Source of the DNA: a virus | Virus record (IMG/VR): IMGVR_UViG_3300047323_000262 | Span: 1 to 61,561 of that record | DNA length: 61,561 nt | Direction: 5' to 3' (one strand) | Shown here: piece after piece, positions 1 to 61,561 of the stretch | How positions within the stretch are numbered: the first letter of the stretch is position 1 | How the letters are laid out: every line of letters begins with the position of its first letter | Notes under the pieces: model-generated | Told to the model about the DNA's origin: nothing | Seen by the model: only the letters and a program-made list of their open reading frames with translations | Database searches by the model: none | Program-made: the position numbers and the translations under genes

Positions 1-18
1 TAATCCGAGGACGTAATC

Positions 19-459
19 ATGGCTATTGTTCAATCCCGTTGGGGTTCGCTGAACCGTCAGGCGCCGGTTTCTTCCGAAGCTGGCACCGTCAAGGCTGAGC
101 GTTACACCTACACCGTGCCGGCCGGCCTGACCCTGGCTGTCGGCGACATCATCGAGCTGGCGATTCTGCCGGCCTACCACACCGTGGTGGATGCCACGCT
201 GGTCGTCGATGAAGCGGGCACCGCCACCTACGATGTCGGCATCATGTCGAGCATCCCGGGTGATACCGACCAGGCTCGCACCTGCGGCAACGAACTGTTT
301 GCGGCGGCTGTGGATGCGCAAAGTTCGCGCATGTCGAAAATTGCCGGCTTCCGCATCGTGCCGATCGCGGGCGACCGTTCGATTGGCGTCAAGGTACAGA
401 CCGCTTCGGTGGTGGGTGCCGCCCAGGTCATTGACTTGATCTTGTACACCAAGCAGTAA
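19..459 (+). CDS. Capsid-adjacent virion protein (hypothetical)
   Basis: This 146-residue protein is beta-rich by inspection, has no membrane segment, and contains an alternating Val/Ala/Asp pattern typical of small decoration or head proteins. The ATG follows a good GAGGA ribosome site. It is the first gene at the left end and would directly follow the major capsid gene if the genome is circularly permuted, which suggests a head-decoration or head-completion role. That role is inferred from position; I recognise no specific family. A Rho-independent terminator follows it. Confidence 0.8.
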   Translation: MAIVQSRWGSLNRQAPVSSEAGTVKAERYTYTVPAGLTLAVGDIIELAILPAYHTVVDATLVVDEAGTATYDVGIMSSIPGDTDQARTCGNELFAAAVDAQSSRMSKIAGFRIVPIAGDRSIGVKVQTASVVGAAQVIDLILYTKQ

Positions 460-481
460 CAGGGACGTTACGCACCCGAAA

Positions 482-507
482 GGGCCGGTCTAGGCTGGCC
501 CTTTTTT
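482..507 (+). terminator. Rho-independent terminator after the capsid-adjacent gene
   Basis: A 7-bp GC-rich stem (GGGCCGG paired with CTGGCCC, one G-U pair) has a 6-nt loop and is followed by six T residues. It would end the capsid transcript that enters from the window's other end. Confidence 0.85.
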
Positions 508-531
508 GTACCCACCACAAAGAGCATCCCC

Positions 532-1248
532 ATGAAAATCGAGTGCATCCTTCGTCGTGATCCGCCTGCTGTCGTCACCTTGGGCGTTACTGCCTACCAA
601 TTCCAACCTGATGAACAAGGCCGCCACGTCTGCGACGTTGAAGACAGCGCGCACCTGGCCCGCCTGCTGAGCATCAGTGAAGCCTATCGCCTGCCGGGTG
701 ATGAGCCGATCCCACAAGCGCTGATTCCGGCGATTGTCGAGCACACCCTACCGACCGCCGCCGCCACCCTGGCCCCGGTCGATGAAAACCTGATCAAGGG
801 CAGTTCCGTACACCCGGCCACCTTCGACTTGGGTGCTGAGTCGCCGTTTGAGCTGGATGACGTGGTCGCGTATGCGCTGGAACTCAGCGGCCTGACCACT
901 CCCGAGTGGAACAGCCTGCCCGACGAGGACCGTCACAACTTCATCGACCTCGCTCTGGACGCTCTCGACACCCGCGACCTGCCGCCACCACCAGCCCCGC
1001 CTGGTGACCAGTCGAATGACACGACTATCGCCCCTGTCGCAAAGCCGACTACCGAGACAGCGCCGGTTTCGGTCGCTGGGAACTCGAACGGCGACGCGCC
1101 GAACGACGCCCCGGCCGATTCGGTCGCTGAACGCGAAGCGCTGGCGGTGGCCTACAAGGACAAGTTCGGCGCGCGCCCGCATTACAAATGGTCGATTGAA
1201 AAGATCACCGAAGAACTGGCCAAGCCGGCTGAAGAAGGCGCCGAGTAA
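532..1248 (+). CDS. Virion-associated protein with C-terminal LEM/HeH-like tail
   Basis: The protein has 238 residues. The first ~150 are unrecognised; residues ~150-205 form a Pro/Ala/Thr-rich linker. The last ~30 residues carry a K-F-G-x-x-P-H-x-K pattern with a helix, a type of small C-terminal domain often found at the end of phage head-tail proteins. Its stop overlaps the next start (TAATG). Location between capsid and adaptor genes suggests a head-tail junction protein. Function is inferred from context only. Confidence 0.7.
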   Translation: MKIECILRRDPPAVVTLGVTAYQFQPDEQGRHVCDVEDSAHLARLLSISEAYRLPGDEPIPQALIPAIVEHTLPTAAATLAPVDENLIKGSSVHPATFDLGAESPFELDDVVAYALELSGLTTPEWNSLPDEDRHNFIDLALDALDTRDLPPPPAPPGDQSNDTTIAPVAKPTTETAPVSVAGNSNGDAPNDAPADSVAEREALAVAYKDKFGARPHYKWSIEKITEELAKPAEEGAE

Positions 1249-1901
1249 TGGCCGGCATCAGCGTCGCCACCCTGATTCAGCGCGCTGGCTTCCTTCTACA
1301 GGATGAAGACCACGTTCGCTGGACCGTTCCCGAGTTGGTCAGTTGGATCAATGAGGCTGCGGGCGCGCTGGTGACGTTACGCCCGAGTGCGGGCGCGCAG
1401 CTGGTGACGCTGGTGCTGGTCGCCGGCACCCAGCAGTTGCTCGACGACAACGTGGTGCAGCTGCTGGACGTGGTGCGCAACCTGGGCGCCGACGGTGTTA
1501 CCCCCGGTCGGGCGATTCGCCTGGCCGAGCGCCACCTGTTCGACAGTTCCGACCCGGACTGGCACACCCGCGCCGGCAAGGCGGTGATCAAGCACTACCT
1601 GTATGACGACCGCACGCCCAACGTGTTCTATGTCTACCCGCCTGCACTGGCCGGCACCCGCATTCAAGGCAGTCTGTCGGTGATGCCGGCGCCGATCAGT
1701 ACGGGCACCGACAGCCTGGCGCTGGACAGCCAGTTTGAAAGCGCGCTGGTGAACTATGTGGTGTTCCGCGCCTTCGCCAAGGACAGCGAATACGCCAACG
1801 GCGCGATTGCCACCGGTTATTACCAGGCCTTCCAGGCGGCGCTGGGCGGCAAGGACGCGGGCGAGCAATCGGTATCCCCTAACACCAAGGTGCCCGCATG
1901 A
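1248..1901 (+). CDS. Head-tail adaptor-like protein (DUF6682-like)
   Basis: This 217-residue protein starts with a helical region (about residues 1-45) containing a W-x-x-x-E-L-x-x-W-I-N-E-A pattern, which resembles the DUF6682/adaptor proteins found next to portal and capsid genes in short-tailed phages. It overlaps the previous gene by one base and the next by ATGA, so the three are probably co-translated. A role in joining portal to tail is likely from family and position but not shown by a catalytic motif. Confidence 0.7.
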   Translation: MAGISVATLIQRAGFLLQDEDHVRWTVPELVSWINEAAGALVTLRPSAGAQLVTLVLVAGTQQLLDDNVVQLLDVVRNLGADGVTPGRAIRLAERHLFDSSDPDWHTRAGKAVIKHYLYDDRTPNVFYVYPPALAGTRIQGSLSVMPAPISTGTDSLALDSQFESALVNYVVFRAFAKDSEYANGAIATGYYQAFQAALGGKDAGEQSVSPNTKVPA

Positions 1902-2512
1902 TCGACCTAGACGTGTTTCTGCCGCGCATCCTGCCCTATGCGCCAGGCTGTGCCGAACCCACGGTGTTTGCCAGCATCATCAAGGCAGCGCAAACCTTCT
2001 GCGAGCGCACTCGCTTGTGGCGCGACCGCGACCAGTTCAACGTCACCCCGAGCAGCTGCAACGTGGTCTGCGCGCCGAACGGCGCCGAACTGTTCGAGAT
2101 CGAAAGCGCGCGGTTCAATGGTTCTGATTTAGAACCAATCGCGCTCGCCGACCTCGACGCCAAGCACCCGACCTGGCGGCAAATGTCTGCCGGGGCGGCG
2201 CGCTGGATCACGCAGACCGAGCCTGGCAGCGTGCTGCTGGTGCCAACGACCACCGGCACCCTGGAGCTGTCCACCCTCCTGCGCCCGGCCGACAACGCCG
2301 AGCAACTGCCGGACCTGTTCAGTCAGTACACGCAGGCGATCGCCGACGGCGCGCTGGGCGACATCCTCATGCTACCGGCGCAAAGCTTCAGCAACCCTGA
2401 CCTCGCTCAGTTTTATTCGATGCGGTTTGATAATCGAATCAATGAACTGTTTAATCAAACCATTAAAGGCCAGCAACGGGCACCCGTCCGCTCGCGCCCC
2501 CGATTCTTCTAA
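1898..2512 (+). CDS. Head-tail connector/adaptor-like protein
   Basis: This 204-residue protein starts in an ATGA overlap with the preceding adaptor. The N-terminal 60 residues look helical, with the C-E-R-T-R-L-W-R pattern common in second adaptor proteins of podoviruses; the C-terminus is basic (R-S-R-P-R-F-F). It probably belongs to the tail-attachment ring. The coding region contains two AT-rich dyads (2120-2136 and 2424-2440) that stand out against the GC-rich surroundings. No enzymatic motif is visible. Confidence 0.65.
   Translation: MIDLDVFLPRILPYAPGCAEPTVFASIIKAAQTFCERTRLWRDRDQFNVTPSSCNVVCAPNGAELFEIESARFNGSDLEPIALADLDAKHPTWRQMSAGAARWITQTEPGSVLLVPTTTGTLELSTLLRPADNAEQLPDLFSQYTQAIADGALGDILMLPAQSFSNPDLAQFYSMRFDNRINELFNQTIKGQQRAPVRSRPRFF
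2424..2440. promoter_or_regulatory. Intragenic copy of the 17-bp dyad motif
   Basis: This matches 16 of 17 positions of GGTTyGATwATCrAACC, the imperfect palindrome found at the terminase and capsid promoters. It lies inside the adaptor gene, 84 bp before the tail-fibre gene at 2524, and has no good -35 partner. It could be an operator, a degenerate promoter or chance coding similarity (it encodes RFDNRI). Confidence 0.35.
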
Positions 2513-2523
2513 GGAGTACGCCC

Positions 2524-2943
2524 ATGTCCGCTGCATCGGATTACCTGGAAAACGCCCTTGCTAACGCCGTGTTGCGTGGCGTGGCGTTCACCTCGCCGAC
2601 CAAAACCTACATTTCGTTGCACACCGCCAGCCCCGGCGATACCGGTGCCAACGAAGTCTCCTTGGCCGCGTTCCCCGCCTACCTGCGCAAGGATGCCGCC
2701 TTGGGCGCGGCGCAGTCTGCGGCCTGGACGGCGGCGTCGGGCGGCCAGTCGAAGAACGCTTTGCAGTTGATCTATGCGGTGTTCGACGGCGCCTCGCCGA
2801 TCACCATCACCCACTTCGGCGTCTGGGACACGCTGACGGCGGGCAACAGCCTGCTCAACGGCGCCCTGGCGGCCAGTCGCACGCTCAACCCCGGCGACGT
2901 GTTTGTGATCGACGTGCAAAAGCTGACGGTCACGGTGCTCTAA
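2524..2943 (+). CDS. Tail fibre-like protein
   Basis: The 139-residue protein begins S-D-Y-L-E-N-A-L-A-N-A-V-L-R-G and continues with Y-I-S-L-H-T-A-S-P-x-D-x-G. This pattern is typical of a family annotated as phage tail-fibre protein, found beside fibre genes in many siphoviruses and podoviruses. The family's usual length is about 130-150 residues, so it looks complete. Its start follows an AAGGAG ribosome site. The protein is a structural component, with no membrane or catalytic signature. Confidence 0.75.
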   Translation: MSAASDYLENALANAVLRGVAFTSPTKTYISLHTASPGDTGANEVSLAAFPAYLRKDAALGAAQSAAWTAASGGQSKNALQLIYAVFDGASPITITHFGVWDTLTAGNSLLNGALAASRTLNPGDVFVIDVQKLTVTVL

Positions 2944-2944
2944 G

Positions 2945-3787
2945 GTGAACACCTTCGCCATCAACGCCGTGGCGCTGAACGAGTCCAATGAGATTTGGAG
3001 CTGGTACGGCGACGCGGACGTGGTCTTGCAGGCCGATGGCGATGTGATCCTGGGCCTGACCGGCAGCAGCGCCATGAGCGTGGTGGTACTGGCCGACCTG
3101 ACCCCGCAGCTTAAGCTGTTCACCTCCGGCGCGGCCGATGTTGTGCTGCAAGCGGATGCCGAGGCCTTGTATGGGCGTGCTGGCGCTGCCGACTTGCTGG
3201 TGTCATTGACGGCCGCAGGTGAGGGGGTGCGCTGGACCTTTGGCGCCAGCGACCTGAGCGCGGTATTCCAGGCCGACGGCGACGGGCAAGTGGTGTCGCA
3301 GGTATCGTCGAGCTTCAACATCCAGTTCGACGCGGAACTGGATGGGCGCGCGGCCACCGTGCAGCAAGGCGTCGCCGATTGGTCGATGGCCTTCGGCATG
3401 CAGCTGGATTGGCATGTGGCGCGCCCGGCCTTCCTTGAGGGTGACGCCCCGGTGCTGTTTGGCATGGAGGCGCTGGCCAACCTGTACATCAGTTCGCCCA
3501 CCGGCTCCGCCGCCACCTCCTGGCTGCTCAACAAGTTGGAGTCTCGCCTGGGCGACAAGCTGTACGGCGAAGGTGCGGCCGACCTGCAATGGATCGCCAC
3601 CGGTGACGCGCAGCAATGGCATTACCAGTATGCCGAGGGCGCGGTCGATCTTCAGGTGTTGTGCGTGGCTGAGCGCCACGGCCTGCCGGTCCTGCCCACT
3701 GAATTTATCGCAGCGCCGCTCGTGCGGTCGCTGTGGGTGGGCGCCGAACCGCGCGCCCTTATCGTCCCCGCCGAAAGGAGAGCGTAA
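2945..3787 (+). CDS. Repeat-containing tail/fibre protein
   Basis: The gene starts with GTG just after the previous stop and codes for 280 residues. The first ~115 residues contain a beta-type repeat of about 20 residues (strongest at 40-residue spacing): A-D-V-V-L-Q-A-D at 24-31 and 64-71 and a weaker S-D-L-S-A-V-F-Q-A-D at 102-111. Related G-A-A/V-D-L-Q-x-x units recur near the C-terminus. Repeats of this kind suit an elongated fibre or baseplate component. The family is not recognised. The stop overlaps the next start (TAATG). Confidence 0.7.
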   Translation: MNTFAINAVALNESNEIWSWYGDADVVLQADGDVILGLTGSSAMSVVVLADLTPQLKLFTSGAADVVLQADAEALYGRAGAADLLVSLTAAGEGVRWTFGASDLSAVFQADGDGQVVSQVSSSFNIQFDAELDGRAATVQQGVADWSMAFGMQLDWHVARPAFLEGDAPVLFGMEALANLYISSPTGSAATSWLLNKLESRLGDKLYGEGAADLQWIATGDAQQWHYQYAEGAVDLQVLCVAERHGLPVLPTEFIAAPLVRSLWVGAEPRALIVPAERRA

Positions 3788-4062
3788 TGCTGGGAACCCT
3801 GCGCAAGCGCCCCGACGACATCCTGGACTATGACGTCAGCTTTGAAAAATGGTTGTCCTCGAGTGACAGCCTGATCGACGCCACGGCCACCGCCGACTCG
3901 GTCAACCTGACGGTGCTGAGCGTGTCCCTGTCGGGCGCCGTGGCCAAGGTCTGGTTATCCGCTGGCCTGGACGGCGAGTCCTACACCGTCACCGTCACCG
4001 CGACCACCGCGCAAGGGCGCGTGAAAGAAGTCGCTTTTAATCTTCGTCTTGTGGAGTGCTGA
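3787..4062 (+). CDS. Phage fibre-tail adaptor-like protein (Gp77-like)
   Basis: The 91-residue protein starts at the ATG overlapping the previous stop, preceded by GAAAGGAG. It reads M-L-G-T-L-R-K-R-P-D-D-x-L-D-Y-D with an immunoglobulin-like beta pattern and a G-x-x-Y-x-V-T-V-T-x-T-T-x-x-G-R-V-K-E stretch. These features match small proteins annotated as fibre-tail adaptors. It sits directly before the fibre gene, which supports a role in attaching it. Confidence 0.7.
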   Translation: MLGTLRKRPDDILDYDVSFEKWLSSSDSLIDATATADSVNLTVLSVSLSGAVAKVWLSAGLDGESYTVTVTATTAQGRVKEVAFNLRLVEC

Positions 4063-4063
4063 C

Positions 4064-5113
4064 ATGACCGTCACGGTTAACCTGAAAAACAACGCGATCA
4101 GCAAGCTCGCTTCGTCGCTGACCTCGGGCGCCACCACGCTGTCGGTTACGACCGGCGAAGGTGCAAAATTCCCCACGCTGACGGCCGGGCAATGGTTCCC
4201 GCTGACGCTGGTGGACAGCAGCAACAACGTGGAGGTGATGCGCTGCACCGGCCGCTCCACCGACGTGCTGACCGTCACCCGCGCACAAGAAGGCACCTCG
4301 GCGCGCGCCTTTGCCGCGGGCGATCGGGTGGAACTGCGCCTGACCGCTGCCGCCCTGAGCGAATCGTTTACCGCCTTGCAGGCCGACATCAGCGCCGCAC
4401 AAAGTGCGATCAGTAGCTTTCTGATCTTTCGCAACAAGCTGATCAACCCCAAGGGCAACGTCAACCAGCGCGCCTACGTTTCGGGCACCAACACCACGGG
4501 CGCCAACCAGTACACCCTGGACCGCTGGCGCGTGGTCACCAGCGGGCAGAACCTGGCGTTCGCCGCCGTCGACAGTCACTTTCAGATGACCGCGCCGGCC
4601 GGTGGCCTGGAGCAGGTGATTGAAGGGGTCAACATCGAGGGCGGCACCTACCGCCTGAGCTGGACCGGCACCGCCACCGCCAAGGTCAATGGCACCACCA
4701 TTGCTAACGGCGCCTTGACCGCCTCACTGACCGCCAACACCGACGTAACCGTGACTTTCGCCAGTGGTACGGTGGAGTTGCCGCAGTTTGAGCTGAACAG
4801 CGTCACCGCCTTCGAAGAGCGCTTGGTCGGCCTGGAAACCATGCTGTGCCAACGCTACTACGAGCAGATCGACTGCATCGCCATGGGTTACAACACCACC
4901 GGCAACGCAATTGCCACCTGCCAGGATTACAAGGCGGTCAAACGCACCACACCATCGGTCGCGGTGATTGTGGAAAGCGTGCGGATTACCAACACCAACG
5001 TTGGCGGCCTCAACACGCGGATTGGCACCGAATCGCTGTTGGTTTATCGCAACATTTCGTCGACGGGGCACGGTCAATTCCACACCCGTTACGGCGTGTC
5101 GGCTGAATTCTAA
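4064..5113 (+). CDS. Tail fibre / receptor-binding protein
   Basis: The protein has 349 residues. The N-terminal ~110 residues contain a beta domain with an L-T-V-T-R-A-Q-E-G-T-S-A pattern typical of virion-attachment regions. A short helical segment (about 105-125) may trimerise. From about residue 128, R-N-K-L-I-N-P-K-G-N-V-N-Q-R followed by Y-T-L-D-R-W is characteristic of a C-terminal carbohydrate-binding fibre domain. I chose ATG 4064, two bases after the previous stop. This is the likely host-range determinant. Confidence 0.8.
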   Translation: MTVTVNLKNNAISKLASSLTSGATTLSVTTGEGAKFPTLTAGQWFPLTLVDSSNNVEVMRCTGRSTDVLTVTRAQEGTSARAFAAGDRVELRLTAAALSESFTALQADISAAQSAISSFLIFRNKLINPKGNVNQRAYVSGTNTTGANQYTLDRWRVVTSGQNLAFAAVDSHFQMTAPAGGLEQVIEGVNIEGGTYRLSWTGTATAKVNGTTIANGALTASLTANTDVTVTFASGTVELPQFELNSVTAFEERLVGLETMLCQRYYEQIDCIAMGYNTTGNAIATCQDYKAVKRTTPSVAVIVESVRITNTNVGGLNTRIGTESLLVYRNISSTGHGQFHTRYGVSAEF

Positions 5114-5124
5114 GAGGGTTGAGC

Positions 5125-5538
5125 ATGTACCAGATCAGCGGCGACAACATTTTGCGTTTGAGCGACAACACCCTGATCCCGATCGACCCGGGCAACGTCG
5201 ACTACCGCGCCTACCTGGCGTGGCTGGCGTTGGGCTATGTGGTGCACCCGGAGTCGCCCAGCGATTCCGCCGACGCCCTGGCGCAGAAGAAGGCCCAGCG
5301 CGAGCGCGATGTTGCCGCGATCACCGTGACCACGGCGGCCGGGCATACCTTTGACGGCGATGAAACCAGTCAGGGGCGCATGGCGCGGGCGATCCTCGGC
5401 CTGCAAAGCCGTGGCCCCGGCGCGACCACCGTGTGGGTGCTGGCCAACAACAGTCCGCTGGCGGTCGAGGTAACCGAACTGACCGAGGCGCTGACCCTGG
5501 CCGGCGTGCGGCAAACTGAACTGTGGATCATCACATGA
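5125..5538 (+). CDS. DUF4376-domain protein, tail-fibre associated
   Basis: This 137-residue protein has a C-terminal DUF4376-like region (about 65-130) with the pattern F-D-G-D-E-T-S-Q-x-R-M and an N-terminal strand-rich part. Such proteins lie next to fibre genes and are usually called fibre-assembly or fibre-tip proteins. ATG 5125 is chosen over an upstream TTG because AAGAGGG is correctly spaced. Position immediately after the fibre gene supports a partner role. Confidence 0.7.
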   Translation: MYQISGDNILRLSDNTLIPIDPGNVDYRAYLAWLALGYVVHPESPSDSADALAQKKAQRERDVAAITVTTAAGHTFDGDETSQGRMARAILGLQSRGPGATTVWVLANNSPLAVEVTELTEALTLAGVRQTELWIIT

Positions 5539-5561
5539 TCGAACGGGCATAAGGCGGGCAC

Positions 5562-7313
5562 ATGACAACGCTGAAACTGATCGGGTTTGTCGGCGAAACG
5601 CCGAAGATCATCCCGCGCTTGCTGGGCGACATGGCCTCGCAGATGGCGTACAACGTGCGCCTGGACGATGGCGGGCTGACGCCGATCCGCAAGCAGCGCT
5701 TCGAACATCAGTTTGGTTCGGTGCCGCCCGGTGGGCATAAGACCATCTACAAGAACGGCAGCAACTGGCTGGGCTGGGCCGGCGACGTGTATGCCGTGCC
5801 GGGCCCGGTTGCCGATGATCGCCTGTACATCACCGGTGATGGCGCGCCGCAAATGCTGGTGGCGGGCGTCACCTACCCGCTGGCCATGCCTTTGCCGGCC
5901 GCCGCCTTGACGCCGACCTTGAGCGGCACCGCCACGCCTGGCGCGCAAGGCACCACACGCATCTATGTGTACACCTGGGTTACGGCCTTCGGCGAAGAGT
6001 CGGAACCGAGCCCGGCCAGCGCCGATATTTTCTGGACGCCAGGGCAGACCGTGACCCTGAGCGGCTTTGCGTCCACCCCGGCCGGGCGCAACATCACCTT
6101 GCAGCGCATTTACCGGGCGCAGACCGGCAAGACCGGCACGCAGCTGTATTTCATTGCCGAGCGCGGCGCCTCGGCGTCGAACTTTGTCGACACCGTGAGC
6201 CCGGAACTGTTGCAGGAGGCCTTGCCGTCGGCCAACTGGAACGCCCCGGACGACGCCATGACCGGCTTGATTGCCCTGCCCAACGGCATGATGGCGGCGA
6301 TCCTCGGCAAGCAGCTGTGCTTTTGTGAACCGTACCGCCCGCACGCCTGGCCGGAAGCCTACCGCCTGACCATGGATTACGACCTGGTCGGCCTGGGTGC
6401 CTTCGGTTCGTCCATCGTCGTGACCACCACCGGCAAGCCGTACATCGTTAGTGGCACCGCACCGGAAAACATGGTCAGCGAAAAACTGGAACAGAACCTG
6501 CCGTGCATCAACGCGCGCGGCATCGTCGACCTGGGTTACGCCGTGGCCTACCCCTCGCCTGATGGTCTGGTGCAAGTCACCAGCAGCGGCGCAGCGGTGA
6601 TCAGCACCCGGTTGTTTTCCCGTGACGACTGGCTGCAACTGAACCCGGCCGCGATGTCGGCCAGTCAGTACAACGGCCGCTACATCACCACCTACAACTA
6701 CTCCGACGCCAACAGCGTGGAATACCACGGCCTGTTCATCATCGACCTGACCGGCGAGCAGGCGTTTTTGATTCGTTCGACCGCGTTTCCGTCGGCGCAG
6801 TATCACGAAATTGGCAGCGGCAACCTGTACCAGGCCATCGACGGCCGCGTGTTCCAGTGGGACGACCCGACCCAGCCGAGTGAACTGCTGTCGTGGAAAT
6901 CCAAGCCGTTTGTCCTGCCCAAGCCGACCAACTTCGGCGCGATCCTAGTCGAAGCCGACAACGACCTGAGCGTCGACCAGGTGGCGGCGATCCAGGCCGA
7001 GATTGATCGGGTCAAGGCGGCCAACGCCGTGCTGCTTGCCCAACCGTCGATTGGCGGCGAGCTGGGCGGGGCGGCGCTGAACGTCTACCCGATCAATGGC
7101 GACCAGTTGCAAGTGGTGCCAACCCTGAGCCGCAAGGTGTCGATCAACGTCTACGCCGATAAAAAGCTGGTGGCCTCGGTGGGCACGGTCAACAAGATGG
7201 CGCGCCTACCTTCGGGCTTTCTCGCGCAAATGTGGGAGGTGGAAGTGGCCAGCGACCGCGCGATCACCCAAATCACCTTGGCCGGCACCGGCGCCGAACT
7301 GGCGGGAGCGTAA
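5562..7313 (+). CDS. Large tail structural protein
   Basis: The 583-residue protein is beta-rich throughout. The N-terminus has the I-x-R-L-L-G-D-M-A-S-Q-M-A-Y-N-V-R-L-D-D-G-x-L-x-P pattern found in large podovirus stump or tail-tubular proteins, followed by a Y-V-x-T-W-V-T-A-F-G-E-E-S-x-P-S-P fibronectin-like stretch near 135-150. Repeated sheet motifs suggest a propeller or nozzle-type fold. It has no signal peptide or membrane helix. A tail nozzle or tube role is an inference from order and fold type. Confidence 0.65.
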   Translation: MTTLKLIGFVGETPKIIPRLLGDMASQMAYNVRLDDGGLTPIRKQRFEHQFGSVPPGGHKTIYKNGSNWLGWAGDVYAVPGPVADDRLYITGDGAPQMLVAGVTYPLAMPLPAAALTPTLSGTATPGAQGTTRIYVYTWVTAFGEESEPSPASADIFWTPGQTVTLSGFASTPAGRNITLQRIYRAQTGKTGTQLYFIAERGASASNFVDTVSPELLQEALPSANWNAPDDAMTGLIALPNGMMAAILGKQLCFCEPYRPHAWPEAYRLTMDYDLVGLGAFGSSIVVTTTGKPYIVSGTAPENMVSEKLEQNLPCINARGIVDLGYAVAYPSPDGLVQVTSSGAAVISTRLFSRDDWLQLNPAAMSASQYNGRYITTYNYSDANSVEYHGLFIIDLTGEQAFLIRSTAFPSAQYHEIGSGNLYQAIDGRVFQWDDPTQPSELLSWKSKPFVLPKPTNFGAILVEADNDLSVDQVAAIQAEIDRVKAANAVLLAQPSIGGELGGAALNVYPINGDQLQVVPTLSRKVSINVYADKKLVASVGTVNKMARLPSGFLAQMWEVEVASDRAITQITLAGTGAELAGA

Positions 7314-7316
7314 CCC

Positions 7317-7514
7317 ATGGACATGAGCGTTGCGGACAAGCGCAAGCTGGAAACCCTGAACGGCGACCTGGGCGACAAAAGCCAGTCAGCGGTGCGCCTG
7401 GCCGCCGCGCGAACGCTGGTGAACAACCTGAACGTCGAGCCGAGCGGCAATGCGGCGCAGGACATTGCCGCACTGTTTGCCGCGATCAACGCGCTGCGCA
7501 TCGCCTTGCGTTAG
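7317..7514 (+). CDS. Small hypothetical virion-region protein
   Basis: This 65-residue protein is predicted to be all-helical, with an Ala/Leu-rich C-terminus and no recognised motif. It starts three bases after the preceding stop and is transcribed with the tail genes. It may be a small structural or assembly factor; nothing in the sequence decides. Confidence 0.6.
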   Translation: MDMSVADKRKLETLNGDLGDKSQSAVRLAAARTLVNNLNVEPSGNAAQDIAALFAAINALRIALR

Positions 7515-7561
7515 CAGTGGTTCTATACTGGCGACATTGGTTCTAAAATCGGAACAACGAC

Positions 7562-7990
7562 ATGCCTCAGCTGGTTTACGACGATCCACCTGCACTGTTG
7601 CGCTGGGCCGCCGAGCACATTGGCTTGCGCTGCTTTAAGCCGGACGCCAAGGCTTTTGGTGTGCGCCGTGGCAATCAGCTGTGTGCGGTGGTGGTGTGGG
7701 ACAGCTTTTCTGAGTCGGACTGCTGCATCCACGTTGCCAGCGCCGGCGATGGTTATTGGTTGAGCCGCAACGTGCTGAAGATGGCCTTCGGTTATCCGTT
7801 CGTGGACTTGAAGCTGCGCCGCCTTACCGCGCTGATTGCCACCAAGAACACCGAGGCGATCCGCTTTAACGAACACTTGGGCTTCAAGCTTGAGGGCATC
7901 TGCCCGGAAGCCATGCCCGACGATGACATTCAGATTCGCGGCATGCTCCGACGAGAGTGCCGTTTTATTCCCCCGGAGTATCGCCAATGA
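7562..7990 (+). CDS. GNAT-family acetyltransferase-like protein
   Basis: The 142-residue protein ends with the GNAT signature I-A-x-x-N-T-E-A-I-R-F-N-E-H-L-G-F-K-L-E-G (about 97-117), in which the N and L-G-F residues are characteristic. The acetyl-CoA loop (R/Q-x-x-G-x-G/A) is weak: only S-R-N-V-L-K-M-A-F-G near 80 resembles it, so activity is uncertain. GNAT-like proteins are often found among structural genes of short-tailed phages. A pair of TGGTTCTA direct repeats spaced 20 bp apart (7518-7525 and 7538-7545) precedes it. Confidence 0.7.
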   Translation: MPQLVYDDPPALLRWAAEHIGLRCFKPDAKAFGVRRGNQLCAVVVWDSFSESDCCIHVASAGDGYWLSRNVLKMAFGYPFVDLKLRRLTALIATKNTEAIRFNEHLGFKLEGICPEAMPDDDIQIRGMLRRECRFIPPEYRQ

Positions 7991-8925
7991 TGACGCGAGA
8001 TTTTTGGAACCCGGCCGAACTGGAGCCGGGCAACCTGCCCCAGCGGCCATCGAAACTGGATCGGCACTTGGCGGTGCTCGCGGTTGGTCGTAACGTGTGT
8101 TTTGGCAAGGGCGGCGGTGGCGGCAGCCAGGCAGACCCACAGGTCGGTGAAGCGGCGAAGATGCAGGCCAAGACCGGCGCCGACTGGTTGGATTTCTCGC
8201 GCGAAGCATATGCCGACAGCCAGGTTCGTCAGGACGTCACGGACAAGCTGAATAACGAGGTCACGACTCAGCAGCTCAGTGATATGCGCAAAGCCGACAC
8301 GCGCAGCGATGATCAGTGGAGCCGCTACAACACGCTGTTCAAGCCCGTCGAAGACCGTATGGTCAAGGATGCGCTGAACTACGACACGCCGGAAGCGCAG
8401 GCCGCCGCCGCCGCCACGGCCAAAGCCGACGTGATGAACAACGCCAGCCAGTCGCAGGAGCAGAACACTCGGCAGATGGCGAGCATGGGCATCGATCCGC
8501 GCAGCGGACGCTTTGCCGGTGTGGATCGCGGCGCAGACCTGTCGACAGCCTTGGCCGCCGCCGGGGCGCAGAACGGCGCGCGCGAACAAGTGAAAGCCAC
8601 CGGCATGGCGCTGCGCGAGGGCGTGGCCAACTTTGGCCGGGGCAACACGGCGACCGCCGCGCAACAGGTGGGGCTGGGCTTGAATGCCGGCAACTCGGCG
8701 ACCAGCAACGCCCTGGCCGCCGACGCCAGTTCGCGGGCCAATACCAATGTCATGGCGCAGGGTTTTCAGGGTGCGCAGCAAGGGTATGGTGGCCAAGCCA
8801 GCACCTTGACCAATCAGCGACAACAGAACATCGCCGTGCAGCAGGGCGATCAGCAAGCGGGCGCAGCCAAGACCCAAGCCGTTGCCGGTCTGGCGGCGGC
8901 TGGCATGATGGCGGTGGCCTTCTGA
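7987..8925 (+). CDS. Internal virion-type protein, Ala/Gln-rich
   Basis: This 312-residue protein starts in a TGA/ATG overlap with the GNAT gene and ends in an overlap with the methyltransferase fusion. After a short N-terminus and a G-G-G-G-G linker (near 41-45) it is largely helical and rich in Ala, Gln, Asn and Thr. That composition is typical of ejectable internal proteins that lie before the transglycosylase protein in podoviruses. No family is certain; the role is inferred from composition and order. Confidence 0.6.
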   Translation: MMTRDFWNPAELEPGNLPQRPSKLDRHLAVLAVGRNVCFGKGGGGGSQADPQVGEAAKMQAKTGADWLDFSREAYADSQVRQDVTDKLNNEVTTQQLSDMRKADTRSDDQWSRYNTLFKPVEDRMVKDALNYDTPEAQAAAAATAKADVMNNASQSQEQNTRQMASMGIDPRSGRFAGVDRGADLSTALAAAGAQNGAREQVKATGMALREGVANFGRGNTATAAQQVGLGLNAGNSATSNALAADASSRANTNVMAQGFQGAQQGYGGQASTLTNQRQQNIAVQQGDQQAGAAKTQAVAGLAAAGMMAVAF

Positions 8926-10295
8926 TGATTGACGTTATCGATCGCGCCACCGACTTATCCCTGGCCCAAGGCTTGCGTGTGATGCAGACCGCCTTTGTGG
9001 GTGGCAGTCAGGCCGCACACGTTGCCTACCTGCTGAAACTGATCGATCCGCCGTCCGGCGCGCACATCATCGACGCCGGTTGCGGCATTGGTGAAGTGGC
9101 TAAGCTGATGCACGAACAGCGCCCGGACCTGACCTTTAGCCTGGTCAACATCAGCCAGCACCAACTGGATCATGCCCCGCAAGGTGAGGCGTTTGCGCAC
9201 TGCCTGGCTGACTTCACGCGCAGCGAGTTACCGAGCGCCAGCGCCGACGTGGTGATGTTCAATAGCGCCCTGTGCCAGATACCGATCAATCAAGCCTTGA
9301 GCGAGGCGCGGCGCCTGCTCAAGCCGGGCGGCCAGCTGTTCGTGTGCGACCTGGCGATTGCCGAGTACCGCGACCTGCCCGAACTGTACGCGACCTTTAT
9401 GCCGGCCGATGCCTGGGGTGAAGTGATCGAGCGCCACGGCTTCGCGCACTCACGCACCATCCTGACCCAGGGCGACATGGCGCATTTTGCCGGGGAGTTT
9501 GCCGACTTCGAACAGGCTTTGCCCGAGGCTATGGTTTATCTGGCGCAGTTCCGCAGTCAGACGCTGCATGAACAACTGGCGTCGACCCTGGCGCGGCATG
9601 AGCGTATCGGCTTCCAGTTCAGCGGCGGCAAGGATTCCTTGGCCGCGCTGTTTATCCTGGAGCGCCATTGGCCGCAGATGACCGTGTACTGGACCAATAC
9701 CGGCGACCCGGTGCCGGAAGTGCAAGCGGTGGTCGAGCGCGTGCGTGCGCTGGTGCCGCACTTTGTCGAGATTGCCGGGCGGGTCAACGAGCAGATTGCC
9801 GCGCATGGTCTGCCGTCCGATCTGATGCCGACCACCAACACTGCCTTTGGCCGTGAAGCCTACGGTGGCGGCGTGGCCTTGCAGGATCGTTTCAACTGCT
9901 GTTACCACGCGCTGATGGCGCCTATGCACCAGCGTATGCTGGACGACGGCGTGACCCTGATCGTGCGTGGGCAGAAGAGTGCCGACCGGATGAAGTCGCC
10001 GCTGCGTTCCGGGGCCATGGAGCACGGCGTGGAATTGTTGTTTCCGTTGGAGCACTGGAGCGACGCCCAGGTGTTCGACTACTTGGACGCTAACGCCTTT
10101 ATTCCGGATTACTATGAACACCTGGCGGCGTCCCCAGACTGCCTGACCTGCTCGGCCTACTGGTCGGAAGGGCGCGCGACCTGGCTGAAGACCCAGCACC
10201 CCGAGGCGTATCAAGCGTATCAGGGTAAGCTCGACGTGATCCGCGACGCGGTGATGCCGCATATCGCCCTATTTAACCTGGAGGTGTCCTCATGA
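8925..10295 (+). CDS. SAM methyltransferase fused to PAPS-reductase-like PP-loop protein
   Basis: The 456-residue product has two enzyme-like halves. Residues ~30-190 form a class I SAM methyltransferase: motif I is D50-A-G-C-G-I-G56 and an L-K-P-G-G-Q-L-F-V motif sits near 130. Residues ~215-450 form a PAPS-reductase/ATP-pyrophosphatase-like domain with the PP-loop S-G-G-K-D-S at 233-238, a Y-W-T-N-T-G segment, and C-x-x-C at 406/409. The start is the ATG overlapping the previous stop. Its neighbours are structural genes. PP-loop enzymes adenylate substrates, often for sulphur transfer; the substrate here is unknown (nucleic acid or small molecule). Confidence 0.75.
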
Positions 10296-11869
10296 GTAAT
10301 CCCTACGCCGCTGTCGGATTGGTGCATGGTATCAGCGACGGTATTTCGCTGGGCAGCAAGTTGATTGGCGCCTACCAGCAAATCCAGAGCCACAACGATC
10401 AGCAGGACGTGAAGAACGTCATGCAACAAGGCCTGACCGATGCCAAGCAGGCGACCAGCGATGACATCGCCGCCAACAGCCAAGTGGGCAGCAAGGCCAA
10501 CGCCAGCGACACCATGACCATGCCAACCTATGACGACACGCGCGGCAACAGTTACGCCGACGCCGACGCGCAAAGTAAGGCTGCCAAGAAAAACGCCCCG
10601 TTGCCGGAAGACTTCTACCTGCGCGACGTGGTGCCGAAGATCAAAGAAACCTACATTGCCCAGGGCAACATGGCCGGCGCCGAGCAGTGGGACAAGTGGG
10701 CGCAGGACAAGCAGGCCCAGGCCGGCATGAAGAGCTGGACCCAGGCACTGCGTTCGGCGCAGATCGGCGACTTCAAGGGCTACGCTGACCATATGGTCAA
10801 GGCCTACAACTCTCCCGGTTATTACGACGACGGCCTGCACGCCGAGGGTTACGACCTGGTCAAGGACAAGGACGGTAACACCACCGGCCTGACCCTGAAG
10901 ATGAAGAACAAGGAAACCGGCGAGCTTTTCGCGCAGACCATTCACGGCCAGGACGACATGGTCCAGGCGGGGATCGGCCTGCTCGAACCGGCCAACGCCT
11001 TCAAGGTCACCATGGCCCGGGCGGATGCCGCGACGGCCGCACAAGCCAAGGCCGGCCTGGAAGTGGCCAAGACCAACAACGGCATGATCCGCGACAACAA
11101 CCAGGTGGCGGTGCAGACCCAGGCCACCAGCCAGCTGGAAAACCAGCGCGCCGGCAATGCCTTGAACTTGCAGGCCACCGGCAAGCAGCTTGATCAGCAG
11201 AACGAAGGGGCGGCCATCACCAAAAAGATGGCAATGCTCAAGAGTGCGGGTTATGACGAGAAGTTCATCAAGGATGCGTTGCCGCAAATCCTCGGTATTG
11301 GCCAGTACAAGAAGCCCGCCGATCCGCAGGAAGTCCGACGCATGCTGCATCAGGCGCGCTTGGCGGACTTTAACTACACGCGCAAGACTCCGCAGCAGCA
11401 GGCGGCGCAGATCGAGCAGGACATGCAGTTGATCGGCGGCGGGCAAAACCCGATGGCGGGCGGCCTGCCGGGTGCGCAAGGCAGTCCCAGGCCAAGCTCC
11501 GGTGCGGTGAATTATGGCGCCAAGTCCAAGGGCATGGTGCAACAAGGCAACATCGATTTGAACGCGCGACCGGTGGTGAAGAACCCTGACGGCAGTATCA
11601 GTACCGTGCGCTCTATCTCGGTCAACATGGACGGCAAGGAGTACCTGATTCCGACAGTCAGCGATGATGGCAAGGTGGTCAGCAACGATGAGGCGATTAA
11701 GCTGTTCCAGAAGACCGGTAAGCACCTCGGGGTTTTTGACAACCCGGATGATGCCACTGCCTATGCGCAATCGCTGCACAACGATCAGGCCAAGCAGTAC
11801 AGCCCGCCCGGTAAAGGTGTGCCGATGATCTTCGATACGAAAACTGGCCAGATGATCCCGTACCAGTAA
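10292..11869 (+). CDS. Internal virion protein
   Basis: The 525-residue protein starts in an ATGA overlap. It is mainly helical and Gln/Ala/Lys-rich (about 1-390). A compact C-terminal module (about 415-505) begins [11 protein letters not shown] and contains I-P-T-V-S-D-D-G and G-x-H-L-G-V-F-D; this module recurs in internal virion and transglycosylase proteins of short-tailed phages. It lies directly before the transglycosylase-bearing giant gene, so it is probably ejected with it during infection. No catalytic residues are visible. Confidence 0.7.
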
Positions 11870-11877
11870 CCCCGCTA

Positions 11878-11941
11878 CCCTCGGTGGCGCGTTGGATATA
11901 GAATCAGTCCATCTGTTTCGATTATCCAACCACGCCGAGGG
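11878..11941 (+). promoter_or_regulatory. Long hairpin covering the giant gene's ribosome binding site
   Basis: CCCTCGG (11878-11884) can pair with CCGAGGG (11935-11941), and GTTGGAT (11891-11897) with ATCCAAC (11924-11930), separated by small internal loops. The 3' arm contains the GAGGG ribosome site for the GTG at 11950. No T-run follows, so it is not a terminator. It may control translation of the giant gene. Confidence 0.5.
11915..11931. promoter_or_regulatory. 17-bp dyad motif upstream of the giant gene
   Basis: This matches 15 of 17 positions of GGTTyGATwATCrAACC. It contains a GATTAT that could serve as a -10 box but has no clear -35 at the right distance. It overlaps the 3' arm of the hairpin just described, so DNA- and RNA-level roles cannot be separated by eye. 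Confidence 0.35.
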
Positions 11942-11949
11942 CATCACCA

Positions 11950-14900
11950 GTGGCAGAAAATCTTTTCCTCAAGTCGCCCTCCGCGATTGCTCCCACCGCC
12001 GCGGCGCCCGTCGCGCCGCCGATGCCCGCCATCAATACCCTGCCGCCGCGCAGCGCCAATGCCGGCCCGCTGACTTCCAGCGCCGCGAGCGTCATGAGCC
12101 AAGGCCTTCTGCCGCCGCCTGATCTGCAACCCCTGTTCGAGAAGTATTCCGCCGAGTTCGGCGTACCGCTCAACGTGCTGTCGGCGCTGGCGCAACAGGA
12201 GTCGGGTTACGACGCCAATGCCGTCGGCGAGCCCACTAAATGGGGCCAAGCCAAGGGCATGCTGCAAAACCTCGACAGCAATGCCAAGTCGCTGGGCATC
12301 GATCCGTTCAATGCGGAGCAGGCGATTGCCGGCGCGGCGCGGCAGATGCGCCAGCGCTTGGACAAGGGTTACAGCATGGAGGACGTGGTGAAGTCCCACT
12401 TCGGTGGCGACAACCGCGATCAGTGGGGCGAGAAGACCCAAGCCTACGGGCAAGAGGTATTGGCCAAGGCGAGCATCATTGGTGACCAACTGATGGCTGG
12501 CAAGAAGTCCGCGCCCGCCGCGCCGGGTAATGACCTGGCCGCGATCCAAGCCGAAATGGACGCCAAGGAGCCGGGCCGGTACAAGGTGATCGACCCGGCC
12601 GACATCGCCCAGCGTGATCAGCAGCGCGCCGACATCGCCAGCGGCAAGGGTGCGTTGGCGAATGCACAAGCCGATGCGGGCGGTTATGACGCGCCGTCGC
12701 CGTACACCTTGGAGAATCAGCAGCGCATCGAGGACAAGGTCAATGCGGCCCCCGGACTGTCGCCACTGACCACTAAAAACCAAGCGCTGACCAAGGCCGG
12801 TTTTGCACCCGTGGCCGACCAGCCGCAAGACGGCTTTGTGGCGTCCACGAAAAAATCCCTGCAAAACCTGCCCGAGCATTTCAAGAATGCGGCCGGTGGC
12901 ATCATCCGCACCCAGGGCGAAGGCATCGACGACCAGACGCTGGTGTCCAACGCTGAGCGCGCCGGCATCATTCAGCGCATGCAGGACAATGGCGACATCA
13001 TCATGGTGCAGGACGCGCGGGGGCAGATGACGCCTACCCTGCGCGACGGCACCAACGGCGACACGTCGAGCCTGGCCAAGTACCTGCGCACGCACGCGCG
13101 CGACCTGATGACCCCGGAAGAGGCCGGCGCCCTGGTCGGCATGAAGCCGAGCGACATCACCCAGCTGGGCAAACGCCTGAGCAAGGAAGCCAACGCCGAC
13201 ACCGTGCAGATCAACCCGGACGGCCCGCTGGCCAAGTACGGCAGCATGATCATCGGTTCGACGGCGGAAATGATCCCGGCGATTGCCGCCTCGGTCATTA
13301 CCAAAAACCCAGCCGTGGGCATGTCGATGATTGGCGGTCAGGTCTATGGTCAGAGCTATGACGCCGCACGCTCGAAGAACCTCAACCCGAACGACGCGGC
13401 CACCTACGCCATGGCGCAGGCTGCCGCCGAAGCGATCCCGGAAGCCCTGCCGATTCATGTGATCATGCAGCCTGGGCAACAGTTCTTTAAAGGCTTGTTC
13501 AAGGCCGGCACCGCCGAGGCGTTGCAAGAAACCGTGACGCAAGCCATTCAATCCGGCTTGGATAAGGGTTCGATCGATCCGAAGATGACGTGGGCGCAGG
13601 CGCGCGAGCAGATCGCCGACGCCGCCATAGTGGGCGCCGGTACGGGCGCAGCGCTGAAGGCGGGCGTACATGGCGTGCAGAAAGCCGCCGACGCCATCCC
13701 AACCCGTAACCGCGAAGCCGAGGCCGCCGCCGCTGCGCAAGCACAGGCCGAGCCCGCTCCCGCAGACCAACCCCAGCAAACACCGGCGCCAGCACCTGAA
13801 GCCGCCACGCCAGCCCCAGCGCCCGCTCCCACTGGTCCGCTGACCCGTGCCGCGCAGCAGTACGTCGCGCCTGAGCCACCAGCAGCACCCGCTGAAGCCG
13901 CGCCGACTGGCGAGCCGGTCACCGTGCGCAGTGCTGACGGCGAAATGGCCGGCACCCTGGAGCACTACGAGGATCACGGCCAGGGCCAATGGACCGCGCG
14001 AGTGCTCGCCGACGACGGCAACGCCTATGAGTTCACCCAGAACGATGGCGTCCAGCTGGAACGCGCTGGTGCGCCGACCACTGAGCCAGCCCCCGTGGCG
14101 CAACCGGCGCAGGAAGACATCCCCACCCTGACCGAAGAAGTACCGACGCTGACCGATGTGGTCGAGCCTGAAGCGCCACCCACCCAGGAAGCGACGGCCG
14201 CCGCAGGGGAAACGCGCCGCCATGAATTGCTGAGCGACCGCCTCAATCGTGAGGCTGAGCAAGGCATTAACGACTTGAACGAGCCGCAGTTGCGCGCTGC
14301 GTTGAAGGACATCGCCCAGCAGATCAAGGATTACCCGCTGGAAAAGAACAGCAAGGACAGCCGTAGCGGCTTTTCCGTGCTATTGAAGCGGCGCACAGCC
14401 ATCGGCAAGGCTATCGACAATGTCAAGGGCAAAGCGCCGGCCGTGGCCGAATTGACTGGCGACAAGATCGACAAACAATGGACCCGCTTCGCCGACGACT
14501 CGGGCAGCCTGAACATCCCGCGCGCCGACATGCCGCAGATCAAGGCCGAGCACCGTGGTGCGATGACGCAGTTCCTGAATGCGCGCGGCATTGCCCACAC
14601 GCAGGAAGAAGTGCCGGCCAGCAGCCTGAAGCCGACGCAGGAAGAATTCAGCCCGACCAAGGTCAAGAAAGCCTTGGGCTTTGAAGGCGGCGATCGTTCG
14701 ATTCTGATTTCCAGCGACAACCATGTGCTCGACGGCCATCACCAGTGGCTGGCCAAGGTCGATGGTGACCAGCCGGTGAAAGTCATTCGCCTGGACGCGC
14801 CGATCAAGCAGCTGCTCGACGACGTGCGTGAGTTCCCGAGCGCGACCACGGCCAATGGTGCGATTGAAGCCAAGGCCGAGGTTGACCGCACCGATGCGAC

Positions 14901-17900
14901 CGCCGCCCGCCAGGCCGCCGTCGATTATGTGAAGTGGCGCCGCAGCGAGGGTGCGAAAAACATCAATGCCGTGTTCGCCGGCATCCGTGACGGCCGCACG
15001 TTCACCGATAGCCCGCCCTTTGCAAAGGCTGGCGAACTGTCGGTGGATCGTATGCACACCTTCAAGATTGCTGACCTATGGAAAGCCTCGGGCGCCGCAA
15101 CAGAAACGGCAAAACCTGCATCAGAAGTGCCGAAAACTGCAACGCCAGCGGCCGAACCCGCATCAAAAGCCGCTGAACCTGCGTCGAAGCCACTGAGCCC
15201 GCAGCAGAAAGCCAAGGCGCGCAAGGAGAAGATGCAGAAGACCACGCGCGAAACCATGGGCCTGAACGTCGACGATCAGTTCACGGTGTCGGCTGACGTG
15301 GGTTATGCCAGCCCTGGCAAGGTGTACACCCTCAACGCCATTGATAGCGCTGGCACGGCACATATCACCAGTCCGAACGGCGGCACCACGCTGTCGACGG
15401 CGGACATCATCCGCGCCAAGCGCGATGGCGTGACCTTTACCAAGGTCGAAGAAGCCAAACCGGCGCTGGCCAAGATCGAAGAGCCAGAAGTCCGCGAAAT
15501 CAGTGCCGCCACTTACAAGTCGTGGAAGGAAAGCACGCAGCAGCTTGGCCGGGTTAATGGCTGGGACATGATGCGCGATAGCCTGGACACTGGCGACGGG
15601 AAGCTGATCGGCCTGAAAACACCGTACAGTTCTGTCAGTTTCAATACAGAAGATGAGGCTCGCGCCTGGGCCAAGCAAAACCCGGCGAATCGCAAAGGCC
15701 ATTACAACCCTGGCGCCAAGATGGAAGAGCCAGCGCCAGCAGCCGAAACCGCCAAGGAGCTGGTGAAGGCCGCCGAGCAGCCAGCTACCAATAAAATTAC
15801 CATCCCCTTGGGCGGTGGACGTATCAGCGTGGACCTTCCAAAGCCTGCGCATGAAATGACATTGGACCAAGTTAAGGAAGCGGTGGCCGATGCTGGCCTG
15901 CAAGGATACAAAGACTTCAATCTGAAGACGTTCGGCGAGAAACACGGTGAACTGGTAGCGAAGGCGATGAGCGATGGTCAGCGCGTATCAGATACGGTGC
16001 TGGCTGATTACCCAGGCCTTATCAGGAATGACCTGAGCGCCGATCAAGCGGACCAAATGTCCGACGACCTGAGCAAGCTGAGCGGCGCCGATTACGTCAA
16101 GGCTGCGCGAGCATGGAAGCCTAAAGCTTCGGCCGAGTACGGCGCCAGCAACAAACTGGTGAGCCAGGATCGCGCGGCGGAACTGCGCGCCAAACTCAAG
16201 GCCAAACTCAACGGTTCGCAGCTGAACAGCGGTATCGATCCGGAAATTCTGGCGCTCGGCACCGAACTGGCGGTGTTCCACATCGAGGCCGGCGTGCGCA
16301 AGTTCGCCGACTTCGCCAAGACCATGGCCGAAGACCTGGGCCAGCCCCTGGAAAAGGTGCGCCCGTACCTGCGCAGCTGGTTCAACGGCGCGCGCGACAT
16401 GATGGAAGACGCCGGCCATTCCGTGGAAGGCATGGACAACGCCGACACCGTGCGCGCCGAACTGGCCAAGCTGGGCCAGGCGCCGGCAACTGAGGCAAAA
16501 ATTGCCCCAGTTCAAACCGTGACCACCCCGAGCGGCCGTGAGTTCGAGGTGCGGCCGAAGGTGGTCGAAGAAAACACCCTGATCACGTCCAATTTCGTCG
16601 ACGGCCCGGTCAATCCAGCCTACCCGAAGGAATTGCAACCGCGCGACCGTTCGCGTTCGGCCTCGCTGGATCAGATCAACGGCATGGCCAAAAACCTGAA
16701 CCCGCGCCTGCTCGGCGACAGCGCCAGCGCAACCGACGGCGCGCCGATTGTCTCGCCTGAAGGCGTGGTGGAAAGCGGCAACGGCCGCACCCTGGCAATT
16801 CGTCAGGCCTACGCCCTCGACAATCAATCGGCGGTGAAATACCGGGATTGGCTGGAATCGCAAGGCTATGACGTGGCCGGCATGGCCTCGCCGATCCTGG
16901 TGCGCGAGCGCGTCACGCCGATGACCACCGAAGAGCTTCAGGCCTACACCACCGAAGCCAACGAACGCACCACCCTGGCCTTGAGTTCTACCGAGCGCGC
17001 CGTCGCTGATGGCAAGAAGCTGGGCGATCTCCTGCACCTGTTCAACGGTGGCGACGTGGCGGGCGCGGCCAACCGCGAGTTCGTCCGCGCCTTCATCGGC
17101 GACGTGGCCAGCAAGAGTGATCGCGGTAGCCTGATGGATGGCGACGGCGTGTTGTCGCAGGATGGCCGCCGCCGTATCGAAGCCGCGTTGCTGGCCGCTG
17201 CCTACGATGATCCGGCGTTGGTGAATGACATCTTCGAAAGCGCCGACAGCGACATTAAGTCGATTGGTGGCGCGCTGCTCGACGCGGCCGGACCTTGGGC
17301 GCAGATGCGCCAGGAATCGCGCGACGGGCAAATCTCCAAGTCCGTCGACGTCACCCCGAACCTGATGGAGGCGGTGAACCTGGTGCGCCAGGCGCGCGCA
17401 CGGGGCAAGTCGATCCTTGAACTGGTCAACCAGAACGACATGTTTTCGGGCAAACTCGACCAGGCCACCAAGGATTGGGTGAGCGTGTTCTATCGCGGCG
17501 CCAGCTTGGCACGCGCCCGTGGTCGGGATAAAGTCGCTGACGCACTTCTGACCTATACTCAGCTGGCCCGCGCGACTCAGCCGGGCACTAACCTGTTTGG
17601 CGAACCGGAACTGACCGGCGCCGATCTGATCCGAGGCACGCATGACCAACTCGACCGCCAAGAAGCCCAAGCCACCCAGCAACAAGGCCTCTTCGGAGAC
17701 GCACAGCCTGATGACCAAAGTGCTGGGGCGCGTGGCACAGACGGACAGCGACCAGCACCTGGCGCGCGAAGTGAAACGCCGCAGCAAGGGAGCGAAGTAA
17801 ATGCAGCAAGTCCCGGCGAGCGTGTGGAACCAAATCGCACAGACAGAACCGCTGCAAAACCCGTCGATGCAACTGCTGTTTCCGATGAGCCAGCCGCAGC

Positions 17901-20900
17901 TGGACGACGCACTGGCGAGCCAGGCGCAAGCGATGTCGAAGGCCGGGCAGACGGACAGCGTGATCAACGCCTACCAACTGATGGCGCCGTTACTGGCCGA
18001 GAATCAGGCGATCAGCGCGTACATCAACCGGACGGGGCATTCCGACCTACGCTCGGCACTGCCGGAGGTGCTGAATCCTCCCGAAGCGGTGGCGATCGCG
18101 TCGCAGGAGAACCCGTTGAGCGCGAGCGAGCAGAAAGCATTGTTGGCACTGCTCCTGCCACTGATGCCAGCGAGTTCAGTGAACGTCTAGCGGCGCAGAA
18201 GAAAGCGAGCGGCACCCCAACCGTTCGCGGCGACAAAGCCAACATCGACGCAGCCCTGCCGCTGCTGCTTGAGCCCCAGCGCGACGACGTGCTCAAGGCT
18301 GAGCAGCGTTTTGCTGTGGGCAACGGCATGCTGCTCACCAATGGCACCGGCACCGGCAAGACCGCCAGCGGCATGGGTGTGATTGTGCGCTCGATCAACG
18401 CCGGCAAACCCAATGCCCTGGTGGTCGTCCCGAGCGATAAGATCGCCGCCGACTGGATCAAGTTCGCCAAGATGCTCGGCGTTGAGTTCAAGCTGCTGGC
18501 CAGCACCAGCGACAACGGCACCGACGGCCAGGTCATCACCACCTACGCCAACTTCGGCGCCAACGACAGCCTGGCCCTGCGTGAGTGGGATCAGGTCGTG
18601 GCCGATGAGGCGCATTACCTGTCGAGCAACGAGAAAGGTGAAGGCACGGGCGCACTGTCCAAACTGCAAGGCTTGACCGGTCACCCGGATGGCTTCTATC
18701 AGTGGGTGCGCGAGCGCAATTCCAAGGAATGGCAAGCGCTGCAACAAGCACAAGCGGCGATGCCGGAACAGGAACAGCTGGCCAACTACTCGGCCAAGGA
18801 CTTGGACGCGCTGACCGAAACCCGCGACGCCGCCGCAGAGGCCTGGGCCGCCATCGAAGAGCCCGCCAAAAAGGCCTGGCAAGCGCGCTGGGCCAGTCAG
18901 CAAGACCTGCCGAAAACCCTGTTCCTGTCGGCCACCCCGTTCGCCTACGTCAAAAGCGTGGACTATGCCGAGGGCTACCTGTTCGATTACGTCAGCCCGG
19001 CCGAGCGCTACAGCAACAAAACCGAAGTGGAAGGCGCCGGTTACAACAGCGGTGATGCGCGTGAGAAGTTTTTCATGCAGCACTTCGGCTACCGCATGCG
19101 CTACAACAAGCTGACCCAGCCGGAAGCCGGGGTGGATTCCGAGCTGATGGAGCAGAATTTTAACCAGCACCTGAAGGAAGTCGGCGCGCTGTCGGGCCGG
19201 CGTCTGGAAGTGCCGTATGACTACGACCGCAAGTTTGTGATGGTCGATGACGCGGTGGGGCAGAAGATCGACCAAGGCCTGGCCTTCCTGCGCGAGCATG
19301 AAGACGGCAAGTACCGCGAAGTGTACAAAGCGGTCATGGACACCTTCGATTACCAGCGCCGCATGTACCTGCTGGAATCGATCAAGGCCCGCGCCGTGGT
19401 GCCGATGATCAAGGAACACATGAAGCTCGGGCGCAAGGTCGTGGTGTTCCATGACTACAACAAAGGCGGCGGTTTCGATCCGTTCGCCTCGGGCCTGGCC
19501 AGCATCGTCGAGCAAGACGTCAAAGCCCTGGCCCGCGAAGCCTTCGCCGCGCGCCCGGACATCTTCAAGAAAATGGACTTGAAAGGCCTGTTCTCGCCGA
19601 TTGACACCCTGGCGGCGGCGTTCCCGGACGCCTTGTTCTTCAACGGCACCGTGCCCAAGGCCAAGCGCCGGGCGAATGCCGACACCTTCAACGACGACGC
19701 CAGCGGCAAGGACTTGATTGTCTTGCAGTCGGACGCCGGCCGCGAAGGCGTGAGCCTGCACGACACCAGCGGCCAGCACATGCGCGTGCTGATCAACCTC
19801 GGCATGCCGGGCAAACCGGTGGCGGCGATCCAGATCGAAGGCCGCACCTACCGTACCGGCCAGGCCAGCGATGCGGCGTTCCGCTACCTGACCACCGGCA
19901 CCGCCTGGGAAGCCAGCGCTTTCGCCAGCAAGATCGCCGAACGCGCCTCGACCGCTGAAAACCTGGCGCTGGGCACCGATGCGCGCGGCCTGAAGCAATC
20001 GTTCATCGACGCCTACAACGGCGCCGAAGACTTGGCCCCGAGCGCCGACGATGGCAAGGGCGGCAAGGCCATCGACCGTGAGCTGGCCGCCATCGCGGCG
20101 CTGACCCCGTTCCAGAAAGCCAAGTCCTACTACTTCGCCCAACAGAAAAACAGCAAGCGCCGCGACCAGCGCGAAGGCGTGGACTACTTCGCCACCCCGG
20201 AACCGCTCGGCTTCAAGATGGCTGAATGGGCCAACATCCAGAAGGGCGATCACGTCTTGGAACCGTCGGCCGGGCATGGCGCGATCGCGCGGTTCTTCCC
20301 GCCGCAAACCCACGTCACCATGATCGAGCCGAGTTACGACCTGTCGCAGCGCGCGGCCCTGGCCAACGGCAACGCGCGGATCATCAACGACACCTTCGAA
20401 GCGCTGCACTTGACCAACAAGTACGACGCCATCGTGATGAACCCGCCTTACGGCAACGGCGGCAAGACCGCCATCGAGCACGTCGCCAAGGCGGCCAAGC
20501 ACCTGCGTGAAGGCGGCCGTGTCGTCGCCTTGATTCCGCGCGGCGGTTTGACCGACAAGCGCCTGGCGGCCTTCCTAGAGAGCGACGAGGCGCAGAGCCT
20601 GCACCGCGTGGCCACCTTCGACATGCCGGCTGCCACCTTCGAGCGCGCTGGTACGGCGGTCAACACCCAAGTGATCGTGCTGGAAAAACACAGCAACCCG
20701 GACGACGCGCAAGGCATCCATGCGCGCACCATCAACCTGAGCAACGCCGAATCGACCGGCGAGCTGTTCGACCGCATCGAGCACCTGGACCTGCCCGACC
20801 GTGCGCCGACCAGCAAACCGGAGCCGAAAGTTGAGCTGATCGAGCACATCACCGGGCGCGGCAAGCGCCTGACCGGCATTGTGCGCACCGACCTGACCAA

Positions 20901-23900
20901 GGCTGAAGCCGAGGAAATCGACGGCGCCACCTTCAAGAAAAACGGCGGCTGGTTTATTCGTTCCAAGTACCTGCACGACGGCAACCGGTTGTCGGTGGCT
21001 TCCCCACTCGGCGAGCCGGCAACGCACCAGGACGTGCGCGACGCGATCACCCAAGGCCCATTCGGCAACGTGATCAAGAAGCTGATCGACAGCGGCCACA
21101 TCATCATTCACGGCAACGTGCAATCGCTGCCAGACGGCGCCAACGTGCCAGGCGTGCAAGCGGTGACCACCAAGGATGGCAAAGTCAACCTGGTGGCGGC
21201 CAACCTGACCCCGGGCAATGCCAACGCCGTGCTGCTGCATGAACTGTTCCACAGCGGCGGCGAAACCCTGGTCGGCTCCAAGCGCTGGGCCGAGCTGATC
21301 CAGCGCCTGGACGGTTTGCAGCGCCAGGCCGAGCAATCCACCGGCAAAGCCCGCGCCGTGTTTGACCGCGCCCGTGAGCGCGTGCAGATCGCCCAGCGCC
21401 AAGGCGGCGTGGCCGACGGCATGAGCGCTGAAGAGTTCGGCGCCTACGCGATTGAAGAGTACGAGCAACTGCCGAAGGCGTTCCGCACTTGGGTCGATGA
21501 CCTGGTGGGCGCGATCAAGCACTGGCTGTTCAGCCGTTACGGCAAGCAACTCGGCCAGGTCACCCCGGCGCAGCTGCGTGCCATGGCTAAGGATGCCTTG
21601 GTATCGATGGCCCTGGCCAAGCGTGGCGAGCTGTTCGGTCCGGCCGGCACCATGTTCAGCGTCCGGCTGGCCGATGTGTTCGACGACATCAAGAACGATG
21701 CCGACGCCACCAGCTTCAGCGACAAGATTGGCCCGGAGAAACTGCCGCAGCGGCTGGCGGATCGCTGGCGCCAATTGACCGACAACCTGGCCCTGCGTTT
21801 CCGTCAGGCGGCGGTCGACCGTTACGCGCCGCTGATGCGCAATGACCAGGCGCTGTACGGCGCCGACACCCTGGAAGGTTCGATTGCGTCCAGTTCGTGG
21901 GTACTGGCACGCATGAGCGAGGCGGCAGGCGGTGCGCTGGGCGCGCTGTTGAACAATGGCCGCATCTACCTGGACCCCAAGGAAAAGGTCATTGACCTGC
22001 ACGACAACAGCACCGGCTTGAAAGACACCCTGCAAAAGCTCGGCAGCGTGGCGGAAATGACCCGCTTCATGGGTTGGATCGCGGCCAACCGTTCCAAGCG
22101 CCTGCTCGGCGAAGGCCGTGAAAACCTGTTCACCCCGGCCGAAATCGAGGCGGGTATCAAGTTCAGCGGTGGCCGCCTGGCTGACGGCAAGAGCCGCAGC
22201 CTCTTGTATCAGCAAGTGTGGAAAGAGTTCCAGCAGCACCGCGACGACGTGCTGGGCATTGCCGAGCAATCCGGGATCATCACCCCGGAGCAGCGCACGA
22301 CTTGGAGCAACGAGTTTTACGTACCGTTCTACCGGGTGATCGACAGCGAAAACCTGGGCGGACCGAAGTCGGGCGGCGGCGGTCTGTCGCGTCAACAGGC
22401 GTTCAAGAAACTCAAGGGCGGCCGTCAGCACCTCAATGACTTGCTGGAAAACACCCTGATGAATTTCCACCACCTGATTCAGGCCAGCCTGAAGAACCAG
22501 GCGGCGACACAGGCCATGGAAAACGCCTCGCATAAAGACCTGGGGATTGCCACGAAAACCACCGAGGCGCACCGCGACAAGAAGGCCAGCACCTTCGTCA
22601 TGGAGAACGGCGAAAAGCAGTGGTACAACATCAGCGACCCGCTGACCTTCAAGGCGGTGTCGGCGATCACTGACGCCGGCAATAACACGCTGCACCGTCG
22701 GATCATGCGCGGCTTCAAGCGCTTCTTCACCAACATGACCACCATCACCCCGCAGTTTGTGGTGGCGAACGCCATCCGCGATACGCTGTCGGCCATGGCC
22801 ACCTCACCGACGAGCGCGATCCCGCTGAAGACCGCCTTCAAAGGCGCGCTGACCTACGGCAATAACCACCAGCGCGCACGGATGCAGGCCAGTGGCGGGG
22901 CATTCCACTTCGGCCAGGCCTACGGTGCCGGCGCGCATGAGTTTAAGGCCTCGCTGAACGGCACCATGCGCACCGCGCAAGTGCTCAAAGACCCGATGCT
23001 GATCCCCAATACCTTGATGAAGGCCTGGCGCGGCTACCACGGCATCACCGACTTCGCGGAGAACATGAACCGTGCCGGGATTTGGGAGCACAACCTGGAC
23101 AAGGGCAAACTCAAGGCGGCGTTTGAAGCGCGCGACCTGATGGACTTCAGCGCGCACGGTGATGCCGGGATTATCCGGTTCTTCACCGACGTGGTGCCGT
23201 TCCTCAACGCGCGCGTCCAAGGCCTGGACAAGCTCTATCGCTCGGGCGGCAAGCCCGCGTTGAAAACCCTGTTCGGCAAGGGCACCAAATCGGACAAACA
23301 AGCCTTTGCCCGCTTCGCCGCGGTGGTCGGGGCGCTGACCGCCTTCAGTGTGATGCTCTACCTGCGCAACAAGGACGATGAGGATTACCGCAAGCTGGAA
23401 GACTGGCAGCGCGACACCTATTGGGTGATCAAGATCGGCGGCAACATGTTCTTCATTCCGAAGCCGTTCGAAGTTGGCTCGATCGCCACCATGGGCGAGC
23501 GCCTGATGGAGCAGTTCGTCGATCCGACCGTGGGCGGTGACAAGCTGGCCAGCCGGGCATTGCACATGTTCAGCGACACCTTTGCGATGAACCCGACACC
23601 GCAGGCGTTCAAGCCGGTGATCGAACTGATGACGAATGAAAGCATGTTCACCGGGCGCCAGATTGAAGACCAGTCGATGCAGCGCCTCAGTCCCAGCCTG
23701 CGGGCGCGGCCGGACACCACGCGCCTGGCCGAAGCGTCAAGCAGCGGGATCGAAAGCGCGCTGGATACCATCGGTGTGGGCAGCTCGGCGCTGTCGCCGG
23801 TGCAGATCGACCACTTGATTCAGGGTTACCTGGGCGCGGTGGGGGCGACGGCGATCGGCATGGCCGACACCTTCTGGCGTGGCGCGCAGGGCGAAGAGTT

Positions 23901-24315
23901 GCCGGCGCGCAAGTGGCAGGAATACCAGCCGATTAAACGCTTCTACAAGGACTTGACCCAAGAGGACAACTACACCCGTTACGGCACCGACTTCTACAAT
24001 GCGCTGAAGAAGTCCGACCAGGCCTATGCCGACCTGCAACACCTGGCCAAGTACGGCGAGGAAGAGAAGGCCGTGGCCCTGGAAGGCAAGCAGGCCGACG
24101 TGCTGGCGCTGCGTGGCACCCTGAACAAGGTCAGCCGGGACATGTCGCGGATCAATGCGGAAATGAAGCGGATTCAGGTCGACAAGGACATGGACGGCAA
24201 GACCAAGCGCTTGGAGCTGGACCGTCTGCGCTCGATGCGCAACCTGATGACCGAGGAAATCGGCAAGGACTTGGAGCAGCAGAAGATGCTTAAGCGGACG
24301 TCCGGGGGGCAATAA
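11950..24315 (+). CDS. Giant polyvalent internal-virion protein: transglycosylase, ParB-like, helicase, N6-MTase, zincin-like, LPD38-like
   Basis: The 4121-residue protein starts at GTG after GAGGGCATCACCA. Domains in order: SLT transglycosylase ~57-180 (catalytic Glu84 in Q-Q-E-S-G-Y); an Ala/Pro linker ~580-640; ParB/Srx-like ~900-970 (D-G-H-H at 928-931); helical polyvalent module ~1420-1500; DdrB-like ParB domain ~1530-1700 (S-G-N-G-R-T at 1609-1614); linker ~1900-2080; SNF2-type helicase ~2090-2700 (Walker A G-T-G-T-G-K-T 2132-2138, D-E-A-H 2219-2222, E-G-R-T-Y-R-T-G-Q 2630-2638); N6-adenine MTase ~2740-2900 (N-P-P-Y 2831-2834); H-E-L-F-H 3097-3101; LPD38-like ~3280-4060 with one hydrophobic segment near 3790-3810; C-terminal coiled coil. 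Such proteins travel with injected DNA and, in DarB/DdrB-type cases, protect it from restriction; that role is inferred here. Confidence 0.85.
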   Translation: MAENLFLKSPSAIAPTAAAPVAPPMPAINTLPPRSANAGPLTSSAASVMSQGLLPPPDLQPLFEKYSAEFGVPLNVLSALAQQESGYDANAVGEPTKWGQAKGMLQNLDSNAKSLGIDPFNAEQAIAGAARQMRQRLDKGYSMEDVVKSHFGGDNRDQWGEKTQAYGQEVLAKASIIGDQLMAGKKSAPAAPGNDLAAIQAEMDAKEPGRYKVIDPADIAQRDQQRADIASGKGALANAQADAGGYDAPSPYTLENQQRIEDKVNAAPGLSPLTTKNQALTKAGFAPVADQPQDGFVASTKKSLQNLPEHFKNAAGGIIRTQGEGIDDQTLVSNAERAGIIQRMQDNGDIIMVQDARGQMTPTLRDGTNGDTSSLAKYLRTHARDLMTPEEAGALVGMKPSDITQLGKRLSKEANADTVQINPDGPLAKYGSMIIGSTAEMIPAIAASVITKNPAVGMSMIGGQVYGQSYDAARSKNLNPNDAATYAMAQAAAEAIPEALPIHVIMQPGQQFFKGLFKAGTAEALQETVTQAIQSGLDKGSIDPKMTWAQAREQIADAAIVGAGTGAALKAGVHGVQKAADAIPTRNREAEAAAAAQAQAEPAPADQPQQTPAPAPEAATPAPAPAPTGPLTRAAQQYVAPEPPAAPAEAAPTGEPVTVRSADGEMAGTLEHYEDHGQGQWTARVLADDGNAYEFTQNDGVQLERAGAPTTEPAPVAQPAQEDIPTLTEEVPTLTDVVEPEAPPTQEATAAAGETRRHELLSDRLNREAEQGINDLNEPQLRAALKDIAQQIKDYPLEKNSKDSRSGFSVLLKRRTAIGKAIDNVKGKAPAVAELTGDKIDKQWTRFADDSGSLNIPRADMPQIKAEHRGAMTQFLNARGIAHTQEEVPASSLKPTQEEFSPTKVKKALGFEGGDRSILISSDNHVLDGHHQWLAKVDGDQPVKVIRLDAPIKQLLDDVREFPSATTANGAIEAKAEVDRTDATAARQAAVDYVKWRRSEGAKNINAVFAGIRDGRTFTDSPPFAKAGELSVDRMHTFKIADLWKASGAATETAKPASEVPKTATPAAEPASKAAEPASKPLSPQQKAKARKEKMQKTTRETMGLNVDDQFTVSADVGYASPGKVYTLNAIDSAGTAHITSPNGGTTLSTADIIRAKRDGVTFTKVEEAKPALAKIEEPEVREISAATYKSWKESTQQLGRVNGWDMMRDSLDTGDGKLIGLKTPYSSVSFNTEDEARAWAKQNPANRKGHYNPGAKMEEPAPAAETAKELVKAAEQPATNKITIPLGGGRISVDLPKPAHEMTLDQVKEAVADAGLQGYKDFNLKTFGEKHGELVAKAMSDGQRVSDTVLADYPGLIRNDLSADQADQMSDDLSKLSGADYVKAARAWKPKASAEYGASNKLVSQDRAAELRAKLKAKLNGSQLNSGIDPEILALGTELAVFHIEAGVRKFADFAKTMAEDLGQPLEKVRPYLRSWFNGARDMMEDAGHSVEGMDNADTVRAELAKLGQAPATEAKIAPVQTVTTPSGREFEVRPKVVEENTLITSNFVDGPVNPAYPKELQPRDRSRSASLDQINGMAKNLNPRLLGDSASATDGAPIVSPEGVVESGNGRTLAIRQAYALDNQSAVKYRDWLESQGYDVAGMASPILVRERVTPMTTEELQAYTTEANERTTLALSSTERAVADGKKLGDLLHLFNGGDVAGAANREFVRAFIGDVASKSDRGSLMDGDGVLSQDGRRRIEAALLAAAYDDPALVNDIFESADSDIKSIGGALLDAAGPWAQMRQESRDGQISKSVDVTPNLMEAVNLVRQARARGKSILELVNQNDMFSGKLDQATKDWVSVFYRGASLARARGRDKVADALLTYTQLARATQPGTNLFGEPELTGADLIRGTHDQLDRQEAQATQQQGLFGDAQPDDQSAGARGTDGQRPAPGARSETPQQGSEVNAASPGERVEPNRTDRTAAKPVDATAVSDEPAAAGRRTGEPGASDVEGRADGQRDQRLPTDGAVTGRESGDQRVHQPDGAFRPTLGTAGGAESSRSGGDRVAGEPVERERAESIVGTAPATDASEFSERLAAQKKASGTPTVRGDKANIDAALPLLLEPQRDDVLKAEQRFAVGNGMLLTNGTGTGKTASGMGVIVRSINAGKPNALVVVPSDKIAADWIKFAKMLGVEFKLLASTSDNGTDGQVITTYANFGANDSLALREWDQVVADEAHYLSSNEKGEGTGALSKLQGLTGHPDGFYQWVRERNSKEWQALQQAQAAMPEQEQLANYSAKDLDALTETRDAAAEAWAAIEEPAKKAWQARWASQQDLPKTLFLSATPFAYVKSVDYAEGYLFDYVSPAERYSNKTEVEGAGYNSGDAREKFFMQHFGYRMRYNKLTQPEAGVDSELMEQNFNQHLKEVGALSGRRLEVPYDYDRKFVMVDDAVGQKIDQGLAFLREHEDGKYREVYKAVMDTFDYQRRMYLLESIKARAVVPMIKEHMKLGRKVVVFHDYNKGGGFDPFASGLASIVEQDVKALAREAFAARPDIFKKMDLKGLFSPIDTLAAAFPDALFFNGTVPKAKRRANADTFNDDASGKDLIVLQSDAGREGVSLHDTSGQHMRVLINLGMPGKPVAAIQIEGRTYRTGQASDAAFRYLTTGTAWEASAFASKIAERASTAENLALGTDARGLKQSFIDAYNGAEDLAPSADDGKGGKAIDRELAAIAALTPFQKAKSYYFAQQKNSKRRDQREGVDYFATPEPLGFKMAEWANIQKGDHVLEPSAGHGAIARFFPPQTHVTMIEPSYDLSQRAALANGNARIINDTFEALHLTNKYDAIVMNPPYGNGGKTAIEHVAKAAKHLREGGRVVALIPRGGLTDKRLAAFLESDEAQSLHRVATFDMPAATFERAGTAVNTQVIVLEKHSNPDDAQGIHARTINLSNAESTGELFDRIEHLDLPDRAPTSKPEPKVELIEHITGRGKRLTGIVRTDLTKAEAEEIDGATFKKNGGWFIRSKYLHDGNRLSVASPLGEPATHQDVRDAITQGPFGNVIKKLIDSGHIIIHGNVQSLPDGANVPGVQAVTTKDGKVNLVAANLTPGNANAVLLHELFHSGGETLVGSKRWAELIQRLDGLQRQAEQSTGKARAVFDRARERVQIAQRQGGVADGMSAEEFGAYAIEEYEQLPKAFRTWVDDLVGAIKHWLFSRYGKQLGQVTPAQLRAMAKDALVSMALAKRGELFGPAGTMFSVRLADVFDDIKNDADATSFSDKIGPEKLPQRLADRWRQLTDNLALRFRQAAVDRYAPLMRNDQALYGADTLEGSIASSSWVLARMSEAAGGALGALLNNGRIYLDPKEKVIDLHDNSTGLKDTLQKLGSVAEMTRFMGWIAANRSKRLLGEGRENLFTPAEIEAGIKFSGGRLADGKSRSLLYQQVWKEFQQHRDDVLGIAEQSGIITPEQRTTWSNEFYVPFYRVIDSENLGGPKSGGGGLSRQQAFKKLKGGRQHLNDLLENTLMNFHHLIQASLKNQAATQAMENASHKDLGIATKTTEAHRDKKASTFVMENGEKQWYNISDPLTFKAVSAITDAGNNTLHRRIMRGFKRFFTNMTTITPQFVVANAIRDTLSAMATSPTSAIPLKTAFKGALTYGNNHQRARMQASGGAFHFGQAYGAGAHEFKASLNGTMRTAQVLKDPMLIPNTLMKAWRGYHGITDFAENMNRAGIWEHNLDKGKLKAAFEARDLMDFSAHGDAGIIRFFTDVVPFLNARVQGLDKLYRSGGKPALKTLFGKGTKSDKQAFARFAAVVGALTAFSVMLYLRNKDDEDYRKLEDWQRDTYWVIKIGGNMFFIPKPFEVGSIATMGERLMEQFVDPTVGGDKLASRALHMFSDTFAMNPTPQAFKPVIELMTNESMFTGRQIEDQSMQRLSPSLRARPDTTRLAEASSSGIESALDTIGVGSSALSPVQIDHLIQGYLGAVGATAIGMADTFWRGAQGEELPARKWQEYQPIKRFYKDLTQEDNYTRYGTDFYNALKKSDQAYADLQHLAKYGEEEKAVALEGKQADVLALRGTLNKVSRDMSRINAEMKRIQVDKDMDGKTKRLELDRLRSMRNLMTEEIGKDLEQQKMLKRTSGGQ
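17642..17800 (+). CDS. Nested small basic protein, first of an overprinted pair
   Basis: This 52-residue ORF lies wholly inside the giant gene in the +1 frame. ATG 17642 is preceded by GAGG with 5-nt spacing (GAGGCACGC). The product is basic (K-K-P-K-P near the start, K-R-R-S-K-G at the end) with a helical middle. Its TAA is immediately followed by the ATG of a second nested ORF in the same frame. The giant protein's own sequence here is a disordered linker. No family is recognised; expression is inferred from the ribosome site and tandem arrangement. Confidence 0.5.
   Translation: MTNSTAKKPKPPSNKASSETHSLMTKVLGRVAQTDSDQHLAREVKRRSKGAK
17801..18190 (+). CDS. Nested globular protein, second of an overprinted pair
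   Basis: This 129-residue ORF starts immediately after the stop of the first nested ORF, behind GGGAG with 8-nt spacing. The product looks like a folded helical protein (W-N-Q-I-x-Q-T-E-P near the start, leucine-patterned helices, A-L-L-A-L-L-L-P-L-M-P at the end). Its third codon positions are mostly G or C, as in normal genes of this genome, whereas the giant gene's third positions here coincide with this ORF's second positions. The overlapping giant-protein stretch is an Arg/Gly/Glu/Asp linker. It ends just as the helicase region begins. Function is unknown. Confidence 0.55.
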   Translation: MQQVPASVWNQIAQTEPLQNPSMQLLFPMSQPQLDDALASQAQAMSKAGQTDSVINAYQLMAPLLAENQAISAYINRTGHSDLRSALPEVLNPPEAVAIASQENPLSASEQKALLALLLPLMPASSVNV

Positions 24316-24514
24316 GGGCGACCGCCACAATCAGCACCGGGACCAGGACGACCGGCTCTTTGAATACGCACAGGGCAAGGATGCCCAGCGGCAACCAACC
24401 GAAGACGATCAGCAGGAAGCCGCCGAGGCTTTGCCAGTGCGCGGGCACCTGCGTGTAGATAAAGGCGCCAATGATGGTCAGCAGCACGCCAAGGCCTACA
24501 AAATCGGACAGCAT
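24290..24514 (-). CDS. Small membrane protein opposite the lysis cassette
   Basis: The 74-residue protein has three hydrophobic segments (about 4-20, 30-48 and 53-70) and almost no soluble part. ATG 24514 has GGAG with 9-nt spacing. It converges on the giant gene, overlapping its last 26 bases, and is divergent from the holin gene. An extended -10 promoter (TGCTATCAT on the minus strand, 24544-24552) lies upstream. It could be an antiholin, holin-like or superinfection-related protein; no family is clear. Confidence 0.6.
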   Translation of the reverse strand: MLSDFVGLGVLLTIIGAFIYTQVPAHWQSLGGFLLIVFGWLPLGILALCVFKEPVVLVPVLIVAVALIAPRTSA

Positions 24515-24543
24515 AAGGTCGTGCTCCGGTGATAAGTGCTGAT

Positions 24544-24552
24544 ATGATAGCA
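24544..24552 (-). promoter_or_regulatory. Extended -10 promoter for the minus-strand membrane gene
   Basis: On the minus strand TGC precedes TATCAT, an extended -10 arrangement that can work without a good -35. It lies about 30 bp upstream of ATG 24514. Confidence 0.4.
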
Positions 24553-24792
24553 CTGCCGAATGATAACGACCCTTAGCCTCATTTTGTTGCGGCTGGGCGT
24601 TCATCAGATACGGCTTGGGAACTGGCGCGTGATCCGGCCCCGAGCCGTCCATGAAGATGACGGCGCATCTGAATGGGCCTCTGAACAGTGATGGCCGCCA
24701 CTGAATTGCGCTTAGCGGCTGATGTACCCCCTCCGAAATCCCCCCTTTCCCCCGCTTTCTGTCTGGCAATCAGCCATTACGTCGCCATTTGG

Positions 24793-24821
24793 TTTCGTAA
24801 CAGCACCATAGCGACTATTAT
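24793..24821 (+). promoter_or_regulatory. Possible promoter of the lysis cassette
   Basis: TATTAT at 24816-24821 is a good -10 box; a weak TTTCGT lies 17 bp upstream. The sequence 24811-24827 also weakly resembles the 17-bp dyad (11 of 17). The holin start is 37 bp downstream of the -10. Confidence 0.4.
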
Positions 24822-24857
24822 CTGACCATATTTGAATGACCTGGCCAGGGGCGCCGC

Positions 24858-25241
24858 ATGAATGAAGAACTGAAACAGGCCGTCGAGGCGGTGGTCAAAG
24901 ACCCCACCGGGTACGGCTGGATGACCTACTTGTGGGTGTGCTTGATCGCCGGCTGGGGCGGGTTGGTTCGGTTCCTCAATTCGATGCGCGATCGCAAGGA
25001 GTCGTTCCGTGATTCGCTGGTCACGCTGATGATCGGCCTGGTGACGTCCTTGTTCGTCGGCGTGCTGACCTTCTACGCCTGCGAGATTGCCAACTTCGAC
25101 AAACTGACCACCGCGCTGTGCGTCGCCGGCACCGGCCACTTGGGCGCGCAAGCGATGCAGATCATTGAAAAGGGCGTGATCAACCGCCTGAAAATGCTCG
25201 TCGGCCTGGCCTCCACCCCTGAACAAGGTAACAACCCATGA
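24858..25241 (+). CDS. Holin, LydA-like
   Basis: The 127-residue protein has three predicted membrane segments (about 22-40, 54-72 and 80-100) separated by a charged loop (R-D-R-K-E-S-F-R-D-S). This is the layout and length of LydA-type phage holins. The next gene is the endolysin, joined by ATGA, which confirms a lysis cassette. A holin opens the inner membrane at a set time to release the endolysin. Confidence 0.85.
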   Translation: MNEELKQAVEAVVKDPTGYGWMTYLWVCLIAGWGGLVRFLNSMRDRKESFRDSLVTLMIGLVTSLFVGVLTFYACEIANFDKLTTALCVAGTGHLGAQAMQIIEKGVINRLKMLVGLASTPEQGNNP

Positions 25242-25825
25242 AAGCCCCATTGATCCTGGCTGACTTCGAACTGGCCGCCGCCACCCTGCGCGTGCCGGTG
25301 GCCGCCATCCGCGCCTTTGCCGAAGTGGAATCACGCGGCGCCGGATTTCTGCCGGACGATCGCCCGGTGATCCTGTTCGAGCGGCATATCTTTCGCCGGC
25401 AACTACTCGAGCAAGGCATGCCCCTGGCGATTGTCGAGGACATAGGACACAGGAATTCGCTTATTTGCGGCAAAACTCCCGGTGGTTACGGCTCCAGCAC
25501 CAAGGAATGGGAGCGGCTGGACAAGGCGGCCAACATCAACCGTAACGCGGCGCTGTCGGCTGCCAGCTACGGCGCCTTCCAGGTGATGGGTTTCAACTGG
25601 CAGCGCTGCGGCTATGCCAGCGTGCAAGACTTGGTCAACGCCATGTTCAAGAGTTCGGCGGCGCACCTTGACAGCTTTGTGCGGTTCATCCAATCCGACG
25701 CCAAGCTGCTCAAAGCCTTGCAGGCGCAGGACTGGCCGACCTGCGCGAAGTTGTACAACGGCGCTAATTTCGCCATCAACAAATACGACACTCGACTCGC
25801 CGAGGCCTTTGCCCGGTACAGCTAA
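25238..25825 (+). CDS. Endolysin, N-acetylmuramidase (DUF3380) family
   Basis: The 195-residue protein is close to the family's single-domain length. E29 in F-A-E-V-E-S-R-G is the likely catalytic Glu region; R-P-V-I-L-F-E-R-H (43-51), S-Y-G-A-F-Q-V-M-G (near 110-118) and a C-terminal Y-N-G-A-N-F motif are hallmarks of the muramidase. It has no signal peptide, so export depends on the holin. It cleaves the glycan strands of peptidoglycan. Confidence 0.9.
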   Translation: MKAPLILADFELAAATLRVPVAAIRAFAEVESRGAGFLPDDRPVILFERHIFRRQLLEQGMPLAIVEDIGHRNSLICGKTPGGYGSSTKEWERLDKAANINRNAALSAASYGAFQVMGFNWQRCGYASVQDLVNAMFKSSAAHLDSFVRFIQSDAKLLKALQAQDWPTCAKLYNGANFAINKYDTRLAEAFARYS

Positions 25826-25837
25826 GGGGATGACCGC

Positions 25838-26377
25838 ATGGCGGACTGGCAGAAGATGTTGAGCACGGTGGCGCCGTGGATCGGCGCGGCGGCGACCGGT
25901 GGTGTGCCGGCGCTGGTGGGCATGGCGGCCGTACAAGTGGGCCAGGCCTTCGGCACGGACGTCAAGGCGACCACCGAGGCGATCGCCCAAGCCATTGGTG
26001 GTGCCACCCCCGACCAGCTGCTGGCGCTGAAGACTGCGGACAACGTGTTTGCGAGCAAGATGCAGGAGCTGGGTTTCCAGAACACCCAAGCCCTGGAACA
26101 GATCGCCGCCAATGACCGCGACAGCGCGCGGCAGATGCACACGGCGGTGCGTGATTGGTCGACGCCGATCCTCAGCTACATGGTGTTTGCGGCCTTCTTC
26201 GCCGTGCTCTTCATGATCCTGTCGCAGCAAATCGATGTGCCGGCCTCGATGCGCGACGTGGTGATGATGATGATTGGCTGCCTGACCGCCGCCTTCACCC
26301 AAGTGCTGAACTTTCGATTCGGTACGTCGTCCGGGAGTAAGGACAAAACGGAAATCATCAAAGGCATGCGCTCATGA
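25838..26377 (+). CDS. Second holin-like protein (3TM holin family)
   Basis: The 179-residue protein has an N-terminal hydrophobic segment (about 12-33), a helical cytoplasmic-type region with A-N-D-R-D-S-A-R, and two C-terminal membrane segments (about 107-125 and 135-155). This matches the 'holin of 3TMs' family also seen in gene-transfer-agent release cassettes. Position after the endolysin supports a lysis role. I recognise no Rz/Rz1 spanin pair nearby. Confidence 0.7.
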   Translation: MADWQKMLSTVAPWIGAAATGGVPALVGMAAVQVGQAFGTDVKATTEAIAQAIGGATPDQLLALKTADNVFASKMQELGFQNTQALEQIAANDRDSARQMHTAVRDWSTPILSYMVFAAFFAVLFMILSQQIDVPASMRDVVMMMIGCLTAAFTQVLNFRFGTSSGSKDKTEIIKGMRS

Positions 26378-26841
26378 GCGCCTTCACCGCGTTCTCGGCC
26401 CCGCTGCTGATTCAATACGACCAGGCCGCCAGCCAAGCGCTGGGCGCGGATCACTGGCGCGTGGCCAAAGAGTTCAAGTATTTCATCGGTAGCGAAAACT
26501 CAAAGCGCTGGATCACCGTACCGGCCGGCTACTTGACCGACGGCGCCAGCGTACCGCGCGCTTTGTGGTCGATCATTCCACCCTGGGGCGCCTACGGTCA
26601 GGCCGCCGTGGTGCATGACATCCTGTGCGAATACCTGTCGATCATGGTCAGCGGCAAGCTGACACCTATCACTCGCCAACGCGCGGATGAAATCTTTGCC
26701 GAGGCCATGGCCGTGCTTAAGGTGCCGTCGCATGACATCACCCTGATCAGTGAGGGCATTGCGCTCTACCGCCTGGCTAGCGGCGTCAGCGCCCCGTCGA
26801 CGCGCATTGAAAAGCGTTTACTTGAGGCGAATTGGTCATGA
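26374..26841 (+). CDS. DUF1353-family protein
   Basis: The 155-residue protein has the DUF1353 signatures V-P-A-G-Y-L-T-D-G-A-S-V-P-R (about 47-60) and A-V-V-H-D-I-L-C-E-Y (about 76-85), whose D-G-A-S-V-P and H-D motifs suggest a small hydrolase-like active site. Length is normal for the family. It lies in the lysis operon (ATGA on both sides). The biochemical function of this phage family is not established. Confidence 0.8.
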   Translation: MSAFTAFSAPLLIQYDQAASQALGADHWRVAKEFKYFIGSENSKRWITVPAGYLTDGASVPRALWSIIPPWGAYGQAAVVHDILCEYLSIMVSGKLTPITRQRADEIFAEAMAVLKVPSHDITLISEGIALYRLASGVSAPSTRIEKRLLEANWS

Positions 26842-27389
26842 GTGGCTTTATCGATTACCGCGATTATCCCGGCCTGGTGCCGCTGGTGGACGGTTTTCGC
26901 GGGCAATGGCAAGCCTTGCGCAAGGAAGCGCTCGACGAGCTGGGCGCCTTCTTCAAGAGCCCCGAAGTCGACATTCAGGACGCCAACGACATTCGTTTGT
27001 TCATCCTGCCGCTGAAGTGGCAAGGGCAGACGGTGAATGCCGGGCATGGCTTGCCCTATGCCGAGGAAATGCTGGCGCGTGTACCGCTTACGGCGGCGGC
27101 CATTGCACACCCGCTGGTGGTGTCGGCGCTGTTCTCGCTGTCGGTGCCCGGTTGCGAAGTCTGGCCGCACATTGACAATGAAGAATGGATCGGTGACGTG
27201 TGGCGCCTGCACATCGGCCTGGATTGCCCGAGCGATTGCGGCCTGATGGTCGACGGCCAGGTGCAGGCCTGGCACGACGGTGAAGCGCTGATGTTCGACA
27301 GTGCGCGGGTACAACACTCGGCCTGGAACCGAGGCGCCGCCCCGCGGCTGATCCTGATCGTGGACGTTAATAGACAGCTACTGGTGTAG
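26838..27389 (+). CDS. Aspartyl/asparaginyl beta-hydroxylase-like protein
   Basis: The 183-residue protein matches the AspH 2-oxoglutarate/iron oxygenase fold: H111-x-D113, R123-L-H125 and W-H-D-G-E-A-L-M-F-D followed by H160-x-A-W-N, with R170 as a likely cosubstrate-binding Arg. I chose the ATG overlapping the previous stop. These enzymes hydroxylate Asp/Asn side chains; the phage target is unknown. It is the last gene of the lysis operon and its end overlaps the convergent minus-strand gene. Confidence 0.75.
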   Translation: MSGFIDYRDYPGLVPLVDGFRGQWQALRKEALDELGAFFKSPEVDIQDANDIRLFILPLKWQGQTVNAGHGLPYAEEMLARVPLTAAAIAHPLVVSALFSLSVPGCEVWPHIDNEEWIGDVWRLHIGLDCPSDCGLMVDGQVQAWHDGEALMFDSARVQHSAWNRGAAPRLILIVDVNRQLLV

Positions 27390-28080
27390 CCGCGCACGGG
27401 CCGTCATGCCCTGGCTCGCGTGAGCATGTCCAACCGGTAGGAGGCCGATCGCAATGCCCTTTCGGTGCTGAAAGGGCTTTAAGCCAGTTGCGCACCGCCT
27501 GATATTCGCTGTTGCGGTAGCTGCCAAAGGCGTAAATGAACGGCCGGCGATGGTTGTGACCGTCGCGGGACAGGAAGTCTTTGCATCCTTGCTCGGTAAA
27601 GCAGGCGGTCACGAACACGTCCACATCCTTGACGGCGTAACGCTCCCAGCCCGGTGTGTCACGATGGCCTTGATGCAGCGCCTCAAGCCGGCGCGCTTTC
27701 GTCTCGTCCGCTTCGCAATAATCGCCGCTGGTTGTTTCAACCCATTCGATACGGTCATGGTCATGCGTATCAAGCGTAATCATGCCGCGCTTTTCCATCA
27801 CCGCGAACAGCGGCTGATCCGTGCAGCGGTTGTCCTGCGTGCTGATCTGCTCACCAATGGCCGCCAATCCGGTGACATAGGTCTGTTCATGGGCCTGCAT
27901 CGGCACAGGGGTTTCCATCATTGCCCGCACCTCGGCGCTGATGGCGGTCAGGATGTCAGCGGCCATAGGGTTCTTGAAGACCATGGTTTGACCGTCTTCT
28001 GTTTGTACTGGCGCTGGATCAATCAAGCTCATCAGCCTGACCAGGCTGGCGACTGGCACCGCTCGGAATTCATTGCTCAT
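27367..28080 (-). CDS. Hypothetical accessory protein
   Basis: The 237-residue protein is unrecognised. The N-terminal half is helical and Met/Ala-rich; the C-terminal ~120 residues are rich in His, Arg and Cys and end in a C-D-R-P-P-x-G-W-x-C-S-R-E-x-G-H-x-G-P-C pattern, a small Cys/His motif often found at the end of Ead/Ea22-type phage accessory proteins. It is the last gene of the minus-strand early operon and converges with the hydroxylase-like gene. Confidence 0.65.
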   Translation of the reverse strand: MSNEFRAVPVASLVRLMSLIDPAPVQTEDGQTMVFKNPMAADILTAISAEVRAMMETPVPMQAHEQTYVTGLAAIGEQISTQDNRCTDQPLFAVMEKRGMITLDTHDHDRIEWVETTSGDYCEADETKARRLEALHQGHRDTPGWERYAVKDVDVFVTACFTEQGCKDFLSRDGHNHRRPFIYAFGSYRNSEYQAVRNWLKALSAPKGHCDRPPTGWTCSREPGHDGPCAATPVAVY

Positions 28081-28095
28081 AGATCACCTCTGAAT

Positions 28096-28233
28096 TTAGA
28101 AAACTTCGATTTCGCCGCGCGGCCAGATCAGCCGCGCCCCATACAGCGCCTCGGCGTGACTGAGGCTGTCACCGCTGCCCATTTGAAACACGGCATAGCC
28201 CGGCACTCGAACAAACCATGATTTCTTTTTCAT
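28096..28233 (-). CDS. Small hypothetical protein
   Basis: This 45-residue ORF begins M-K-K-K-S-W and starts in an ATGA overlap with the stop of the zinc-finger gene upstream, which I take as translational coupling. A longer in-frame version from 28326 is possible but would overlap that gene and lacks a ribosome site. No domain is recognised. Confidence 0.45.
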   Translation of the reverse strand: MKKKSWFVRVPGYAVFQMGSGDSLSHAEALYGARLIWPRGEIEVF

Positions 28234-28406
28234 GGCATACGGGTGTCGCGGCTGCTGCTGTGCAACGGCTTCTGACCGGGCTTCAACTCCCAAGGCCAGG
28301 CCGCTTGGCACTGACCATTCGTACATTGGCGGTGAAACTGCGAGCCGATATTGCTAAGCGGCTCACCACAACGGGGACAGGGCTTGCCTTGGGGTTCGTC
28401 GAACAT
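28230..28406 (-). CDS. Small zinc-ribbon protein
   Basis: This 58-residue protein has C-P-R-C near the start and C-x-x-x-x-C around residues 28-33, with W-P-W-E-L following, an arrangement expected of a single zinc ribbon. The start lies three bases after the previous stop (lipoprotein gene), and its TGA overlaps the next ATG. It may bind nucleic acid or protein. Its tight fit between two genes argues that it is real. Confidence 0.55.
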   Translation of the reverse strand: MFDEPQGKPCPRCGEPLSNIGSQFHRQCTNGQCQAAWPWELKPGQKPLHSSSRDTRMP

Positions 28407-28408
28407 GG

Positions 28409-28702
28409 CTAGCGCTCGTCGGTGCTGGTGACTTTGCCGGCCAGGTGCTGGCCCATTTCGGAAATACCAATCCCGCTCACGCCGATAAACTCTTGCCCAG
28501 TCTTGGTGTCGGTGATGACGTAAATCCCGCGCTGGCCGTCATAGGCCAACTTGTCACGGAAGACATCGATGCGCTCAACGCTGAAACGCGTAGAGCTTTG
28601 AATGGTCAGCGCGGTGGGTTGGTAACGCTGGCGCTGATCTGGTGATATTTCATCGCAGGCGACCAGGGCCAAGGCGGCGACCACGATAAGCAGATATTTC
28701 AT
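28409..28702 (-). CDS. Phage-encoded lipoprotein
   Basis: The 97-residue protein has a classic lipoprotein signal: M-K-Y, a hydrophobic stretch, then the lipobox L-V-A-C with Cys16 as lipidation site. Asp17 follows the Cys, the inner-membrane retention signal in enterobacteria. The mature part is small and beta-rich. AGGA is well spaced before ATG 28702. Phage lipoproteins expressed from early operons often block superinfection; an outer spanin subunit is an alternative but the gene is far from the endolysin. Confidence 0.75.
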   Translation of the reverse strand: MKYLLIVVAALALVACDEISPDQRQRYQPTALTIQSSTRFSVERIDVFRDKLAYDGQRGIYVITDTKTGQEFIGVSGIGISEMGQHLAGKVTSTDER

Positions 28703-28747
28703 GCGGAGTCCTTGAGGGTTTGGCGCCCGTAGACGCCCGGTGGTTGG

Positions 28748-29443
28748 TTAGTTGTTCCAGGGATAATAGAACTCGCCTTCGAGGTCGGTTTTGTCCAGCT
28801 CGATACTGATGCCGCCGCTGTAGATGTTGGCCAGGTATTTCTCAATGCCCCACACACAATCCTTAAAGGCCTTGGTGTTGCCTTCGTCGCCCTTCACCCG
28901 CATGGAGTAACACTTGCCGTCCTTGCCGAAGGCCATGGTAATCGTGCATTCATACGTTTCATGGACGCGCTCCGGTGAAGCGTACAAATACCACTGGCCG
29001 GCACAGATGCCTCCAACCCGTTCAATGATGAATGTCGGCCGGTCTTCACCGCTGAATTTTTTCGGCTCTTCCGACCAGCGTTTAGTCAGTTCGGCGCACA
29101 ACTCGGTGACCTTCATCGTCGGCGGTAGAATGCCGGTCGCCTCACGCACCACTTCCATCACTCGGCCAGCCACGCCGCCCTGCGCGTCGCTGACGACCTT
29201 TTCCACCAGCCCGCACACTACGTCGCCGAAACGCACCAGCCCCTCGAACTTGTTGGGCATGGCGCTATTGATCTGTTCTTTAAGGTTCTTGCGGAAGTCT
29301 GAGTTGTAGCCGAACGCATCGCCGACAGCTTCGGTCACGGCTTTTTCCATTACCTTGTCTATGGCCGCCTGCAACTTTTCCGGGGCCAGTGCGGCGGCGA
29401 TGGTTTCGCCCAAGATGCTTTCTAGGTCAAGATTAAGATTCAT
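28748..29443 (-). CDS. Hypothetical early protein
   Basis: The 231-residue protein has a helical N-terminal half (about 1-110) and a more beta-rich C-terminal half with several aromatics and Cys residues. I do not recognise a family. It carries the GAGGCA-type ribosome leader shared by neighbouring early genes. The position in the recombination operon suggests a DNA-metabolism or accessory role, without direct evidence. Confidence 0.65.
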   Translation of the reverse strand: MNLNLDLESILGETIAAALAPEKLQAAIDKVMEKAVTEAVGDAFGYNSDFRKNLKEQINSAMPNKFEGLVRFGDVVCGLVEKVVSDAQGGVAGRVMEVVREATGILPPTMKVTELCAELTKRWSEEPKKFSGEDRPTFIIERVGGICAGQWYLYASPERVHETYECTITMAFGKDGKCYSMRVKGDEGNTKAFKDCVWGIEKYLANIYSGGISIELDKTDLEGEFYYPWNN

Positions 29444-29474
29444 CGGTATTGCCTCTGTGTGAAGTTGTGATTGA

Positions 29475-30185
29475 TCAAGCGGTGGCGGTTTCAGCTTCGG
29501 CCTTGGCCTCTTCCTTCGGCATCAGCCAGTCAGGAAGGTGGGTTTTCGGTGCGTCGTTGCGCATCGGCATCAGCAGCGCCATAAACCGATTTTCCAGCTC
29601 GGTGTTGCTGATGCGCGCGATCACCTGGGTGTCGCGCCCCGACGGAATCAGGTCGATACCCCAGCCGTATTTGCTATTTGGGACCAAGATTTTTGCAGCC
29701 GTATACAGTCGGGCTAGGTACGCCGAATTTACGCACGGGTATTCTGAGCTTTGGGTGCGCTTCAAGGCCACCACCTTGCGCCAGTCGGGAAACTTGCCAT
29801 CGACGATATCGATTTTGCTCATGTGCAAAGCGAGCGAGCCGAACGGGTTTACCTCGTCGAATACCTGGCTGTCACCGGTCACGACAGCGCCGTGCTGGCT
29901 GATGTAGAGCAGTTTTGGCACGGTCATTCGGTGCTCGATGCCCTTGGATGAACATGCGCTTATCAGCTTCTTGCTGATGCCGCCGACAATCACCGGGGCG
30001 GCGGTCCAGCCGTCCGGGTCGTGGATCACGCCAAGGGTAGATCCGTCGGTGGCGACCAAGATCACGCCCTTTTCCGGGTGCGGCTCGATAAAGATGCCTT
30101 CCAGGTAATAACGCGCGTCGCGCTCGGCGCGGAACACGTTCATGGCGGCGAAGTATTTCGGGTTAACGCGGGCAATCGGTTGCAT
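29475..30185 (-). CDS. Sliding-clamp (DnaN)-like domain protein
   Basis: The 236-residue protein contains Y-L-E-G-I-F-I-E-P near residue 27 and V-A-T-D-G-S-T-L-G-V near 45, the strand-helix pattern of a bacterial beta-clamp domain; V-D-G-K-F-P-D-W-R lies farther on. At this length it is much shorter than DnaN (~370), consistent with the beta-clamp-domain proteins seen in phage recombination operons. ATG 30185 is preceded by GAGGCATCACTGC. It may compete with or recruit host clamp partners. Confidence 0.6.
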   Translation of the reverse strand: MQPIARVNPKYFAAMNVFRAERDARYYLEGIFIEPHPEKGVILVATDGSTLGVIHDPDGWTAAPVIVGGISKKLISACSSKGIEHRMTVPKLLYISQHGAVVTGDSQVFDEVNPFGSLALHMSKIDIVDGKFPDWRKVVALKRTQSSEYPCVNSAYLARLYTAAKILVPNSKYGWGIDLIPSGRDTQVIARISNTELENRFMALLMPMRNDAPKTHLPDWLMPKEEAKAEAETATA

Positions 30186-30203
30186 GCAGTGATGCCTCTG
30201 CAA

Positions 30204-30219
30204 TGGCGCCCGTAGGCGC
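30204..30219. repeat. Intergenic hairpin GGCGCC-CGTA-GGCGCC
   Basis: A perfect 6-bp inverted repeat with a 4-nt loop lies between two early genes. A near copy lies at 28721-28736 in another intergenic gap, and both are flanked by similar TAACC(A/C)ACC text after the upstream stop. It looks like a repeated gene-boundary element rather than a terminator, as no T-run follows. Confidence 0.5.
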
Positions 30220-30233
30220 CGGTCAATGGTGGG

Positions 30234-30431
30234 TTAGGTGCGAGCGGCTTCGAGGTCAATCAATACCTGATGGCGCTCCTGCATTTTTTCCAGCGCGGCT
30301 TTTCTGGCCTCGGCGGACGGGATCATGCCGAATACATTAAGCGCGACATCGGCGGTCGGGCCTTCGATTTCCATGGTGGAGCGTTCGCCCCATACCTTGG
30401 CCTTGCATACGTTGATTTTCTTGGCGGGCAT
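30234..30431 (-). CDS. Small hypothetical protein
   Basis: The 65-residue protein begins M-P-A-K-K-I-N-V-C-K-A-K and has a helical, charged C-terminus. ATG 30431 follows TGAGG with good spacing, and the ORF fits exactly between its operon neighbours. No domain is recognised. Confidence 0.6.
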   Translation of the reverse strand: MPAKKINVCKAKVWGERSTMEIEGPTADVALNVFGMIPSAEARKAALEKMQERHQVLIDLEAART

Positions 30432-30438
30432 GATTACC

Positions 30439-31596
30439 TCAGTACGTAATGGCGATTGCAGGGATTTGACCGCGAATGATCGCGGAAATGATCGCCTTGG
30501 CTTCAGCCTGCGACATGAAGCTTTCCGGCTGTTCGTCGCCGGACAAGTTGACCAGCACCAGCGCGTCGAGGGCGGCCTTGTTGATCGCGCCGCAATGCGC
30601 ACGGTTGGCGGCACGGGCTTCGTCGTCACGGCGCTGCTGATCAATAGTGGCCTGCGCCTGGCGATCTTTCTCGGCTTGATCGTCGAGCACCTTCTGCCGG
30701 GCGTCGGCGGCGGCCTGATCGGCGCGCTGTTGGGATTTGACGCGCTCGTCTTCGGCGCGCTGGTTGGCGTCTTCCACGTCCTGCTTGGCGCGGCGGGCAG
30801 TGTCTTCGGCATCCCGCACACGCTTGGCATCAGCGTCGCGCTGTTCCTGTTGTTGTTTTTCGTTGCGCTCGCGCTCTTCTTTCACCGCCAGTTCGGCGGC
30901 GTCCTTGATCCGTTTTTCTTCTTCGAGCTGGGCGATCTTGCGGCGGTTCTCGACCAGTTCGGCCTGCTCGTTTTCATACTGCTGACGCTTGGCGAGTTGT
31001 TCAGTCAACACGGTGATGCCGTAGGCGCGCTTGGTTTCCGCTTCTTCCAGGCGATGGCCGAACACTTCAACGGTCAGCGGCTCCTGTTCCAGGCCGAACA
31101 ACGCGCCTTGAATCTCGTCAGCGTTGACGTCAGCGGCCAGGGTGAAGCGGGCCACCACTTGGTCAATGGCGTCTTGCAACCGGTCCTCTTCGGCGTCGCG
31201 CAAGGCTTGCCATTCGTTCAGCGGCGCCCGCACCTCATCACGCAGGGCGTCCATGTCCGTTTCGAACTGGCGCAACTCGGCCTCGATCGGCTTGGTCATT
31301 TCCTTGAGCTTTTTCAGGTACGCGCGGCCCGCGGCATCGACGGCGGTTTTCGAGCGCGCCACGGTGGCAGCCAGGGAGGCAATGCGCTTGCGGCCTTTAT
31401 CGGTGCTCAGGTCCGGCACTTCGTTGATGATCGCCGCCCGAGCCGCCTCGACAAACTGGCTCAGGCTGTTATGACCGAAGATGGTCGGGGCTTTGTCGGC
31501 GGTGATTTCCGGCAACTTGATCAGCTCGGTGACCGGCGCTTCGGTAGTTGGGGCTTCAGCGGCGGCGTCCGCTGCTTTGGTCTTTCTGGCTGCCAT
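30439..31596 (-). CDS. Long coiled-coil protein of the recombination operon
   Basis: The 385-residue protein is dominated by a charged coiled coil (about 95-330) with extended Glu/Arg/Gln/Ala heptads such as the E-R-E-R-N-E-K-Q-Q-Q-E-Q-R region. The N-terminus is an Ala/Pro/Thr linker and the C-terminus a short globular part. Comparable coiled-coil proteins lie beside RecT/exonuclease genes in many temperate phages. No ATPase motif is visible. The leader before ATG 31596 is GAGGCATTTACGAC. Confidence 0.65.
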   Translation of the reverse strand: MAARKTKAADAAAEAPTTEAPVTELIKLPEITADKAPTIFGHNSLSQFVEAARAAIINEVPDLSTDKGRKRIASLAATVARSKTAVDAAGRAYLKKLKEMTKPIEAELRQFETDMDALRDEVRAPLNEWQALRDAEEDRLQDAIDQVVARFTLAADVNADEIQGALFGLEQEPLTVEVFGHRLEEAETKRAYGITVLTEQLAKRQQYENEQAELVENRRKIAQLEEEKRIKDAAELAVKEERERNEKQQQEQRDADAKRVRDAEDTARRAKQDVEDANQRAEDERVKSQQRADQAAADARQKVLDDQAEKDRQAQATIDQQRRDDEARAANRAHCGAINKAALDALVLVNLSGDEQPESFMSQAEAKAIISAIIRGQIPAIAITY

Positions 31597-31626
31597 GTCG
31601 TAAATGCCTCTGTGCGGATGGTGGGG

Positions 31627-31935
31627 TTAAGGTTTGGCTTTTGCTTTGGCTTTTGCTTTTGCTTTTGCTTTGCGGGCTTCTGCACCCAACTGGCGGTGCT
31701 CTTCCGGGAAAACATGCTTAAGCTGGTTTTTTTCGCGCTGGGTGCCAGGCTCTTCGGTGATTTCTTCTTCGTACTTGAGCACGTCGATCAGGCGATAGCC
31801 GGGCTTGATCCCGATCATCATGCGTTTAGGGCCCTTGCCTTCCTTGAACCAGTTTTGCAGGGTGCGCGTTGTCAGGTTCCAGCGCTTGGCCAGTTCAACC
31901 TGCGTCAGCACGCGGTCTTCAGTTTCAGCGGTCAT
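31627..31935 (-). CDS. HTH protein with (Ala-Lys)n tail
   Basis: The 102-residue protein has a winged or MerR/excisionase-like HTH at about 9-50 (T-Q-V-E-L-A-K-R-W-N-L-T-x-R-T-L-Q-N-W). The C-terminus is an alternating Ala-Lys run (about 85-102) encoded by a 6-bp DNA repeat at 31629-31672. The ATG is within the last codons of recT, so the two are coupled. It likely binds DNA; the tail could strengthen non-specific binding. Confidence 0.65.
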   Translation of the reverse strand: MTAETEDRVLTQVELAKRWNLTTRTLQNWFKEGKGPKRMMIGIKPGYRLIDVLKYEEEITEEPGTQREKNQLKHVFPEEHRQLGAEARKAKAKAKAKAKAKP

Positions 31936-32848
31936 ACTCGGGGCACTCGTCAAGGTTGGGGGTGTCGTCGCCGAAATAGACGTCATCGGCGGCTTGTTGT
32001 TGGGGTTTGGCTTGCGGCTCCGGCAATACGTCGGTTTCCGGCTTGGCCTTATCTATGATTGCCTGCAAGCGCGACGGCTGGCCGGGCTTGTGCTCGACCT
32101 TCAGCGGCTCGCTGGTTTGTTCCAGGTCGAAGTGCATGGCTGCGTTGTCGTGCTCGATCACGCGGGTCAGGTCTTCGCTGTCGGTCGGCATTTGCTTGAA
32201 GGCGCGCTTGATCACCGCCTTGATTGCAAACTGATCCTCCCAGTTGTTCCAACCTGGGCCATTCTTCGATTTGGACATCGAGCGCACGGCGGCGATGTCG
32301 CGGGCGTTCATGACCTCGCGCTTCACCTCGCCATTGTTCAGCTTGATGATGCAATAGGCGGCGATGACCGGGCCAGCGTCGTCGGCGCCCATGTATGGCC
32401 TGTGGATGATGCGCGGCTGATCACCGCGCTCATACTCGAAGACATCCTTCTGGCGCACGGCCACACCGTCGACCATGGCCACGTCGCCGGACCGGTAAAG
32501 AATACTGATCAGGCCGCGCACCATCGGCATGTACTGCGCTTGTTTCTCCCAAATGGCTGGGCAGTTCTTTTTGGCCACGTTGCAGTTGTAGACCTGGATC
32601 ACCGCCTCTTTGCCGTCGGGCAGTAAGCCGTCCTTGGCCGCCAGCATGATTGAGCCCATCAGCGACGGCATGGTGCAGGTCAGCAGTTCCGGGTTCATGC
32701 TCACCACGGTCATGGCGGTACGAACAAAGCGGTCGACGTCGACGCCCTTCGGCAGTTGGGCGGCGATCTGCTCGCGCTGGTTGCCGGTCATCACCGCCTT
32801 GAAGGCGGCAACCGGGCTGATAGCTTTTTTGTCTTCGGTGGTGCTCAT
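31925..32848 (-). CDS. recT: RecT-family single-strand annealing protein
   Basis: The 307-residue protein has RecT features: an N-terminal R-E-Q-I-A-A-Q-L-P-K-G segment, N-P-E-L-L-T-C near 53, and the core G-L-L-P-D-G-K-E-A (about 75-83) and M-V-R-G-L-I. The C-terminal ~60 residues are an acidic/proline linker and end in D-E-C-P-E-Y-D-R. Length is slightly above the E. coli RecT (269). It anneals complementary strands after exonuclease resection and is paired with the YqaJ exonuclease directly upstream and an SSB gene nearby. Confidence 0.9.
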   Translation of the reverse strand: MSTTEDKKAISPVAAFKAVMTGNQREQIAAQLPKGVDVDRFVRTAMTVVSMNPELLTCTMPSLMGSIMLAAKDGLLPDGKEAVIQVYNCNVAKKNCPAIWEKQAQYMPMVRGLISILYRSGDVAMVDGVAVRQKDVFEYERGDQPRIIHRPYMGADDAGPVIAAYCIIKLNNGEVKREVMNARDIAAVRSMSKSKNGPGWNNWEDQFAIKAVIKRAFKQMPTDSEDLTRVIEHDNAAMHFDLEQTSEPLKVEHKPGQPSRLQAIIDKAKPETDVLPEPQAKPQQQAADDVYFGDDTPNLDECPEYDR

Positions 32849-32878
32849 GCTGAAAGCCTCGGAACGGGTAAGGGGTGG

Positions 32879-33868
32879 TTACTTCTTTGGGTATATTCTC
32901 ATCATTCGGTAACCCGAACGGCCACCCATGCGCAGGCCAATGTGCGCGGGAGTGATCAAGGTGCCGGCGCTGTCCTTGGTGGTGCCAGCGCTGATGCTGA
33001 AGCCCGGCACCAGCACCTTGGCGTTGTGACCGATGACGGTCAGAATCTCAGCCTTGAGCGCGCTTTTCTTTTCGTCGGCGGTTTTGTATTCCTTGCCAGC
33101 CGCTTCGTGCAAAGCGATCAGCTCTTTCAAGCGCGCGTTATCGCCCATGTCGACGGTCTTGCCGTTGTCCTGGTACAGCAGCTGGGCGATGGTGTCGCCG
33201 TCGGCGCTGAAGTCCGGGGCCGGCGCCTTTCCGGTGTCGACCATGTGCCAGAACTCGCCGACCTTGTCGATAATGGCGCGGCCAATGGCACGGTCACGTT
33301 GGCGCAGGAACGGCGACGGCATGTTGCCACCGACCAGCGGGGCGATCAGGGTCCATTCCATGTCGGCGGTTTCTTGCTGGTGCTGCACTTGCAATTCAAT
33401 GTGCGGCGGCGCTTCCATGATGTGCTCATCGACGATCCAGGCGCGCTTGAATTGCAGGCCGTCGACGTTCTTCACTTCCATGATGCCTGGGCCGTTTTCG
33501 CGGAACGCATCGCGGTAGGTTTCGTCGGTGCCGGTGTAGCTGTCGTCCAAGCCGATGATCTTGAAGTCAAACGACGAGCCCATGCGCATTTCAGGAATGC
33601 GGGCGTAGATTTTGAACGGCTCTACACGCAGGCCGGTGTCTTCGGCGATGCCGTAGGCAATGGCTGTTTCCAAGCGGTTGCCCCACTTGATGCGATCGTT
33701 CAGTTCAAAGTCGGCTTCGAGCTGGCCGGTCTTGGCGTGGAACAGGCTGTACGGCGTGGCGTAGGGCGAGCAGCCAAACAGGGCGGAACACTCGGTCGAG
33801 GTGATGTCTTTTAAACGCAAGTCAAGCCAAGCCTGCTCATTTTCAAAGGTGATGAATTCGCGTTTCAT
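32879..33868 (-). CDS. YqaJ-family recombination exonuclease
   Basis: The 329-residue protein has the PD-(D/E)XK pattern of YqaJ/lambda-exo nucleases: T-S-T-E-C-S-A-L-F-G-C-S-P-Y (about 23-36), a G-S-S-F-D-F core (D near 99), then I-M-E-V-K-N-V near 127-133 (E and K catalytic) and H-I-E-L-Q-V-Q-H-Q (about 155-163). It resects dsDNA for RecT. ATG 33868 is preferred over an upstream in-frame start since GAGGCATCC is correctly spaced. A sigma70-type promoter lies directly upstream. Confidence 0.88.
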   Translation of the reverse strand: MKREFITFENEQAWLDLRLKDITSTECSALFGCSPYATPYSLFHAKTGQLEADFELNDRIKWGNRLETAIAYGIAEDTGLRVEPFKIYARIPEMRMGSSFDFKIIGLDDSYTGTDETYRDAFRENGPGIMEVKNVDGLQFKRAWIVDEHIMEAPPHIELQVQHQQETADMEWTLIAPLVGGNMPSPFLRQRDRAIGRAIIDKVGEFWHMVDTGKAPAPDFSADGDTIAQLLYQDNGKTVDMGDNARLKELIALHEAAGKEYKTADEKKSALKAEILTVIGHNAKVLVPGFSISAGTTKDSAGTLITPAHIGLRMGGRSGYRMMRIYPKK

Positions 33869-33901
33869 GGATGCCTCAAAGGTGATGATTGGGGAAGCCA
33901 T

Positions 33902-33930
33902 ATAATGAACAATCTATTTCGCTTTGACAA
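33902..33930 (-). promoter_or_regulatory. Sigma70-type promoter of the exonuclease-recT operon
   Basis: On the minus strand TTGTCA is followed, 17 bp later, by CATTAT (an overlapping ATTATA is also possible). It lies 34 bp upstream of the exonuclease start and directly after the CI-like gene, so it would drive the whole minus-strand recombination operon. Confidence 0.65.
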
Positions 33931-33963
33931 CGGTTATTTTCGCCTGCAACTGGCGCCATTTCG

Positions 33964-34539
33964 TCACATCCTCGACAGCAATACCGGCGACGCCCATTCC
34001 AGCACCACCGACTCGGCCGTGTGGGGGCCGGACAGGTTGAAGGTGCCGACCTTATAGCCTCGGCGCACGGTGGCCAGCACCGCCGCGCCGCCGTCGATCT
34101 TGGCGTAACAGAAGCGCCCGACGGCATCGCCCGCGACTTCGCTGGGGCGCACGCAAAAGAACGACCAGCCATCGAGCCAGGCGTTGATCGAGTCGGCGGT
34201 GTGCGCCTGGAGCGCGATCACCCCCTCGGGCAATCCCTCGGGCGCCGGGGTGCGTTCGGGCCTATCGAGCAATTCGACGGTGCCGTCGCCGCGCATAAAG
34301 CCGAGCATCGGCAATCTATTGTCGCGCACCCCAGCAATGCCGGCCGCTTCGGCGACCCGCGCCAGGGGCACGCCAAAGATTTTCGCCAGCTGGTTGGCTT
34401 CATCCAGCTGCATGCGCCGCTTGCCGGAGAAGGTCAGTGACAGTTGTGAATGGCCCAACCCCATGCGCGCGGCGACGGCACGCATGGAGAGTTTTTGCTG
34501 TGCCATCAAAGCCTTGAAAAAACGCTTGTCGACGGTCAT
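33964..34539 (-). CDS. CI-like transcriptional regulator (HTH plus S24-like C-terminus)
   Basis: The 191-residue protein has an N-terminal HTH (about 10-60: S-M-R-A-V-A-A-R-M-G-L-G-H-S-Q-L-S), a linker, and a C-terminal beta region (about 95-190) resembling the S24/LexA-type repressor tail (W-S-F-F-C-V-R-P...G-R-F-C-Y-A-K-I-D-G). I cannot identify the catalytic Ser/Lys pair with confidence. ATG 34539 follows GAGGCATCCC. It is divergent from the AlpA-like gene with inverted repeats between them, as in a repressor/operator region. No integrase is seen, so lysogeny is unproven. Confidence 0.7.
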   Translation of the reverse strand: MTVDKRFFKALMAQQKLSMRAVAARMGLGHSQLSLTFSGKRRMQLDEANQLAKIFGVPLARVAEAAGIAGVRDNRLPMLGFMRGDGTVELLDRPERTPAPEGLPEGVIALQAHTADSINAWLDGWSFFCVRPSEVAGDAVGRFCYAKIDGGAAVLATVRRGYKVGTFNLSGPHTAESVVLEWASPVLLSRM

Positions 34540-34563
34540 GGGATGCCTCACATGCTTATAAGT

Positions 34564-34580
34564 GCGCAAAGGAGTTGCGC
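34564..34580. promoter_or_regulatory. Perfect inverted repeat between divergent regulators (candidate operator)
   Basis: GCGCAA and TTGCGC are separated by 5 bp, a total of 17 bp, in the 107-bp gap between the CI-like and AlpA-like genes. A second dyad (GGTT, 9 bp, AACC) spans 34593-34609 and TGGAACCATTCCA spans 34603-34615. The TTGCGC arm could also act as a weak -35 for TATAAG at 34596-34601. These are natural operators for the CI-like protein. Confidence 0.5.
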
Positions 34581-34646
34581 TGCCCATCGCTCGGTTATAA
34601 GATGGAACCATTCCAAACCATAGCGAACCAACATGAGGCTAGCAGC

Positions 34647-34841
34647 ATGAATGAAAGGCTGCTGAAAAAATCGGAAGTTGAACAGCTCACCAGCTTGTCA
34701 GCCTCCGAAATTGTTCGGCAAGAGAAGGCGGGGACGTTCCCCAAACGGATCAAAATCAGCGCGCAGCGTAGCGCCTGGGTTGGTTCTGAAATCGACGCTT
34801 GGATTCAGGCGAAAATCAAAGCAGCAAGGAGTGACACCTAA
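34647..34841 (+). CDS. AlpA-like HTH regulator
   Basis: The 64-residue protein is a MerR/AlpA-type winged helix: L-K-K-S-E-V-E-Q-L-T-S-L-S-A-S-E-I-V-R-Q-E-K-A-G-x-F-P-K spans most of it, followed by W-V-G-S-E-I-D-A-W-I-Q. Length is typical. ATG 34647 is divergent from the CI-like gene. It probably controls the downstream replication operon or is itself a Cro-like switch partner. Confidence 0.8.
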   Translation: MNERLLKKSEVEQLTSLSASEIVRQEKAGTFPKRIKISAQRSAWVGSEIDAWIQAKIKAARSDT

Positions 34842-35354
34842 ATGGCTCAAATGTTCGACACCTTCCGTATCGGCAACGACCCGGAACTGCGCTACCTCGG
34901 TGACGGCACAGCGGTATGCAACCTATCGTTGGCGTTCAACTACGGCAAGAAAGACCAGCAAGGCAAGCGCCCGACGCAATGGGTTGACGCAGTGTTGTGG
35001 GGCAAGCACGCGGAAGCGGTCGCGGAATACTTGTTCAAAGGCAGCGAAGTCACTTGCGTGATCGATGATCCGCACGTCGAGCAGTTCACCAAGGGCGACG
35101 GTAGCCTGGGCACCAAGCTCACCGGGCGCATCAGCACCTTGAAGCTGGTCGGCGGCCAGCCGCAGCAGCAGAACCAACAGCAGGGCAATCAGCAACAACA
35201 GCAGCAACGCCCGGCAACTAATGGCCAACAAACCGCACGGCAGCAGACCACCCAGCAACGCCCGGTCGGTAACGGTCAGCAAGCCCGCCAGCAACAGGCC
35301 GCACCACAACCGCAGCCTGATTTCGATAGCTTTGATGACGATATCCCGTTCTAG
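34842..35354 (+). CDS. ssb: Single-stranded DNA-binding protein
   Basis: The 170-residue protein has an OB-fold domain (about 1-105) with F-R-I-G-N-D-P-E-L-R-Y and W-V-D-A-V-L-W-G-K-H-A-E, a Gln/Asn-rich disordered linker (about 108-155), and the C-terminal acidic tip D-D-D-I-P-F that recruits partners. It starts directly after the AlpA-like stop behind AGGAG. It coats ssDNA in replication and RecT recombination. Confidence 0.92.
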   Translation: MAQMFDTFRIGNDPELRYLGDGTAVCNLSLAFNYGKKDQQGKRPTQWVDAVLWGKHAEAVAEYLFKGSEVTCVIDDPHVEQFTKGDGSLGTKLTGRISTLKLVGGQPQQQNQQQGNQQQQQQRPATNGQQTARQQTTQQRPVGNGQQARQQQAAPQPQPDFDSFDDDIPF

Positions 35355-35411
35355 AATATAGTTATAAATCAACACGTTACAAACCATACCTAATCTGAAA
35401 TAGAGGCTTCA

Positions 35412-36584
35412 ATGAACCTGTTCAAAAATGCTTGTGTGTTCTCCGCCGAACTCCCGTCCCGCGACCTGATGCTCAACCACCTGGCAGAAATTCCCTTCGC
35501 GCCAGTGGGTGAAGTCATGCTGTCGCGGGCCGGCTTTATTCCCAACAGCACCACCGCCGAGCTGGTCACGCCGATTGAAGGCGGTTATTCCTTCAGTGTG
35601 CGCTTGGACGAGAAGCTATTACCAAAAGCTGCGGTGAAGCGCGCGATCAATGACGCGATCCTGGCCTACGCCGACGAGCATGAACTGGACGTCACCGACC
35701 TGGATGAAGACCTGATTGGCTTGCTCTCCGAACAAACCATGACCAAGCTGATTGCCAACGCGCTGATCAAAACCAGCATCGTGCATTGCTTCTACAGTGA
35801 GGCGGCGCAGTACCTGATTGTGCCGACCACCAGCAAGCCGCTGGCGCAGACCGTCATGAGTCTATTGATCAAGGCCGTCGGCTCGGTCAAGACGTCGACC
35901 ATTCATGTGTCGAACATCAAGGGTGGCTTGACCACGCGCCTGAAAAACTTCTTGGGCATGGACGGCGAAGACGGTGACGAAAGCGCGTTCGACGGCTTCA
36001 AGCTGGGCGATTCCTGCTTGCTGAAGATGAAAAGCGACAAGGCCAAGTTCGACATGGCCGACCTGACTGCCGCCAGTGCTGGCCTGCGTGAAGCGCTGAA
36101 CGGCGACATGGAAGTGGAGCTGATGGAACTGATCCACGAAGGCGTCGCCTTCAAGCTGACCCACGACTTCAAGCTGCGCGGTATCCAGTTCCTCAACGAA
36201 CTGAGCGAAGAGGAAGCCGAGAAGCTGGACGGTGCCGACAGCGCCTTTGCCTGGCGCCTGGTCGCGGCCACGCAGTTGCTGCAAGTGGTGGCGCTGATCG
36301 AGGCCATCTGCGCGCTGTTCGAGTACAAGCGCGAGCCGCTGACCGAGGCGCATATCCAGACCGCACCAGCGCCAGCCGAGCCAGCCGAGGTGGATGAAAC
36401 GATCGACGCGCTGTATTACGACGCGGTGAAGTTCGTCCGTGAATCCAGTCGCGCCAGCATCAGCGCCGTGCAACGTCAGTTCAAGATCGGCTACAACCGC
36501 GCATGCCGTTTGATCGAACGCATGGAACTCGAGGATGTCATTACGCCAATGAACACCAACGGCTCGCGCGAAGTGATGTTCTAA
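35412..36584 (+). CDS. RdgC-like protein fused to an FtsK gamma-like DNA-recognition domain
   Basis: The 390-residue protein resembles RdgC over residues ~1-300 (start M-N-L-F-K-N-A, then F-A-P-V-G, G-Y-S-F-S-V-R-L-D-E-K-L-L-P and helix repeats). The last ~60 residues (about 331-390) match the FtsK gamma winged helix: F-V-R-E-S-S-R-A-S-I-S-A-V-Q-R-Q-F-K-I-G-Y-N-R-A with R-L-I-E-R-M-E. A short Pro/Ala linker separates them. RdgC forms a DNA-encircling ring that limits RecA; FtsK gamma reads KOPS. The combination suggests a targeted ring protein. Confidence 0.75.
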   Translation: MNLFKNACVFSAELPSRDLMLNHLAEIPFAPVGEVMLSRAGFIPNSTTAELVTPIEGGYSFSVRLDEKLLPKAAVKRAINDAILAYADEHELDVTDLDEDLIGLLSEQTMTKLIANALIKTSIVHCFYSEAAQYLIVPTTSKPLAQTVMSLLIKAVGSVKTSTIHVSNIKGGLTTRLKNFLGMDGEDGDESAFDGFKLGDSCLLKMKSDKAKFDMADLTAASAGLREALNGDMEVELMELIHEGVAFKLTHDFKLRGIQFLNELSEEEAEKLDGADSAFAWRLVAATQLLQVVALIEAICALFEYKREPLTEAHIQTAPAPAEPAEVDETIDALYYDAVKFVRESSRASISAVQRQFKIGYNRACRLIERMELEDVITPMNTNGSREVMF

Positions 36585-36586
36585 GC

Positions 36587-36784
36587 ATGCCCGTGTATGA
36601 CATGAACGACGTCATGGTCTGCTTGGCGCTCGCTCTTCGCATTCACGGGTCTGACGCGGCGGTCATTGCGACCGCCCACCGTCTACGGCCTAAAGTGCGG
36701 CGCGACCTGCAACCGCTGGTGAATAAGATCATTCGGTGCGGTTCCCCGGGCCGGTTCGTTGAAGCGTTTTTGAGGGAGTGGTGA
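36587..36784 (+). CDS. Small hypothetical protein
   Basis: The 65-residue protein is helical with a basic middle (R-L-R-P-K-V-R-R-D) and no recognised domain. ATG 36587 lies two bases after the RdgC-like stop and its TGA overlaps the next ATG, so it is co-translated with the replication/recombination genes. Confidence 0.55.
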   Translation: MPVYDMNDVMVCLALALRIHGSDAAVIATAHRLRPKVRRDLQPLVNKIIRCGSPGRFVEAFLREW

Positions 36785-37257
36785 TGAAAGGTTACTTCCG
36801 CAAGATGCCAGGCGGCACGCTGGTGCCGGACAATGACGAAACCGTGGCTTACCTGCAAAAGATCAAGACCGGCGCGGTGTTGAGCGGCGAGTTTGTCCAG
36901 CCGCGCAATTACAAGTTCCTTTCGAAAACCATGTGCCTGTTTCAATACTGCTTTGAGGTGTTTGCCGAGCAGATGGAAGAGAGCATGGTGGAATACAAAG
37001 GCCTGAAGGCTGAGCCATCGCTGGATCGATTCCGCAAAGATCTGACCATTCTGGCCGGGCATTACACGGCCACGTTCGACATCACCGGGGCGCTGAAACT
37101 GGAAGCCAAGAGCCTCAGTTACGGTAAGTGTTCGGAGCAGGAAGCCGAACGTATTTACAGTGATGTTATCAACGCCGCGCTTAAGCAAGTGTTCAAGCTG
37201 AGCATGACCGAGCAAGAGTTGAAACTGGTCGTTGACCAAATATTGGGGTACGCATGA
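36784..37257 (+). CDS. DUF1367-family protein
   Basis: The 157-residue protein has the DUF1367 pattern: G-G-x-L-V-P-D-N-D-E-T near the start, L-S-G-E-F-V-Q-P-R-N-Y-K-F-L-S-K-T, and F-R-K-D-L-T-I-L-A-G-H-Y. This family occurs beside nin-region recombination genes, and here directly precedes the NinG-like gene with an ATGA overlap. Its biochemical role is not known. Confidence 0.85.
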   Translation: MKGYFRKMPGGTLVPDNDETVAYLQKIKTGAVLSGEFVQPRNYKFLSKTMCLFQYCFEVFAEQMEESMVEYKGLKAEPSLDRFRKDLTILAGHYTATFDITGALKLEAKSLSYGKCSEQEAERIYSDVINAALKQVFKLSMTEQELKLVVDQILGYA

Positions 37258-37859
37258 GTCTCAAGGAAAGGAAGGCGCCAAGGGCGAAGAAGTGCAAGAA
37301 CCCAGCCTGCGCCATCAGCTTCACGCCGCAGCGCTTGGGTCAGGCGGTATGCAGTCCAAAGTGCGGCCTTGCCATCAAGGACGTGAACCAGGACAAGGCG
37401 CGCAAAGCCATAGCTAATGTTCAACGCAAGGAAGTCAAGGCGCAAAAGGAGAAGCTGAAGACTCGGGCCGAGCACCTCAAGGACACGCAGATCGCATTCA
37501 ACGCTTGGGTGCGCGTGCGGGACGCCGAGTTGCCGTGCATCAGTTGCGGCCGGCACCACCAGGGCAAATATGATGCAGGGCACTACCGCACCGTCGGCAG
37601 CAACCCTGCACTGCGCTTCGAGCCGCTGAACTGCCACCGTCAGTGCTCACCGTGCAACACCCAGCTCTCAGGGAACATCGTGAATTACCGTATTGAGCTG
37701 GTGAAACGGATCGGCGCCGAGCTTGTCGAGTGGCTGGAAGGCCCGCACGAACCGAAGCGCTACACCATCGAAGACCTGAAAACCATCAAGGCCCATTACC
37801 GGGCACAATGCCGCGAACTGAAGACGGCGCTCGGGGTTTCGCTCGCCGAAAGTGGTTAG
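37254..37859 (+). CDS. ninG: NinG-family recombination protein
   Basis: The 201-residue protein resembles lambda NinG (Rap): an N-terminal zinc motif C-x(4)-C (about 14-19) with a second Cys pair at 33 and 37, then F-N-A-W-V-R-V-R-D and C-I-S-C-G-R with D-A-G-H-Y-R and N-C-H-R-Q-C-S-P-C-N, the HNH-like zinc core. Rap cuts Holliday junctions and D-loops. It completes a set with RecT, the exonuclease and SSB. Confidence 0.88.
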   Translation: MSLKERKAPRAKKCKNPACAISFTPQRLGQAVCSPKCGLAIKDVNQDKARKAIANVQRKEVKAQKEKLKTRAEHLKDTQIAFNAWVRVRDAELPCISCGRHHQGKYDAGHYRTVGSNPALRFEPLNCHRQCSPCNTQLSGNIVNYRIELVKRIGAELVEWLEGPHEPKRYTIEDLKTIKAHYRAQCRELKTALGVSLAESG

Positions 37860-37894
37860 GTTTTCTATCCGTCGGTCATGTCAAGAAAAATAAC

Positions 37895-38077
37895 TGCTAT
37901 ATCTGGTTGGAGTGCCGCGAGTTTTAAGCGGTACACTCCCGCCGCGTTCAAAAAAACGTAAACGCCCACCTTGGCGGGTGGTACTATTGGCAACAGGTCT
38001 TTCCAAGATCAGTGCAGGGTCGTTGCCTCCCTGTCCGCCAACACCTTCGGGTGACTGCTCTTGGAAAGGCCTTTTTT
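37895..38077 (+). ncRNA. Candidate structured non-coding RNA or leader with terminator
   Basis: An extended -10 (TGCTATATC, 37895-37903) would start transcription near 37910, exactly at a hairpin (37909-37914 with 37934-37939, plus CCGC/GCGG inside). A second hairpin lies near 37964-37980. A 14-bp stem then pairs 37995-38008 with 38059-38072 and encloses two hairpins: CAGGG/CCCTG (38015-38033) and CACC-TTCG-GGTG (38042-38053, a UUCG tetraloop). Six T residues follow at 38072-38077. It precedes the replication genes, so it may be a stand-alone sRNA or an attenuator/antiterminator leader. Confidence 0.6.
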
Positions 38078-38100
38078 GTGGGCTCTAAAAAGTGAAAGGA

Positions 38101-38322
38101 ATGAATTCACAGTGCGCATCCATCCTCAAATGGCTGCGCGACGGTAAACCCATCACCCCCTTGTTGGCTCTGGATCAGTTCGGCTGTTTCCGTTTGGCCG
38201 CACGCATCAATGACCTGAAAGCCTCCGGTCACACCATCGATTCAACCATGATCACCGTGACCAATCGCGACGGCAGCCACTCCAAGGTCGCCGAGTATCG
38301 GTTGTGCGGGGTGACAGCATGA
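38101..38322 (+). CDS. Small HTH DNA-binding protein
   Basis: The 73-residue protein reads as a winged helix: C-A-S-I-L-K-W-L-R-D-G-K-P-I-T-P-L-L-A-L-D-Q-F-G-C-F-R-L-A-A-R, then I-N-D-L-K and H-T-I. This form is common in phage replication regions. The start is uncertain: ATG 38101 abuts an AAAGGA, while GTG 38092 has no ribosome site. It probably regulates the replication genes downstream. Confidence 0.7.
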   Translation: MNSQCASILKWLRDGKPITPLLALDQFGCFRLAARINDLKASGHTIDSTMITVTNRDGSHSKVAEYRLCGVTA

Positions 38323-38726
38323 CTCCCTCTTGCAGTAACGCCATCTACCGCACCGCACGCCGCCAGCACACTTGCGTGGAATGCCGCGCCACCATTCAGC
38401 CAGGCGACGTCTACGAGTACGTTTCCGGTGTGTGGGACGGCACGCCTGACAGCTTCAAGACCTGCATGGCCTGCATCGATGCCCGCAACTTCTACGAGGG
38501 CGATTGCGACTCGGCATTGTTTCGTGAGGTTTGGGATATTGGCGCCTACACCTTCACCCAGTTGGAACAAGACCTGATGGATTTTGCTGTCGATTGCCGG
38601 CCAGGCACCGGCCTCAAGTTCGGCGCCTATCGCCGGGCGATTGAAATTCGACGGCGCCGGGATGCGGCGCGAGGTCAATACAACCAGGGGCTGGCAATCA
38701 AGGCAGCAGAACGGGGTGAGGTATGA
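38319..38726 (+). CDS. Zinc-binding hypothetical protein
   Basis: The 135-residue protein has two Cys pairs, C-V-E-C (near 19-22) and C-M-A-C (near 47-50), framing a beta segment (Q-P-G-D-V-Y-E-Y-V-S-G), so a single zinc knuckle is likely. ATG overlaps the previous stop (ATGA) and it ends in an overlap with the O-like gene. Function is not known. Confidence 0.7.
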   Translation: MTPSCSNAIYRTARRQHTCVECRATIQPGDVYEYVSGVWDGTPDSFKTCMACIDARNFYEGDCDSALFREVWDIGAYTFTQLEQDLMDFAVDCRPGTGLKFGAYRRAIEIRRRRDAARGQYNQGLAIKAAERGEV

Positions 38727-39544
38727 GCATGGAACGCAAGTTTAAGGGGGTGTGGATTCCAGCTGACACCTGGCTTGATCGCAACCTGTCGATTACCGAG
38801 AAGGTCATGATGGTAGAAATTGGCAGCTTGGAGACTGATGCCAGAGGCTGCTACGCCAGTAATGCGCACTTTGCGGAGTTCTTCGGTCTGTCAATTTCCC
38901 GCGTGTCCGAGATCATCAGCGGCCTTGCAGCTAAAGGCATGCTGGACGTCGAACAGATTCGAGAAGGCAAGCGAGTTATTGAGCGCAGAATTCGCGTGGT
39001 TCCGGTAGAAACTGATCGCCGGCAAGACCAATCGAACCCCTTCGATAAATCGAATACCCCTTCGGAAAACGCTGCGAACCCCTTCGGAAAACACGTAGAA
39101 CCCCCTTCGGAAAACACGCAGGGAAGTAATACAAAGATCTTGAGTAATACAAAGAGCAATAAAGCATTGTCGGAAAAGGCTCAGGCTGAAAAGGGTTTGC
39201 TCGATGCGGTCGAGGCCTTTGATCTATTCTGGAAATCGAGCCTGAAGAACGGCAGCAAGAAAAAAGCGTTTGAACTGTTCCAGGCGTATTGCAAGCGGAC
39301 CAAGACCGCGCCAATGGCGTTTGCCATGGTCCTGATCAACGACACGGCAGCGCGCAAGAAGGCCCAGCAGTTCGGTTTCGACAAGCTGCACATCACGACC
39401 TACCTGAGCCAGGAACGCTGGAGCGACCAGGTGCCAGCCGCCGAGACGGGCAAACCATCCGCCTTTGCCACCGACTTCGATGGCAAAACCTACACGGGCA
39501 CCGCCAATGACGATTTCGCTGATATCTTCAAGGATGACGAGTGA
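38723..39544 (+). CDS. Replication initiator, lambda O-like
   Basis: The 273-residue protein has an N-terminal winged-helix domain (about 1-95; H-F-A-E-F-F-G-L-S-I-S-R-V-S-E-I-I-S-G-L binds DNA), a Ser/Asn/Pro-rich hinge (about 100-150) and a C-terminal helical domain (about 155-230) that would meet the helicase or loader. The hinge is encoded by tandem iterons and an AT-rich region, the lambda O layout in which the origin lies inside the gene. A DnaC-like loader follows. Confidence 0.8.
   Translation: MSMERKFKGVWIPADTWLDRNLSITEKVMMVEIGSLETDARGCYASNAHFAEFFGLSISRVSEIISGLAAKGMLDVEQIREGKRVIERRIRVVPVETDRRQDQSNPFDKSNTPSENAANPFGKHVEPPSENTQGSNTKILSNTKSNKALSEKAQAEKGLLDAVEAFDLFWKSSLKNGSKKKAFELFQAYCKRTKTAPMAFAMVLINDTAARKKAQQFGFDKLHITTYLSQERWSDQVPAAETGKPSAFATDFDGKTYTGTANDDFADIFKDDE
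39033..39165 (+). other. Candidate replication origin: four iterons plus AT-rich direct repeats
   Basis: Four repeats with a CCCTTCG core start at 39038, 39058, 39080 and 39103 (20-23 bp apart); the last three share a fuller CCCTTCGGAAAAC. Immediately downstream is an AT-rich stretch with a 13-bp direct repeat AGTAATACAAAGA at 39125 and 39143. Iterons plus an unwinding region inside the initiator gene copy the lambda ori plan. Confidence 0.7.
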
Positions 39545-39548
39545 GCCC

Positions 39549-40532
39549 ATGGACGACCTAACCCTAGTCAGTGTTCGCGGGTTTTGCACAAAAGAGGACG
39601 GCAAAGGCCATGGTGCGTGGTCGCATGAAGTGCCGCGCATCAGCGCTGAGCAGGCCAAGGGCCAGTGCCCACACTGCGGTCCAGAGTTCAAGCCGGTACG
39701 CATCGAGATTGTCGAGCTGACGGGCACTTGCGAGCATCACGGCGACTGGATCAATCCGGTGCCGACGGTGCTGGCCAGCCGCATGGCCGACCGCTGCCCG
39801 ACCTGCGCTATCGAATCCGGGCAGGCCAAGGATCGCGAGCAGGCCCAAGCGCAACGCACCGCGGTGATCGGCAAGCGGGCCGCGCATATGCGCCGCCTGT
39901 TCGACGGCGCCGAGATTCCCAAGCGCTTTACCGGTCGCAGCTTCGAGAACTATCGCCTGGAAGACGGCAATGCCGACCAGGCCAAGGCGCTGCACCGGGC
40001 GACGAAGTTCGCGGCCAACTTCCCGCAGGCCATGGAGCGGGGGGCCAACTTCGTGTTTTGCGGCAAACCCGGCTCGGGCAAAACCCACCTAGCCTGCGCC
40101 ATCGGCAACGCGGTGATGCGCAATCACGGCGCCTCGGTGCTGTTCGTGACCGTGTTCGATGTGATCCAGCGCGTCAAAGCGACCTACAGCGACAAGGACC
40201 AATCGGAGCGCACGGTGATGCGCAGCTTTGCCGAGGCCGATCTGTTGATTCTCGACGAGGTGGGGGTGCAGTTCGGCACCGATTACGAGAAAGTGATCAT
40301 CACCGACCTGATCAACCGTCGTTACAACGACATGCGCCCGACGCTGATCCTGTCCAACCTGGACGAGGTCGAGCTGGGCCAGTACCTGGGCGAACGGGTC
40401 ATGGACCGCATGTTTGAGGGCGGCGGCGGGGTGATCGCCTTCGGCTGGGGCAGCTACCGGGCCAAGGTGGCGAAGGATGAAGACTTGCCGCGCGGCGACT
40501 ATCAAGCCCCGGAATGGATGCAAGGCGAGTAA
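39549..40532 (+). CDS. DnaC-like helicase loader with N-terminal zinc fingers
   Basis: The 327-residue protein has an AAA+ domain (about 145-310): Walker A G-K-P-G-S-G-K-T-H, Walker B L-L-I-L-D-E-V-G, and R-Y-N-D-M-R-P-T-L-I-L-S-N-L. It is longer than DnaC (245) due to an N-terminal extension (about 1-100) with C-P-H-C, C-E-H-H and C-P-T-C motifs. ATG 39549 follows the O-like stop. It would load host DnaB at the adjacent origin. Confidence 0.88.
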   Translation: MDDLTLVSVRGFCTKEDGKGHGAWSHEVPRISAEQAKGQCPHCGPEFKPVRIEIVELTGTCEHHGDWINPVPTVLASRMADRCPTCAIESGQAKDREQAQAQRTAVIGKRAAHMRRLFDGAEIPKRFTGRSFENYRLEDGNADQAKALHRATKFAANFPQAMERGANFVFCGKPGSGKTHLACAIGNAVMRNHGASVLFVTVFDVIQRVKATYSDKDQSERTVMRSFAEADLLILDEVGVQFGTDYEKVIITDLINRRYNDMRPTLILSNLDEVELGQYLGERVMDRMFEGGGGVIAFGWGSYRAKVAKDEDLPRGDYQAPEWMQGE

Positions 40533-40539
40533 GGTGGTG

Positions 40540-40568
40540 CCTGGCAATGGTATAAAACCCTTGCCAGG
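40540..40568. repeat. Strong inverted repeat after the loader gene
   Basis: CCTGGCAA pairs with TTGCCAGG, with an inner GGT/ACC pairing around ATAAA. No T-run follows on either strand, so it is not a typical terminator. The 198-bp gap it sits in (40533-40730) shows no other clear gene; a short in-frame extension of the next gene lacks a ribosome site. Confidence 0.55.
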
Positions 40569-40730
40569 CTTTGCCGCTGCCATGCAGGCGCGATGAACAG
40601 CGCTCCAGGTAGGCGGATGTACCGGCCAAGCACGAAACAGGGCTTAAGCGCGCTCTCAGAGCGTTACAGAAAAATGACTAGCTGGGCGAGCCGGGACCGT
40701 CGGGAGGGGCGGCACCGAAGGAGAACAGAC

Positions 40731-40895
40731 ATGATCAATTACGTGAAAGGGTACGGGGTGTTGGCGGGATACGTGGCGCTGACCCATGCGCTGGGGGTGA
40801 ACTACTGGCAGGTAGAACCCGCCAGTCGGCCTTGGTGGATGCTCGGCGCGCTGGCGGTGCTGCTGTTGGCGCCAAGGCGGCGCCAGGTGGCTTAG
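40731..40895 (+). CDS. Small membrane protein
   Basis: The 54-residue protein has two hydrophobic segments (about 8-24 and 34-47) and a basic C-terminus (P-R-R-R-Q), giving an N-in C-in hairpin. ATG 40731 follows AAGGAG. It is the last plus-strand gene before the strand switch. No family is recognised. Confidence 0.6.
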   Translation: MINYVKGYGVLAGYVALTHALGVNYWQVEPASRPWWMLGALAVLLLAPRRRQVA

Positions 40896-41053
40896 GGTTT
40901 CTTCAGCCAGGTTAAACCCTCGTTACGGCAACGGCGGATATGACGCATCAGCCAGTACACGCTCAGGCCGAAGTGCAGGGACAGCAATTTCCATGACACG
41001 CCTTCTTGGCGCAGCTCGTAGATCAGCGCCATGTCTTGCCGGCCCAAGGTCAT
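40892..41053 (-). CDS. Small HTH protein
   Basis: The 53-residue protein contains E-L-R-Q-E-G-V-S-W-K-L-L-S-L-H-F-G-L-S-V-Y-W-L, an HTH-like pattern. ATG 41053 has AAGG upstream; a TTG at 41098 overlapping the previous stop (TTGA) would add 15 residues and is also possible. It may be a small regulator of the minus-strand accessory block. Confidence 0.5.
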   Translation of the reverse strand: MTLGRQDMALIYELRQEGVSWKLLSLHFGLSVYWLMRHIRRCRNEGLTWLKKP

Positions 41054-41094
41054 GTTCAGGCCTTGGCGCCGGCTTGTGGTTGCATCAGGCACGC

Positions 41095-41895
41095 TCAATC
41101 CCCGCCCATCATGTCGTCACCATGGCATTCGCCATTGCAGCCACGCTGAAAACAGAACGAGCAGGCTGGCTCGATCTTGTTAAAAGTCGCCGATGGTACG
41201 AACTTCCTGATGGCGGCCATATCTTCGGCCGACCATTGGTGGTCATCGCCATAAACCAGCGCGGCCAAGTCAGTGTCAGCAGGAATGACACGGCTGACGC
41301 GCTCGCGATGCTCCAAGCTTTGCAGTGTCAGGCCGTTGGCGTCGCGCTTGAACACGGCGGTCGCGGTCATATCACCGCCAGGCTCGCCTTGGTCGATACC
41401 GATAACCGGCGCTGGCTGCGAGGTGTGGACAATTCGCGTCGACCATCCGCCACGCCTTGCGTATTCCTCAAAAACCTCTTTGCTTACATCTGTCCAGCTC
41501 GTCGACGAAACGTTTACGCCGAACTGATAGATCGGCTCGCCCTGTCCACCCTTCAGCCGATCGATTTCAGACTGTAGTTCTTCAACCTGCTCAACGGAAC
41601 TGGCTAGGCGTACGTTAGTTTCAGCTAACTCGGCTTGCAGCTCGGAGAGTTCGGGCGGTGCGGTATACAGCTGTGCCACGCAGTCATCGGTAGCGAAATA
41701 GCCGCGACCATAATCCTGCACCGTAACGTCTTCGCAGTTCTCAAGCAGGATCGCGTCCACCGGCTGGCGCTCGACGACAGGGGCTTCTAACAGCGCTACC
41801 AAGTCCGCATAAAGCTGCGAAGGCTGAGCTTCGTCGTTCGCTCGGATACAGCGCTCTAGCAACTCGCGCGGAACACCATCAATTTTACTGCTCAT
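41095..41895 (-). CDS. Ea22-like accessory protein
   Basis: The 266-residue protein has an Asn/Asp/Glu-rich N-terminus, a short coiled coil (about 80-115), and a C-terminal region with W-S-A-E-D-M-A-A-I and a Cys motif C-S-F-C-F-Q-R-G-C. This is the modular, low-conservation architecture of Ea22/Ead-like proteins. AAGGAG precedes ATG 41895. Function is unknown. Confidence 0.6.
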   Translation of the reverse strand: MSSKIDGVPRELLERCIRANDEAQPSQLYADLVALLEAPVVERQPVDAILLENCEDVTVQDYGRGYFATDDCVAQLYTAPPELSELQAELAETNVRLASSVEQVEELQSEIDRLKGGQGEPIYQFGVNVSSTSWTDVSKEVFEEYARRGGWSTRIVHTSQPAPVIGIDQGEPGGDMTATAVFKRDANGLTLQSLEHRERVSRVIPADTDLAALVYGDDHQWSAEDMAAIRKFVPSATFNKIEPACSFCFQRGCNGECHGDDMMGGD

Positions 41896-41906
41896 TCGCT
41901 TGCTCC

Positions 41907-42068
41907 TTATCCCCAGTAACTCATGTCTTCATCGACGCCATCTTTCGGCGACATTTCCCACTTGATTGCGTAGGTCTCATACAACGACTCGCACATATCC
42001 CAGCGAGCAAAACCGGCGCGTTTGTACATGTACAAGTAGGCGCGGAATATCCAGAAGAACTTTTTCAT
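41907..42068 (-). CDS. Small hypothetical aromatic-rich protein
   Basis: This 53-residue ORF reads M-K-K-F-F-W-I-F-R-A-Y and is rich in aromatic residues (W, Y, F). GGGAG precedes ATG 42068, which overlaps the stop of the upstream gene (ATGA), and it ends 11 bp before the next gene's start. Both neighbours support expression. A membrane-interacting N-terminus is possible. Confidence 0.6.
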   Translation of the reverse strand: MKKFFWIFRAYLYMYKRAGFARWDMCESLYETYAIKWEMSPKDGVDEDMSYWG

Positions 42069-42676
42069 TCGCTTGCTCCCGATTCGGTGGGTTTGCTCAG
42101 TTCAGCCGCAGCATCCATAGCCAGCGTCCCAACTTGGCGAACATCTGCAAGGCTTGCAAAATGCTTCAGCAGGCTGATGAGTCGCACATTCCGCTGCTCG
42201 GCGGCTGTCAGGTCGCGTCGAGCCTTTGTTTCTTCAGCGATCCAGTAGCTACGTCTGGCGCGAAGATGGACATGCAGTTTCAGCAGCGTTCCTCGGTCCT
42301 TGTGTGCCTTGGCCAGCTCTTCCCGCAGCGCAGCCAGTTCGGATTGTTCAGAACGGGCGCGCTCTTGCCAGGTCGACCAGTAGGTGGCCATGGGGTCGGC
42401 GGCTAGGTACGCACGAAAAGCGGCCTCTTCCTTGGTCGGTTCGGGGCAGTCTTTGAAGAAGTCCGAGTGCGGGACATGCTCGGCGCCTTTCGCGCTGACC
42501 AGCATCACGCCGACGCCATGGTTAACGGCGTCCAGCATCGCCGGCAGCATCGCTAGCCGTCCAGCCGGCAGAGGCGTCAAGCCGCCAGCCTTGCCAGTCT
42601 CGTCGCACCACTCGCAGCGGCCGCCAAAAACGGTGTCAACCTTAGTGCCGTTGCACAATTCGCATTTGTCAGTCAT
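42065..42676 (-). CDS. Accessory protein with zinc finger and coiled coil
   Basis: The 203-residue protein begins with C-E-L-C and a second Cys pair C-E-W-C (about 5-24, a DnaJ-type zinc motif). It then has a central region (D-A-V-N-H-G-V-G-V) and a coiled coil (about 110-175). I chose ATG 42676, which overlaps the preceding small gene by 8 bp and has GGAG. Such mosaics are usual in the ead/ea22 region; the role is unknown. Confidence 0.6.
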   Translation of the reverse strand: MTDKCELCNGTKVDTVFGGRCEWCDETGKAGGLTPLPAGRLAMLPAMLDAVNHGVGVMLVSAKGAEHVPHSDFFKDCPEPTKEEAAFRAYLAADPMATYWSTWQERARSEQSELAALREELAKAHKDRGTLLKLHVHLRARRSYWIAEETKARRDLTAAEQRNVRLISLLKHFASLADVRQVGTLAMDAAAELSKPTESGASE

Positions 42677-42821
42677 AGCGGTGACTCCGTGAGCGCTCGA
42701 TTTCATCTGATCCGTCATCGCCGTCAGGCTCGAACTCGTCGTTGGGTTCTTCGGGGTCGATCGGTTTCCGTGGTGGCGGCACGTACAGCGGCGCGCGCGG
42801 TTTGTCGTCAGGGGTTGGCAT
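42669..42821 (-). CDS. Small acidic, proline-rich protein
   Basis: This 50-residue ORF is Pro-rich in its first half (R-A-P-L-Y-V-P-P-P-R-K-P) and acidic in its second (E-P-D-G-D-D-G-S-D-E). AAGG lies before ATG 42821, its start overlaps the upstream gene by 14 bp, and its stop overlaps the next start (ATGACTGA). It is likely disordered. Coupling on both ends supports it as a gene. Confidence 0.55.
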   Translation of the reverse strand: MPTPDDKPRAPLYVPPPRKPIDPEEPNDEFEPDGDDGSDEIERSRSHRYD

Positions 42822-43122
42822 GACCTTTCCTCAGTGCTTCGAGTTGGCGGCGTTGCTCGCCAGCGTCACGGCGGTGTGACTCGCGCCACTCGATTTGTAG
42901 TTCCAGCAAACGGATGTCCCCGGCTGGCGTGGTTTTGTAGTAATCCCCCGAGTCATCATCGGCGACCTTAACCAGGTGCCCGGCTTCGACGCCATCCGCA
43001 ACAAGGCCGGACAGGTCGGAGAAAATCTTGGATTCCTTCGGTTGAACGTGCAGCCCCTGGCGCTGGCTGGCGAAGTACAGGGTTTTTTCTTCGGTGTAGA
43101 ACATCCGGCCGGCCTTTTTCAT
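42808..43122 (-). CDS. Hypothetical accessory protein
   Basis: The 104-residue protein looks like a compact alpha/beta fold followed by a helical, charged C-terminus; D-D-S-G-D-Y-Y-K-T-T-P-A-G lies in the middle. GGAG precedes ATG 43122 and the gene is coupled by ATGA to its upstream neighbour. No family is recognised. Confidence 0.6.
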   Translation of the reverse strand: MKKAGRMFYTEEKTLYFASQRQGLHVQPKESKIFSDLSGLVADGVEAGHLVKVADDDSGDYYKTTPAGDIRLLELQIEWRESHRRDAGEQRRQLEALRKGHANP

Positions 43123-43457
43123 TGCTGAATTCTCCGCTGCGCTTCACGTTTGGCATGACCGCGCGCATACAACGCTAGGTCGGCGACGGCATAGGCTTCA
43201 ATAGTCAGGTCGAGCAGCGGCTTTTTGTGCGGGTTGTTCGCCATCATGCCCGGCAAGATGCGCATGGCGAAGTCGTCGCGCAGGTCATCCAGGAACTGGC
43301 TTGTTGGCGCCGGGGCTGGCTTAGCGATCAGGCTGGCAATGTGTTCTTCCAGCGAGACGGTATCGCGCCACCAGTCCACCGGGTCATGCGCGGCGCCGAA
43401 GCGCTCGCACAGGCTGCGGTGGAAGGTCTTGAAGGAATTTTCTCCTTTCGGATTCAT
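43119..43457 (-). CDS. Hypothetical accessory protein
   Basis: The 112-residue protein has an N-terminal D-P-V-D-W-W-R-D motif and is helical thereafter. I chose ATG 43457 in the ATGA overlap with the upstream stop; GAGGG is suitably placed. No domain is recognised. Confidence 0.6.
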   Translation of the reverse strand: MNPKGENSFKTFHRSLCERFGAAHDPVDWWRDTVSLEEHIASLIAKPAPAPTSQFLDDLRDDFAMRILPGMMANNPHKKPLLDLTIEAYAVADLALYARGHAKREAQRRIQQ

Positions 43458-43936
43458 TGTGGCGCCCTCAGATATTCCAGGCTGAAGGCTTCGGCGGCCT
43501 TGCACTGCTCGGGCTCGAACAGGCCGAAATGGCACTCGGCGACACTGAGGGCCATCTTGCCGGCGAGCCAGGCATAAGCCTGTTTGCGGCTCAGGTGCTT
43601 GTCGCGCCAGATCGGCTCAAAGGCTTTTTTGCAGGTGTTGCGCGCCTCGCGGGTGCGCTGATCGGCCATGGTGCCCAACGGCAAATCGGTGTCCGGGTGC
43701 AGGCCGACGTAGGCGCCGCAGCAGTCGCACAGGTACGCATACGGCCAGTCGCCGTAACAGCGGCCGTTGTAGATCGCGCTGTTTTCCACCAGGTCGACGC
43801 CGTTGGCGCAGTAGCGGCATTCGGTCGGGATGGCGATAGGGTCGGCCACGCGCAGCAAGGCGCGACGGCTGACGTGGGGCAAGGGCGCGGGCGGGACAAG
43901 CTTGTCCGGGCTGTGGGCGCGACTATCGATGGTCAT
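43454..43936 (-). CDS. DUF3268-family zinc-finger protein
   Basis: The 160-residue protein matches the zinc-finger DUF3268 type: C-R-Y-C-A-N-G-V-D-L-V (about 41-51), Y-A-Y-L-C-D-C-C-G-A-Y-V-G-L-H-P-x-T-D-x-P-L-G-T (about 68-90), then a helical C-terminus with R-K-Q-A-Y-A-W-L-A. ATG 43936 follows GAGGCATCCACCC. The family occurs in phages and plasmids; its biochemical role is not known. Confidence 0.8.
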   Translation of the reverse strand: MTIDSRAHSPDKLVPPAPLPHVSRRALLRVADPIAIPTECRYCANGVDLVENSAIYNGRCYGDWPYAYLCDCCGAYVGLHPDTDLPLGTMADQRTREARNTCKKAFEPIWRDKHLSRKQAYAWLAGKMALSVAECHFGLFEPEQCKAAEAFSLEYLRAPQ

Positions 43937-43965
43937 GGGTGGATGCCTCGGTTGTGGTGGGTGGT

Positions 43966-44241
43966 TTAGCCGGCAGCGAGCCAAGCGCTGTCGTCCCATT
44001 TCGAATACTCGGTGTTGCCTATCTCGTACATGCTTTCCTGCTTGGCGATGGGCGGGCGCGCAACGCAAAGGCGACTTGGTTTGATGCCGAGCCGCGCATA
44101 ATCACGCGCGCCATTGCTTAACGGCTTGGTCAGCGCCTTGCAGGACTTGCTACAGAACAAACCCCAGCCGCGCGCAACGTCGGCAGTGCGCGCCTGGAAT
44201 GCGGCGCGACACTTCGGGTTTAGGCAGGCGCGATCGATCAT
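43966..44241 (-). CDS. Small zinc-binding protein
   Basis: The 91-residue protein has C-L-N-P-K-C and C-S-K-S-C about 20 residues apart (5-33), a short zinc ribbon as in NinG-like N-termini, followed by an unrecognised tail. The start is uncertain (44241 in the ATGA overlap, or 44250). It is coupled to the upstream membrane-protein gene. Confidence 0.6.
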   Translation of the reverse strand: MIDRACLNPKCRAAFQARTADVARGWGLFCSKSCKALTKPLSNGARDYARLGIKPSRLCVARPPIAKQESMYEIGNTEYSKWDDSAWLAAG

Positions 44242-44483
44242 TGCGGCCATTGCACAAGCCCCATGCACAAGCCAACCAGCAGGACGACCAAGGTGGCGGC
44301 GCCGGCCGCGATCAGGGCCAGGCTCAACAGCGCGTCAAGGCGCGGATGGCGCGACGACCACGACGGGCGGGCGTGCTTGCTGAAAGGCGGCAGCTCGCCG
44401 GGGGCGAAGGTATAGCCTTTCGCTTCCCAGTGGGCGATGACGTCCAGCTGTTCGTCAGTGTAGCGAGTCGCTTGCGATTTCAT
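44238..44483 (-). CDS. Single-span membrane protein
   Basis: The 81-residue protein has a soluble N-terminus (Y-T-D-E-Q-L-D-V-I-A-H-W) and one C-terminal hydrophobic segment (about 50-75). I chose ATG 44483, with GGAG nine bases upstream, over a TTG at 44498. It could be tail-anchored in the inner membrane. No family is recognised. Confidence 0.6.
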   Translation of the reverse strand: MKSQATRYTDEQLDVIAHWEAKGYTFAPGELPPFSKHARPSWSSRHPRLDALLSLALIAAGAATLVVLLVGLCMGLVQWPQ

Positions 44484-44500
44484 CCGGGGCGTCTCCAAGG

Positions 44501-44719
44501 TTAGGCGGTGCAGGGGCGGGTCTGGCGTTGCGCGCGAATCAGGCTGATCAGCACGATTTCAGTGGCGTGCTCGCTCGGCTTGATGTGGTTGGCGGCCAAG
44601 GCGTAGCCCAACATCGCCTCGGCGGCGTGCAGCATGCGCTCGGCGAATTCGCTCGTCTCGGCTTTGCTGGCTTGGTCCTTGTGCAGGTCGATCAGGTCAC
44701 GGGCGGCCTTGGGGATCAT
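44501..44719 (-). CDS. Small hypothetical helical protein
   Basis: The 72-residue protein is predicted all-helical (A-A-R-D-L-I-D-L-H-K-D-Q). TAAGGAG precedes ATG 44719, so an upstream in-frame start at 44779 is not favoured. No family is recognised. Confidence 0.6.
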   Translation of the reverse strand: MIPKAARDLIDLHKDQASKAETSEFAERMLHAAEAMLGYALAANHIKPSEHATEIVLISLIRAQRQTRPCTA

Positions 44720-44730
44720 GGTCTTGCTCC

Positions 44731-45069
44731 TTAAAACCAAACGCGACGGGAGAACAGCACGGCCGGGCCGACAATCCACGGCAGGGTTTCTGGGGCGGTG
44801 CCCGGGTGTTGCGTCAGCCAGTTGTGGCGATAGATCGCGGTGGCGCGTTCGTTGCGTGGCAGGCCTTTGAGGTGGCCTTTTTCATCGACGAACATATCGG
44901 CAGCCTTTGCTTCGTGCAGTACGGCGACGTGTTCGAAGTCGTTGTGCTTGCCAATCAGCGGCTGAATGACGGCCTTGAGCTGGAAGTAATCCGGCACCTC
45001 TGGCAGTTCCACGGTGTGGCTTTCTTCGTCGCCGTTGGCGCGGATAATGGTGTATTCGGTGGTTTGCAT
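44731..45069 (-). CDS. DUF3846-family protein
   Basis: The 112-residue protein has L-K-A-V-I-Q-P-L-I-G, F-V-D-E-K-G-H-L-K-G-L-P-R-N-E-R-A-T, and I-V-G-P-A-V-L, the three conserved blocks of DUF3846. Length is normal. The leader is GAGGCATCACCC. Function is unknown; the family is widespread in phages of Gram-negative hosts. Confidence 0.8.
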   Translation of the reverse strand: MQTTEYTIIRANGDEESHTVELPEVPDYFQLKAVIQPLIGKHNDFEHVAVLHEAKAADMFVDEKGHLKGLPRNERATAIYRHNWLTQHPGTAPETLPWIVGPAVLFSRRVWF

Positions 45070-45142
45070 GGGTGATGCCTCTGTGGTGGGTATCTGGTAC
45101 TGGCTCAGCCCCAGTTAAGGGGCTTGAGGTGGGCGTGGTTGG

Positions 45143-45391
45143 TTAGATCGATTCTTCCTCGGTCAACTGACCTTCAGCGGCTGCTGAGGTAGCGTCTTCA
45201 ATGCTTACAAACGTTGTTTCTTTGCCTGCGTGCTGCTCATTCATGAACGTGGTTTGCTCCGACTCAATCGCCAGCGTGATGTTGTGGCGCTGTTCGTAAG
45301 TCAAGGCGTCGAAGCGGCGAGCGTAACGAGGTTCAATTGCGCAAGCTTCGTCAAGCTCTGGGTGGCCTTCGGCTGCGTAGTTGGTAGTCAT
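45143..45391 (-). CDS. Hypothetical acidic protein
   Basis: This 82-residue protein is acidic, with R-R-F-D-A-L-T-Y-E-Q-R-H in the middle and a Glu/Ser/Ala-rich tail. GGAGC precedes ATG 45391. It is the first gene of the minus-strand accessory block, next to a 200-bp divergent gap. No family is recognised. Confidence 0.6.
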   Translation of the reverse strand: MTTNYAAEGHPELDEACAIEPRYARRFDALTYEQRHNITLAIESEQTTFMNEQHAGKETTFVSIEDATSAAAEGQLTEEESI

Positions 45392-45511
45392 CTCGTCTTG
45401 CTCCGTTGTTCGTGTTTTCGGTATGTGTGCAAACTGTAGATAACTTTTTCCGCGCGCACAATAGAGGGGAAGAAAAAAACACGAAATAAACCGACAAGAC
45501 GACGAAAGCTG

Positions 45512-45539
45512 TTGAAGTAGCGGCGAACTGTGGTAGTGT
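45512..45539 (+). promoter_or_regulatory. Possible promoter of the TerB-like gene
   Basis: TTGAAG (45512-45517) and TAGTGT (45534-45539) are separated by 16 bp, with TGG directly before the -10 (extended -10). It lies in the 201-bp divergent gap at 45392-45592. A minus-strand promoter for the accessory block should lie here too, near 45440-45500, but none is clear. Confidence 0.45.
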
Positions 45540-45592
45540 TCGTTCCGTCGAGAGGCATTCCGCCGATCGACTTACTTTGTGAGGCAATACCC

Positions 45593-46036
45593 ATGGGCTT
45601 TTTGGGCAAAGTGTTCGGCAAGAAATCCGGTGAAGCGCGCCAGGCAATGGCCGTAATGACCAATCGCGACTTGATGCAGGCGTCGGTGTACGGCGTGTTC
45701 TATGTGGCGTCGGCTGATGGCGACATCGAAAAGGAAGAAGTCGAGAAAATCGAAAAGCTCATTAACAACTCGCCCGCCTTGAAAGGCTTCGGCGCCGAGC
45801 TGAGCAATACCATCGACCGCGCCAAGGCTGACTATACCGACGGCGGCCCGCGCATCATCCGTCAGAACGCCGAGAAGGAACTGAAAGACCTGGCGCACAG
45901 CGTTGACGATGCCACCACCGTGCTGAACTTCATGCTGACCGTGGCTGAAGCGGATGGCGAAATCGAGCCGGCCGAAATGGTGGTGCTGGAGAAGGCCGCC
46001 AAGATCATGAACCTCAACCTGAAAGACTTCCTGTAA
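45593..46036 (+). CDS. TerB-family protein
   Basis: The 147-residue protein matches the TerB (tellurite-resistance TerB) helical fold: M-Q-A-S-V-Y-G-V-F-Y-V-A-S-A-D-G-D-I-E-K-E-E (about 28-49) and M-L-T-V-A-E-A-D-G-E-I-E-P-A-E (about 117-131), each with the paired acidic A-D-G loop. ATG 45593 follows GAGGCAATACCC. TerB proteins bind divalent metal and occur in stress and phage-defence contexts; the role in phage is open. Confidence 0.85.
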   Translation: MGFLGKVFGKKSGEARQAMAVMTNRDLMQASVYGVFYVASADGDIEKEEVEKIEKLINNSPALKGFGAELSNTIDRAKADYTDGGPRIIRQNAEKELKDLAHSVDDATTVLNFMLTVAEADGEIEPAEMVVLEKAAKIMNLNLKDFL

Positions 46037-46038
46037 CC

Positions 46039-46194
46039 ATGCGCCTGACCGACAAGGTTCGCCGCGTCGCCGCCTTCGGCCTTGCCGGGGGTGTGGTGCT
46101 GGTCGATTCCGCCAGCCGGTTGTTGTCGATGTGCGCCGACCTGGTACTGGTTGTGCTGTTGTTGGTGGTGCTGCTGTACCGCCGTAAACCCTGA
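46039..46194 (+). CDS. Small membrane protein
   Basis: The 51-residue protein has a basic N-terminus (R-L-T-D-K-V-R-R) and two hydrophobic stretches (about 11-22 and 33-46), ending R-R-K-P. It starts two bases after the TerB-like stop, so the two are likely co-expressed. A weak GC inverted repeat follows. No family is recognised. Confidence 0.55.
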   Translation: MRLTDKVRRVAAFGLAGGVVLVDSASRLLSMCADLVLVVLLLVVLLYRRKP

Positions 46195-46241
46195 TCCCGC
46201 TCAGTGCCCGCCCTCGCGGGACTTTACCTGTTGAGTGATGA

Positions 46242-46313
46242 ATGACGTTTGAAGACTGGCTGAAACTGCAATGGGCCATCCTGATCGAGCATGGCCTGAT
46301 CAAACCGCAATAA
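46242..46313 (+). CDS. Possible micro-ORF
   Basis: The ORF has 23 codons with a plausible composition (M-T-F-E-D-W-L-K-L-Q-W) and a GAG seven bases before the ATG. It fills most of the gap between the membrane protein and the next gene. Its short length makes it uncertain. Confidence 0.3.
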   Translation: MTFEDWLKLQWAILIEHGLIKPQ

Positions 46314-46332
46314 CCCACAAGAGGCATCACCC

Positions 46333-46896
46333 ATGACGCACAAGACAAACCCCGAGGCCGTCATTCTCGGCGCCTTGTTTGACTTCGCCGGGCACCTGCG
46401 CACCGCTGACATCATGAACCCGCATGCTGGCATCGATGGCTTTGCCAAATTGCGCAAACTGAGCGCTACCGAAGTGCCGACCATGACCTGGCGCGATCAG
46501 CTCGACACCCTGCGCGACAATGCCGAGCGCCTGCCGAGCGACAGCGAACTGGTCACCGACCTGCTGTTGCTGGCCGAAGCCTTCAAAGACGGCGACCCCG
46601 GCGCGGATAACAAGGTGTTCGACGTGCTGAACAATGCCGCCACCCGCTTGCGCCGGATTGATACCCAGCCCGCCACGGGCGTTGACGTAACAGATGGCGA
46701 GCGGTATCGCTTCGGCCGGTACGTTATGCGCAATGAAGAGGTACTTGAGCGCCTCAGTGAGCAGCGTCTTGACGAGCTGAAGGTGCTGGAAGACTCCACC
46801 GTAACTGACGAGGCCGAGCATGATCCGGTAATGACTCGCCTGATGGAAATCATGATCGAGGACGGCCTGTGGCCGCTGAAGGATGGCGCGCAATGA
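46333..46896 (+). CDS. Hypothetical accessory protein
   Basis: The 187-residue protein is acidic and helical, with an L-R-T-A-D-I-M-N-P-H region and repeated Glu/Asp/Arg helices. The ATG follows GAGGCATCACCC. It is coupled to the next gene by ATGA. I do not recognise the family. Confidence 0.65.
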   Translation: MTHKTNPEAVILGALFDFAGHLRTADIMNPHAGIDGFAKLRKLSATEVPTMTWRDQLDTLRDNAERLPSDSELVTDLLLLAEAFKDGDPGADNKVFDVLNNAATRLRRIDTQPATGVDVTDGERYRFGRYVMRNEEVLERLSEQRLDELKVLEDSTVTDEAEHDPVMTRLMEIMIEDGLWPLKDGAQ

Positions 46897-47384
46897 TCGC
46901 CATCGATTGGAGCAAGGCGCCGGAAGGGGCGACGCATGCAGCGGCTTGTGGCGATGACTACCTTTGGTACTCGCTTGATCACGCTGTATTGATCGCGCGC
47001 CCGGTGGAGTGGGACGGCCAAGACCGACCTCCTATCGGGACGGTATGCGAGGTGTACAGCGATAGCCCGCACGCAGACTGGAAGGATCATGTCGGCAAGG
47101 TCGTGTTCATTGTCGCTCACGACGCGATGAGGGCGGTGTACCGGTTTGAAACTGATAGCGGCCTCGGTTATCACGCGCTCGGCGGTGGTGCTGACGGCAA
47201 GTCCTACCCATTCCGCCCTATCCGCGCGCCCGAGCAGGCCGCGGCGGAAAATCGCGAGCAGGCCGCACGCGAACTGTTCGAAGCGGTCAACCCCGAGGGC
47301 CAGTGGCACAAGTTCCACGCGGACGGAAAGCGGCGTTACCTGGCCGCCATCGATGCCGGCTTTGGCAAGCAGGTGAAGCCATGA
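46893..47384 (+). CDS. Hypothetical accessory protein
   Basis: The 163-residue protein has a beta-rich N-terminus (I-D-W-S-K-A-P-E-G-A-T-H, then Y-L-W-Y) and a helical C-terminus with H-K-F-H-A-D-G-K-R-R-Y. The start W-S-K-A-P-E-G-A-T type occurs in many phage accessory proteins. Function is unknown. It is coupled on both sides by ATGA. Confidence 0.65.
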   Translation: MIAIDWSKAPEGATHAAACGDDYLWYSLDHAVLIARPVEWDGQDRPPIGTVCEVYSDSPHADWKDHVGKVVFIVAHDAMRAVYRFETDSGLGYHALGGGADGKSYPFRPIRAPEQAAAENREQAARELFEAVNPEGQWHKFHADGKRRYLAAIDAGFGKQVKP

Positions 47385-47533
47385 GCCGCAAAGGTGTGTT
47401 CGTCATTCTGGCCGCGACCTCGGCAATCGGCGTGATGCTCTTCAACGTATCCGGTAAGGCGTATGTATTCCAGACGCTAGGGGCTGGCTATGCGCTTACC
47501 ATGCATTGGGCCTTTGATCGGGTGAAGCCATGA
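47381..47533 (+). CDS. Small membrane protein
   Basis: The 50-residue protein has a hydrophobic segment at about 5-22 and an aromatic second half. It starts and ends in ATGA overlaps, which supports expression. No family is recognised. Confidence 0.6.
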   Translation: MSRKGVFVILAATSAIGVMLFNVSGKAYVFQTLGAGYALTMHWAFDRVKP

Positions 47534-47955
47534 ACCGCGCCCGCCCCGTAGACCTGCGCAAGGCGATGGAAGTCGCCCAGGCGTACCTCAAGGCTGGCCT
47601 GTGGTTTGTGCCGATGCCGGTGCTCAACGACCAGGATTTTAACGACCTGGTCAAGCAAGGCGATTCGCGCCTGACGCTGCTGGAGCAGGACACCGAAGGA
47701 ACGAGCCGCGACGAACTGACGGTGCGCTATTTCGTCAATGCCCGCACCCGCATGTGCAAGGTGCTGCAAGGGCGTGGCCCGGAGCATGAAGCCCACATTC
47801 GCCAAGCCCATCGCGAAGAGTTTGTGGAAGTGACCGGCAACCTGATGGATGTGTTCCGCGCCGACACGCAAAAGGCCAAGGATGCCGGCTGGAAAGCCTT
47901 CGGCCGCACGCCCTACGCCAAGTTTATGGAGCGATTGAACAATGAATCAAACTGA
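47530..47955 (+). CDS. DUF1382-like protein
   Basis: The 141-residue protein opens with R-A-R-P-V-D-L-R-K-A-M-E and G-L-W-F-V-P-M-P-V-L, the DUF1382 pattern, and continues with an unrelated basic helical region (about 65-141) absent from the usual ~60-residue form. It overlaps the phosphatase gene by 14 bp. Function is unknown. Confidence 0.7.
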   Translation: MNRARPVDLRKAMEVAQAYLKAGLWFVPMPVLNDQDFNDLVKQGDSRLTLLEQDTEGTSRDELTVRYFVNARTRMCKVLQGRGPEHEAHIRQAHREEFVEVTGNLMDVFRADTQKAKDAGWKAFGRTPYAKFMERLNNESN

Positions 47956-48661
47956 AGCACTGCGCATTCGTCGCGTACAGGCCAACACCAAAGGTCGCGA
48001 CATCGCTGTCGGTGATGTGCATGGTCATTTCACGCGCTTGCAATCGGCGCTAAACGCCATTGGCTTCAATCCCGAGGTAGATCGCCTGTTCAGCGTTGGC
48101 GACTTGGTTGATCGAGGGCCTGAGTCGGCCAAGTGCATTGAATGGCTGTCACAACCTTGGTTCCACACGATTCAAGGCAACCATGAAGACATCGCCGTGC
48201 GCCACGTCAAGCATGGCAAAGTCGATACCGGCATCTATCTGGCCAATGGTGGCGCATGGTTCCTAGCCATGAATGCAGATGAGCAGGCTGAATATGCCAC
48301 CTTGTTCGCTGATCAGCCTATCGCGCTGGAAGTCGAAACCGCTGGTGGATTGGTTGGGTTGGTGCATGCGGATTGCCCGTTTGAAAGCTGGGATGATCTG
48401 CGGCTCGCATTAGAGGGCGACCCCCGTGGCAGTCGGCAAGTGGTTGATTATTGCCAATGGTCACGCCAGCGTCATGAAGATCGCGACCGCCGCATTGTAG
48501 TTGGAGTGAAGGCGGTTGTTGTTGGTCACACGCCAATGGCTGATCCATTGATTTTGGGGAATGTTCACTACATCGACACGGGTGGCTGGTTCCCTGATAA
48601 CGGACGCTTCACTTTTTTGGAATTGAATACACTGGAAGTCATTCAGGGGGCTGAACAATGA
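47942..48661 (+). CDS. Lambda-type serine/threonine protein phosphatase
   Basis: The 239-residue protein has the metallophosphatase motifs G24-D-V-H-G28, G53-D-L-V-D-R-G59 and G79-N-H-E82, plus later H-A-D and V-G-H-T-P, as in lambda PP (221 residues). It should bind two metal ions and dephosphorylate Ser/Thr (and perhaps His/Tyr). It is set among nin-like small genes, as in lambda. Confidence 0.9.
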   Translation: MNQTEALRIRRVQANTKGRDIAVGDVHGHFTRLQSALNAIGFNPEVDRLFSVGDLVDRGPESAKCIEWLSQPWFHTIQGNHEDIAVRHVKHGKVDTGIYLANGGAWFLAMNADEQAEYATLFADQPIALEVETAGGLVGLVHADCPFESWDDLRLALEGDPRGSRQVVDYCQWSRQRHEDRDRRIVVGVKAVVVGHTPMADPLILGNVHYIDTGGWFPDNGRFTFLELNTLEVIQGAEQ

Positions 48662-48987
48662 ACAGGCGCGACGCCAAACGCATTGCTGAAACCGTGACGC
48701 ACGAGCAGCTGCTGGAAATGTTCGAGCGGGCCAAGTGGTCAATCAAGGATTGGAAGGAGCCGAGCAAGGTCAACCCTAGCATTACCCTCGGCGCGGCGTG
48801 GAACATCTACTACCCGGCCATCATCAAGGGTCTGAGCCCGATCAAGCTCGGCCGCGTCAAAACCAATATGATTTGGGTGTTTGGCGACTACCTGCCCGCC
48901 GAACTGAAGCCGGCCAAGAAGGACCAGTGCAAGTCGCCCGCGATCAGCGTGTTCCATCAAGAGCCCATCTTTGAGGTGTCGCCATGA
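48658..48987 (+). CDS. Hypothetical accessory protein
   Basis: The 109-residue protein begins with an R-R-D-A-K-R-I-A-E-T helix and contains W-N-I-Y-Y-P-A. It is coupled to the phosphatase gene by ATGA. I do not recognise the family. Confidence 0.6.
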   Translation: MNRRDAKRIAETVTHEQLLEMFERAKWSIKDWKEPSKVNPSITLGAAWNIYYPAIIKGLSPIKLGRVKTNMIWVFGDYLPAELKPAKKDQCKSPAISVFHQEPIFEVSP

Positions 48988-49376
48988 TCAGCAAGGAAGA
49001 ATTGCAGCGCCTGGCCGAGGCGGCTGAGGCTTGCCCGGCCGAACCGCTGCGTCTGGTCGAGTACGACGGCAACCAGATGTACCTGCGCAACACGGCCGGC
49101 ATTGTGCTGGAGGTGTATCGCAACCGCTCGTTCCCGCAGTACGCCGCGATCAATGAGGCGCACGCCCGGCTGGTCGCGGCGGCAACGCCGGCCGTGGTGC
49201 TGGCGCTGCTGGCCGAGGTCAAGGCGCTGAGCGATCTGGCGGAAGTGGTCGCCAAGAAGCTGCGCAGCGCGCAAATCTGCAACCCGCTGGTGGTGGATGT
49301 GCTGCTGGATGAAGCCCGCGAGGCGCTGGCGGATCATCTGCCCAAGGGCTGGCCGACCCAAGCAAAGCCACAATAA
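48984..49376 (+). CDS. Ead/Ea22-like accessory protein
   Basis: The 130-residue protein is Ala/Leu-rich and helical (L-Q-R-L-A-E-A-A-E-A, then V-L-A-L-L-A-E-V-K-A-L), with one beta insert (L-V-E-Y-D-G-N). That is the usual composition of short Ead/Ea22-like proteins. It starts in an ATGA overlap. Function is not known. Confidence 0.6.
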   Translation: MISKEELQRLAEAAEACPAEPLRLVEYDGNQMYLRNTAGIVLEVYRNRSFPQYAAINEAHARLVAAATPAVVLALLAEVKALSDLAEVVAKKLRSAQICNPLVVDVLLDEAREALADHLPKGWPTQAKPQ

Positions 49377-49408
49377 CCACCCCGTCAGCAAGGAGCTTTT
49401 CCCAAGTG

Positions 49409-49936
49409 ATGAAAGAATCGAGGCAACGGCAATTGTTGGAAGGACAAAGCAGTGTGGCGCGCAAGGTGTTCGAGGGCGTGCCGATCCAGGAAGCGTGGCC
49501 GGAGAATGCTATTTTCGACGCCATCCGCAACAACAACATCAGCATCGCCGCCCATGCCGTGCGGGGCTGTCTGCTCGACATGAAGGACGCCGGCCTGGTC
49601 AAGGAATTGCCCAAGGGCTATTTCCAGCGTGTCGCCGTGCAGCCGTACCTGCGCTTGAGCGAAGACAAAAACACCCAGGCAACCCAGGCCATCACCATCG
49701 AGGCGCCAATGCAGACTCCAACCGCAAAGAAAACAGAACCAACCCCGCTTGACCTGCTCGCCACGGTGGCTACTGAGTTGACGCTGATGGCCAGCGAGTA
49801 CGGCGAACGCCTGCGCGCCCTGTCCTTGCGTGTGGAAGAGGTGGCGCTGTCGGTAGCGGCGCAGCGCGAAGCCGACGCCGCGATCATCGCTCAGGCCAAC
49901 CAGCTCAAGGTTTTGCTGAAGGGGTTCGGGGAATGA
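49409..49936 (+). CDS. HTH-type accessory protein
   Basis: The 175-residue protein has an N-terminal winged-helix-like part (about 15-65; I-R-N-N-N-I-S-I-A-A-H-A-V-R-G-C-L), a Thr/Pro linker and a C-terminal coiled coil (about 110-170). A GTG three bases upstream (49406) is better spaced from AGGAG and is an alternative start. It may be a DNA-binding regulator. No family is certain. Confidence 0.6.
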   Translation: MKESRQRQLLEGQSSVARKVFEGVPIQEAWPENAIFDAIRNNNISIAAHAVRGCLLDMKDAGLVKELPKGYFQRVAVQPYLRLSEDKNTQATQAITIEAPMQTPTAKKTEPTPLDLLATVATELTLMASEYGERLRALSLRVEEVALSVAAQREADAAIIAQANQLKVLLKGFGE

Positions 49937-50136
49937 AGAAGAAAGAGGCGAGAATCCTGAAGCAAAAGAATGGTCCGGTTGCCGGGCTTGCTGAAAGTCG
50001 ATACATCGGTACGCGCCGGCACTTTTGGGTTGTCCTGTCCGGCTTCAGTGTTCATGTTTGCCATAGCCCGAAGGAAGCCAAGGCCGCATGGCGCAAGATC
50101 AATGCCAGCGGGTGGCAGAAGAAGGTGACGCCATGA
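49933..50136 (+). CDS. Small basic hypothetical protein
   Basis: The 67-residue protein is very basic (K-K-K-E-A-R-I-L-K-Q-K at the start) with a beta-rich middle. ATGA couplings at both ends suggest it is real. No domain is recognised. Confidence 0.55.
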   Translation: MKKKEARILKQKNGPVAGLAESRYIGTRRHFWVVLSGFSVHVCHSPKEAKAAWRKINASGWQKKVTP

Positions 50137-50297
50137 CGCCCGAGCAGCAAAAGACAGTCAACGCCCGCCAGGCTCAAGGCTTCAAGGTCGTGGCCAAGGA
50201 TCGCGACGTCATCCGCCTCACCAACGGCGCCGACAAGCGCGTGGTGTTCCCGGATGGCAGCGAGAAGCGTGGCAACCATTACGTGGCAAGGGGGTAG
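50133..50297 (+). CDS. Small hypothetical protein
   Basis: The 54-residue protein has Q-A-Q-G-F-K-V-V-A-K-D-R-D-V-I-R-L-T-N-G and R-V-V-F-P-D-G-S-E, a small beta hairpin type. ATGA overlap with the previous gene fixes the start. Function is unknown. Confidence 0.55.
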   Translation: MTPEQQKTVNARQAQGFKVVAKDRDVIRLTNGADKRVVFPDGSEKRGNHYVARG

Positions 50298-50299
50298 GC

Positions 50300-50587
50300 A
50301 TGAGCCTTAAATTCAAATGTGACGTTTGCGGTAACTACCACCATGCGTATGTGAACCACTTCAGCTTGGGCAAAGTGTGCGGGCGCTGCGCGATTGAGGT
50401 TCGTATCGGCACGCCGCTGGAGTTGGCTGTCAGGGTTCGTCGTGCGCTCGGCGCGCTGGAACGCATAGAGCGCAGCGCCTATCGGGCGATTCGTGAAGGC
50501 TGTAGCGCGGCAGTCATGGGTATGTCGCTGGCGATGAAGACCAAGGCCTTGATCCGGCATGACCGGATATTGAGGGGTGAAGCATGA
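50300..50587 (+). CDS. Zinc-ribbon hypothetical protein
   Basis: The 95-residue protein has C-D-V-C-G-N (about 7-12) and C-G-R-C (about 27-30), a zinc ribbon, followed by a basic helical tail. ATG 50300 lies two bases after the previous stop. It may bind nucleic acid. No family is certain. Confidence 0.65.
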   Translation: MSLKFKCDVCGNYHHAYVNHFSLGKVCGRCAIEVRIGTPLELAVRVRRALGALERIERSAYRAIREGCSAAVMGMSLAMKTKALIRHDRILRGEA

Positions 50588-50790
50588 TCACCATTGACGG
50601 CAACGAGTTCGAAGAGCGCGAACTAATCCGGCGCACCATTGCCAGCCTGAAAGGCCCGAGCAAACGCAAAAGCATGTACGGTACTGAGCGCTGGGTATTG
50701 GTCATGGACTTGTTTTGTGTGGGTAGCACCGTAGCGCGCGGCCTGTGCCGTGAGTTCGGTTTCGATCCTGACGAGGCGCTGCGCTCATGA
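50584..50790 (+). CDS. Small hypothetical protein
   Basis: The 68-residue protein has E-R-E-L-I-R-R-T-I-A and W-V-L-V-M-D-L-F-C-V-G-S-T-V-A-R, an HTH-like helix pair. It is coupled on both sides by ATGA. Role not known. Confidence 0.55.
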   Translation: MITIDGNEFEERELIRRTIASLKGPSKRKSMYGTERWVLVMDLFCVGSTVARGLCREFGFDPDEALRS

Positions 50791-50987
50791 AGTGGAAAGC
50801 CCAAGGCCCGCACGCGGTCGTCAGTGACGAAGGGTATGTGGTGGCGCGCTTTCGTGCGGGCACCAGCGAGCAGTTCCGCCCCAGCCTGCGCGGTAGCTTT
50901 ATCGGCGGGGCGTATAAGACCGTCGATGAAGCCAAACGCATTTGCATTGATCACCATAAGGAGGCGTCATGCCCAGCCCGATCTTGA
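50787..50987 (+). CDS. Small hypothetical protein
   Basis: The 66-residue protein has a short beta-rich start (H-A-V-V-S-D-E-G-Y-V-V-A-R-F) and a Cys/His tail. It starts in ATGA and overlaps the next gene by 19 bp. No domain is recognised. Confidence 0.5.
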   Translation: MKWKAQGPHAVVSDEGYVVARFRAGTSEQFRPSLRGSFIGGAYKTVDEAKRICIDHHKEASCPARS

Positions 50988-51160
50988 AGCACTTCGAATG
51001 CAAGCACCTGTCGTTCAGTGATCGCCCTATCGCCAAGCCGTTCGCCGACTTGGCCGGGATCATGGATAGCCTGTTACCGGACGGCCCGGAGAAGTCAGCC
51101 GGTCTGCGTAAGCTGTTGGAGTCGCTGGACTGCATGATTCGCGCCGCAACTAACCCGTAA
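50969..51160 (+). CDS. Small conserved-type phage protein
   Basis: The 63-residue protein has L-K-H-F-E-x-K-H-L, K-P-F-A-D-L-A and L-P-D-G-P-E-K-S-A-G-L-R-K-L-L-E-S, a pattern found in short proteins of many siphophages and podophages (the family function is unknown). AAGGAGG precedes ATG 50969. The gene is followed by a TTAAC/GTTAA inverted repeat and a terminator. Confidence 0.7.
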   Translation: MPSPILKHFECKHLSFSDRPIAKPFADLAGIMDSLLPDGPEKSAGLRKLLESLDCMIRAATNP

Positions 51161-51184
51161 GAGGTTAACAACTTGTGTTAATCT

Positions 51185-51208
51185 AGCCTCCTTAATCGGG
51201 GGCTTTTT
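51185..51208 (+). terminator. Rho-independent terminator before the HNH gene
   Basis: AGCCTCC pairs with GGGGGCT (one T-G pair) around a 6-nt loop, followed by TTTTT. The HNH start codon (51210) lies at the very end of the T-run. Confidence 0.75.
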
Positions 51209-51209
51209 A

Positions 51210-51563
51210 ATGGATAAAGTTTGTGCGATTCATGGTCTTACACCTTTCAGGGATGCAACGAAGGATCGGTCTAATGGTCGATGCCTTAAGTGTGCGGTAA
51301 TTGCTGTAAAGAAACGAAGGAGAAAGATCAAGGAAATGGCCGTCGAGCACAAAGGTGGATCGTGCTTTCATTGCAGAGTCGTTTATCCTCCGTCAGTGTT
51401 CGAGTTCCATCATATTGACCCATCGTTAAAAGACTTCGCGATGGCTGGTGGCGGGCATTGTCGTTCATGGGAGGTTGTTAAGGCGGAGCTTGATAAGTGC
51501 GTCATGCTTTGCGCGAATTGTCACAGGCTTGAGCATTTGCGGTTAGATGAGCTGTGCTGTTAA
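51210..51563 (+). CDS. HNH endonuclease-like protein
   Basis: The 117-residue protein has a zinc pair C-F-H-C (about 52-55), the HNH core F-E-F-H-H-I-D-P (about 64-71), and C-V-M-L-C-A-N-C-H-R-L-E-H (about 96-108). N-terminal Cys pairs are also present. Its base composition is visibly more AT-rich than its neighbours, and it lacks a ribosome site, starting at the T-run of a terminator. These traits fit a free-standing mobile HNH gene. Confidence 0.75.
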   Translation: MDKVCAIHGLTPFRDATKDRSNGRCLKCAVIAVKKRRRKIKEMAVEHKGGSCFHCRVVYPPSVFEFHHIDPSLKDFAMAGGGHCRSWEVVKAELDKCVMLCANCHRLEHLRLDELCC

Positions 51564-51643
51564 ACTGCCAGTTCGTTCTGAAGCGCGAAAGATGTGGCTC
51601 CCCAGCTACCAGCCCGCACATGCGGCAATCGTCTTTATCGGGA

Positions 51644-51738
51644 AGGGCCATCGTCTAATGGCAAAGGTGCCGACTGATCATCGGTTAGCCAAGGCGCCCA
51701 TAAGGGAAATGGGAGTTCGATTCTCCCTGGCCTTTCCC
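51644..51738 (+). tRNA. tRNA-like element (GAU-like anticodon loop, atypical)
   Basis: AGGGCCA (51644-51650) pairs with TGGCCTT (51728-51734), and four more pairs (GGGA/TCCC) extend the helix to 11 bp. T8-C9, a weak D-arm with A-A-T-G-G, a 5-bp anticodon stem with loop CTGATCA (GAU), and a perfect T-arm (GGGAG-TTCGATT-CTCCC, 51711-51727) follow. Non-standard features are a missing base 26, a ~25-nt variable region with its own CCC/GGG hairpin, C at position 37, and no encoded CCA. It may be a decayed tRNA or a structural tRNA-like element of the adjacent RNA. Confidence 0.5.
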
Positions 51739-52239
51739 AATACAGATGAAGTTATGGCGATAAGCCGGATAGAGCCCCGGCCATTTGTATTCAGTGCTGT
51801 CCTGGCATGCGGTCCCGCGCGGGAGTTTGTGCCGCTGTAAGTCCAGGCTGTATCTGAAAGCGTTCAGCGGTCCACGGACCCTGTGTGAGTGGAAAGCCGG
51901 GAGACCCCGTAGGGCTACCATGACGTAGGACAGGAACGGGCGTGTTTCGTACTCAAGTGACGAGCCGCTGAACGCTCTCAGATGCAGATGAAAGCGGGCG
52001 TGGCCTTGGACCATCGGGAGCCGAGGCAATCAACACCTAGACGCAGCGGCTCGGGATAACCGGCCATCTGTAGCAAAGCATGGCGCCTCAAGCGTCTGCG
52101 CATGAATCCGTTGAGACCGGACAGCCGCAAGGTTGGGACATGCTGAAAGACTTGAGCGGACTGGGGCGGGGCCAGTACACACAAGCGCCGACAGCTAAGA
52201 GTTCGGACTGAGCCCAACCTTAAACCGTTGGGCTTTTTT
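51739..52239 (+). ncRNA. Large structured RNA downstream of the tRNA-like element
   Basis: About 500 nt without a credible gene but with many long complementary pairs: 51739-51748/51782-51791 (10 bp, one G-U); a TCCC-GCGC-GGGA hairpin inside GGCA/TGCC; CTGTATCTG (51848-51856)/CAGATGCAG (51979-51987) continuing into AGCGTTCAGCGG (51859-51870)/CCGCTGAACGCT (51965-51976), 21 pairs in all; GCCTTGG/CCGAGGC; GCCAT/ATGGC; and AGACGC/GCGTCT with CTCAAG/CTTGAG. It ends in a Rho-independent terminator. Pairing at 51594-51624 suggests it starts upstream of the tRNA-like element. It recalls large phage RNAs such as GOLLD or ROOL, but I cannot assign a family. Confidence 0.6.
52211..52239 (+). terminator. 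Rho-independent terminator ending the structured RNA
   Basis: AGCCCAAC pairs perfectly with GTTGGGCT around an 8-nt loop, followed by TTTTTT. Transcription of the structured RNA would end here, 54 bp before the next gene. Confidence 0.85.
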
Positions 52240-52292
52240 ATGACCGTCGACTATGCTCGACCTTTGCCAACCTAAACCTGATGGAGCAGTAC

Positions 52293-52586
52293 ATGATGAT
52301 CAAACGATTCTTGTCTTATGCCGCGCTGGCGATCTGCGCATGCTTCGGTCCGTCCGTGTTCGCCATGGAGCGACCGGTAAGCTACCTGGTCACCTCGATG
52401 GACCGCATGACCGACATGCACCTGGCTGCCACCGCGCGCCTTGAGCTGGCTCTTGCCCAATGGCGAGAGGGCAGTGAAGCCACCGACAGTACGATCAGTT
52501 CCAACCTGCGCGCATCGAGCAATCACTTTGTCATGTCCTCGGTGAAGCCCGGCGTCGAAGAATACGAAGGCTTTTCACCCGCCTAA
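52293..52586 (+). CDS. Small secreted protein
   Basis: The 97-residue protein has a signal peptide: M-M-I-K-R-F, a hydrophobic core, then V-F-A with predicted cleavage about residue 24. The mature part is short and helical. GGAG lies six bases before ATG 52293. It is bounded by terminators on both sides, so it is an independent unit. Function is unknown; periplasmic action during infection is likely. Confidence 0.65.
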   Translation: MMIKRFLSYAALAICACFGPSVFAMERPVSYLVTSMDRMTDMHLAATARLELALAQWREGSEATDSTISSNLRASSNHFVMSSVKPGVEEYEGFSPA

Positions 52587-52603
52587 GCTGAAGCACCGAA
52601 GAA

Positions 52604-52634
52604 AAGCCCCGCCCTAATCCCGCGGGGCTTTTTT
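52604..52634 (+). terminator. Rho-independent terminator after the secreted protein
   Basis: AAGCCCCGC pairs perfectly with GCGGGGCTT around a 9-nt loop and runs into six T residues. It isolates the packaging operon from upstream transcription. Confidence 0.9.
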
Positions 52635-52641
52635 ATGCCTG

Positions 52642-52676
52642 TTGCTTAGCGCTCGCTATGGTTCGATAATCAAACC
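52642..52676 (+). promoter_or_regulatory. Promoter of the packaging operon with overlapping dyad
   Basis: TTGCTT (52642-52647) and GATAAT (52665-52670) are 17 bp apart, a sigma70-type promoter. The -10 lies inside a 17-bp dyad (GGTTCGATAATCAAACC, 52660-52676) that could be an operator. It is eight bases after a terminator and 32 bases before the terminase small-subunit start. Confidence 0.7.
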
Positions 52677-52707
52677 TACTGTTTCCACTTTACATATGAG
52701 GCCATCC

Positions 52708-53226
52708 ATGACCGTAACGGCGAAGACCAAGGCGCCACCCAAGCGCAAGGCAAAGGCCAAGCCGAAGACCGGCCGCCCTACTGCATACAAAGTCGCATAC
52801 GTCAAGCAGGCTGCTGTGCTGGCGCAGATGGGGGCGACCGATATCGAAATGGCCGCGTTCTTCGGCGTCGCCCTGTCGACCTTCAACCTTTGGAAGCTCA
52901 AGCACCCAGCCTTTTCGGAGTCCTTAAAGGTTGGCAAGGATTCTGCTGACGATCGCGTGGTGTCGTCGCTGTATCACCGGGCGATTGGCTACAGCCATCC
53001 CGAGATCGACATCCGCGTGGTCGACGGCGTGATCGTGCAGACACCCATCACCAAGCATTACCCGCCTGACCCGACGTCGATGATCTTCTGGCTGAAGAAC
53101 CGTCGCAAAGATGAGTTCCGCGACCGGGTTGACCATAACCATGGTGTCGAGGCGGATAACCCGCTGGCCTCGCTGATGACCCAAATGGCCGGCAAAGTCC
53201 TGAAACCGGTGGCCGAGCATGACTAA
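52708..53226 (+). CDS. terS: Terminase small subunit
   Basis: The 172-residue protein has a Lys/Pro-rich N-terminus, an HTH region (about 35-75; G-A-T-D-I-E-M-A-A-F-F-G-V-A-L-S-T-F-N-L-W-K), and a C-terminal core with R-A-I-G-Y-S-H-P-E and Y-P-P-D-P-T-S-M-I-F-W-L-K-N-R. These are typical of phage terminase small subunits. It binds pac/cos DNA and hands it to the large subunit. ATG 52708 follows GAGG. Confidence 0.85.
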   Translation: MTVTAKTKAPPKRKAKAKPKTGRPTAYKVAYVKQAAVLAQMGATDIEMAAFFGVALSTFNLWKLKHPAFSESLKVGKDSADDRVVSSLYHRAIGYSHPEIDIRVVDGVIVQTPITKHYPPDPTSMIFWLKNRRKDEFRDRVDHNHGVEADNPLASLMTQMAGKVLKPVAEHD

Positions 53227-53449
53227 AGCGCGCGCCTACGTGAAATCTGTGAAGTCGCGCGGGTCATTGGCCTGCGCTTTTCTTCTACGCGCATGGGGGA
53301 AGCGACTGTGCTGGCTGAATTTGCATGACGAAGTGTCGACCGTCCATTCGCACAAGGGGCGCAGCGTCATATCAGGCGAAGACATCAACCTCCACTTTGT
53401 AACCACCCGCTGCCGACGCTGTGGCAATACTCATAGGACGGTGCGCTGA
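53219..53449 (+). CDS. Small zinc-ribbon-type hypothetical protein
   Basis: The 76-residue protein overlaps the small terminase by 8 bp. It is basic, with C-R-R-C near the C-terminus and a single Cys-rich patch (S-L-A-C and R-L-C-W). Short basic proteins of this kind often lie in packaging operons. No family is recognised. Confidence 0.55.
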   Translation: MTKARAYVKSVKSRGSLACAFLLRAWGKRLCWLNLHDEVSTVHSHKGRSVISGEDINLHFVTTRCRRCGNTHRTVR

Positions 53450-53865
53450 TGAACCTCTACATCGATTGCGAGTTCAACGAGTTCCGTGGCGCGCTGATCA
53501 GCATGGCGCTGGTGGCGCAGGACGGCCGTGAGTTCTATGAGGCGCTGCCTTGCGACAACCCTGGCCCGTGGGTGGCTGAGCATGTGATGCCAATCATCAA
53601 CCGCCACCCGATCCCCGAGAACTGGTTTAAGCATCGCCTTGGCCAGTACCTGGTGCAGTTCGAGCGCGTGCACATCATTGCCGACTGGCCCGAGGACATC
53701 GCTCACTTCTGCCAGGCGCTGATCACTGGTCCGGGCATGCGTATGGCTACGCCGCCGCTGACCATGGAGGTGCGCCGCGACCTCGACGCTGTGTCGAAAC
53801 TGCCGCACAACGCGCTGGAAGATGCGCGTGCCATCCGCCTGCTGGCCATCGAGAAGGGGCTGTAA
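53449..53865 (+). CDS. 3'-5' exonuclease, DEDD (RNase H-like fold)
   Basis: The 138-residue protein starts with Y-I-D-C-E-F-N-E-F (Asp and Glu metal ligands at 6 and 8), has H-I-I-A-D-W-P-E-D-I-A-H-F (about 75-87), and ends with H-N-A-L-E-D-A-R-A-I-R (H and D at ~120/125), the DEDDh order. It is shorter than DnaQ, resembling compact Rv2179c-like exonucleases. It sits between the two terminase subunits. Substrate (DNA or RNA) cannot be read from sequence. Confidence 0.75.
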   Translation: MNLYIDCEFNEFRGALISMALVAQDGREFYEALPCDNPGPWVAEHVMPIINRHPIPENWFKHRLGQYLVQFERVHIIADWPEDIAHFCQALITGPGMRMATPPLTMEVRRDLDAVSKLPHNALEDARAIRLLAIEKGL

Positions 53866-55439
53866 TGGCGGCCGTCGCCTACAAGCCCATCGAGGCGATG
53901 ACTCAGGAAGAGTTCAAGCAGGCGCTCGGCGATCCGGTTTGGAGGATGTCAAATCTCTACTGGATCAAAACCAAGGACGCCAGTGAAGACGACGACGATG
54001 ATAATGCGCAGGGTGTGGTGGTTAAGTTCGAGCCCAATCGCGCCCAGCAGGCGCTGATGGCTCGGCTGCATTACCGCAACTTGATCCTCAAAGCCCGCCA
54101 GCTGGGCTTTACCACCTTGATTCAAATCTTCTTCCTTGACGTGGCCATGTGGACACCCAACCTCAACCTGGGCGTGCTGGCTCACACCGAGGATGCGGCG
54201 AAGAAGATATTCAAGAAGATCAAGTTTGCCTATGACCGCCTGCCCGAAGTGCTGCGCAATGCGATTCCGCTGAAGTCATGCAGCGTGATGGAAATGACCC
54301 TCGCCAACGGCTCGACCATCCAGGTGGGCACGTCAATGCGCGGCGACACCATTCATTACCTGCATGTGTCCGAGTACGGCAAGATTTGCGCGAAGTACCC
54401 CGATCGCGCCGAGGAAATCGTTACCGGTACATTCCCGGCGGTGCCGGACAGCGGGATCATCTTCATCGAGTCGACTGCTGAAGGCCGTGGCGGCGACTTC
54501 TTCGACAAGTCCAACCGCGCCGAGGCCTTGCATGATTCCGGCGTGAAGCTGCGCCCCAAGCAATTCCGCTTCCACTTCTTCCCCTGGCACGACGAGGACG
54601 GCTATCAGTGCGATCCGGCCGGCGTGATCATCAGCCAGAAAGAGCACAGCTACTTCGATGAGCTGGAAGGCAAGGTGGGCAAGCCGATCACCGCCACGCA
54701 GCGCGCCTGGTGGATCACCACCCGTGACGAACTGTTCGGCGGCCAAGACGAGCGCATGTGGCAAGAGTACCCGTCGACCTCGAAGGAAGCCTTCCAGCAG
54801 TCAACCGAAGGCACCTATTACAAGATGCAGCTGATTGCCGCGCGCAAACAGAAGCGCATCACCACTGTGCCGTATCACCCGGGCCTGCCGGTCAATACCT
54901 TTTGGGACATCGGCAGCAGTGACGGCGCGGCCATCTGGCTGCACCAGCGCGTGGGCCAGCGCGACAACTTCATTGGCTTTATCGAAGGCTGGACCGAACC
55001 CTACGCCCACTACGTCACCGAGTTGCAGAAGACCGGCTACGTGTGGGGCACGCATTACCTGCCGCACGACGGCAACCACATCCGCCAGGGTGAGGACGTC
55101 AACAAGTCGCCAAAGATGATGCTCGAAGACCTCGGCCTGCGCCGCGTCGAGATTGTCCAGCGCGTCAGCGAGTTGCAGCACGGCATTCAAGCCACACGTA
55201 ACGCTTTTAGCACCTACTGGTTCGATGAGGTAAACTGTAAGGAAGGCCTGCAACACATCGAGTTGTACCGCAAGGCCTGGAACACACAGACCCAAACATG
55301 GAGTGATCGCCCCTTGAAGGACGGTCACACCGAAGCCGCAGACGCCTTGCGCCAGCACGCGCAGGGATTTATCGACCATGGCCCGCAGAAGAGCATTGCA
55401 AGCGTTCGGGGCTCACGTAAAAGCTGGAGGGTATCGTGA
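53865..55439 (+). CDS. terL: Terminase large subunit
   Basis: The 524-residue protein has a motor domain (about 50-280): a Walker A-like K-A-R-Q-L-G-F-T-T (75-83), and I-I-F-I-E-S-T-A-E-G-R-G near 198 (coupling motif). A nuclease domain follows (about 300-500), with F-W-D-I-G-S-S-D-G near 347 (first Asp), H-Y-L-P-H-D-G-N, and H-T-E-A-A-D-A near 490. Length is normal. It cuts and pumps DNA into heads. Confidence 0.92.
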   Translation: MAAVAYKPIEAMTQEEFKQALGDPVWRMSNLYWIKTKDASEDDDDDNAQGVVVKFEPNRAQQALMARLHYRNLILKARQLGFTTLIQIFFLDVAMWTPNLNLGVLAHTEDAAKKIFKKIKFAYDRLPEVLRNAIPLKSCSVMEMTLANGSTIQVGTSMRGDTIHYLHVSEYGKICAKYPDRAEEIVTGTFPAVPDSGIIFIESTAEGRGGDFFDKSNRAEALHDSGVKLRPKQFRFHFFPWHDEDGYQCDPAGVIISQKEHSYFDELEGKVGKPITATQRAWWITTRDELFGGQDERMWQEYPSTSKEAFQQSTEGTYYKMQLIAARKQKRITTVPYHPGLPVNTFWDIGSSDGAAIWLHQRVGQRDNFIGFIEGWTEPYAHYVTELQKTGYVWGTHYLPHDGNHIRQGEDVNKSPKMMLEDLGLRRVEIVQRVSELQHGIQATRNAFSTYWFDEVNCKEGLQHIELYRKAWNTQTQTWSDRPLKDGHTEAADALRQHAQGFIDHGPQKSIASVRGSRKSWRVS

Positions 55440-55786
55440 TTAGATTCGAGCCAAAATGCCGCCCGCGCGAAGTGACATTCTATTTCAGTCACCCTTCGCT
55501 GGATGACAGCCACCCTTTTGAGTTGTTGGTGCATGCCGCCATGATTGAATACGTGGCCGCCTGCTCCAGCTACAAGCCGTTCGAAACCCTCACGCCGCAC
55601 CCACGCCTGGGCTTTGTTGCCTCTAATGGTTTGATTATCGAACTGGACTGGCCAGGTAAGCACCAGTTGGTAACCATCGACGATCTGCCTGCTGCCCCTA
55701 GTGACGAAGAACTGTCACTGATCGCCCAAGAAGAGCAGGCGATCGCCACCGCCAAACCCAACCCAGCCCGAGGCATTGCACAATGA
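55436..55786 (+). CDS. Hypothetical protein after terL
   Basis: The 116-residue protein starts at GTG in a GTGA overlap. It has a beta-rich N-terminus (R-E-V-T-F-Y-F-S-H-P), N-G-L-I-I-E-L-D-W near 63, and an acidic helical tail. A near-perfect copy of the 17-bp dyad lies inside it (55628-55644). No family is recognised. Confidence 0.65.
   Translation: MIRFEPKCRPREVTFYFSHPSLDDSHPFELLVHAAMIEYVAACSSYKPFETLTPHPRLGFVASNGLIIELDWPGKHQLVTIDDLPAAPSDEELSLIAQEEQAIATAKPNPARGIAQ
55628..55644. promoter_or_regulatory. Intragenic copy of the 17-bp dyad
   Basis: Matches 16 of 17 positions of GGTTyGATwATCrAACC and contains GATTAT, but lacks a well-placed -35. It is 139 bp before the Tad2-like gene. It may be an operator or chance (it encodes GLIIE). 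Confidence 0.3.
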
Positions 55787-56127
55787 CCGCCACCACCGAA
55801 AACCTGAATTTCTGCGACGCCCTGCGCGCGATCAAGTCCGGCAAGCGTGCCGCTCGCGCTGGCTGGAACGGCAAAGGCCTGTTCGCCTTCCTTCAGCCTG
55901 GCAGCGTGCACGGTCCTTATGCCGGTTTTGCACTGGCTGAAGAGTCGGCCCCGGACAACGGTGAAACCATCGACGGTCTGAGCGTTAGCCTGTTCAACAC
56001 CAACGGCGGCGAGCACACCGCGATTCGTTACCCGCAGCTGTGCCTGTCCTTCCCGACTGGCACCTTTGGCGCGTGGGCGCCGAGTCAGACCGACATGCTG
56101 GCCAGTGACTGGAAGATCGTCGAATGA
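55783..56127 (+). CDS. DUF2829 / Tad2-like protein (candidate anti-Thoeris sponge)
   Basis: The 114-residue protein has the DUF2829 pattern: F-C-D-A-L-R-A-I-K-S-G-K-R-A-A-R-A-G-W-N-G-K-G (about 10-32) and W-A-P-S-Q-T-D-M-L-A-S-D-W-K-I-V-E at the C-terminus. Some DUF2829 proteins (Tad2) bind cyclic ADP-ribose signals of the Thoeris defence and block it. It lies in a packaging operon, coupled by ATGA. Anti-defence activity is inferred from the family. Confidence 0.8.
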   Translation: MTATTENLNFCDALRAIKSGKRAARAGWNGKGLFAFLQPGSVHGPYAGFALAEESAPDNGETIDGLSVSLFNTNGGEHTAIRYPQLCLSFPTGTFGAWAPSQTDMLASDWKIVE

Positions 56128-56426
56128 CTACTGAGACAGGGCTAATGCCCTTTGAACAACTGCGCGACCGCACTGGCATCTTCCGCATTGGTCGCATGCT
56201 GATCGAGCAATCGCCGCATGCAGTGCGCGCCATGCTCAGCCAGGTACTGGTGGTCGATGCCAAGAGCCAAGCCTTTTCAAGTGGTATCGAGTACACCGCG
56301 ATGTGCGAGCAGTTCGACGTGGTGCCACTGGGCAACATGCCTTGGTACTACTCGATCGTTGTCACCGAAGACGAGAGCGCCGCAGACGGCATGCGTGTCG
56401 AGTTTCACCGGATGAGCAGCCTATGA
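56124..56426 (+). CDS. Hypothetical protein
   Basis: The 100-residue protein contains F-R-I-G-R-M-L-I-E-Q and a beta-rich C-terminal half with P-W-Y-Y-S-I-V-V. It is coupled by ATGA on both sides and lies between the Tad2-like and portal genes. No family is recognised. Confidence 0.6.
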   Translation: MTTETGLMPFEQLRDRTGIFRIGRMLIEQSPHAVRAMLSQVLVVDAKSQAFSSGIEYTAMCEQFDVVPLGNMPWYYSIVVTEDESAADGMRVEFHRMSSL

Positions 56427-56860
56427 ACGCGCCCGTCCTCGACCTAACCAACCGTTCGTTTACCCGGGTGCTGGGCGACCTGACGATCATCGGCACCTGG
56501 TACGGCGCCGACATCAACGAGTGCGAGCCGGTGCTGTGCCTGGTGCCGACCTACCGCATCAACATGTTCGACGGCGTGTCGATCCGTTCCAAGCCGTGCT
56601 GTATCGCGCTTTCTGCTGCACACCTGTACGACGAACCGCGTTACTTGCTCACACGCGCGCGCGAATTCAGCCAATTGCTGGGCTTTAGCGATGACATGCA
56701 GCGCACGCACAAGATCGCCGAGGCGATTCATGGCTCGTTGCTCGACCTGATCAAGATGCCGCCGCGCCCGGTGATTGGTTCGTTCGTGGGCGCCGACGCG
56801 ACGCTGACCGACCAGGACACTGGCCGCCAGACCACCCACGAACTGCATCACCACTACTAA
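56423..56860 (+). CDS. Hypothetical protein before the portal gene
   Basis: The 145-residue protein has a beta-rich N-terminus (R-V-L-G-D-L-T-I-I-G-T-W-Y) and a His-rich C-terminal end (H-E-L-H-H-H-Y). It starts in an ATGA overlap and ends 12 bp before the portal start. No family is recognised. Confidence 0.6.
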   Translation: MNAPVLDLTNRSFTRVLGDLTIIGTWYGADINECEPVLCLVPTYRINMFDGVSIRSKPCCIALSAAHLYDEPRYLLTRAREFSQLLGFSDDMQRTHKIAEAIHGSLLDLIKMPPRPVIGSFVGADATLTDQDTGRQTTHELHHHY

Positions 56861-56872
56861 GGAGTAACGCCT

Positions 56873-59167
56873 GTGTTTGATCTGGCCAGCGACGACCACA
56901 CCCGCATCAAGAAAGGCTTGGCTTCGCGCGTTGGCCAGGATTTTGAAGGCGAGTTCGAAGAGGTAGAGGCGGCCAGCAACCCGCTGGACGACGACGAGCA
57001 CCACCGGCTGCATGGCAAGTTGCTCGGCTACTACCAGCGGGAACTGGACCGGCAGAACGATAACCGCATCCAGATGGCGATCGATGAGGACTACTACGAC
57101 AACGACCAATGGAGTCAGGCCGACGCCGAAGAGCTGAAGGATCGTGGTCAGGCGCCGATCTGCTACAACGTGATCACCCAGTCGATCAATTGGGTGATTG
57201 GCAGCGAGAAGCGCGGGCGCTCCGACTTCAAGGTGCTGCCGCGCGGCAAGGAAGACGCCAAGCCGGCGCAGAAGAAGACCCAGCTCATGAAGTACCTGAG
57301 CGACGTCAACCGCACGCCGTTCAACCGCTCCCGTTCGTTTGAGGACGCGGTCAAGGTCGGCCTGGGCTGGATTGAATCGGGCGTCACCGAGCGCGACAAC
57401 GGCGAGCCGATCTATAACCGCTATGAGTCGTGGCGCAACATGCTGTGGGACAGCGCGTCCACCGAGTTCGACCTGTCCGACGCGCGTTATGTGATCCGCA
57501 TCAAGTGGGTGGATCTGGACGTGGCGATTGCCATGTTCCCTGAGCGCGCGGAAATGCTCGAACGCTCGGCCAGCACCAGCGAACGCTATGGCACTGACCT
57601 GGCCAACGGCGACGAAATCATGGACTTCGCCGAAGACGAAATGGATTCGCTCGGTCGCGGCATGTCCGATCACAGCGTCGAGCGCCGCCGCGTGCGCATG
57701 ATCGAAGTGTGGTTCCGCAAGCCTGAGCGTGTGCAGAAGATCGTCGCCGGCCAGCGCCAGGGCGAAGAGTTCGACCCGCAGGACCAGAATCACCAGGACT
57801 TGGTGCAGGGCGGTGAGTCGGTGGTGGCTGAACGCATGATGATGAGCATGAACCTGTGCATCATGACCACCAGCGGCATGTGCTACGTCGGCCGCAGCCC
57901 GTACAAACACAACAAGTTCCCGTTTATCCCGGTGTGGGGTTACCGCCGCGGCCGGGACAACATGCCCTACGGCATGATCCGCGCCATGCGCGACATTCAG
58001 GACGACGTGAACAAGCGTGCGTCCAAGGCGCTGTTCATCCTGTCGGCCAACAAGGTCATCATGGAAGAGGGCGCCGTGGCTGACATGGGCGAGTTCTTGG
58101 ATGAAGTCAGCCGCCCGGATGGCGTGATCGTCAAGCGCCAAGGCAAGACCCTCGAAATCAACACTGACCGCGAACTGGCCCCGGCACACCTGGACATCAT
58201 GAGCCAGTCGATCAACATGATTCAGTCGGTATCGGGCGTAACCGACGAGCAGATGGGCAAGACCACCAACGCCAAGTCGGGCGTGGCGATCCAGGCGCGT
58301 CAGGACCAGGGCAGCAAGTCCACCTCCAAGCTGTTCGACAACCTGCGTTATGCGTTCCAGGTCGACGGCGAAATCACCCTGAGCCTGTGCGAGCAGTATT
58401 TCACCGAGCAGAAACAGTTCCGCATCACCAATCAGCGCGGCACTCCGGACTTCGTCGACATCAACGATGGCCTGCCCGAGAACAACATCACCCGCACGCA
58501 GGCCGATTTCATCATCAGTGACAGCGAATGGCGTGCCTCCCTGCGTCAGGCGCAAGCGCAGCAGTTGGCGGAAATGATGCCAAGCCTGCCGCCTGAAGTG
58601 CAGTTGGTGCTGCTCGACCTGCTCATTGAAGAGCTGGACCTGCCGAACGGCGAGGAAATGGTCAAGCGGATTCGCCAGATCACCGGCATGCGCGACCCGG
58701 ACGCCACCGAGCCGACCCCGGAAGAGCTGCAAGCCGAACAGGCCCAGGCCGAGGCGCAGAAACAACAGCAGATCATGGCCGCCGCGCAACTGCGCAACCT
58801 CAACGCCAAATCGATCAAGGACGAGACGGCCGCACAGAAAACCATGGTCGACACCGTGCTCACCAGCATGCAATCCCAGCTGACGGCGGTCGAAGCCGCG
58901 CAGATTTCCATGCTCAACCCGGCGATCTTGCCGGTGGCCGACGCCTTGCTGCATGAGTCGGGCTATGTCTCGAAGTCCGAAGAGGAAGCCCAGCAAGCCC
59001 AGGCGCAGGCCCAGCAGGACCAGGCCGCGCAACAGGAACAGATGCAGCAGCAACAGCTGCAAGAGCAGCAAATGCAGCAGCAACAACAGGAGCAGGCCCA
59101 GCAACAACAGCAAGGCCCAGCCCAATCGATGCAGCAGGGCATCCCGCTCCCGGGTGGCCCGCAATGA
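56873..59167 (+). CDS. Portal protein (P22-like)
   Basis: The 764-residue protein is long like the P22 portal (725). It has D-Y-Y-D-N-D-Q-W near 65, Q-A-P-I-C-Y-N-V-I near 87, W-I-E-S-G-V near 165, and a P-F-I-P-V-W-G-Y region followed by a long helical stretch, all typical of P22-type portals. The last ~70 residues are a Gln-rich run. GTG 56873 follows AAGGAG. It forms the dodecameric DNA entry ring. Confidence 0.88.
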   Translation: MFDLASDDHTRIKKGLASRVGQDFEGEFEEVEAASNPLDDDEHHRLHGKLLGYYQRELDRQNDNRIQMAIDEDYYDNDQWSQADAEELKDRGQAPICYNVITQSINWVIGSEKRGRSDFKVLPRGKEDAKPAQKKTQLMKYLSDVNRTPFNRSRSFEDAVKVGLGWIESGVTERDNGEPIYNRYESWRNMLWDSASTEFDLSDARYVIRIKWVDLDVAIAMFPERAEMLERSASTSERYGTDLANGDEIMDFAEDEMDSLGRGMSDHSVERRRVRMIEVWFRKPERVQKIVAGQRQGEEFDPQDQNHQDLVQGGESVVAERMMMSMNLCIMTTSGMCYVGRSPYKHNKFPFIPVWGYRRGRDNMPYGMIRAMRDIQDDVNKRASKALFILSANKVIMEEGAVADMGEFLDEVSRPDGVIVKRQGKTLEINTDRELAPAHLDIMSQSINMIQSVSGVTDEQMGKTTNAKSGVAIQARQDQGSKSTSKLFDNLRYAFQVDGEITLSLCEQYFTEQKQFRITNQRGTPDFVDINDGLPENNITRTQADFIISDSEWRASLRQAQAQQLAEMMPSLPPEVQLVLLDLLIEELDLPNGEEMVKRIRQITGMRDPDATEPTPEELQAEQAQAEAQKQQQIMAAAQLRNLNAKSIKDETAAQKTMVDTVLTSMQSQLTAVEAAQISMLNPAILPVADALLHESGYVSKSEEEAQQAQAQAQQDQAAQQEQMQQQQLQEQQMQQQQQEQAQQQQQGPAQSMQQGIPLPGGPQ

Positions 59168-59206
59168 TCACCGTGACACCCCCACTCCCGACCCGAGGTT
59201 TTTGAA

Positions 59207-60196
59207 ATGGCTATTGAAGCAACCCTAAACGCTGGCTTGACTGAAGACGAAGTGTCGGCCCTGGCTGAAATGAACGCACAGATCGCCGGCGCCAGCGAAG
59301 ACGATCCGGTGTTCAACATCGATGAAGTGGTGCGCAAGGGGCATACCCCGGAAGACGCCGGCCTGATGGCCAAGGAAGCGCAGCGCGAAGCTGAAACCGC
59401 CGCTGATGCCAAGGCTATCGAAGACGCTGCCGCCGCTGCCGCATTGGCTGCCGCTGAAGCCGCCAAGCCAAAGGGCGAGCCCACCCCCGAAGAGAAGGCT
59501 GCCGCTGATGCTGCCGCCGCTGCCGCGCAGGAAGCGCCCGCGCCTGTCGCGGAAACCAGCCAGCCGGTATTGGTCGCGCAAGTCCCTGAAGGCACCGTTG
59601 AGCGCCTGACCGCGATTGGTGACGAGAAGAAGGCAATCACCGCCAAGTTCGACGACGGCGACCTGACCGCCAGCGAAATGAACGCCGAGCTGGAAGCGCT
59701 GAACAAGGAAGAACGCAAGCTGGAGCGGGTAATTGACCGTGCCGAGATTGCCACCGACCTGGAAAACCAGCGCATCACCAATGACCGGAACAAGGAAATC
59801 AGCACGTTCCTCAGTGACGTGAAGATTCCCAACGACCCGAAGAACCTGCGCTTCCAGACGTTGAACCAGGCGGTGATCCAGGTGGCCAGCGATCCGGCCA
59901 ACGCCACCTTGGGCGCCACCGCGATCATGCAGAAGGCCCACGATTACTGTGTGGCCGAAGGTGTGTTGCCAGCCAAGGCGGCCAGTACCGCCGCGCCAGC
60001 TGCAAAGCCCGCCCCCACCCCGCCGAAGCCGATCAATGCGCCGCCAACCTTGGCCAGCGTGCCGGCGTCCGACGTCGTGGCGACCGAAGAGAATCGTTTT
60101 GTCCACCTCAACCGGATGAACCCGGACCAGCGTGAAGCGGCCTTCTCCAAGATGAGCGAAGCCGACCAGAACGCTTACCTGGCCGCAGGAGCCTAA
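59207..60196 (+). CDS. Scaffold-like protein
   Basis: The 329-residue protein is Ala/Glu/Lys/Pro-rich, with a helical N-terminus, a long Ala/Glu coiled region (about 55-110), a second coiled segment (about 125-190), a Pro/Ala linker (about 255-285), and a helical end (R-M-N-P-D-Q-R-E-A-A-F). Highly helical, Ala-rich proteins between portal and capsid genes are usually scaffolds. Assembly role inferred from position and composition. Confidence 0.75.
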   Translation: MAIEATLNAGLTEDEVSALAEMNAQIAGASEDDPVFNIDEVVRKGHTPEDAGLMAKEAQREAETAADAKAIEDAAAAAALAAAEAAKPKGEPTPEEKAAADAAAAAAQEAPAPVAETSQPVLVAQVPEGTVERLTAIGDEKKAITAKFDDGDLTASEMNAELEALNKEERKLERVIDRAEIATDLENQRITNDRNKEISTFLSDVKIPNDPKNLRFQTLNQAVIQVASDPANATLGATAIMQKAHDYCVAEGVLPAKAASTAAPAAKPAPTPPKPINAPPTLASVPASDVVATEENRFVHLNRMNPDQREAAFSKMSEADQNAYLAAGA

Positions 60197-60200
60197 CCCT

Positions 60201-60398
60201 ATGCTGCGATTGGACTTGAAACCCGGCGAGAGCGTGAAGATCGGCGAAGGCCCGAATGCCGTCGTGATCACCCTCGAAGACAAATCAGGCCGTAATGCGC
60301 GCGTCGCGTTTGAGGCCGACCGCAGCGTGAAGATTGCCCGCGTCAAAGAAGACAGCACCCCGGCGCAGTTCCTGCGTCAGGGCTTGCTGGCCAGCTAA
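60201..60398 (+). CDS. CsrA-like small protein
   Basis: The 65-residue protein starts M-L-R-L-D-L-K-P-G-E-S-V-K-I-G and continues with V-V-I-T-L-E and A-R-V-A-F-E-A-D-R-S-V-K-I-A-R-V, which parallels CsrA (M-L-I-L-T-R...G-E). CsrA dimers bind GGA in mRNA leaders. The CsrA-like N-terminus is clear, but the usual end of CsrA is changed. It lies between scaffold and capsid genes, so it could control capsid mRNA or host CsrA targets. Confidence 0.6.
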   Translation: MLRLDLKPGESVKIGEGPNAVVITLEDKSGRNARVAFEADRSVKIARVKEDSTPAQFLRQGLLAS

Positions 60399-60412
60399 CA
60401 CGGGGCGAGCGG

Positions 60413-60447
60413 TTGCAAAATGCAGCTGCTCGTTCGATAATCAAACC
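60413..60447 (+). promoter_or_regulatory. Promoter of the major capsid gene with overlapping dyad
   Basis: TTGCAA (60413-60418) and GATAAT (60436-60441) are 17 bp apart; the -10 lies within CGTTCGATAATCAAACC (60431-60447), 16 of 17 positions identical to the packaging promoter's dyad. The capsid start is 61 bases downstream. Confidence 0.7.
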
Positions 60448-60507
60448 AACGTAGAGCGCAGGAGCTGCCTATGTGACTGATTCACTCAATCACTAGAGGG
60501 TAGCCAA

Positions 60508-61561
60508 ATGGGCTCTACTGTCATCGCTTGGGGCGATCCCAAGGCGCAAAAAGCATGGTCGACCGGCCTGGCCGTCGATCAAATCAAAAAAGCCTACTTC
60601 GAGAAGAAGTTCGTCGGCACTGACGAAAACTCGATCATCCAGCGCAAAACCGAACTCGAAAGCGATCCGGGCGACCGCGTGTCCTTCGACCTGTCGGTGC
60701 AGCTGCGTGGTGAAGCGACCGAGGGCGACGCTCGCCTGGAAGGCAAGGAAGAAAGCCAGAAGTACTACACCGACGAAGTGGCCATCGACCAGGTTCGTCA
60801 CGCGGTGTCGGCTGGCGGCGCAATGACGCGCAAGCGCACCAACCTGAACCTGCGTGGCAACGCCAAGCGTCTGCTGTCGGACTACTGGTCGCGCTTCTAC
60901 GATGAACTGATGTTCATCTACCTGTCGGGTGATCGCGGGATCAACAAGGATTTCCTGTTCCCAATCGGCTACACCGGCCGCGCGGGTAACGCCATTCAAG
61001 CCCCGGATGTCGGTCACCTGCTGTACGGCGGTGCTGCGACGTCCAAAGCTTCCATGGTGGCTGGCGACAAAATGACCACCCTTCTGATCGAGAAGGCCCA
61101 GGTCAAGTCGACCATGCTCCAAGCGCAAGACCCGGAAGCGGCCAACATGGTGCCGGTCAGCCTCGACGGCGAAGAGCATTACGTCTGCGTGATGAACCCG
61201 TTCCAGGCGCACGACCTGCGTACCGCTGCTGGTTCCACCTGGATCGACATCCAGAAGGCTGCCGCTGCTGCCGAAGGTCGCAACAACCCGATCTTCAAGG
61301 GTGGCTTGGGCATGGTGAAGAACGTGGTACTGCACGAACACCGCAACGCCATCCGTTTCAGCGACTACGGTGCAGGCGCCAACGTCAACGCCGGTCGCGC
61401 ACTGTTCATGGGCCGTCAGGCCGGTGTGGTGGCTTACGGCACCCAGGGCGGTCTGCGCTGGAGCTGGAAAGAAGAAATGAAGGACTACGACAACGAACCA
61501 ACGGTAGCGGCTGGCGCGATCTTCGGCATCAAGAAGTCCCGCTTCAACGCCCGTGACTTCG
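60508..61561 (+). CDS. Major capsid protein, N4-gp56 family (3' end cut by window)
   Basis: The gene starts at ATG 60508 behind AGAGGG and stays open to the window end (351 codons, no stop). Features of the N4-gp56 capsid family are visible: F-V-G-T-D-E-N-S-I-I-Q near 37, G-A-M-T-R-K-R-T, and G-R-A-L-F-M-G-R-Q-A-G near 306. The last residues (F-N-A-R-D-F) are close to the expected C-terminus, so only a few residues are lost. Confidence 0.9.
   Translation, partial: MGSTVIAWGDPKAQKAWSTGLAVDQIKKAYFEKKFVGTDENSIIQRKTELESDPGDRVSFDLSVQLRGEATEGDARLEGKEESQKYYTDEVAIDQVRHAVSAGGAMTRKRTNLNLRGNAKRLLSDYWSRFYDELMFIYLSGDRGINKDFLFPIGYTGRAGNAIQAPDVGHLLYGGAATSKASMVAGDKMTTLLIEKAQVKSTMLQAQDPEAANMVPVSLDGEEHYVCVMNPFQAHDLRTAAGSTWIDIQKAAAAAEGRNNPIFKGGLGMVKNVVLHEHRNAIRFSDYGAGANVNAGRALFMGRQAGVVAYGTQGGLRWSWKEEMKDYDNEPTVAAGAIFGIKKSRFNARDF

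Follow-up and report, generated by a model that had tools for sequence, protein, structure and literature searches.

A mosaic, strongly folded non-coding RNA next to the terminase genes of a Bcep22/Skulduggery-like podophage and its probable link to a widespread kissing-hairpin module

We have found a conserved, strongly folded non-coding RNA of a Bcep22/Skulduggery-like podophage at positions 51565–52239 of the window, the whole stretch of 61,561 nucleotides. The RNA is located between an HNH gene on one side and the terminase genes on the other, and it is large and built of fixed anchors that alternate with exchanged cassettes (Table 1). Its existence and its modular make-up, including a tRNA-like part, are well supported and we hold them with high confidence. 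Six relatives have retained the RNA in full, and in five of them the second unit holds a previously undescribed module, backed by covariation, that is widespread in phages and prophages of Proteobacteria.

Results

Locus, relatives and mosaic structure

A 616-nt stretch of the window RNA folds with an energy of -259 kcal/mol (z = -4.3, equaled by 0/20 dinucleotide shuffles). Across seven relatives there is no conserved reading frame, the longest stop-to-stop stretches being of 32–91 codons in inconsistent frames, and the same comparison showed that the cassette lengths are free to vary. The protein-coding reading of the region was rejected because of this missing frame, in agreement with a previous sequence-only reading that had seen no credible coding sequence here. 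That reading had placed the start at 51590; the other parts it described are present, but conservation begins about 25 nt sooner, around 51565, and in the relatives the conserved stretch starts directly after the tRNA array. The HNH motif of the neighboring ORF was seen by eye, while a Pfam search gave no match. We rejected this gene as a partner of the RNA, since most relatives have no HNH gene at that spot.

Table 1. Features of the RNA and of its upstream neighbor (positions in the window)
Feature	Positions	Strand	Description	Basis or remark
HNH-type ORF	51210..51563	+	117 aa; replaces the tRNA array of the relatives (tRNA-Asn there)	Context, outside the RNA
5' anchor S1	51565..51639	+	Small hairpins including CCGC-ACAT-GCGG; ends in CGTCTTTATC	Relatives
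Cassette 1	51640..51739	+	tRNA-like element; 11-bp acceptor-type helix 51640-51650 / 51728-51738; T-arm 51711-51727	ARAGORN, Rfam tRNA
Module a	51739..51791	+	P1a AATACAGATG (51739-51748) / CATTTGTATT (51782-51791)	
54-nt core	51801..51854	+	CCUGG/CCAGG helix, inner GCGG-UCCCGCGCGGGA-GUUUGUG-CCGC hairpin	Runs into GCUGUAUC
Cassette 2	51849..51987	+	Closed by helix P0b	Helix score, identity
Module b, diverged copy	51984..52071	+	P1b GCAGAUG (51984-51990) / CAUCUGU (52065-52071)	Synteny
Intrinsic terminator	52210..52239	+	GAGCCCAACCUUAAACCGUUGGGCUUUUUU	

A terminase search in IMG/VR provided about 20 relatives, of about 61 kb when they looked complete, and the named ones include Skulduggery, Itty13 and Bcep22-type Burkholderia phages. 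The whole RNA is kept at the same place, from the tRNA genes to the terminase genes, in six contigs (L002, L003, L004, L008, L009 and L017). L018, a fragment, hardly differs from L008, and in L011 an ORF substitutes the middle of the RNA. This ORF lies on the same strand (L011, about 1280–1890), and there a T run after the S1 hairpin turns it into a plain terminator. As a separate observation, the terL match in L012, L013 and L014 covers 2349 nt with a 524-aa query, a span exceeding the query that points to an insertion of about 780 nt (intein or intron).

When the segments were compared among seven relatives, the anchors were constant (mean identity 81% for S1 and 97% for the core) and the cassettes had means of only 50% (cassette 1) and 55% (cassette 2), with single pairs reaching 87–97%, a distribution of identities that, at the sequence level, is that of a mosaic. 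Cassette 2 of the window, for example, is 87% identical to that of L009 and 41–55% to those of the other relatives. The core string GUGCCGCUGUAAGUCCAGG was found in 7 viral contigs, all of the clade of the window, and in 0 genome contigs. Anchor S1, located in the relatives directly 3' of a tRNA-Asn, ends in the 5' strand of helix P0a, which closes cassette 1. Both closing helices covary in the seven relatives: strands of the same genome scored 15 for P0a and 12.6 for P0b, vs 8.3 and 7.6 when strands were crossed between relatives. The strands of P0b (CUGUAUCUG and AGCGUUCAGCGG, paired with CCGCUGAACGCU and CAGAUGCAG, 51849-51870 with 51965-51987) correspond to the two-part long-range helix of 9 + 12 bp that had been recognized before, and the strong terminator reported at the end of the region is likewise present. 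In module a, P1a encloses the hairpin GCCGG-ATAGAGCC-CCGGC (51764-51781). This module is 95–98% identical in L003, L008 and L009, and a longer allele is found in L002, L004 and L017, with the hairpin stem GCUGG/CCAGC or GCCAG/CUGGC.

The tRNA-like cassette

The 11-bp helix and the perfect T-arm noticed before are both present, and ARAGORN calls a tRNA-Ile(GAU)-like element of 97 nt at 51643-51739. Like a tRNA (RF00005), the element has a T-arm, an acceptor-type helix and an anticodon-like loop. It differs in the length of the acceptor (11 bp rather than 7), in a long extra region, in being inside a longer helix, and in its score with the Rfam tRNA model, 32.4 bits (cut-off 29) vs 55–73 bits for the genuine phage tRNAs that adjoin the RNA in the relatives. 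A further difference is that relatives have it swapped for non-tRNA sequence. With the tRNA model, the slot of cassette 1 gave no match in five of the six relatives; the exception is L002, with a second degenerate tRNA (3667-3794, 31.2 bits). The tRNA-like element is one exchangeable cassette, the version of cassette 1 carried by the window, rather than a constant domain.

A module with kissing hairpins

A starting pattern taken from the second unit of the RNA matched about 100 viral stretches. The module consists of a helix, P1, around two hairpins with loop-loop (kissing) pairing and a hypervariable insert between them. In most stretches the order is P1, a linker AA(U), hairpin H1 with the loop AGGCUGAU, the insert V (median 77 nt), hairpin H2 with the loop AGAUCAGCA, and P1 again. 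To guard against bias we ran a scan in which only H1 was fixed, while P1, for the most part, and H2, entirely, were unconstrained. A strand pairing with P1 over 6 bp or more and preceded by a hairpin was present in 103 of 110 unique sites in viral contigs and in 98 of 116 in bacterial genomes, a minority of the hairpins counted being spurious. The merged set comprised 247 instances with the expected loop and 45 different P1 hexamers. With the H1 loop AGGCUGAU, 234 had CAG[CU] in H2, and 10 CAC cases look spurious. When the variant loop AGUGGUGAU was scanned for separately, 13 instances were obtained, each of them (13/13) with CACC in the H2 loop. The kissing pair therefore covaries, GCUGAU/AUCAGC vs GGUGAU/AUCACC (Fisher p 4.5e-16, a value in which shared ancestry is left in), and in the type-B loops the pair changed from C-G to G-C in 13/13. 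Among 34 diverse sequences helix P1 was formed in every one, 98.5% of the cells were paired vs 84.7% in shuffles, and the covariation score was 0.372 vs 0.092.

Two other patterns were discarded: a kissing-loop descriptor run over all loci, with over a thousand chance matches, and a GATCACC hairpin pattern, whose matches were mostly chance and included one true module. In modules preceded by helix P0, the 3' strand of P0 is shared with P1, so that both cannot form fully. In the enteric loci L131, L135 and L139 the P0 strand UGCUCUUUCC resembles boxA (UGCUCUUUA).

The covariance model R1 scored 31–63 bits on the syntenic modules of L003, L004, L008, L009 and L017, and it also matches the related contigs L005, L006, L011 and L019; L002 (10.8 bits) was not found. 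For module a it gave about 15 bits at best in the relatives. The window scored 9 bits (E 0.026 in 801 nt), which is below a model match, and its own module b has no recognizable kissing hairpins. Since synteny and the shared anchors are maintained, with P1b kept and the second hairpin retained in altered form, we consider the window a diverged member. The link to the widespread module, resting on synteny, is quite probable, and the role of the family may carry over incompletely to the window, the kissing hairpins being lost.

Distribution and genomic setting

R1 matches were found in phages P1, D3, HK620, PAJU2, SopranoGao, CSP3, Magnus, ZC03, IME11, mEp460 and others; Skulduggery gave weak ones (17 and 14 bits), and Itty13 and BcepIL02 none. 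A two-part BLAST query matched up to 176–199 records of named phages and, out of 5,426 complete genomes of E. coli, as many as 746; these numbers are upper bounds, since part of the matches rest on one half of the query. The bacterial hosts include Enterobacterales, Pseudomonas, Halomonadaceae, Xanthomonadales and Burkholderiales.

A tRNA was located within 1 kb of 46 of the 247 modules, a 17-fold excess over the 1.1% of controls, which were random rather than intergenic positions, and in 44 of these 46 it was on the same strand. The commonest identified neighbors include Q-like and repressor proteins upstream, and holin, endolysin, spanin and terminase downstream. The leaders in which the module lies are those of pL and of the late pR'. 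Of the two modules of PAJU2, the first follows cI, in the leftward early leader, and the second is located between Q and the lysis genes. In HK620 the module is found between the annotated pR'/qut and the tQ terminator. In mEp460 and Erwinia phage 59 it occupies the early leader, on the side of cI, and phiEt88 and Klebsiella phage 6 carry it behind Q. Of 240 modules, 66 (27%) have an intrinsic terminator no more than 250 nt downstream, vs 54 of 1878 control windows (3%), again random and not intergenic, and the distance is often 26–36 nt. Between the RNA and terL the window has three forward terminators, at 52210, 52611 and 53257, and a scan of this interval detected no sigma70-like promoter. 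The most frequent upstream neighbor cluster, with 19 cases, was phrog_3373, of unassigned function (for example L066 2454-3356).

Comparison with known RNA families

No Rfam family matched the window at the gathering threshold, and in the 801-nt stretch, searched to E 10, only the weak tRNA match (32.4 bits) and chance matches appeared; the Rfam check proposed by the sequence-only reading has thus returned no GOLLD, ROOL, HEARO, group I intron or tmRNA. With the window RNA as nucleotide query, named phages likewise yielded only tRNA and chance fragments. GOLLD (RF02032) had no match in the window, four relatives and phage Magnus, nor ROOL (RF03087) in the window and the four relatives, both models being silent in control genomes too. 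The cages of GOLLD and ROOL rely on kissing loops between molecules, and tRNAs are found in some GOLLD linkers (PMC12286853). The resemblance to them that had been noted is real, as they are also large ornate phage RNAs located by tRNAs, in which loops kiss and a tRNA may be contained in the variable region (PMC12286853). The resemblance goes no further, as the window RNA consists of small modules with exchangeable cassettes and matches neither family in sequence or structure. The further suggestion of a new class, or of a variant with a tRNA-like domain as part of the RNA, is supported by the relatives and the covariation, except that the domain is exchangeable and not constant.

STnc100 (RF02076) is the sole Rfam family truly similar to the module, mostly below threshold. 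With a cut-off of 47 bits, module 4 of phage P1 scored 33.9 bits (E 1.8e-5) and Magnus had a full match of 52.9 bits, in both phages within the same arrays as the modules; the 801-nt stretch of the window had no match, and most module-bearing phages had none or one far below the cut-off. STnc100 is reported to be homologous to PasD, to be Hfq-associated in RIL-seq, to be visible on northern blots and to lie near Q and lysis genes (PMC13192938). The module shares with STnc100/PasD the GGUGAAU-type closing helix, a hairpin at either end of the enclosed region and the location in prophage late regions near Q, stx and lysis genes, but has different hairpin loops. An isrJ match on L034 was rejected, as it was carried mainly by the terminator hairpin. 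The put RNA of phage HK022 is similar in being a small two-stem-loop RNA found in phage operon leaders ahead of terminators, the setting seen also in carriers of the module. Put is about 70 nt long and located at PL/PR; the module differs from it by the helix around its two hairpins, by the kissing of their loops and by the insert of variable sequence, and R1 gave no match on the HK022 record.

Discussion

Our best explanation, held at somewhat less than even confidence, would be a cis action of the folded leader RNA on transcription elongation, for which HK022 put is the comparison system (PMC9378689). The window RNA would then be the leader of the late (terminase/portal) operon and mainly cis-acting. 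While the polymerase moves out of the tRNA region, the emerging transcript would fold into compact modules (P1 and two kissing hairpins), and these may act on the elongation complex or on Nus-type factors, so that transcription could pass, in the manner of put, the three terminators and the untranslated stretches. The cassettes, the tRNA-like one included, would be inserts tolerated in scaffold loops or may provide a second, phage-specific activity. We favor this role because of the operon-leader neighbors, the cases of PAJU2 and HK620, the excess of terminators and the three terminators of the window; the proximity of modules to untranslated tRNA arrays on the same strand was also counted in its favor. 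Against it, some carriers already have Q and/or N, antitermination requires neither the hypervariable inserts nor the tRNA-like parts that recur, a terminator right behind the module is also what the 3' end of a stable RNA would look like, and STnc100/PasD, the nearest described RNAs, come from Hfq-associated sRNAs. It is possible, though on balance doubtful, that an undescribed large class of RNAs, with a kissing-hairpin chassis and exchangeable, sometimes tRNA-like domains, acts as protein-free antitermination elements in early and late leaders of Proteobacteria phages, with the window as a two-unit member.

Alternatively, the terminated leader could be a stable late or lysogenic sRNA acting in trans, with the module as a stability or chaperone scaffold and inserts that bind targets. 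The STnc100 matches of P1 and Magnus, the homology to PasD (PMC13192938) and the short distance to the terminators point in this direction, but the two PAJU2 modules sit exactly in two different operon leaders, many inserts look structured and the STnc100 model picks up just a part of the modules, generally with scores under its cut-off, so that we regard a trans-acting sRNA as unlikely. The tRNA-like folds could instead occupy host enzymes that process or cleave tRNAs, or be excised by RNase P, the constant parts being a scaffold. Besides the cassettes of the window and L002 and the enrichment by tRNA genes, T-arms outside real tRNAs appear in 16 of 247 upstream regions (0–2 in shuffles) and in 4 of 247 inserts (0 in shuffles). 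Such a mimic or decoy is nevertheless quite improbable, with a T-arm-like element on only about 8% of the modules, a slot devoid of tRNA matches in most relatives of the window, and real tRNAs close by that make the capture of tRNA pieces likely.

The same setting as GOLLD and ROOL (phage, tRNA island, ornate RNA, variable region) would also suit an RNA-only assembly, in which loops of different molecules kiss and so form a multimer, with the variable domain as its cargo. A near-constant kissing sequence over a freely drifting P1 is what pairing of any module with any other would produce, but scans with H1 fixed keep the loop constant by design, the partners are always inside one P1-enclosed module, where intramolecular pairing suffices, small single modules are common and the GOLLD and ROOL models are silent, which leaves this option very improbable. 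The low tRNA score and the ORF that replaces the middle of the RNA in L011 might suggest a functionless relic of a decayed tRNA array and its terminators, an idea largely refuted by the covarying helices, together with the core identity in seven relatives, and that we give hardly any weight.

Leaving aside the sub-threshold STnc100 matches, the module lacks an Rfam family and it is unannotated or lies beneath short hypothetical ORFs. As an antiterminator that needs no protein, if that is its role, it would be the widespread counterpart of put. In any case, with the module at hand in standard laboratory phages, the roles of leader RNAs and of tRNA-cluster RNAs of phages become testable there.

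Arrays and neighboring elements

Some phages carry arrays. In the plp region of phage P1 (L131 2410-3320) four modules or units resembling them follow each other in tandem, two of them scored by R1, and the upstream helix of the first unit contains a tRNA-like hairpin with a T-arm. Klebsiella phage Magnus has an apparently non-coding array of about 3 kb (L138, about 1650-4860), rich in tRNA-like RNA, and several of the mini-ORFs CPT_Magnus_031-039, located within it, may be spurious. Enterobacterial arrays open with a hairpin, followed by GCAAACGAUGAU...GCGGCNUAA, readable as an ssrA-like tag (ANDDVVLMAA*, ANDDLMMVAA*, ANDDLMLMAA* or ANDDAVLMAA*). From its sequence this stretch looks like the message domain of a phage tmRNA-type molecule. 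In the tag loci tested ARAGORN found no tmRNA and the Rfam tmRNA models reached only 26–27 bits, and in the literature we found nothing pertinent on a phage tmRNA near phage P1. The tags are located at L131 1856-1888 (phage P1, OP279344 about 64994), L138 2254 and L139 2291, and further ones in L151, L162, L189, L203, L211, L212, L215, L218 and L336. Finally, a Proteo-phage-1 RNA (RF03044, 76.8 bits) is found directly 3' of a module at L066 3701-3779.
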